Shown here: positions 1 through 21,074 of the stretch, piece by piece
How the letters are laid out: each line of letters starts with the position of its first letter
Position numbering within the stretch: position 1 is the stretch's first letter
IMG/VR virus record: IMGVR_UViG_3300030105_001443
Location: 1 to 21,074 of that record
Source of the DNA: a virus
Reading direction: 5' to 3' (one strand)
DNA: 21,074 nt
Translations under genes and position numbers: made by a program
Notes under the pieces: model-generated
What the model saw: the letters and a program-made list of their open reading frames with translations, nothing else
Database searches by the model: none
What the model was told of the DNA's origin: nothing

Positions 1-263
1 GAGGGGTTGGTGATACTCAAGCTACTAAAGGGCATCCGTTAGTTCTAGGTGATGAAGATGATTTATGGAAGAGTACTTTGTGTGATATTTTAGATGCAAT
101 GTTAACAACCTTACAATCAGAAATACATCCAACACCAGTTGGACCATCAGGACCACCAATACAAGCACCTCAGTACGCAGGACAGCAAGCTGATATAGCA
201 ACATTAAAAAGTACATTAGCAGTTGGTTACAGTGATACTGTATGGGTGCAAAGAAACGGATAA
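1..263 (+). CDS. Baseplate hub/spike protein, C-terminal fragment (gp5/gpV-like, probable)
   Basis: This is the 3' end of a gene whose start lies before the window. The frame is open from base 3 and ends at the TAA at 261-263, giving about 86 residues. The fragment begins with GVGDTQATKGHPLVLGDEDD, continues with an amphipathic stretch (LCDILDAMLTTLQSEI), then the proline-rich PTPVGPSGPPI, and ends near VWVQRNG. A 'VLGD...L...L..L.....PTP.GPSGPP' ending is, from memory, typical of the C-terminal part of phage baseplate spike or OB-fold hub proteins (P2 gpV, T4 gp5 and relatives). The location just upstream of gp25-like and gp6-like wedge genes fits that role. The catalytic or OB-fold part is not visible, so any lysozyme domain cannot be judged. 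An internal TTG at 78 is not needed as a start because the frame continues upstream. Confidence 0.6.
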   Translation, partial: GVGDTQATKGHPLVLGDEDDLWKSTLCDILDAMLTTLQSEIHPTPVGPSGPPIQAPQYAGQQADIATLKSTLAVGYSDTVWVQRNG

Positions 264-276
264 TATAGAGTAACTT

Positions 277-888
277 ATGCCAGCAAATTGGGGATCCTTT
301 ACATCAGCAATGAACTCATGGTTTTGTGGAGACGCAGAAGGAGGTGAGGAGACTACTAACGGTAGTAAGACTGCTAAGAAGATAGCTGACGAGTATGCAA
401 ATGCGATAAGTCTATCCGCAGGACCTTTAATGAATATGTATAATACAGGATTAAATAAATCTTTAATAGAGACCGGATTTAATACTTCATTTAATTCACA
501 AATGGCAGCAGCAGGCATACCACCAGAAGGTATTGATATGCAAATAGCTGTATGGATACCAGCAGCAACTGGTGTTGTTAGTTCCTGGACGACTGCAACG
601 TTTCAAGCAATGCCAGCAACAGGTCATGGAGCTGCAATATTACCATTAACAGGTGGTCCAACAGATCACAAATTAGTAGAACCTGGTATGGCAGGTTTGA
701 TGCCATTAGCTGCAGCTATATATGATGCATTCCATACAGAAGATTGTTCATTAGTGGGGGGAGAACTAGCTGGAGGCTTTGCTGATCACATGAGTATGAT
801 AAGTGGAGTGTACCTTGGACTTTTACCACCTGTTCCACCAGCCCCATCTTTACCACAACCACCTGTACCGTGGTTCGGAGTTACTTAG
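277..888 (+). CDS. Unknown small tail/baseplate-region protein, 203 aa
   Basis: I do not recognise a named family. The protein starts at ATG 277, 13 nt after the previous stop, with only a weak upstream AGAG. It is rich in Ala, Gly, Met and Pro, and has a Lys/Asp-containing helical part (about residues 28-45, SKTAKKIADEYANAISL). A hydrophobic Gly/Ala/Trp-containing middle follows, then a proline-rich tail (LLPPVPPAPSLPQPPVPW) before the final FGVT. No signal peptide or clear membrane helix is visible, though several stretches are quite hydrophobic. I looked for a PAAR spike-tip repeat, because T4 5.4 sits next to gene 5, and did not find one. Its place between the hub fragment and the wedge genes suggests a virion or tail-assembly protein. 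A small hub-associated protein or chaperone are alternatives. The function is inference from position only. Confidence 0.75.
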   Translation: MPANWGSFTSAMNSWFCGDAEGGEETTNGSKTAKKIADEYANAISLSAGPLMNMYNTGLNKSLIETGFNTSFNSQMAAAGIPPEGIDMQIAVWIPAATGVVSSWTTATFQAMPATGHGAAILPLTGGPTDHKLVEPGMAGLMPLAAAIYDAFHTEDCSLVGGELAGGFADHMSMISGVYLGLLPPVPPAPSLPQPPVPWFGVT

Positions 889-919
889 ATAATTTACCCC
901 ATAAATTGGGATAAGTTAT
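889..919 (+). terminator. Hairpin right after the 203-aa gene; possible terminator or processing site
   Basis: Directly after the TAG at 886-888, the arm ATAATTTA-C-CCCA (889-901) can pair with TGGG-A-TAAGTTAT (907-919) around a 5-nt TAAAT loop. That gives about 12 pairs, one of them G-U, with one C/A mismatch. It is not followed by a clean T run but by TTTATATAT, so a classical intrinsic terminator is only a possibility. Its 3' edge overlaps the TATTTAT motif at 919. Confidence 0.4.
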
Positions 920-931
920 ATTTATATATGA
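919..931 (+). promoter_or_regulatory. Candidate late-promoter motif, copy 1 (TATTTATATATGA)
   Basis: This is one of four copies of TATTTAT-W-W-W-D-G-R found in the larger intergenic gaps. It ends 23 nt before the ATG at 955, leaving room for a short leader with the GAGGAG ribosome site at 944-949. T4 late promoters are a lone -10-type box (TATAAATA), so a single AT-rich box without a -35 element would fit that logic. The assignment is inferred from recurrence, not from a known consensus. Confidence 0.4.
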
Positions 932-954
932 TAAACTATACATGAGGAGAAAAT

Positions 955-1482
955 ATGTCAACCAATAAATTAGCACAAGTTATACGAAAAATTGTTCGTG
1001 AAGAGGTTCGCAAAGAAGTTCGACACCTTTTAAACGAGCAATCAAAACCAAAGGTTACAAGCAATAACCCTAATACAGGATTAAAGCATGCACTAGGATT
1101 AAATACTAGCAGTCAAAGGCGAGTTAAAAAGCCTAAGGCTGTAAAACAGTACACTAAAAATAAGATGCTTAATGATATATTAAACGAGACTGCAAATCAC
1201 ATATCTACAGGTAATGCTGACAGGTTAAGTGGAGATGTATCAGAATATCCATCAATGGGAGGTGGATCCCACACATCAGGTAACGCTCAAGCATTTGGTG
1301 TAAACTCATTAGCAGCTAAAATGGGGTATGGTGATGTGAATCAAGGAGCTCCGTCATTGCAAGAAATGGTACCTTCAACTGATACTCGTGGAATGATGAG
1401 TAAAGGTGTTGCAGCTGATAGTGCAGTAGCAAAAGCACTAACCCGTGATTATAGCGAATTAGTTAAAACATTTAAAAAGTAA
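955..1482 (+). CDS. Hypothetical virion-associated protein with basic N-terminal helix, 175 aa
   Basis: The start at ATG 955 is supported by a strong GAGGAG at 944-949, 5 nt upstream. Residues 1-30 form a highly charged helix (KLAQVIRKIVREEVRKEVRH), which could make a coiled coil or bind another protein or nucleic acid. The middle is Lys/Asn/Ser-rich and probably disordered. A Gly/Ser segment follows (about residues 95-120, SMGGGSHTSG), and the end is again helical (VAKALTRDYSELVKTFKK). I do not recognise a family with a known function. From memory, the IR-IVREEVRKEV type of N-terminus is common in small proteins of marine myoviruses, often among structural genes. It sits 3 nt before the gp25-like gene and is probably co-transcribed with it. 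A baseplate or tail accessory protein is the likeliest reading, but this is not shown by the sequence. Confidence 0.8.
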   Translation: MSTNKLAQVIRKIVREEVRKEVRHLLNEQSKPKVTSNNPNTGLKHALGLNTSSQRRVKKPKAVKQYTKNKMLNDILNETANHISTGNADRLSGDVSEYPSMGGGSHTSGNAQAFGVNSLAAKMGYGDVNQGAPSLQEMVPSTDTRGMMSKGVAADSAVAKALTRDYSELVKTFKK

Positions 1483-1485
1483 ATT

Positions 1486-1917
1486 ATGGATAACTCGTTT
1501 ACAAATAGAGATGATATAGCAATAGGTATTCAGATACCTTTCGGTTCAGGGCAGTCTAATTTTAAATTAAATTATACTACCCTTGATCAAGCACGTTCCA
1601 ATATCATAAACCTTCTATTAACTCATAAGGGTGAACGGTTTATGCAACCAGAATTTGGAACTAATTTAAGACGATTTATATTTAAACCGAATACTAGAAC
1701 TCTTGAATCTGCTATTAAAACGGAACTAACCTCAACAATAAGCTTTTGGTTACCATACGTTAACTTAGATGATATTCAAGTAACAAGATCAGTACAACAA
1801 ATAGAAGACTATACAATCGCTGTATCATTAACATTTTCAGTCTCCAGCGATATAACCGAATTTAAAACTGTAACATTTGGATTTGATTCAAGTGGAGGTG
1901 TATCAGTTAGAGGATAA
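1486..1917 (+). CDS. 25: Baseplate wedge protein, gp25/GPW family
   Basis: At 143 residues this is close to T4 gp25 (132 aa). The family signature is clear: an N-terminal part with IAIGIQIPF followed by TTLDQARSNIINLLLTHKGERFMQPEFGTNLRRFIF, in which the G-E-R-x-M-x-P-E-F-G-x-x-L block lies at about residues 48-64. The second half (ISFWLPYVNLDDIQV and the following strands) matches the usual second part of the fold. In T4 and related contractile systems (including the T6SS TssE homologue), gp25 sits in the wedge core with gp6 and gp53 and nucleates sheath assembly. ATG 1486 lies 3 nt after the previous stop, with only a weak A/G-rich site upstream, so translation is probably coupled. It is followed 2 nt later by the gp6-like gene, matching the expected wedge-core pairing. 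Confidence 0.93.
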   Translation: MDNSFTNRDDIAIGIQIPFGSGQSNFKLNYTTLDQARSNIINLLLTHKGERFMQPEFGTNLRRFIFKPNTRTLESAIKTELTSTISFWLPYVNLDDIQVTRSVQQIEDYTIAVSLTFSVSSDITEFKTVTFGFDSSGGVSVRG

Positions 1918-1919
1918 TT

Positions 1920-3803
1920 ATGGCAACATTAAACGAAAAAATATCTAAAGATATAAAATATGTTGGAAAGGACTTTCCAACTATACGAAGGAATTTATTA
2001 AATTTTGCAAAAACGTATTATCCGACCACGTTTAACGATTTTAATGAAGCATCACCTGGAATGATGTTCATGGAGACTACCGCATATGTAGGTGATTTAT
2101 TAAGTTTTTATTTAGATAAGCAGTTTAAAGAATCACTATTACCGTATGCAACTGAACGTAAAAATGTAAATGCATTAGCTCAGTCATTAGGTTACAAACC
2201 AAAACAAGCTATAGCCGCACAAGTAGAGCTTGAGATATATCAGACTATACCTGCAATCGGTATTGGAGATAAAAATAAACCAGATTGGAGGTACGCACTA
2301 GCTATAGGTGGTGGTATGAGAGTGAAGGGTGGTAAAGGTACATTCAGAACTAACTTACCAGTAGATTTTAGAATATCAGGATCAGGTAATGATACAGAAA
2401 TCTCTATATTTACTACAGACGATACTACTGGTGAACCAACATATTATCTACTAAAAAAATCAGCATTATTTGAATCAGGAAAAACTGTTACTCAGACATT
2501 CTCAGTAGCATCAGCACAAGCGTACAGAACCTTAACATTAGGACGTAAAAATATACTTGAAGTAATTAGTTGTATAGACTCAGAAGGTAATGAATGGAGT
2601 GAGGTACCTTTCCTAGCTCAAGATACAGTATTTAAAGACATAGAGAATAATCAATATAATGATCCTGAATTAACTGATTATAACACACAAACACCATATC
2701 TATTAAAATTGAGAAAAACATCTAAACGGTTTATTACTCGAGTAAGGGATGATGGTAAGACAATATTAGAATTTGGACCTGGTACATCAACTAAACCAGA
2801 TGAAGAGATAATTCCAAATCCAATTAATGCTGGATCAACATTACCTTCAGCATCCCCTAAAGCTAATACCTTTATAGATCCTTCAAACTTTATGTATACT
2901 AAAGCATACGGTGAAGCTCCTGCTAATACAACTTTAACGGTAGAGTATACAATTGGATTAGGTATTGGTGATAATGTAGATTCAAATGAAATAAATGAAT
3001 TAGATAATATAAAGTTTATAACTGATGGAACAGGTTTAGATAGAACCTTATTTCAGAGCACTAAAGGATCAGTAGCTGCTACTAACCCAGCTCCAGCTCA
3101 AGGAGGTAGAGGTTCTGAGACTATTAACGAAACTAGGGAGAATGCTTTAGCTTTCTTTAACGCACAAGGTAGGGTAGTTAGTAAGAATGATTATATGATA
3201 CGAACCTTAACTATGCCATCACAATATGGATCAATAGCAAAGGTATTTGTAGTACAAGATGAAGCATTAAACACATCAACTACTAATAACCGTATACGGA
3301 ATCCATTTGCAATTAGCTTATACACTTTATCATATAACTCAGATAAAGAGCTTGTAAATACTAACCCTGCAACTAAACAGAATATTATAAGCTACCTAAC
3401 ACCTTACAGGTTGTTAACTGACTCAATCACGCTTAAAAATGCATTCGTTATTAATATAGGATTAGATTTTGAGATAATAACTTTACCAGGGTTTAATAGT
3501 AACGAGGTATTGTTAAAAGCGATAGGTGCAATTAAGAACTTGTTACATATTGAAAAAATGCAGATTAATCAACCTATAATCTTTGCAGACATATACAGTA
3601 ATCTAGCATCAGTTATGGGTATACAGAGTATAACGAAGTTAGAAGTATATAATTTATGGAATGATGATGATGGTTATTCTGGGAATATTTATGACATAAA
3701 ACAAGCAACTAGAGATGGAGTTATATACCCATCACTTGATCCAAGTATATTTGAAATTAAGTTTCCTAATTCAAATATTAAAGGACGAGTAGCTGGAATA
3801 TAG
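1920..3803 (+). CDS. 6: Baseplate wedge protein, gp6 / baseplate-J-like
   Basis: At 627 residues this is close to T4 gp6 (660 aa). The N-terminus carries the typical gp6 block: FPTIRRNLLNFAKTYYP, then SPGMMFMETTAYVGDLLSFY (about residues 45-64), then ESLLPYATERKNVNALAQSLGYKP. A second conserved region from about residue 400 (NETRENALAFFNAQGRVVSKNDY, then the MPSQYGSIAKVFV stretch) is the part shared with P2 gpJ-type proteins. In T4, two gp6 copies per wedge form the inner baseplate ring with gp25 and gp53. The start at 1920 has GAGGA at 1910-1914, overlapping the end of the gp25-like gene, so translation of the two is coupled. No truncation or frame break is visible. The assignment is firm at family level. 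Confidence 0.93.
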   Translation: MATLNEKISKDIKYVGKDFPTIRRNLLNFAKTYYPTTFNDFNEASPGMMFMETTAYVGDLLSFYLDKQFKESLLPYATERKNVNALAQSLGYKPKQAIAAQVELEIYQTIPAIGIGDKNKPDWRYALAIGGGMRVKGGKGTFRTNLPVDFRISGSGNDTEISIFTTDDTTGEPTYYLLKKSALFESGKTVTQTFSVASAQAYRTLTLGRKNILEVISCIDSEGNEWSEVPFLAQDTVFKDIENNQYNDPELTDYNTQTPYLLKLRKTSKRFITRVRDDGKTILEFGPGTSTKPDEEIIPNPINAGSTLPSASPKANTFIDPSNFMYTKAYGEAPANTTLTVEYTIGLGIGDNVDSNEINELDNIKFITDGTGLDRTLFQSTKGSVAATNPAPAQGGRGSETINETRENALAFFNAQGRVVSKNDYMIRTLTMPSQYGSIAKVFVVQDEALNTSTTNNRIRNPFAISLYTLSYNSDKELVNTNPATKQNIISYLTPYRLLTDSITLKNAFVINIGLDFEIITLPGFNSNEVLLKAIGAIKNLLHIEKMQINQPIIFADIYSNLASVMGIQSITKLEVYNLWNDDDGYSGNIYDIKQATRDGVIYPSLDPSIFEIKFPNSNIKGRVAGI

Positions 3804-3806
3804 GAG
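3802..3806 (+). promoter_or_regulatory. Ribosome-binding site inside the gp6 stop
   Basis: AGGAG overlaps the TAG stop of the gp6-like gene (3801-3803) and sits 7 nt before ATG 3814. This fixes the downstream start and suggests translational coupling. Confidence 0.7.
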
Positions 3807-3813
3807 TAAAATA

Positions 3814-4944
3814 ATGATTAAATCAATATATGCAACATCAGATAATACTATCTATGAAAAAACTGGTAGTTTAAACGCCGGTCTAGACAGTCTATTAGAG
3901 TTGTCTAAAGTATCCTCATCAGCTGGAATCTTTACATCGAGAATGCTAATAAACTTTCAACTAGATTCAATTAGTGCATCTATAGCTGCAGGTGATATAA
4001 CTAACCCATCTTTTTATATCAACTTGTATTCTACTAATGTTAAAGAAGCACCTCTAGAATACGCTTTAATAGCTCACCCACTATCACAATCATGGTCAAA
4101 TGGAGTTGGTCGAATTTTAGAGCCAATAAGTCAAAACGGGTATATTAAAGATGGTTCATCATGGATCTACAGAGATAAGCAAGATGTTACAACGAAATAT
4201 GTAGCAACTAAAGATACGCAATGGACATCTCAATCACTAGTTACTGGAACTGAGATTAAGTACTCAAGTGTAACTGGTGGTGGTACATGGTACTCGAATT
4301 ATTATGGTACTCAATCATTTGAACAGGAAACATCAGATTTAAGAATGAATGTAACTCCAGTAATTAATTATATTTTATCAACTAAAGGTGCTAACGGTAA
4401 ATATATTAATGACGGTATTATAATAATGCGATCAGGCTCTCAAGAAACTGATGCAAAATCATATGGTAATATCTCTTTCTTTTCTAGAGAAACTAATACA
4501 GTATATCAACCGAGACTTGAGGTAGTTTATGACGACTCTGAGTTTAACTCCTCTGGGTTAAATGAGCTAACTTCTGATCAAAGTGTATTATATGTTAAAA
4601 ATTTAAAACATGAATACACTACTAAGGAACGTCCCAAGATTCGCGTTATAGGTAGAGACCGATATCCATCTAAGACTTTCTCTACTCAATCAAATTATAA
4701 AACTATAAATTTTTTACCAACCTCATCTTATTATGGCGTTAAAGATGCACTTACAGAAGAGTTTATACTTCCATATAGTAGTGTAGGAACAAAGCTAAGC
4801 TGTGATTCGGGAGGAAACTTTTTTAAATTAGATATGGATTCATTTATGCCTGAGCGTTATTATAAACTATCTTTTCAAGTAACACAGTCAGACGCATCAG
4901 TAGTTGTATATGACGAGAATTTTTATTTCAAAGTAGTAAGATAA
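3814..4944 (+). CDS. Structural protein with DNRLRE/CBM-like N-terminal domain, 376 aa
   Basis: Two parts can be seen. Residues 1 to about 245 resemble DNRLRE-type beta-sandwich domains. They open with the 'ATSDNTIYE...N.GLDSLLEL' pattern, then SRMLINFQLDSI, then a PLSQSWSNGVGR block and a Trp/Tyr-rich loop. They close with DGIIIMRSGSQETD and SFFSRETNTVYQPRLEVVYDDS. Residues 255 to 376 look like a second all-beta, Ig-like domain, ending in DENFYFKVVR. DNRLRE domains are known from surface and carbohydrate-associated proteins. Here the gene directly follows the gp6-like wedge gene, so the product is probably a baseplate peripheral or receptor-contacting protein. I see no similarity to T4 gp7 or gp8. 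The start is set by the AGGAG at 3802-3806, and the next gene begins 1 nt after its stop. The domain name comes from pattern recall; the structural role is inferred from position. Confidence 0.75.
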   Translation: MIKSIYATSDNTIYEKTGSLNAGLDSLLELSKVSSSAGIFTSRMLINFQLDSISASIAAGDITNPSFYINLYSTNVKEAPLEYALIAHPLSQSWSNGVGRILEPISQNGYIKDGSSWIYRDKQDVTTKYVATKDTQWTSQSLVTGTEIKYSSVTGGGTWYSNYYGTQSFEQETSDLRMNVTPVINYILSTKGANGKYINDGIIIMRSGSQETDAKSYGNISFFSRETNTVYQPRLEVVYDDSEFNSSGLNELTSDQSVLYVKNLKHEYTTKERPKIRVIGRDRYPSKTFSTQSNYKTINFLPTSSYYGVKDALTEEFILPYSSVGTKLSCDSGGNFFKLDMDSFMPERYYKLSFQVTQSDASVVVYDENFYFKVVR

Positions 4945-4945
4945 T

Positions 4946-6157
4946 ATGGCAGCTAGTAATCTTAATATAACCCGAGCAAGAGAGATAGCATTAGGCTCTA
5001 CCTCACCAATTCAGAAAGCTCAGCTTGCTGTTGGTAAGCCAGCATTATATACATCACCATATACTCCAACTCAACAACCAACTCCATCATATAGACCAAC
5101 TCAAACTGAAACTCAAATTGTACGACCGAGTGAGTATGGTAAAACTGATAACAACGTTAGTGCATATATACCCCCTATTAAAGATGGTAGACCTAACCTT
5201 GAGTATGTTCAATCAATACCACCACCACCGTCGCCGCCAAGGCCCGGTAGTGAGGATACTAAATCTATTGTATCTGAAGAAGTAGATAAGATTATTGAGG
5301 AATCAAACGAACTTATTGATGAGAGAGAAACATATGTTGTACCAGGTCCTAAAGTGATACCAGATCAAGATATATTAGTAGCACCTCCTGCAATTACACC
5401 AACTGAACTTGTATTACAAGCTCAAGCTAACTGTCAAAAGACTGAAGTACTACCAGAAATAATTATAAATAATGAAATAATTGTAAATATAGCATCCCCC
5501 TCAGCTAGTATAGTAGACCCTATAAGGTACGAAGTACCAGTTATAACTTTTGGATGCATGGATCCAGACGCACTTAACTATAATCCTGATGCTACTGTAA
5601 ATGATTTTACTTGTGAGTTTGAGCCAGGACCAGAAGAAGTAGAAGAAGAAGAAGAGGTAATAGTTGTACCTGAACCTGAATGGGATCCTCCAATGCCACC
5701 TGAGGTACCCTTCTTGAATTCACACGGTGAAACATTATATGTAGTAACTAAAGAGGATGTAAAGAATGGTAATATGGTTAAACTGCCTAGTGGTGTCAAG
5801 ATAAAAGCTACTATGGCTTTAGTAAAGCATATAACACGTGAACAAATGCAATCCTCAGATATAGTTTTAACAGAAGAGTTAAAAGAAGTGTCCGTGAGAA
5901 AAAAAGCTCGTGAATTATTAGGAGGTGAATTACCTAATGATAATCCTACAGCCGGTACATCACAGATAGCAATATTTAATAATAATCTAGAAGTGCAGTC
6001 AAAAGAACTAAAACGAAATCCTAGAGGAATAATTTATATACAAGATGATATAGAGCCGGAATTAAAAATTAGTTTACGTAGTAGGGCGTTTCAACACGAC
6101 CTGTACACACGTACAATAGACACTGGATTCACTAAACTACTCGGAAAATTGGAATAA
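4946..6157 (+). CDS. Proline/glutamate-rich baseplate-region protein with Cys-bounded GC-DP-A-NY motif, 403 aa
   Basis: Residues 1-150 look extended and disordered: repeated T/P/Q (about 33-60), a PPPPSPPRP run (about 92-100) and acidic helices. Residues 203-223 carry a motif beginning GCMDPDALNYNPDAT and closing with a Cys, so C204 and C223 bracket an Asp/Asn-rich loop. From memory, this GCTD-x-A-x-NYdp-A motif is frequent in secreted proteins of marine Bacteroidota, and sometimes in phages. An acidic Glu/Pro run follows (EEVEEEEEVIVVPEPEW), then a more ordered C-terminus of about 140 residues. That C-terminus includes a Lys/Glu helix (TEELKEVSVRKKARELLGG) and ends in TGFTKLLGKLE. No known T4 protein is recognised. 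Neighbours suggest a flexible baseplate connector or fibre-anchoring component. The start at 4946 follows the previous stop after 1 nt, with only a weak ribosome site. Confidence 0.75.
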   Translation: MAASNLNITRAREIALGSTSPIQKAQLAVGKPALYTSPYTPTQQPTPSYRPTQTETQIVRPSEYGKTDNNVSAYIPPIKDGRPNLEYVQSIPPPPSPPRPGSEDTKSIVSEEVDKIIEESNELIDERETYVVPGPKVIPDQDILVAPPAITPTELVLQAQANCQKTEVLPEIIINNEIIVNIASPSASIVDPIRYEVPVITFGCMDPDALNYNPDATVNDFTCEFEPGPEEVEEEEEVIVVPEPEWDPPMPPEVPFLNSHGETLYVVTKEDVKNGNMVKLPSGVKIKATMALVKHITREQMQSSDIVLTEELKEVSVRKKARELLGGELPNDNPTAGTSQIAIFNNNLEVQSKELKRNPRGIIYIQDDIEPELKISLRSRAFQHDLYTRTIDTGFTKLLGKLE

Positions 6158-6160
6158 TAT

Positions 6161-9100
6161 ATGCCATCAAATTTTTATAATAACAATCTTGAAGTTGACT
6201 CCTCATTAGGACAAGTAACTGCTGAATACTATACAGCTGATGATCTTGATCGTATAAGTATTACATATGGTTATCTAGAAGATCCAGCATTTGGATTAAG
6301 TGATAAGGATAGGGTAGAGCTACATGTTTACGATATCAGCAATAACCACTTATTTTCTGATCATCAGATAGAAGGGTGGTCTATTGAATCTGATCTTGAA
6401 CAAAAACCAGTTATAGTTTTAAATGTTCGTAACGATTTAAAGGCAATAGGATTTACTAAAGGTGTATATAGAATAGTTTACAACTTCCATAGAGATGTTG
6501 TAGGTAGAAATCTAGGGCCTAAGTTTGAAGTTAAAACAATAAGTTCTGATAGAAAGGAGGTAAGATTAGTACCATTAACTCCTGCAGATAGTGAAGCATT
6601 TGAATCAAACGAGTTAGATGATTTTTATAGTGACTTTCAGCAATTAATGCAATCATCTGGAGTATCTGGTCCATTTACTGGCCCTTCAATCTCTAATAAT
6701 CAATTATGGACTCAACTGCACCTTAATCTAGGATATAACTTTTTACCACTAGTAGGTGCATGGGTAGTAAACGATATATTTCCACCAGATCCTCTATACC
6801 CAAATACTATACTACTAAAGTTCTATGATAAACTACCAGCATCAGTTAAACCAAAACTACGATGTTGGTTAACTGCAGAGGCATCTCAACCAGCTATTAA
6901 TAAGTGCATGCTTGACGAACCGATAATTAATGATGGTAAAACTTTAGCTAGCCCTAACTTCGATTTATGTTTAGATAGTACACCTAGGGTACAGACAGCT
7001 CATAAAACACAAGCTGAAATATTAGGTAGTGAATCTGATTTAGCTAATGAATTAGTTAATGCATACTCCTCTAGTAGAGAAGGTGTAACACTTAATATTG
7101 ATTACTCTATATTAGAAAACTATGTACATTTCAGCTCAGCGGAACAGCGATTAGATAATTTTATATATAAACTAAAGTTAATTAATGGATACGATACTAG
7201 AGCTAGGGATTTTGATTATAGTGAATTTTCATCTCAAGATGTTTATATATACGAGTATACAGGCTCGCATGGCTCGGTACATACTAAAAGATATCAAAGG
7301 CGTTGGGTTAATAAAAAACTTGATTTAATAAATAATTTTGATGACTGGGAAAAGTGGTTATACTTTGACAGTGGGTCACAGGAATCATATATAACAACTA
7401 CTGGTTCGCGAGGAGGTGGTGAGTATGACTGGTCAAGATCAGCTATTACACCATTCCCTAAACTATCCGGATCATATAAAAATGATTTATGGACAGAGGA
7501 TTATTTAGAATGGAATGTCGATCAATTATTTGACTGGGCAGTTCACAGTATATTTATACCAGGACCTAACTACGAATTACTACACCTAACATCATCTAAA
7601 TCTGCTAACTGGTTATCTATAGCTAGAACAACAGCTAGTGCTTATGATAGACATAATCCAAATATTTTACGAAAAACTGTACCTGAATACTTAAGTGATG
7701 TAGGTAAGGATGCAAATGAAACATACCTACGATTTACAGATATGGTTGGTCAAGCCCATGATATACCGTGGACTTATACAAGAGCGTTTACAGATAAAGC
7801 AAGTAGACTTCATAATGAAAATTATAAAAATAACAGTGGAATGTCCGACGATATATTATATCACGTTGGTAAATCACAAGGTATTGAATTTGTTGATGGC
7901 GATCCAAATCAGCAGCTATGGGAATATAAACTAGGTAAAGATTCAGAAGGATTTGTTAAGCAAAATGCTCCTACTGCATCTATAAAGACTATGCCAGCTA
8001 AACAGCGAACAAGAGAAGTATGGAGACGTATATTAAACAACCTTCCGTTCTTACTCAAATCAAAAGGTACGCGAATGGGTATCCGTGGTTTAATAAACTG
8101 CTATGGAGTACCAGAGGAAGTATTACCAATATATGAGTACGGGTCAAGTAAGCAGAGTGATCAAACTACATTATATGAAGAACAACATTTTAAATATTGT
8201 TTAAATTTCCATAAAAGTCAATCAGTATCAACATACTGGGGCCCTCATCATAGAACTACACACGTTACTTCGAGTGCAATAACACCTAATGCTGTCGAGT
8301 TTAGAATGTTCCCTAATGCTAACACTCCTGCTTATAGTCAATCTCTGTGGCAAGTAGATAACAGAGCAGGTATACGATTACATAGGAGTTACAGTAGTGC
8401 AGTCAAGCTAAATGGACAACCAGAAGCATTTACAGAATACGGACACTTTAGTTTAATACTATCAAGCTCACAAGGGTATGTATCTGCATCAACTGGAAAA
8501 GCTAAAATTTTCCAAGAGAGTAATATTCGTAGAGCTGGAGATGGTTGGTGGACTGTCTTGCTTAATAGAGTACCTAATAACAAAAAGCAAACCCCGTATG
8601 GTGCATATCATAGTGCTAGTATGTTTAATTACACACTAACTGCAGTCAGAGCAGAGTACGGTACTGTAGATCAAGCTGTATCGTGTAGCTTTCAAGTAAC
8701 TGGAGCTACTAACTACCACTCTGCATCAATGAATCAATCATATTCTGGTAGCCTAGAGTCAGGTAGACGAGCATATCTAGGAGGATTTGTAACTACTAGT
8801 GGTAATTATTATGGCTCACAAAATCATAAAATATTTGGAGATCCATTTAGCGGATCAATGCAGGAATTAAGATATTATGCAGCTGCTATATCCCATTCAG
8901 TTCTAGTAAGCCACACACTAGCACCAGAAATGTATTCATCTAATAACGCATTAAGTACTTATAGTGATTTATTATTAAGATTAAAATTAAGTGACAGGGT
9001 TAATCACTATAGTGGAAGTGTCCAATCACCTTCATCATCTCAACTTATACAGAATCTAGCTCCTGACCAACAATCATCAAGTTTAAATTTTGGTAATACT

Positions 9101-10579
9101 AATTTTGTAACGTATGGAACTGCTAACAATTATCCGTTGACTTTTCCGTATGGATATACTGAGGAGCGATACTATATAGATACTCCTGAACTAGGTCCAA
9201 ACAGTTACACTAGTGATAAAATACGACGAGAAGAAAATAGATTAATACGTCAATTAAGCCCAATCGGTCGCGCTGAAAAGCCTAGTGGAGAGAAGTATGC
9301 TTTAGATAGCAATGAGTTAGGTATATACTTCTCACCTACAGATCAAGTTAATAAGGATATATTTAATCAAATAGGTGGAGTACAGCTAGATGATTATATT
9401 GGTGACGCACGAGACGCATTTAGAACTCAATACCCTGACTTAAATATTTTAAATAATTCTTATTGGAGAAAGTATACACAGGATAATAATAAAAATTTAT
9501 ATCTTGAACAGTTAAGGTTATATGATATGTCGTTATTTACTATGATAAAGCAATTCCTTCCTGCAAGAACAAATGCAGATTTAGGTGTAGTAATAGAGCC
9601 ACACTTCATTGAACGGCCCAAAGTACTCCCACCAGGTAGAATGACTATTACTGGTGATACTAAACCTCAAAATATAGCTACTAATGCTGGTTCATTTAGA
9701 AGATTCAGTCAAATAATTACACCAGCAGCTACTACACAACCTCAACAATCTACACTTGGGTTTGTATTACAACCTCAAACATGGACTGCTACTATTGGTA
9801 AACCAAATAAACCACCGAAAGGTTCATCTACTCAATTTGGAGTAAAAGGAAAAATAAATGTATACCCTTTAAACTCAATTCTTAAAGGATTTAGTGCAAA
9901 GCTACAAAATTCAGCTATGGTTACATCATCCTCTCCTAATAAGCTAACTATAGACGGATTCTTAGGTGGACCATCTAAACCGCTAATTAGGTTATCAGAT
10001 GAAACAGTTAAGTCAGTAGGTATTGGTATCGATAGAGTATTACAGAGAGGTGGAAGCGCTGTATTATCACATTTATTAGTTACTAGCTCTCGTATTCAGA
10101 TAGAGGGGGTTATAGATATAGCTGCTAACATTTCTCAATCTAAATATAGTTATACAACTCTACCTAGCAGATCAGGTGGCTTTGTTGAAGAGACAGATGA
10201 ATTTAAGCTTAAGTTTGAACCAACTACCTCGTTTGTAGGCTCTTCTAGAAAATCTGAATTTAGACAAACAACGAGGTATTTCTATAATGGTAATACATTA
10301 AGTGCATCATACGGAAAGCCTTATGAGACAGGTGGTAGTGTTAATACATTTGCATATAGTAAATCATTACACGAAGCAGAGGTAAACGATTTCAATCTAG
10401 ATGGTATAGAAGGACTAAACAGAATGAAATTTAAAGGCTCAAAAATAAAAGGTTCAGGATTCAATATAGATAGTGCAGAGACACCTGACGGTGGACCTGT
10501 AGTATCATTTACATACGGTGATCCGAATCAACTAATAACCTCAGACCCTACTTATGGTGGGACTGTAGATATTTTATAG
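6161..10579 (+). CDS. Giant baseplate/tail structural protein with LamG-like domain, 1472 aa
   Basis: This is the largest gene of the window. The N-terminal 120 residues are a beta-rich domain (DDLDRISITYGYLEDPAFGL, later GVYRIVYNFHRDVVGR). Around residues 620-655 lies a conserved block, RRILNNLPFLLKSKGTRMG then IRGLINCYGVPEEVLPIYEYG. From memory this block recurs in large structural proteins of marine myoviruses. Residues of roughly 690-930 look like a concanavalin/LamG-type jelly roll: a VEFRMFPN strand, then WWTVLLNRV, and closing with FSGSMQELRYYAAAIS. The C-terminal 450 residues contain Pro/Gln/Thr-rich linkers and a Gly/Ser-rich tail (GLNRMKFKGSKIKGSGFNID). By position and size it may take the place of T4 gp7 (1032 aa) or gp10 in the outer wedge, with the LamG part as a glycan-binding element. 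That role is inference. The start is 3 nt after the previous gene and has a weak ribosome site. Confidence 0.8.
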   Translation: MPSNFYNNNLEVDSSLGQVTAEYYTADDLDRISITYGYLEDPAFGLSDKDRVELHVYDISNNHLFSDHQIEGWSIESDLEQKPVIVLNVRNDLKAIGFTKGVYRIVYNFHRDVVGRNLGPKFEVKTISSDRKEVRLVPLTPADSEAFESNELDDFYSDFQQLMQSSGVSGPFTGPSISNNQLWTQLHLNLGYNFLPLVGAWVVNDIFPPDPLYPNTILLKFYDKLPASVKPKLRCWLTAEASQPAINKCMLDEPIINDGKTLASPNFDLCLDSTPRVQTAHKTQAEILGSESDLANELVNAYSSSREGVTLNIDYSILENYVHFSSAEQRLDNFIYKLKLINGYDTRARDFDYSEFSSQDVYIYEYTGSHGSVHTKRYQRRWVNKKLDLINNFDDWEKWLYFDSGSQESYITTTGSRGGGEYDWSRSAITPFPKLSGSYKNDLWTEDYLEWNVDQLFDWAVHSIFIPGPNYELLHLTSSKSANWLSIARTTASAYDRHNPNILRKTVPEYLSDVGKDANETYLRFTDMVGQAHDIPWTYTRAFTDKASRLHNENYKNNSGMSDDILYHVGKSQGIEFVDGDPNQQLWEYKLGKDSEGFVKQNAPTASIKTMPAKQRTREVWRRILNNLPFLLKSKGTRMGIRGLINCYGVPEEVLPIYEYGSSKQSDQTTLYEEQHFKYCLNFHKSQSVSTYWGPHHRTTHVTSSAITPNAVEFRMFPNANTPAYSQSLWQVDNRAGIRLHRSYSSAVKLNGQPEAFTEYGHFSLILSSSQGYVSASTGKAKIFQESNIRRAGDGWWTVLLNRVPNNKKQTPYGAYHSASMFNYTLTAVRAEYGTVDQAVSCSFQVTGATNYHSASMNQSYSGSLESGRRAYLGGFVTTSGNYYGSQNHKIFGDPFSGSMQELRYYAAAISHSVLVSHTLAPEMYSSNNALSTYSDLLLRLKLSDRVNHYSGSVQSPSSSQLIQNLAPDQQSSSLNFGNTNFVTYGTANNYPLTFPYGYTEERYYIDTPELGPNSYTSDKIRREENRLIRQLSPIGRAEKPSGEKYALDSNELGIYFSPTDQVNKDIFNQIGGVQLDDYIGDARDAFRTQYPDLNILNNSYWRKYTQDNNKNLYLEQLRLYDMSLFTMIKQFLPARTNADLGVVIEPHFIERPKVLPPGRMTITGDTKPQNIATNAGSFRRFSQIITPAATTQPQQSTLGFVLQPQTWTATIGKPNKPPKGSSTQFGVKGKINVYPLNSILKGFSAKLQNSAMVTSSSPNKLTIDGFLGGPSKPLIRLSDETVKSVGIGIDRVLQRGGSAVLSHLLVTSSRIQIEGVIDIAANISQSKYSYTTLPSRSGGFVEETDEFKLKFEPTTSFVGSSRKSEFRQTTRYFYNGNTLSASYGKPYETGGSVNTFAYSKSLHEAEVNDFNLDGIEGLNRMKFKGSKIKGSGFNIDSAETPDGGPVVSFTYGDPNQLITSDPTYGGTVDIL

Positions 10580-10607
10580 GAAATAGTATATTTTTATAAG
10601 TTAATCA

Positions 10608-10620
10608 TATTTATTAAAGA
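10608..10620 (+). promoter_or_regulatory. Candidate late-promoter motif, copy 2 (TATTTATTAAAGA)
   Basis: This second copy of TATTTAT-W-W-W-D-G-R lies in the 68-nt gap between 10580 and 10647. It ends 27 nt before ATG 10648, which has a clear AAGGGGA ribosome site at 10633-10639. I see no convincing hairpin in this gap, so here the motif stands alone. That argues against it being merely a by-product of terminator structure. Confidence 0.4.
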
Positions 10621-10647
10621 CACAACACACACAAGGGGAAAACAAAC

Positions 10648-11316
10648 ATGGGATATTTAGACAACACATCAATTACAGTAGACGCAATTTTGACTAAAAA
10701 AGGTCGAGAGATACTAGCAAAAGGCGCAGATGAATTTAAAATAACACAATTCGCATTAGCTGATGACGAGATAGATTACAGTTTATGGAATCCATCTCAT
10801 GCGTTAGGAAGCAATTATTATGGAATAGCAATCGATAACATGCCGTTAATCGAAGCAATACCTGATGAAACACAGACAATGAAATATAAATTAGTAACGC
10901 TTCGAAAAAGCACTACACGTATACCTATTATTACAGTACCACAATCAACTGTAACTTTAGTAGCTGGTGGTGATGCAGTAGAAGTAAAACCAAACACATC
11001 AAACTTCGAAGGAGGTAATTCTACACTAGGGTACACAGCTATACTTTCAAATAGTGATGTTGCATTCTTAGAAGTGGGTAATCCAGTTAAAAGTTTATTA
11101 ATGCAACAAGCAACTGTACCTACTTTTGTTGGAGATGATGAATCAGCACAATCAATAACAGCAGTTGGTTTCAGCTTTAGAATAGTAGCGAAGAATCAGC
11201 CAATAGAGAAAAAAGCTGCAACACTTACTATTATAGGTAACGAGACAGGTGGTAGAGCTACAGTAACTGTGACAGTTAATAAACAAGAGGTTGCAACATC
11301 TGGTGGTAATCTATAA
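10648..11316 (+). CDS. Conserved phage structural protein, 222 aa
   Basis: The N-terminus (MGYLDNTSITVDAILTKKGR, then LAKGADEFKITQFALADDEID) is, from memory, a recurrent opening of virion structural proteins in marine myovirus-like contigs. No biochemical role is known to me. Residues 35-90 (DYSLWNPSHALGSNYYGIAI, DNMPLIEAIPDE, MKYKLVTL) continue that conserved domain. Residues from about 95 onward alternate beta strands and end in an Ig-like strand pattern (AATLTIIGNETGGRATVTVTV). The strong ribosome site AAGGGGA at 10633-10639 and the upstream motif at 10608 suggest it is made in large amounts and opens a new transcription unit. Possible roles are a tail or baseplate decoration protein, or a fibre-attachment adaptor for the two large proteins encoded just downstream. 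It is not a recognisable tail tube or sheath protein. Confidence 0.82.
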   Translation: MGYLDNTSITVDAILTKKGREILAKGADEFKITQFALADDEIDYSLWNPSHALGSNYYGIAIDNMPLIEAIPDETQTMKYKLVTLRKSTTRIPIITVPQSTVTLVAGGDAVEVKPNTSNFEGGNSTLGYTAILSNSDVAFLEVGNPVKSLLMQQATVPTFVGDDESAQSITAVGFSFRIVAKNQPIEKKAATLTIIGNETGGRATVTVTVNKQEVATSGGNL

Positions 11317-11332
11317 TTAATAGGGAATAAAA

Positions 11333-12556
11333 ATGGCTAAAAAGACTAAAGCACAAATAGAAAAAGAAATCGTAGAAGTAGAAGCGATAAAAAATCAGTT
11401 ACAGGAAGAAAAAAGACAAGCTGACGGTTTGCCATCAACTGCAGATTCTGCTAGAGGAGCTATTCTTCGTGAAGCTCAGAAAATGGCAAATCAAATAGTT
11501 AGAGAGCGAGATGCATTAGCTCAAAAAACTACAACAGGTAAAATATTCTCAAGATTTGATCCAGGAAACGATGTTATATCAAATAGAAAAGAAACAGTTA
11601 CTTCAGGGTTATGGTCAAATAACTCAGGAGAGCTTAAATCATCGTTTACTTCTTCTAGACAAACTAGCTCAAACGCTGGTAGGTACTACTGGGATGTTTA
11701 TAATAGCTCTTCTACTGCTATAGGATCAACTGTACAGTATGCAATAGCATACGGGCACAAGCATGGTAGTGGTAGTTTATTAACTAATCAAGATTATCCT
11801 ACTAAGGCAATTTATACTCAATATAAAAATTTACTTCTAACACCAGGAGATACAACATTTACTTTTGATAATAGTTCTGATGAGAATCATATTGTAGTAC
11901 TAAATATCCAACGATCTAGATTAAAAGAAAAATTAGATCCAGGTACTTGGGAGCTAGTATTAAGTGGTAGTGGTGGTCAAATGACTAAATTAATTGATGA
12001 TAGCACAAGCTACTCAGCGAAGTTAGCAGATGGTAAGCGAGTTTATAACATAGTAAGTGGTACTGTAGCAAACGGTATTAAAACTTCTATGGGTGAAACT
12101 ACAGGGAGTGGGTACGGACTTGTATATCCAGATTTAGGAGTAATTATATTAAATCCAGCTAGATTAGCTAATGTTGGGATAACCGCTTTAGGAACATTAA
12201 CAGGATCAAATACTAACAATCACTGGAACTCTCAAATATATAAAGCTATATCTGGAGCAGCATCATACAATTCAGAGTTTGGATTTCAAGCGCGTAATGA
12301 AGAAGAAATAACATCTACTTTTTATTATATACGGGTAAAAAATGCAGACTATAACTTTAGTAATAACCCAACTTACACTACAGGTTCTTTAGGAGCTCTA
12401 TACCATTCTACTATGATAAAAGATCCTAAAACTTATATAACAACTGTTGGGATGTATAATGATAAGCAAGAGTTATTAGCTACAGCTAAATTAAGTAAAC
12501 CATTACTGAAATCCTTCGATAGAGAAGCATTAGTTAAAGTTAAACTTGATTTTTAA
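11333..12556 (+). CDS. Structural protein with N-terminal coiled coil and shared C-terminal module, 407 aa
   Basis: Residues 1-65 are strongly helical and charged (KKTKAQIEKEIVEVEAIKNQ, later REAQKMANQIVRERDALAQK) and probably form a coiled coil or trimerisation stem. The central part is beta-rich, with conserved-looking blocks YAIAYGHKHGSGSLL, PTKAIYTQYKNLLLTPGD and LKEKLDPGTWELVLSGSGG. The last ~90 residues end in TYITTVGMYNDKQELLATAK, LSKPLLKSF and VKVKLDF. The same ending recurs in the downstream 1096-residue protein, so this is a paralogous C-terminal module. A stem followed by beta domains suits a tail-fibre or baseplate-spike-like virion protein. ATG 11333 has AGGGA at 11322-11326. It lies 16 nt after the 222-aa gene and is followed by the hairpin at 12589, so the two genes may form one late unit. 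Confidence 0.82.
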   Translation: MAKKTKAQIEKEIVEVEAIKNQLQEEKRQADGLPSTADSARGAILREAQKMANQIVRERDALAQKTTTGKIFSRFDPGNDVISNRKETVTSGLWSNNSGELKSSFTSSRQTSSNAGRYYWDVYNSSSTAIGSTVQYAIAYGHKHGSGSLLTNQDYPTKAIYTQYKNLLLTPGDTTFTFDNSSDENHIVVLNIQRSRLKEKLDPGTWELVLSGSGGQMTKLIDDSTSYSAKLADGKRVYNIVSGTVANGIKTSMGETTGSGYGLVYPDLGVIILNPARLANVGITALGTLTGSNTNNHWNSQIYKAISGAASYNSEFGFQARNEEEITSTFYYIRVKNADYNFSNNPTYTTGSLGALYHSTMIKDPKTYITTVGMYNDKQELLATAKLSKPLLKSFDREALVKVKLDF

Positions 12557-12588
12557 TATCAATACATTGAAATAATACCTTATTATAT

Positions 12589-12618
12589 AAACCCTTTATA
12601 TTTATTATAGAGGGTTTT
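12589..12618 (+). terminator. Rho-independent-type terminator after the 407-aa gene
   Basis: The arm AAACCCTTTATA (12589-12600) pairs with TATAGAGGGTTT (12606-12617) around a 5-nt TTTAT loop. That gives 12 continuous pairs including one T-G wobble, and the second arm runs into TTTT at 12615-12618. This is the best terminator candidate in the window, though its T run is short and partly inside the stem. The near-symmetric stem would also work on the other strand, but no gene lies there. The TATTTAT motif at 12599 spans the loop. Confidence 0.6.
12599..12611 (+). promoter_or_regulatory. Candidate late-promoter motif, copy 3 (TATTTATTATAGA)
   Basis: The third copy of TATTTAT-W-W-W-D-G-R sits across the loop of the terminator-like hairpin, ending 32 nt before ATG 12644. 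A terminator and a promoter-like box are superimposed here, so the 1096-aa gene may be transcribed separately from the gene before it. The sequence could also be only hairpin loop. Confidence 0.35.
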
Positions 12619-12643
12619 ATATTATTATAACAATAAAGACAAT

Positions 12644-15600
12644 ATGTCAGTATTCAAAAAAATAGATTCTAACGATAGTTCTGTCACATCTTTTGACGTG
12701 CATAAGAAGTATACTGTAACACCAACTAACTATTCTGGTAGTAACGGACTTGGTGTACATATATTAGCGGCTACTATGAGATCAAGCAGTTTTGCAGATC
12801 CTATAAATGGTGGTACTAATATCGATGAAGAAGATACTAATCCTAACGGTACATATAAAACTATTATTTATGATAGTATTAATCACTTATATTATACTCG
12901 CGAGAATAATCCAGGTGAAACATTTGGCGGCAACTTACCAGAAAAACAGGATAGGTTCTTAGGTGAAAAAGCACACGTAATATCTATACCATCTCCACTA
13001 TATGATTTAAAAATAAAAACCGGTTCAGTTCGTATACTAGATCACTATGTAGATTCATTTAAAATAACTAAGCATAAAGCGTTAAGCGGTAGTTCATCCT
13101 CACCAAGATACTCAGCGTCTATGCCTGAAGATGAGACGGTTTATGTATCAATTCCTTTGCTTGCAAATCAATACCGATTTATAGATTCTCAAAGTAAATT
13201 TGCTTGTAGTGAGTTAGGTACATCACTTAGCGATGCTAGACCGTCTGATATATCACAGGTGTATGTGGTAACTAAATCAGTTAATTGGAACGATATGTCT
13301 CAATCACTTGATGGAGCAAAAGTTGGTACTGGTAGTCTCCATATGAAGGTTACTGGTGTTGATTCAATTACAGATGGAAATGGAAACGTAACTCACCTTA
13401 ATGCTGGAAATGGTATAATGGTACGTCAAGCTGGTGAATTTAAAGGTACTATGAATGATGATTGGTGGCAAGGAAACAGCACCAACTTTAAATCAGGTAT
13501 GCCTGCTTACACGGTAACTATGTGGATTAAACCACCTGATTGGAATAAAATGCCTAATAGGACAACTGGAGCTAAAGGTAGAAGTACAATAATTACTCGT
13601 GATAGGAATTCATACTTCGAACTACAGATGATCTCTAGTTCATACGAAACTAACAATCCAAAAGGGTTAGTACCACTTCAAATGTTCTGGGGAGCTACTG
13701 GAAGTAATTGTACTACATCAGCATCACAAGAAGCTATATCAACCGGTCTATCTTTAGCTACAGGTTCATGGAACTTAGTAACTATACAACAAGAATTCTG
13801 GCCTGGTGATGCAGATATGGGAACTTCAGGCTCACATGGCCCTGGTGGTTCCGCTGATGGATCAGGAGGAGGTGAAGGATTACCTTCATGGGCTCACTCA
13901 CCAGCTAAAACAACATTAAGAATATATCGACCCGACCCAGCTGCATCCCATTCATTTACTTATTCAAAATTTATTGGCTATGCAACTAAATCGTTACATG
14001 TATCAGGAACTGCAGGAGCTGGTAGTGGTATTCCAGTAAACGATGGTGGCTCTGAAAATCTTGATTTTCCTTGGTGGCACAATCAAACTGACTTCTGGGT
14101 TACTTCTAGTAATCAATATGCTAGAAATATGTATATAGGAGCATCTGGTTCTGTAGCAGCTGGAGCTGCAAATAATCAACCTACATCTCAAACTATATAC
14201 GAAGCATTTACAGGCTCCATAGATGATATAAGATTTTATGAATCTGTATTAACTGATACTCAAGTAGCTTTATTATGGCAATATCCCTATATGGATTTAC
14301 GAATGACTCCACCAGTTACTGCTTCGTTTGTTTTAAGAGATGATTCTTTTGGTAATATAATAGATACCGGTATTTTATCATCATCGTTTGTAACTCAAAG
14401 TAGATTAGTAGCTTATTACGGGTTTAATAATCAGTACCGTATATTAAATCAGACGAGTGGTTCACCTGACCTAAGTCAACATCAAGGTTTTGGAAAAGCT
14501 TATATTGAAGATGAGACAGAACATAAAAATACTGCAACATCAGATAAAGTTAAATTTGTACCAGGTATAGCAGTCACAGTACAGAGCGGTTCAGTTGAAT
14601 CAGCTAACTCGTTAAACTTTTATCATACTGACGTACATTCTGGAATAGCAGCTAAGTTTTTTAATAGTGGTAGTATTCGGATACCTCATAAGGATCATTT
14701 AAACTTAAATAGTGAAGATGGTTGGGCGATTAGCTTTTGGGCTAATATACCTGAAGCTCAAATACCAGGAATAAATACTATTACTGGTTCAGACGCTTAT
14801 TTAACAACTGGTGAAACTAACTACAATGGAATGAATAATGGGACTGGTAATGCAGGAGGTACCAGTAAGCCATGCGTACGTTATTATTCAGGCTCAATAG
14901 CAGGTAGGGATTATGTAACATTAATTACTAAAACTGGTCTTGGAACTAAGACTTCAGTCAATTCAGCAACTGGTGGTGTTATAGTTGAAGAAACGACTGA
15001 TGATATGGAAAGAGCCTTTCCTTATAAGATTCAGTTAAAAAATACATCACTTGAACAGAATGGTAAACCTTTTGGGTTAGGAGGAGGTTGTAATAAAGGT
15101 TATGGAGCTCAACTAAACACTATCGTAGTGCGTAGGAGCGATGGTCAAGGACATTTATTATTAGAATCTAAAACCGCTCTAACACCATTAATAGACAATC
15201 ATATAGTTGTAACTAAAAACGGAACAACTTTACAGATATGGATAAATGGAAAGTTAGATGCAGACATTCAAGATAAGTTAAACTGTACTGATAATACCTC
15301 TGATGTATTTCTAGGTGATGAAGGACAAGCTTGGGCGACTGGCTCTGATGTCGGTAAGAGTAAACCATATCCTAGGAAACCATATAGCGGATCTTTAGAC
15401 GAGTTAAGATTTTATGATACCAAATTAGGTGAGAGTGAAGTACTATCTCTTTATAATAATAGCTTTACTAACGGAACAGCTTATCAGAAAAATGTAGTAG
15501 GAAATTTATTCTACGAGCAAGGTATAACTACTATTACAAGTACAGAGTATCCTAGATACTTCTCAGGATCACTACATACAGGTACTGCAGTAGTTGGTAA

Positions 15601-15934
15601 CGCAGAGAAAGCTTTCTTTAGCGAAAACTTTAATTATATGTTTAGAAATACTAGACGACTTTACGAGCATAAATATAAATGTGCAACTAAAGCTTCTGAT
15701 TTTAATTTACCCACAAATCCAACTTTACGTAAAATTACAAAAGATGGTTGTGAGAATATAATGTCAGAGCAAGAATTGCATGAAAATTATTTTCATCAAG
15801 CATTTACTCCATATGTTACAACCATTGGATTGTATGATGATTATGGTAGATTACTAGCTATAGGAAAATTAGCTAGACCTATTAAAAAGATGAAAAATAT
15901 TGATACTACGTTTGTCGTTAGGTTTGACACTTAG
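12644..15934 (+). CDS. Large tail/adhesin protein with two LamG-like domains, 1096 aa
   Basis: Two jelly-roll (LamG/concanavalin-like) domains can be traced. The first runs from about residue 285 (AYTVTMWIKPPDW) to 535 and closes with FTGSIDDIRFYESVLTDTQV. The second runs from about 665 (AAKFFNSGSIRIPHKDHLNL, WAISFWANIP) through DNHIVVTKNGTTLQIWINGK to 935, closing with YSGSLDELRFYDTKLGESEV. The first domain holds a Gly/Ser-rich insertion around residues 390-415. The last ~95 residues (TPYVTTIGLYDDYGRLLAIG, then KLARPIKK and VVRFDT) match the C-terminus of the 407-aa protein encoded upstream. LamG-type domains bind glycans or proteins, and this is the best candidate in the window for host-surface contact, as a fibre or a baseplate-attached adhesin. 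ATG 12644 has only a modest AAAGA upstream. No chaperone or auto-protease domain is recognised at its end. Confidence 0.82.
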   Translation: MSVFKKIDSNDSSVTSFDVHKKYTVTPTNYSGSNGLGVHILAATMRSSSFADPINGGTNIDEEDTNPNGTYKTIIYDSINHLYYTRENNPGETFGGNLPEKQDRFLGEKAHVISIPSPLYDLKIKTGSVRILDHYVDSFKITKHKALSGSSSSPRYSASMPEDETVYVSIPLLANQYRFIDSQSKFACSELGTSLSDARPSDISQVYVVTKSVNWNDMSQSLDGAKVGTGSLHMKVTGVDSITDGNGNVTHLNAGNGIMVRQAGEFKGTMNDDWWQGNSTNFKSGMPAYTVTMWIKPPDWNKMPNRTTGAKGRSTIITRDRNSYFELQMISSSYETNNPKGLVPLQMFWGATGSNCTTSASQEAISTGLSLATGSWNLVTIQQEFWPGDADMGTSGSHGPGGSADGSGGGEGLPSWAHSPAKTTLRIYRPDPAASHSFTYSKFIGYATKSLHVSGTAGAGSGIPVNDGGSENLDFPWWHNQTDFWVTSSNQYARNMYIGASGSVAAGAANNQPTSQTIYEAFTGSIDDIRFYESVLTDTQVALLWQYPYMDLRMTPPVTASFVLRDDSFGNIIDTGILSSSFVTQSRLVAYYGFNNQYRILNQTSGSPDLSQHQGFGKAYIEDETEHKNTATSDKVKFVPGIAVTVQSGSVESANSLNFYHTDVHSGIAAKFFNSGSIRIPHKDHLNLNSEDGWAISFWANIPEAQIPGINTITGSDAYLTTGETNYNGMNNGTGNAGGTSKPCVRYYSGSIAGRDYVTLITKTGLGTKTSVNSATGGVIVEETTDDMERAFPYKIQLKNTSLEQNGKPFGLGGGCNKGYGAQLNTIVVRRSDGQGHLLLESKTALTPLIDNHIVVTKNGTTLQIWINGKLDADIQDKLNCTDNTSDVFLGDEGQAWATGSDVGKSKPYPRKPYSGSLDELRFYDTKLGESEVLSLYNNSFTNGTAYQKNVVGNLFYEQGITTITSTEYPRYFSGSLHTGTAVVGNAEKAFFSENFNYMFRNTRRLYEHKYKCATKASDFNLPTNPTLRKITKDGCENIMSEQELHENYFHQAFTPYVTTIGLYDDYGRLLAIGKLARPIKKMKNIDTTFVVRFDT

Positions 15935-15957
15935 AATACCTAATTATTATATAATAA
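15924..15957 (+). promoter_or_regulatory. Possible sigma70-like promoter and AT palindrome before the endonuclease gene
   Basis: TTGACA (15924-15929) is a perfect -35 hexamer, although it lies in the last codons of the upstream gene. TATAAT (15950-15955) is a perfect -10 hexamer but 20 nt away, while TTATAT (15947-15952) gives a 17-nt spacing. The region also contains a 14-nt perfect palindrome, TTATTATATAATAA (15944-15957). The -10 ends only 5 nt before ATG 15961 and no Shine-Dalgarno site is seen, so transcription from it would yield a nearly leaderless mRNA. None of the late-type TATTTAT motif is present. A tentative early/middle promoter. Confidence 0.35.
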
Positions 15958-15960
15958 GTT

Positions 15961-16371
15961 ATGGCAAGAAAAATTTCAAAAGCGAGAGCAAATGCTATCA
16001 AGCATGGTTATAGGAGCGGATTCGAACACACCGTATCTAAAGAACTTACTGAAGCAAAAATTAAATTCGAATACGAAGTAACTGTAATCCCATATATAAA
16101 ACCAGAAACTAATCATACATACACTATAGATTTTACTTTACCTAATGGTATTTTAGTAGAAACAAAAGGTAGGTGGGTATTAGAAGATCGTAAGAAGCAT
16201 TTACTTATTAGAAAGCAACACCCTACATTAGATATCAGGTTAGTATTTCAAAACTCTAAAGGCAAAATACGTAAAGGTTCTAAAACTACATACGCAGATT
16301 TCTGCAATAAGAATAATATTACCTGGGCAGATAAGCAAATACCTACCTCATGGTATACTGAAAAAAACTAG
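15961..16371 (+). CDS. T7-type endonuclease I (Holliday junction resolvase)
   Basis: At 136 residues this is close to T7 gp3 (149 aa) and collinear with it. The catalytic set is in place: E22 in YRSGFE, D57 in HTYTIDFTLPNG, and E67 and K69 in VETKG. The T7 residues are E20, D55, E65 and K67, so the spacing is identical. The flanking RKKHLLIRKQHPTLDIRLVF and the late ADKQIPTSWY blocks also follow T7 gp3. The family acts as a domain-swapped dimer that cuts four-way and other branched DNA before packaging, and in T7 it also degrades host DNA. T4 uses the unrelated endonuclease VII (gp49) for junction resolution. The gene opens the DNA-metabolism block, just before primase and the Mre11/Rad50 fusion, and lacks an obvious ribosome site. 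The assignment is firm. Confidence 0.95.
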   Translation: MARKISKARANAIKHGYRSGFEHTVSKELTEAKIKFEYEVTVIPYIKPETNHTYTIDFTLPNGILVETKGRWVLEDRKKHLLIRKQHPTLDIRLVFQNSKGKIRKGSKTTYADFCNKNNITWADKQIPTSWYTEKN

Positions 16372-16412
16372 GATAACGTTTGTAATCGGTAATATTTTTC
16401 GTATATTATTAT

Positions 16413-17333
16413 ATGCTTAAAAAACTTCAAACATTACTTGAGTCTTTACTTAGTAGAGGTAGAACATTACAAAATGATGAAGTAGCATTTAATTGTATAT
16501 TTTGTCATCACTCAAAGAAAAAATTACAAGTTAATTTACGCACACAAATGTGGCAATGCTGGGTATGTGGGGTTAAGGGTAGAAGTATATACCACCTGTT
16601 TAAGAAGCTTAAAGCATCAGCAATACATTTCGAGAAACTTCAACAATTCACTGGGTATGCACCTATACAGCCTAAAAAGAAAGCATACGACGATTTAACA
16701 CTCCCTGAGGAATTTAAAACCTTCCTGCAGGTCGAGAAAGGTAATCCTGAATTTCATAACGCTCTCGGTTATCTAAGAAAGCGTGGCTTGACTCGAGAAG
16801 ATATATTAAGGTATAATATTGGTTACTGTGAGACAGGGCAATACAGTAAAATGGTTATAATACCAAGTTATGATGAAGATGGTATACTAAACTTCTTTAC
16901 GGGTAGATCATATTATACTGATGCTACATTTAAACATAAGAATCCTAAAGTATCTAAAGATATTATAGGTTTTGGATTGTATATAGACTGGGAATATCCC
17001 ATCACAGTAGTAGAGGGAGTATTTGACGCTCTTGCGGTAAAACGTAATGCAATACCTTTATTTGGTAAAATAGTGTTAGAGAAACTTAAAAAAGCAGTAG
17101 TACAAAATAATGTTAAACATATCAATATAGCATTAGATAAGGATGCAAGAGCAAAAGCTCTTCAAAGTTGTGAATACTTTATCAATAATGGTGTAACGGT
17201 TAATTTAATAGATTTAGATGAAGAGGATCCAAGTGACTTAGGATTTTCCGGAATTACAACAATAATACAGGAAAGTGTAGCATTAACATCATACGAGTTA
17301 ATGGAGATGAAGATTAAGGAGAAGATGATTTGA
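16413..17333 (+). CDS. 61: DNA primase, DnaG/T4 gp61-like
   Basis: At 306 residues this is near T4 gp61 (342 aa). The N-terminal zinc-binding domain has C28-x2-C31 and C49-x2-C52 (NCIFCHH ... WQCWVCGVKG). A linker and core follow, with LRKRGLTREDILRYNIGYCE at about residues 121-140, typical of DnaG-like primases. The TOPRIM catalytic fold then shows VVEGVFDALAV with E201, and ALDKDARAK with D242 and D244. Such a protein makes RNA primers for lagging-strand synthesis, working with a separate replicative helicase. No helicase domain is fused and none is encoded in the window. ATG 16413 has no Shine-Dalgarno site and is preceded by AT-rich sequence with a TATTAT at 16404-16409. Its TGA (17331-17333) overlaps the TTG start of the next gene, indicating translational coupling. 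Confidence 0.92.
   Translation: MLKKLQTLLESLLSRGRTLQNDEVAFNCIFCHHSKKKLQVNLRTQMWQCWVCGVKGRSIYHLFKKLKASAIHFEKLQQFTGYAPIQPKKKAYDDLTLPEEFKTFLQVEKGNPEFHNALGYLRKRGLTREDILRYNIGYCETGQYSKMVIIPSYDEDGILNFFTGRSYYTDATFKHKNPKVSKDIIGFGLYIDWEYPITVVEGVFDALAVKRNAIPLFGKIVLEKLKKAVVQNNVKHINIALDKDARAKALQSCEYFINNGVTVNLIDLDEEDPSDLGFSGITTIIQESVALTSYELMEMKIKEKMI
17316..17321 (+). promoter_or_regulatory. Ribosome-binding site that fixes the TTG start of the nuclease fusion
   Basis: AAGGAG lies in the last codons of the primase gene, 8 nt before TTG 17330, which overlaps the primase TGA as TTGA. This strong site supports the unusual TTG start over later in-frame start codons, which would cut into or remove Mre11 motif I (D19, H21). 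Confidence 0.75.
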
Positions 17334-20300
17334 TTAAGATAGATGTAGGATTTAACAAAGTAGAGTGCATAGCACATATAGCTGATGTACATATAAGGAA
17401 CTTGAGACGTCATGATGAGTATAAGCAAGTATTTATAAAACTCTATAAAGACTTGAGGGATAATCTACCAGAAAATTCCTTAATATATTTAGCAGGTGAT
17501 ATAGCTCACGCTAAAACAGAGATGAGCCCTGAGCTTATACAGATGACTAGTGATCTATTTACAGAGTTAAGTAATATAGCTCCTACTATTCTTATAGCCG
17601 GTAATCATGATTGTAACTTAAATAATAAGAGTAGGTTAGATGCATTATCACCTATTGTAGATTCTCTTAATTTAGATAACTTTTATTACCTTAAAGACAA
17701 TGGTATATATGAGATAGCTGATTGTGCATTCAATGTAATGTCGGTATTTAACCAACCGGAAGATTATATACTATCTAAAGATATTAAAACCGAAAAAACT
17801 AAATTAGCTTTATACCACGGTTCAGTAGAGAGTGCAACTACCGATGTTGGGTTTAAACTTCCAGGTGAAGTTACAACTGATTTATTCAACGGATACGATA
17901 TGGTGCTGTTAGGTGATATACATAAGCAACAATACCTTAACAAAGCTAAAACTATTGCGTACGCAGGTTCTCTGGTATGTCAGAATTGGGGTGAACATCC
18001 TACTAATCATGGATATATATTATGGGATGTAAAAAAACGTAAACCTGAATATAGGATTATTGAAAACGATTATGCTTATGTAACTTTAGAGATAGAGGAA
18101 GGCAAGATTGTAAATGAGATCCCGATGCCTAAATACCCGAGATTACGAATTAAGGTATGTAAGACAGAAGAATCTCAACTAAAGAAAATTCTTACTGAAG
18201 TACGTAAAACTTCTAAACTGAAAGATGTTGCTATTATTAGAACTGATAGATTATCATCTCAAAAGAGTGGAGATAGAAATTCTAAAGATGCTGGACTAGG
18301 TGATGTCAGAGACACTAACTATCAGAATAAATTAATTGTTGATTATTTAGAACGTAATTTTGTTTTAGAAGATGATACAATTAAAACTATAAAAAAAATT
18401 AATAAGGAATTAAATAGCATTATACCACAAGCAGAGATGTTTAGGAACTTAACCTGGAAACCTATGAAGTTTGAGTTTAGTAATATGTTTAGTTACGGTG
18501 AAGATAATTCAGTTAACTTCTCTAATATGAAAGGTGCTTATGGTTTATTTGCTCCTAATGCAGCTGGTAAGAGTGCTTTACTGGACGCTTTAACATACTG
18601 TCTATTTGATAAATGTAGTAGATCATCACAAGCAAGGGATGTTATGAATAGTGAGAAGACTACATTTCACTGTAAGTTACATTTTAAGATAGACGGACAA
18701 GATTATTTTATTGAGCGAAAGGGTAGTAAAGGACTAAAAGGTTGGAAGGAAGGAAAATACTCAGTAAAGGTTAATTTCTGGACATTAGATGAACAAGGTA
18801 GTGAGGTATCACTAAATGGAGAAGCTAGATATGATACTAATAAATTAATTAGTTCACATGTTGGACACTTTGAAGACTTTATCCTAACATCCTTATCGCT
18901 ACAAAATAATAATACTGGTTTTATAGATAAGTCGCAGTCAGAGAGAAAGGACTTATTAGCACAATTCTTAGATATAAAAGTATTTGATGATCTATGGAGA
19001 GCAGCTAATGATGAAATAAAGGATGTAAGTGCATTATTAAAGGACTTTAAAAAGACTGACTTCACACAGCAATTAGCAGATGCAGAGACAGAGCTTGAGA
19101 TAAAGCGTGAACGTAAGCAAGAGGTTAAAAAATCTTCTAGTTCATTAACAGGTAAGATAGATACCTTAGATAAACGTATTACAACACTTCAATCTAAAAT
19201 AATAGAAATAGAGTCAGTTAACGAGGATCTTGATTCGATGAAAACTCAGCATGCACGTTATATTACTCAAGTAGAAGAAATAACTAACAGGTTACATTCT
19301 GATGAAGCTATTGCGATAGAGAATAAAGAGAAGATACGAAAAGCAAATACTATACTTGAGCAGTATAATATCTCTGAAGTTGAAGATATTTTCAAGATAC
19401 TAACTAGTAATCGTGAAGTAGTTAAAGAGTTAAAGGCAGAGCGAGATCGTATCAAAGTCGACGTTAAGTATAAATTAGAAAAGCTAGAAGCTAGTAACAG
19501 TGCATTTGACCCTAGCTGTAATTTTTGTAAGGAACGTGAAAGTGCATCTATAAAGATACAAGAAGATACTAGAATTAGTCTAGAGCAGGATAAAATAAAA
19601 GCAGATACAGTAATTCAGAAGATAAATGAGTGTGAATGGTATATATCTAATAATATTGGTATTGAAGAAGATTATAGTAAAATTATTAAAGTAAATAATT
19701 TATTATCCACTATTGAGCGAGAGCGAAATGTAGGTAGGATCGCTTATTATAGAGCTAAAGAAAAGTGTGATGGTATTCAACAGAGTATAGCTAAGATTGA
19801 ATCTGCTATGAAAAAGTATCATGAAAATAAAAAAGCTATTATTCATAATAATAAAACTAACGAGCAGATTAGTGAGTTGAGTGGAAAGAGTGATGAACTT
19901 GTTGATACTAAAGTTGGAATAGATGAGGAGTTTATGACACTTCATGGAGCTATTGAAGTTGCTTTTTCTACTAAAAATACTATAACTCAATCTATTAAAA
20001 AAGCTGAGGAACTAGAGCAGAAGTTTAAAGCTTATGAATACTATCTAGATGCTGTACAGAGAGACGGTGTCCCTTATGAACTAATTACAAAGGTAATACC
20101 TATCATTGAAGAAGAAGTTAACGATATACTAGCTCAAATAGTCGAGTTTAAAATTATGTTTGAATTAGATGGTAAGAGTATTAATACATATATAGTATAT
20201 AGTGAAGATAAAACTTGGCCATTAGAGCTAACATCAGGTATGGAGAAGTTTATATCCTCTCTAGCTATCAGAACAGCCCTAGTTAATGTATCTAACTTAC

Positions 20301-20506
20301 CCAGACCCAACTTTCTAGCTATCGATGAAGGGTTAGGTAACCTCGATTCAGAGAATCTTAATTCATTATTTATGTTATTCACCTTCTTAAAATCACAGTT
20401 CGACTTACTTATGATTATAAGTCACCTAGATTCTGTACGAGATGTCGTAGATAATTTAATTGATATTAAAAAAGTTGAAGGTTTCTCTAAAATTACCCAT
20501 GAATAA
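17330..20506 (+). CDS. Single-chain Mre11-Rad50 (gp47-gp46 / SbcD-SbcC) fusion, 1058 aa
   Basis: Both partners of the DNA-end-processing nuclease are in one reading frame. Residues 1 to about 340 are the Mre11/gp47-type phosphoesterase: D19 and H21 (ADVHIRN), D57 (LAGDIAH), N92, H93 and D94 (AGNHD), H163 (YHGS) and D196/H198 (GDIHKQQ). Residues from about 377 are Rad50/gp46: KFEFSNMFSYGE, Walker A at 408-415 (APNAAGKS), coiled coil, a zinc hook at C730-N-F-C733, and a second coiled coil. The C-terminal half has signature LTSGME (967-972), Walker B LAIDEG with D999/E1000, D-loop GNLD (1003-1006) and H1032. T4 encodes these as separate genes 47 (339 aa) and 46 (560 aa). In T4 the complex resects DNA ends for recombination-dependent replication and helps degrade host DNA. 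The join (about 340-376) is a helical, charged linker with no stop or slippery signal. TTG start, coupled to primase. Confidence 0.93.
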   Translation: MIKIDVGFNKVECIAHIADVHIRNLRRHDEYKQVFIKLYKDLRDNLPENSLIYLAGDIAHAKTEMSPELIQMTSDLFTELSNIAPTILIAGNHDCNLNNKSRLDALSPIVDSLNLDNFYYLKDNGIYEIADCAFNVMSVFNQPEDYILSKDIKTEKTKLALYHGSVESATTDVGFKLPGEVTTDLFNGYDMVLLGDIHKQQYLNKAKTIAYAGSLVCQNWGEHPTNHGYILWDVKKRKPEYRIIENDYAYVTLEIEEGKIVNEIPMPKYPRLRIKVCKTEESQLKKILTEVRKTSKLKDVAIIRTDRLSSQKSGDRNSKDAGLGDVRDTNYQNKLIVDYLERNFVLEDDTIKTIKKINKELNSIIPQAEMFRNLTWKPMKFEFSNMFSYGEDNSVNFSNMKGAYGLFAPNAAGKSALLDALTYCLFDKCSRSSQARDVMNSEKTTFHCKLHFKIDGQDYFIERKGSKGLKGWKEGKYSVKVNFWTLDEQGSEVSLNGEARYDTNKLISSHVGHFEDFILTSLSLQNNNTGFIDKSQSERKDLLAQFLDIKVFDDLWRAANDEIKDVSALLKDFKKTDFTQQLADAETELEIKRERKQEVKKSSSSLTGKIDTLDKRITTLQSKIIEIESVNEDLDSMKTQHARYITQVEEITNRLHSDEAIAIENKEKIRKANTILEQYNISEVEDIFKILTSNREVVKELKAERDRIKVDVKYKLEKLEASNSAFDPSCNFCKERESASIKIQEDTRISLEQDKIKADTVIQKINECEWYISNNIGIEEDYSKIIKVNNLLSTIERERNVGRIAYYRAKEKCDGIQQSIAKIESAMKKYHENKKAIIHNNKTNEQISELSGKSDELVDTKVGIDEEFMTLHGAIEVAFSTKNTITQSIKKAEELEQKFKAYEYYLDAVQRDGVPYELITKVIPIIEEEVNDILAQIVEFKIMFELDGKSINTYIVYSEDKTWPLELTSGMEKFISSLAIRTALVNVSNLPRPNFLAIDEGLGNLDSENLNSLFMLFTFLKSQFDLLMIISHLDSVRDVVDNLIDIKKVEGFSKITHE

Positions 20507-20520
20507 ATTTTCTTTATACT

Positions 20521-20533
20521 TATTTATATAAGG
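20521..20533 (+). promoter_or_regulatory. Candidate late-promoter motif, copy 4 (TATTTATATAAGG)
   Basis: The fourth copy of TATTTAT-W-W-W-D-G-R lies in the 45-nt gap after the nuclease fusion, ending 18 nt before ATG 20552. It marks the return from DNA-metabolism genes to a structural-looking gene, which is where a late promoter would be needed. The AAGG at its end could also act as a distant ribosome site, but the spacing is too long to be good. Confidence 0.42.
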
Positions 20534-20551
20534 TAATAAAGTAGACGACGC

Positions 20552-21074
20552 ATGGCACAAAATATAGTAAACACATATCCCTCTAATGGAGGTGGTAAGG
20601 AAATACGTAGATACACAGTAGCTATTCCTAAAAATTTGTTAGGAATGCAGATACCAATTAATGACTCTTCATCTTGGAGCCCATATTACTTTGGTGTTAT
20701 ACGAAAACCATCTAAATTAAAGTTAGGTGGTAATATCTTTGAATTCCTACCACATCCAAATCGGTTTGTTCCAAATACTCAGATATTGTTTGAAGCAGTT
20801 GATAGTCAAAGAAAACAACTTCCTTACGAAATATTGAAAAAGGGGCATGGAGGAGCTATCCGAATTTGTGTATGGGTAGATGATAAGACTCCAATAGGAA
20901 AAGCTTCTATTACATTAGTAGGGGAAGTAGCATACGATGATTGTGGCTGCCCGGTTACAGAAGAATGGGTAGATAAACCTAATGTACGTTGGTCTGATAT
21001 TATACATGTTGATGATAATGATATATCAGATGTAATTGAATATGTAACTACACCGCACGCAACTATTGAAGAAG
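20552..21074 (+). CDS. Probable virion structural protein, N-terminal fragment
   Basis: An open frame starts at ATG 20552 and runs off the window after 174 complete codons without a stop. The product begins MAQNIVNTYPSNGGGKEIRR and is beta-rich. It has blocks such as WSPYYFGVIRKPSKLKLGGN, PNTQILFEAVDSQRKQLPYE and AIRICVWVDDKTPIGKASIT, then LVGEVAYDD. The 'ILFEAVDSQ..LPYE ... PIGKASITLVGE' pattern resembles Ig-like or fibronectin-like modules found, from memory, in large phage structural proteins; I cannot name the protein. Two cysteines close together (DDCGCPV) are noticeable in this otherwise Cys-poor part. It follows the nuclease fusion after 45 nt and has the late-type motif upstream, so it is probably the first gene of another structural block. 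No strong ribosome site is visible. Confidence 0.8.
   Translation, partial: MAQNIVNTYPSNGGGKEIRRYTVAIPKNLLGMQIPINDSSSWSPYYFGVIRKPSKLKLGGNIFEFLPHPNRFVPNTQILFEAVDSQRKQLPYEILKKGHGGAIRICVWVDDKTPIGKASITLVGEVAYDDCGCPVTEEWVDKPNVRWSDIIHVDDNDISDVIEYVTTPHATIEE

Follow-up and report, generated by a model that had tools for sequence, protein, structure and literature searches.

A full-length one-chain Mre11-Rad50 (SbcDC) gene on a marine T4-like phage contig

Introduction

Most organisms assemble the Mre11-Rad50 DNA-end-processing enzyme from two separate proteins. This holds for SbcCD of Escherichia coli and for the archaeal and eukaryotic complexes, and in phage T4 (gp47/gp46) and the cyanophage homologues the two activities are encoded by two genes with small ORFs between them. 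Fusions of both halves have been published for Mimivirus (R555), plasmids, Bacillus phage 0305phi8-36 and ocean fragments (Yoshida, Claverie and Ogata 2011, PMC3175470). The ocean fragments adjoin primases and T7 gp3-like endonucleases. A phage origin of the fusions was inferred from these short sequences, and longer reads were called for (Yoshida et al. 2011, PMC3175470).

Here we analysed a DNA stretch of 21,074 nucleotides (positions 1 to 21,074 of the IMG/VR record IMGVR_UViG_3300030105_001443), termed the window. It carries a gene that we read, with a probability of roughly 80%, as a single-chain Mre11-Rad50 (SbcDC) of the Mimivirus R555 type in a T4-like tailed phage, working in recombination-dependent replication. 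The first-pass annotation of this DNA had cautioned that such fusions may be catalogued already, and rightly so, since the basic form has been known since 2011; it is very common in uncultured phages. New here are the grouping of the sampled phage fusions in one clade, an aspartate that takes the place of a metal-site His at residue 196 and recurs in 43 of the 44 fused rows from phages, and a conserved gene cassette with an exchanged first gene.

Results

The gene occupies one uninterrupted frame of 1058 codons without internal stops, and the N-terminal nuclease is followed by a C-terminal ATPase as in the R555-type architecture. Pfam places Metallophos at residues 14-199 (E 5e-10) and AAA_23 at residues 384-625 (E 1e-11), both exceeding the curated cut-offs. 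In PHROGs, residues 14-366 match an SbcD-like family (E 3e-29) and residues 299-1057 an SbcC-like family (E 5e-46). The single frame and the matches to both halves bear out the earlier claim of an Mre11-like and a Rad50-like enzyme in one polypeptide. The gene is a genuine one-chain Mre11-Rad50 (SbcDC) and its source is a marine virus of bacteria. The features of the locus are the following.

15961..16371, + strand: T7 endonuclease I-like junction resolvase in the nuclease slot (Pfam Phage_endo_I, E 1.5e-55; slot conserved)
16413..17333, + strand: DnaG-like primase (PHROG 47 DNA primase, E 5e-42); its stop overlaps the start of the fusion gene
17316..17321, + strand: ribosome-binding site AAGGAG, 8 nt 5' of the TTG start; arrangement repeated in several relatives
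17330..20506, + strand: fused Mre11/SbcD-Rad50/SbcC gene, 1058 aa, TTG start; start region kept in close relatives
17330..18124, + strand: Mre11-like nuclease domain, residues 1-265 (Pfam Metallophos, motifs, fold match to Mre11/SbcD structures)
18125..18247, + strand: Mre11 capping domain, residues 266-306 (predicted strand-helix-strand, pLDDT about 90)
18311..18421, + strand: helix-loop-helix (Rad50-binding), residues 328-364 (two predicted helices, 329-343 and 348-364)
18422..18454, + strand: inter-domain linker, residues 365-375 (coil between the last Mre11 helix and the first Rad50 strand)
18455..19039, + strand: Rad50 N-lobe with Walker A and Q-loop, residues 376-570 (Pfam AAA_23, motifs)
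19040..19999, + strand: coiled-coil arms, residues 571-890 (long predicted helices)
19517..19528, + strand: zinc-hook CxxC, residues 730-733 (C730 in 40 of 40 homologues, C733 in 39)
20000..20503, + strand: Rad50 C-lobe with signature, Walker B, D-loop and switch His, residues 891-1058 (motifs; matches solved Rad50/SbcC chains)

Metagenomic contigs can hold errors, and one relative, L013, is frameshifted within the coiled coil. An assembly or sequencing artefact that joined two adjacent genes had been named beforehand as the finding that would undo the fusion. However, none of 92 distinct environmental loci is broken between the halves and 80 of them are full length. The same fusion is present in GenBank in Microcystis phage Mel-JY01, in the Tenacibaculum phages pT24, PTm1 and PTm5, in the Chryseobacterium phages MA9V-1 and MA9V-2 and in Sphingomonas phage PAU. 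Since the fusion recurs in genomes of cultured phages and, at full length, in no fewer than 80 independent contigs, an artefact is refuted and its chance negligible.

The intact gene might still be expressed as two functional chains that act as ordinary SbcC and SbcD, through an internal translation start or through proteolytic cleavage close to the linker. Constraint on the sequence is weakest in the linker (pN/pS about 0.1-0.4), and the window gene has ATGs at residues 370, 379, 386 and 400. However, none of these ATGs is preceded by a ribosome-binding site. The only in-frame start that is widely shared, M386, falls within the region of the first Rad50 strand and also lacks such a site. A check for internal translation starts near residues 365-380 had been proposed by the first-pass annotation; among 40 homologues, no conserved start with a ribosome-binding site was found near residues 310-402. 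In addition, the stretch of residues 345-376 is held to a length of 31-34 residues in these homologues. Production of two chains is therefore very unlikely. The dN/dS ratio is mostly 0.01-0.08 in both enzymatic parts, and synonymous sites are close to saturation; both halves are under purifying selection.

In the nuclease half, all five phosphoesterase motifs are present and conserved: D19-x-H21, G56-D57-x-x-H60, G91-N92-H93-D94, H163 and G195-D196-I-H198. The residues D19, D57, N92, H93, H163 and H198 are invariant in 40 homologues, whereas H60 is found in 39 and H21 in 34 of them. The first-pass annotation had all the main Mre11 metal-site motifs in frame. This stands for their presence, but the first His of the canonical G-H-x-H is Asp196. 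In characterised Mre11, the His at this position binds metal. Asp occupies the equivalent position in 43 of the 44 rows of fused phage proteins, and none of the 6 split references has it; the E. coli row has His, and T4 gp47 and the cyanophage proteins retain G-H-x-H. Mimivirus R555, compared by its published residue changes and its gene neighbours, has the His of GDxxH and the same exchange of His for Asp at its His206 equivalent (Yoshida et al. 2011, PMC3175470). The exchange may mean that the nuclease chemistry was lost or altered and that the protein chiefly bridges DNA ends instead of cutting them. We consider this improbable, as the remaining metal and catalytic residues are retained, Asp is also a common metal ligand and purifying selection on the nuclease domain is strong.

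The structure was predicted with a pLDDT of 82 for the whole chain and 87 for the first 384 residues; the whole-model pTM was 0.47, a low value that is expected from long flexible arms. In the model, the domains follow in the order nuclease, capping domain, helix-loop-helix, short linker, Rad50 head, coil with the CxxC, and head. The fold matches in the PDB are chains of Mre11-Rad50/SbcCD; those to Mre11/SbcD reach E values down to 1.5e-13, and Mre11 proteins that bear a helix-loop-helix (3qg5, 3tho, 6s6v, 7yzo) are included. Mre11 chains from solved Mre11-Rad50 complexes align over about 400 columns, and the nuclease core, the capping domain and the C-terminal helix-loop-helix of Mre11/SbcD are all recognised. 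A short, charged linker at about residues 340-376 had been proposed, with a contact between the Mre11 tail and the coiled-coil base that must be rebuilt. The model supports neither. Residues 329-364 form two predicted helices at the position of the Rad50-binding helix-loop-helix and the linker spans only about residues 365-375. Because the helix-loop-helix is a normal one, in canonical order behind the capping domain, and the linker of about 11 residues is of near-constant length, the Mre11-Rad50 contact should need no rebuilding. A linker of 9-12 residues was calculated to span a gap of about 28 Å (Yoshida et al. 2011, PMC3175470). With a whole-model pTM of only 0.47, we take it as an assumption that the helix-loop-helix docks onto the base of the coil.

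The ATPase half has the complete set of Rad50/SbcC motifs: Walker A (N410-x-x-G-K-S), the Q-loop (Q525), the signature (S969-G-x-E972), Walker B (D999-E1000), the D-loop (D1006) and the switch His (H1032). The zinc hook C730-x-x-C733, intact in 39 of 40 homologues, is flanked by predicted helices at 551-721 and 731-909, as in an antiparallel coiled coil. In the 40 homologues, most motif residues of the nuclease and the ATPase are invariant or nearly so. The Rad50 part of the predicted structure matched 7zr1, 7yzp and 3auy. The best PADLOC match of the protein was LmuB of the Lamassu defence system. This identity was rejected, as the shared SMC/Rad50-type ATPase explains the match and the gene does not lie in a defence context.

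The phage fusions that were sampled fall into a single clade (34 rows, starred support), and the split references, T4 and the cyanophages included, lie outside of it in both trees. The Tenacibaculum, Chryseobacterium and Sphingomonas jumbo phages and Microcystis phage Mel-JY01 encode a fused metallo-phosphoesterase/DNA repair protein of the same clade. The Mel-JY01 fusion is 42% identical and accompanied by a primase and a GIY-YIG gene. The fusions of the other three groups are longer (about 1300 aa), have no primase in the stretches read and were reached only via L025, a distant relative of the window protein (23-24% identity). A first scan of cellular genomes gave no fusion; an alignment-based scan turned up seven loci, every one of them on a MAG contig and most of all likely to be binned viral DNA. 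The plasmid collection yielded two partial matches and no fusion, and Bacillus phage 0305phi8-36 was not among the tblastn matches listed. An insertion in the relative L024 had no intron match in Rfam.

Among the 92 environmental loci, the primase lies upstream of the fusion in 86, and in 78 the primase is preceded by a single nuclease gene from one of five families (T7 endonuclease I, PD-(D/E)XK/RusA-Hjc-like, RuvC-like, SegE-type GIY-YIG and HNH). The order nuclease, primase, Mre11-Rad50 is conserved, and the first gene was exchanged at least 8 times among the five unrelated families, with one per locus. At about even odds, an abundant T4-like phage group carries a recombination cassette of junction nuclease, primase and one-chain Mre11-Rad50, with the fusion as its fixed core. 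The slot would then be repeatedly refilled, the resolvase fold being replaceable and the fusion and primase not. T4 endonuclease VII was absent as a resolvase from 12 records of relatives, with T4 itself as the positive control. In 12 records of 97-211 kb, the fusion was the one full SbcC-type ATPase, and RecA-family recombinases were found in 7 of 7 records of at least 132 kb. The record that holds the window is a fragment of 47.6 kb, and a second, split Mre11/Rad50 may be encoded elsewhere in this virus.

Discussion

From the domain order, the motifs and the neighbourhood we infer the dimer architecture, the catalytic activity and the replication role of the protein. Most likely, the protein dimerises into the usual 2:2 head, with contacts between the nuclease domains, between the ATPase heads in their ATP-bound state and between the zinc hooks. 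The helix-loop-helix 328-364 would clamp the coiled-coil base of its own chain and the 11-residue linker would connect it to the ATPase. Opening and closing driven by ATP would allow the nuclease to cut double-strand ends and to resect them. A phage recombinase of the RecA/UvsX type would load the 3' tails that this leaves for recombination-dependent replication, with the adjoining primase priming synthesis at the forks. The small upstream nuclease, here T7 endonuclease I-like, would resolve branched products ahead of packaging.

The likely role of the protein in T4-like phages is thus to process DNA ends for recombination-dependent replication. The GenBank note on T4 gp46/gp47 gives host-DNA degradation alongside recombination, and the chief job of the fusion might be host-DNA degradation or counter-defence and not the replication of phage DNA. 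This is rather unlikely, as the constant company of a primase and a junction-resolvase-type nuclease better fits recombination-dependent replication. The two roles are not mutually exclusive.

Among the described systems, the R555 type shares with the protein the nuclease before the ATPase in one chain and a short linker, and the gene's neighbours are those of the 2011 ocean fragments. Unlike these, the window gene is full length and in context on a T4-like tailed phage contig. Full-length contigs now support the phage origin proposed in 2011, with a large T4-like group, one clade and a stable neighbourhood. With T4 gp47/gp46 and the cyanophage homologues it shares the two enzyme activities, here predicted, and the T4-like background, whereas it is a single gene. 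With E. coli SbcCD and the archaeal and eukaryotic complexes it shares the fold, the motifs and the order of capping domain and helix-loop-helix, whereas these systems consist of separate proteins and the coiled coil of E. coli SbcC is longer.

A natural one-chain Mre11-Rad50 is a practical tool; its fixed stoichiometry and built-in contact should ease structural and single-molecule work on end processing. The exchangeable neighbour nuclease offers a natural experiment on the demands that a phage makes of its Holliday-junction resolvase. The window's record also carries T4-like terminase, portal, prohead protease and baseplate genes, and the fusion gene sits in a tail/head gene cluster. Because it is outside an early replication cluster, unlike in T4, the timing of its expression may differ from T4.

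A single gene encodes nuclease and ATPase

The fused gene of the window was analysed for its frame, start and domains.

17330-20506, + strand: Mre11/SbcD nuclease and Rad50/SbcC ATPase in one chain

The gene is a single, unbroken frame of 1058 codons. It starts with a TTG codon that is overlapped by the stop of the primase gene and preceded by AAGGAG 8 nt upstream. Several close relatives have the identical TTG and ribosome-binding site. Pfam and PHROGs assign the first third to the Mre11/SbcD nuclease and the remainder to the Rad50/SbcC ATPase, and the motifs of both were mostly conserved when checked against 40 homologues.

The first-pass annotation had considered that an assembly error might have merged two adjacent genes. 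Viral contigs were scanned, yielding 21 relatives in a first scan and the best 80 of at least 559 in a profile scan. Among the 92 distinct environmental and phage loci with the nuclease part, 89 encode both enzymes in a single frame, and the fusion was full-length in 80. Of the remaining three, L016 and L017 are on contigs that run out within the gene, and in L024 the gene carries an insertion. In six close relatives the gene length was exactly that of the window, and dN/dS was mostly 0.01-0.08 in both enzymatic parts, with the synonymous sites near saturation. The fusion is also present in the GenBank genomes Mel-JY01, pT24, PTm1, PTm5, MA9V-1, MA9V-2 and PAU, where it is annotated as 'AAA domain', 'DNA repair' or 'metallo-phosphoesterase'. 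The fusion is no artefact; these loci and genomes exclude an assembly merge.

In the related locus L013, a frameshift around 9724, probably a sequencing error, lies within the coiled coil, away from the domain boundary of an otherwise intact fusion. In L024 (LR756508.1, uncultured phage, 484 kb; locus 6692-7609), the fused gene is interrupted directly past the GDIHK metal motif by about 1 kb of inserted sequence with a nuclease-like ORF (Pfam Tn7_TnsA-like_N; PHROG HNH endonuclease). Rfam recognised no intron in it, so the inserted sequence either is an intron that Rfam does not list or disrupts the gene. Full or partial relatives in MAG contigs (L118-L124), assigned to Nitrosopelagicus, Chloroflexi, Gammaproteobacteria, Pelagibacteraceae and others, probably stem from phage contigs that ended up in cellular bins.

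The junction is mostly a canonical Mre11 domain

AlphaFold models gave the following order for the window protein.

N-terminal: nuclease
269-277, 281-294, 299-304: strand, helix and strand of the capping domain
around 307-321: disordered loop
329-343, 348-364: two helices
after 364: coil of about 11 residues
375: first Rad50 strand

The two helices are predicted to occupy the place of the Rad50-binding helix-loop-helix of Mre11, and the Foldseek matches of the first 384 residues were Mre11/SbcD chains, some solved with Rad50/SbcC. Therefore, the short linker proposed earlier at 340-376 is mostly canonical domain. The stretch 345-376 measured 31-34 residues in 40 of 40 homologues. By the calculation of Yoshida et al. 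2011 (PMC3175470), a linker of 9-12 residues spans the gap in the Thermotoga complex. An internal translation start, also raised earlier, did not emerge: between residues 310 and 402, the homologues compared showed no conserved start with a ribosome-binding site.

The sampled phage fusions are related

Both the nuclease tree and the ATPase-head tree separate the 34 fused rows, by a well supported branch (95/95 and 99/97), from the split references. These are only six two-gene systems, from T4, a cyanophage, two Herelleviridae, a Moorella phage and E. coli, and some branches were long. Asp196 (codon 17915-17917) replaces the first, metal-binding His of G-H-x-H in 43 of 44 fused rows, the exception being PAU, and in none of the split references. 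The same change is reported for Mimivirus R555 (Yoshida et al. 2011, PMC3175470). The simplest reading of these sequences is that the sampled phage fusions share one origin. This is compatible with the conclusion of Yoshida et al. 2011 (PMC3175470), whose sampling of cellular and plasmid fusions was broader, that fusions as a whole had several origins.

An exchangeable nuclease precedes the primase

The primase lies 5' of the fusion in 86 loci, mostly adjacent. Ahead of the primase, exactly one gene of four clusters was found in 77 loci.

Nuclease types in the slot ahead of the primase
PD-(D/E)XK (Pfam PDDEXK_15; PHROG 'RusA-like Holliday junction resolvase'): 29 loci
T7 endonuclease I: 24 loci, including the window gene at 15961-16371
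RuvC-like: 16 loci
SegE-type GIY-YIG: 8 loci
HNH-like, by inspection: L087

About 78 related loci have a single small nuclease, each from one of five unrelated families; in L084, the slot had no gene on that strand. In a tree of 43 fusions the type changes at least 8 times. When 12 records of 97-211 kb were searched, each family scored above threshold only where it fills the slot; the sole extra match, below threshold, was a GIY-YIG fragment in a record with a GIY-YIG slot. T4 endonuclease VII was absent from these 12 records, with T4 as the positive control, and each had one full SbcC-type ATPase. A RecA-family recombinase was encoded in all seven records of at least 132 kb.

In jumbo phages, RuvC, endonuclease VII and RusA resolvases are complementary (Iyer et al. 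2021, PMC7824862), so displacement as such was already known. The fusion architecture has been known since a 2011 paper (PMC3175470) that covered Mimivirus, bacteria, plasmids, eukaryotes and one Bacillus phage. The same paper predicted marine phage carriers on the basis of fragments that also contain primases and T7 gp3-like endonucleases, and the window provides a full-length example. The literature searched describes no fixed nuclease slot next to the fused enzyme, and the cassette with its exchangeable nuclease is the newer part. We infer that the GIY-YIG and HNH members are resolvases; they could be homing endonucleases. Five loci (L090, L096, L103, L105, L106) have an extra gene cluster between primase and fusion, whose 311 aa representative in L106 resembles an HNH/NUMOD homing endonuclease by eye.

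By analogy with T4 gp46/47 and SbcCD, two fusion chains would pair via the nuclease, the ATPase heads and the hook. Through ATP cycling the nuclease would become accessible to DNA ends and would generate 3' tails for a RecA-type recombinase, and the primase and junction nuclease may serve the same recombination-dependent replication. The parts are seen directly; their activities and this pathway are inferred from those systems.

Downstream of the fusion, an ORF of 4415 codons begins in the window at 20552 and extends to 33799 of the window's own 47.6 kb record (3553-16800 in L026). It has many repeated SGNISASG-like motifs, contains four masked residues and is probably a giant tail-fibre-type protein.
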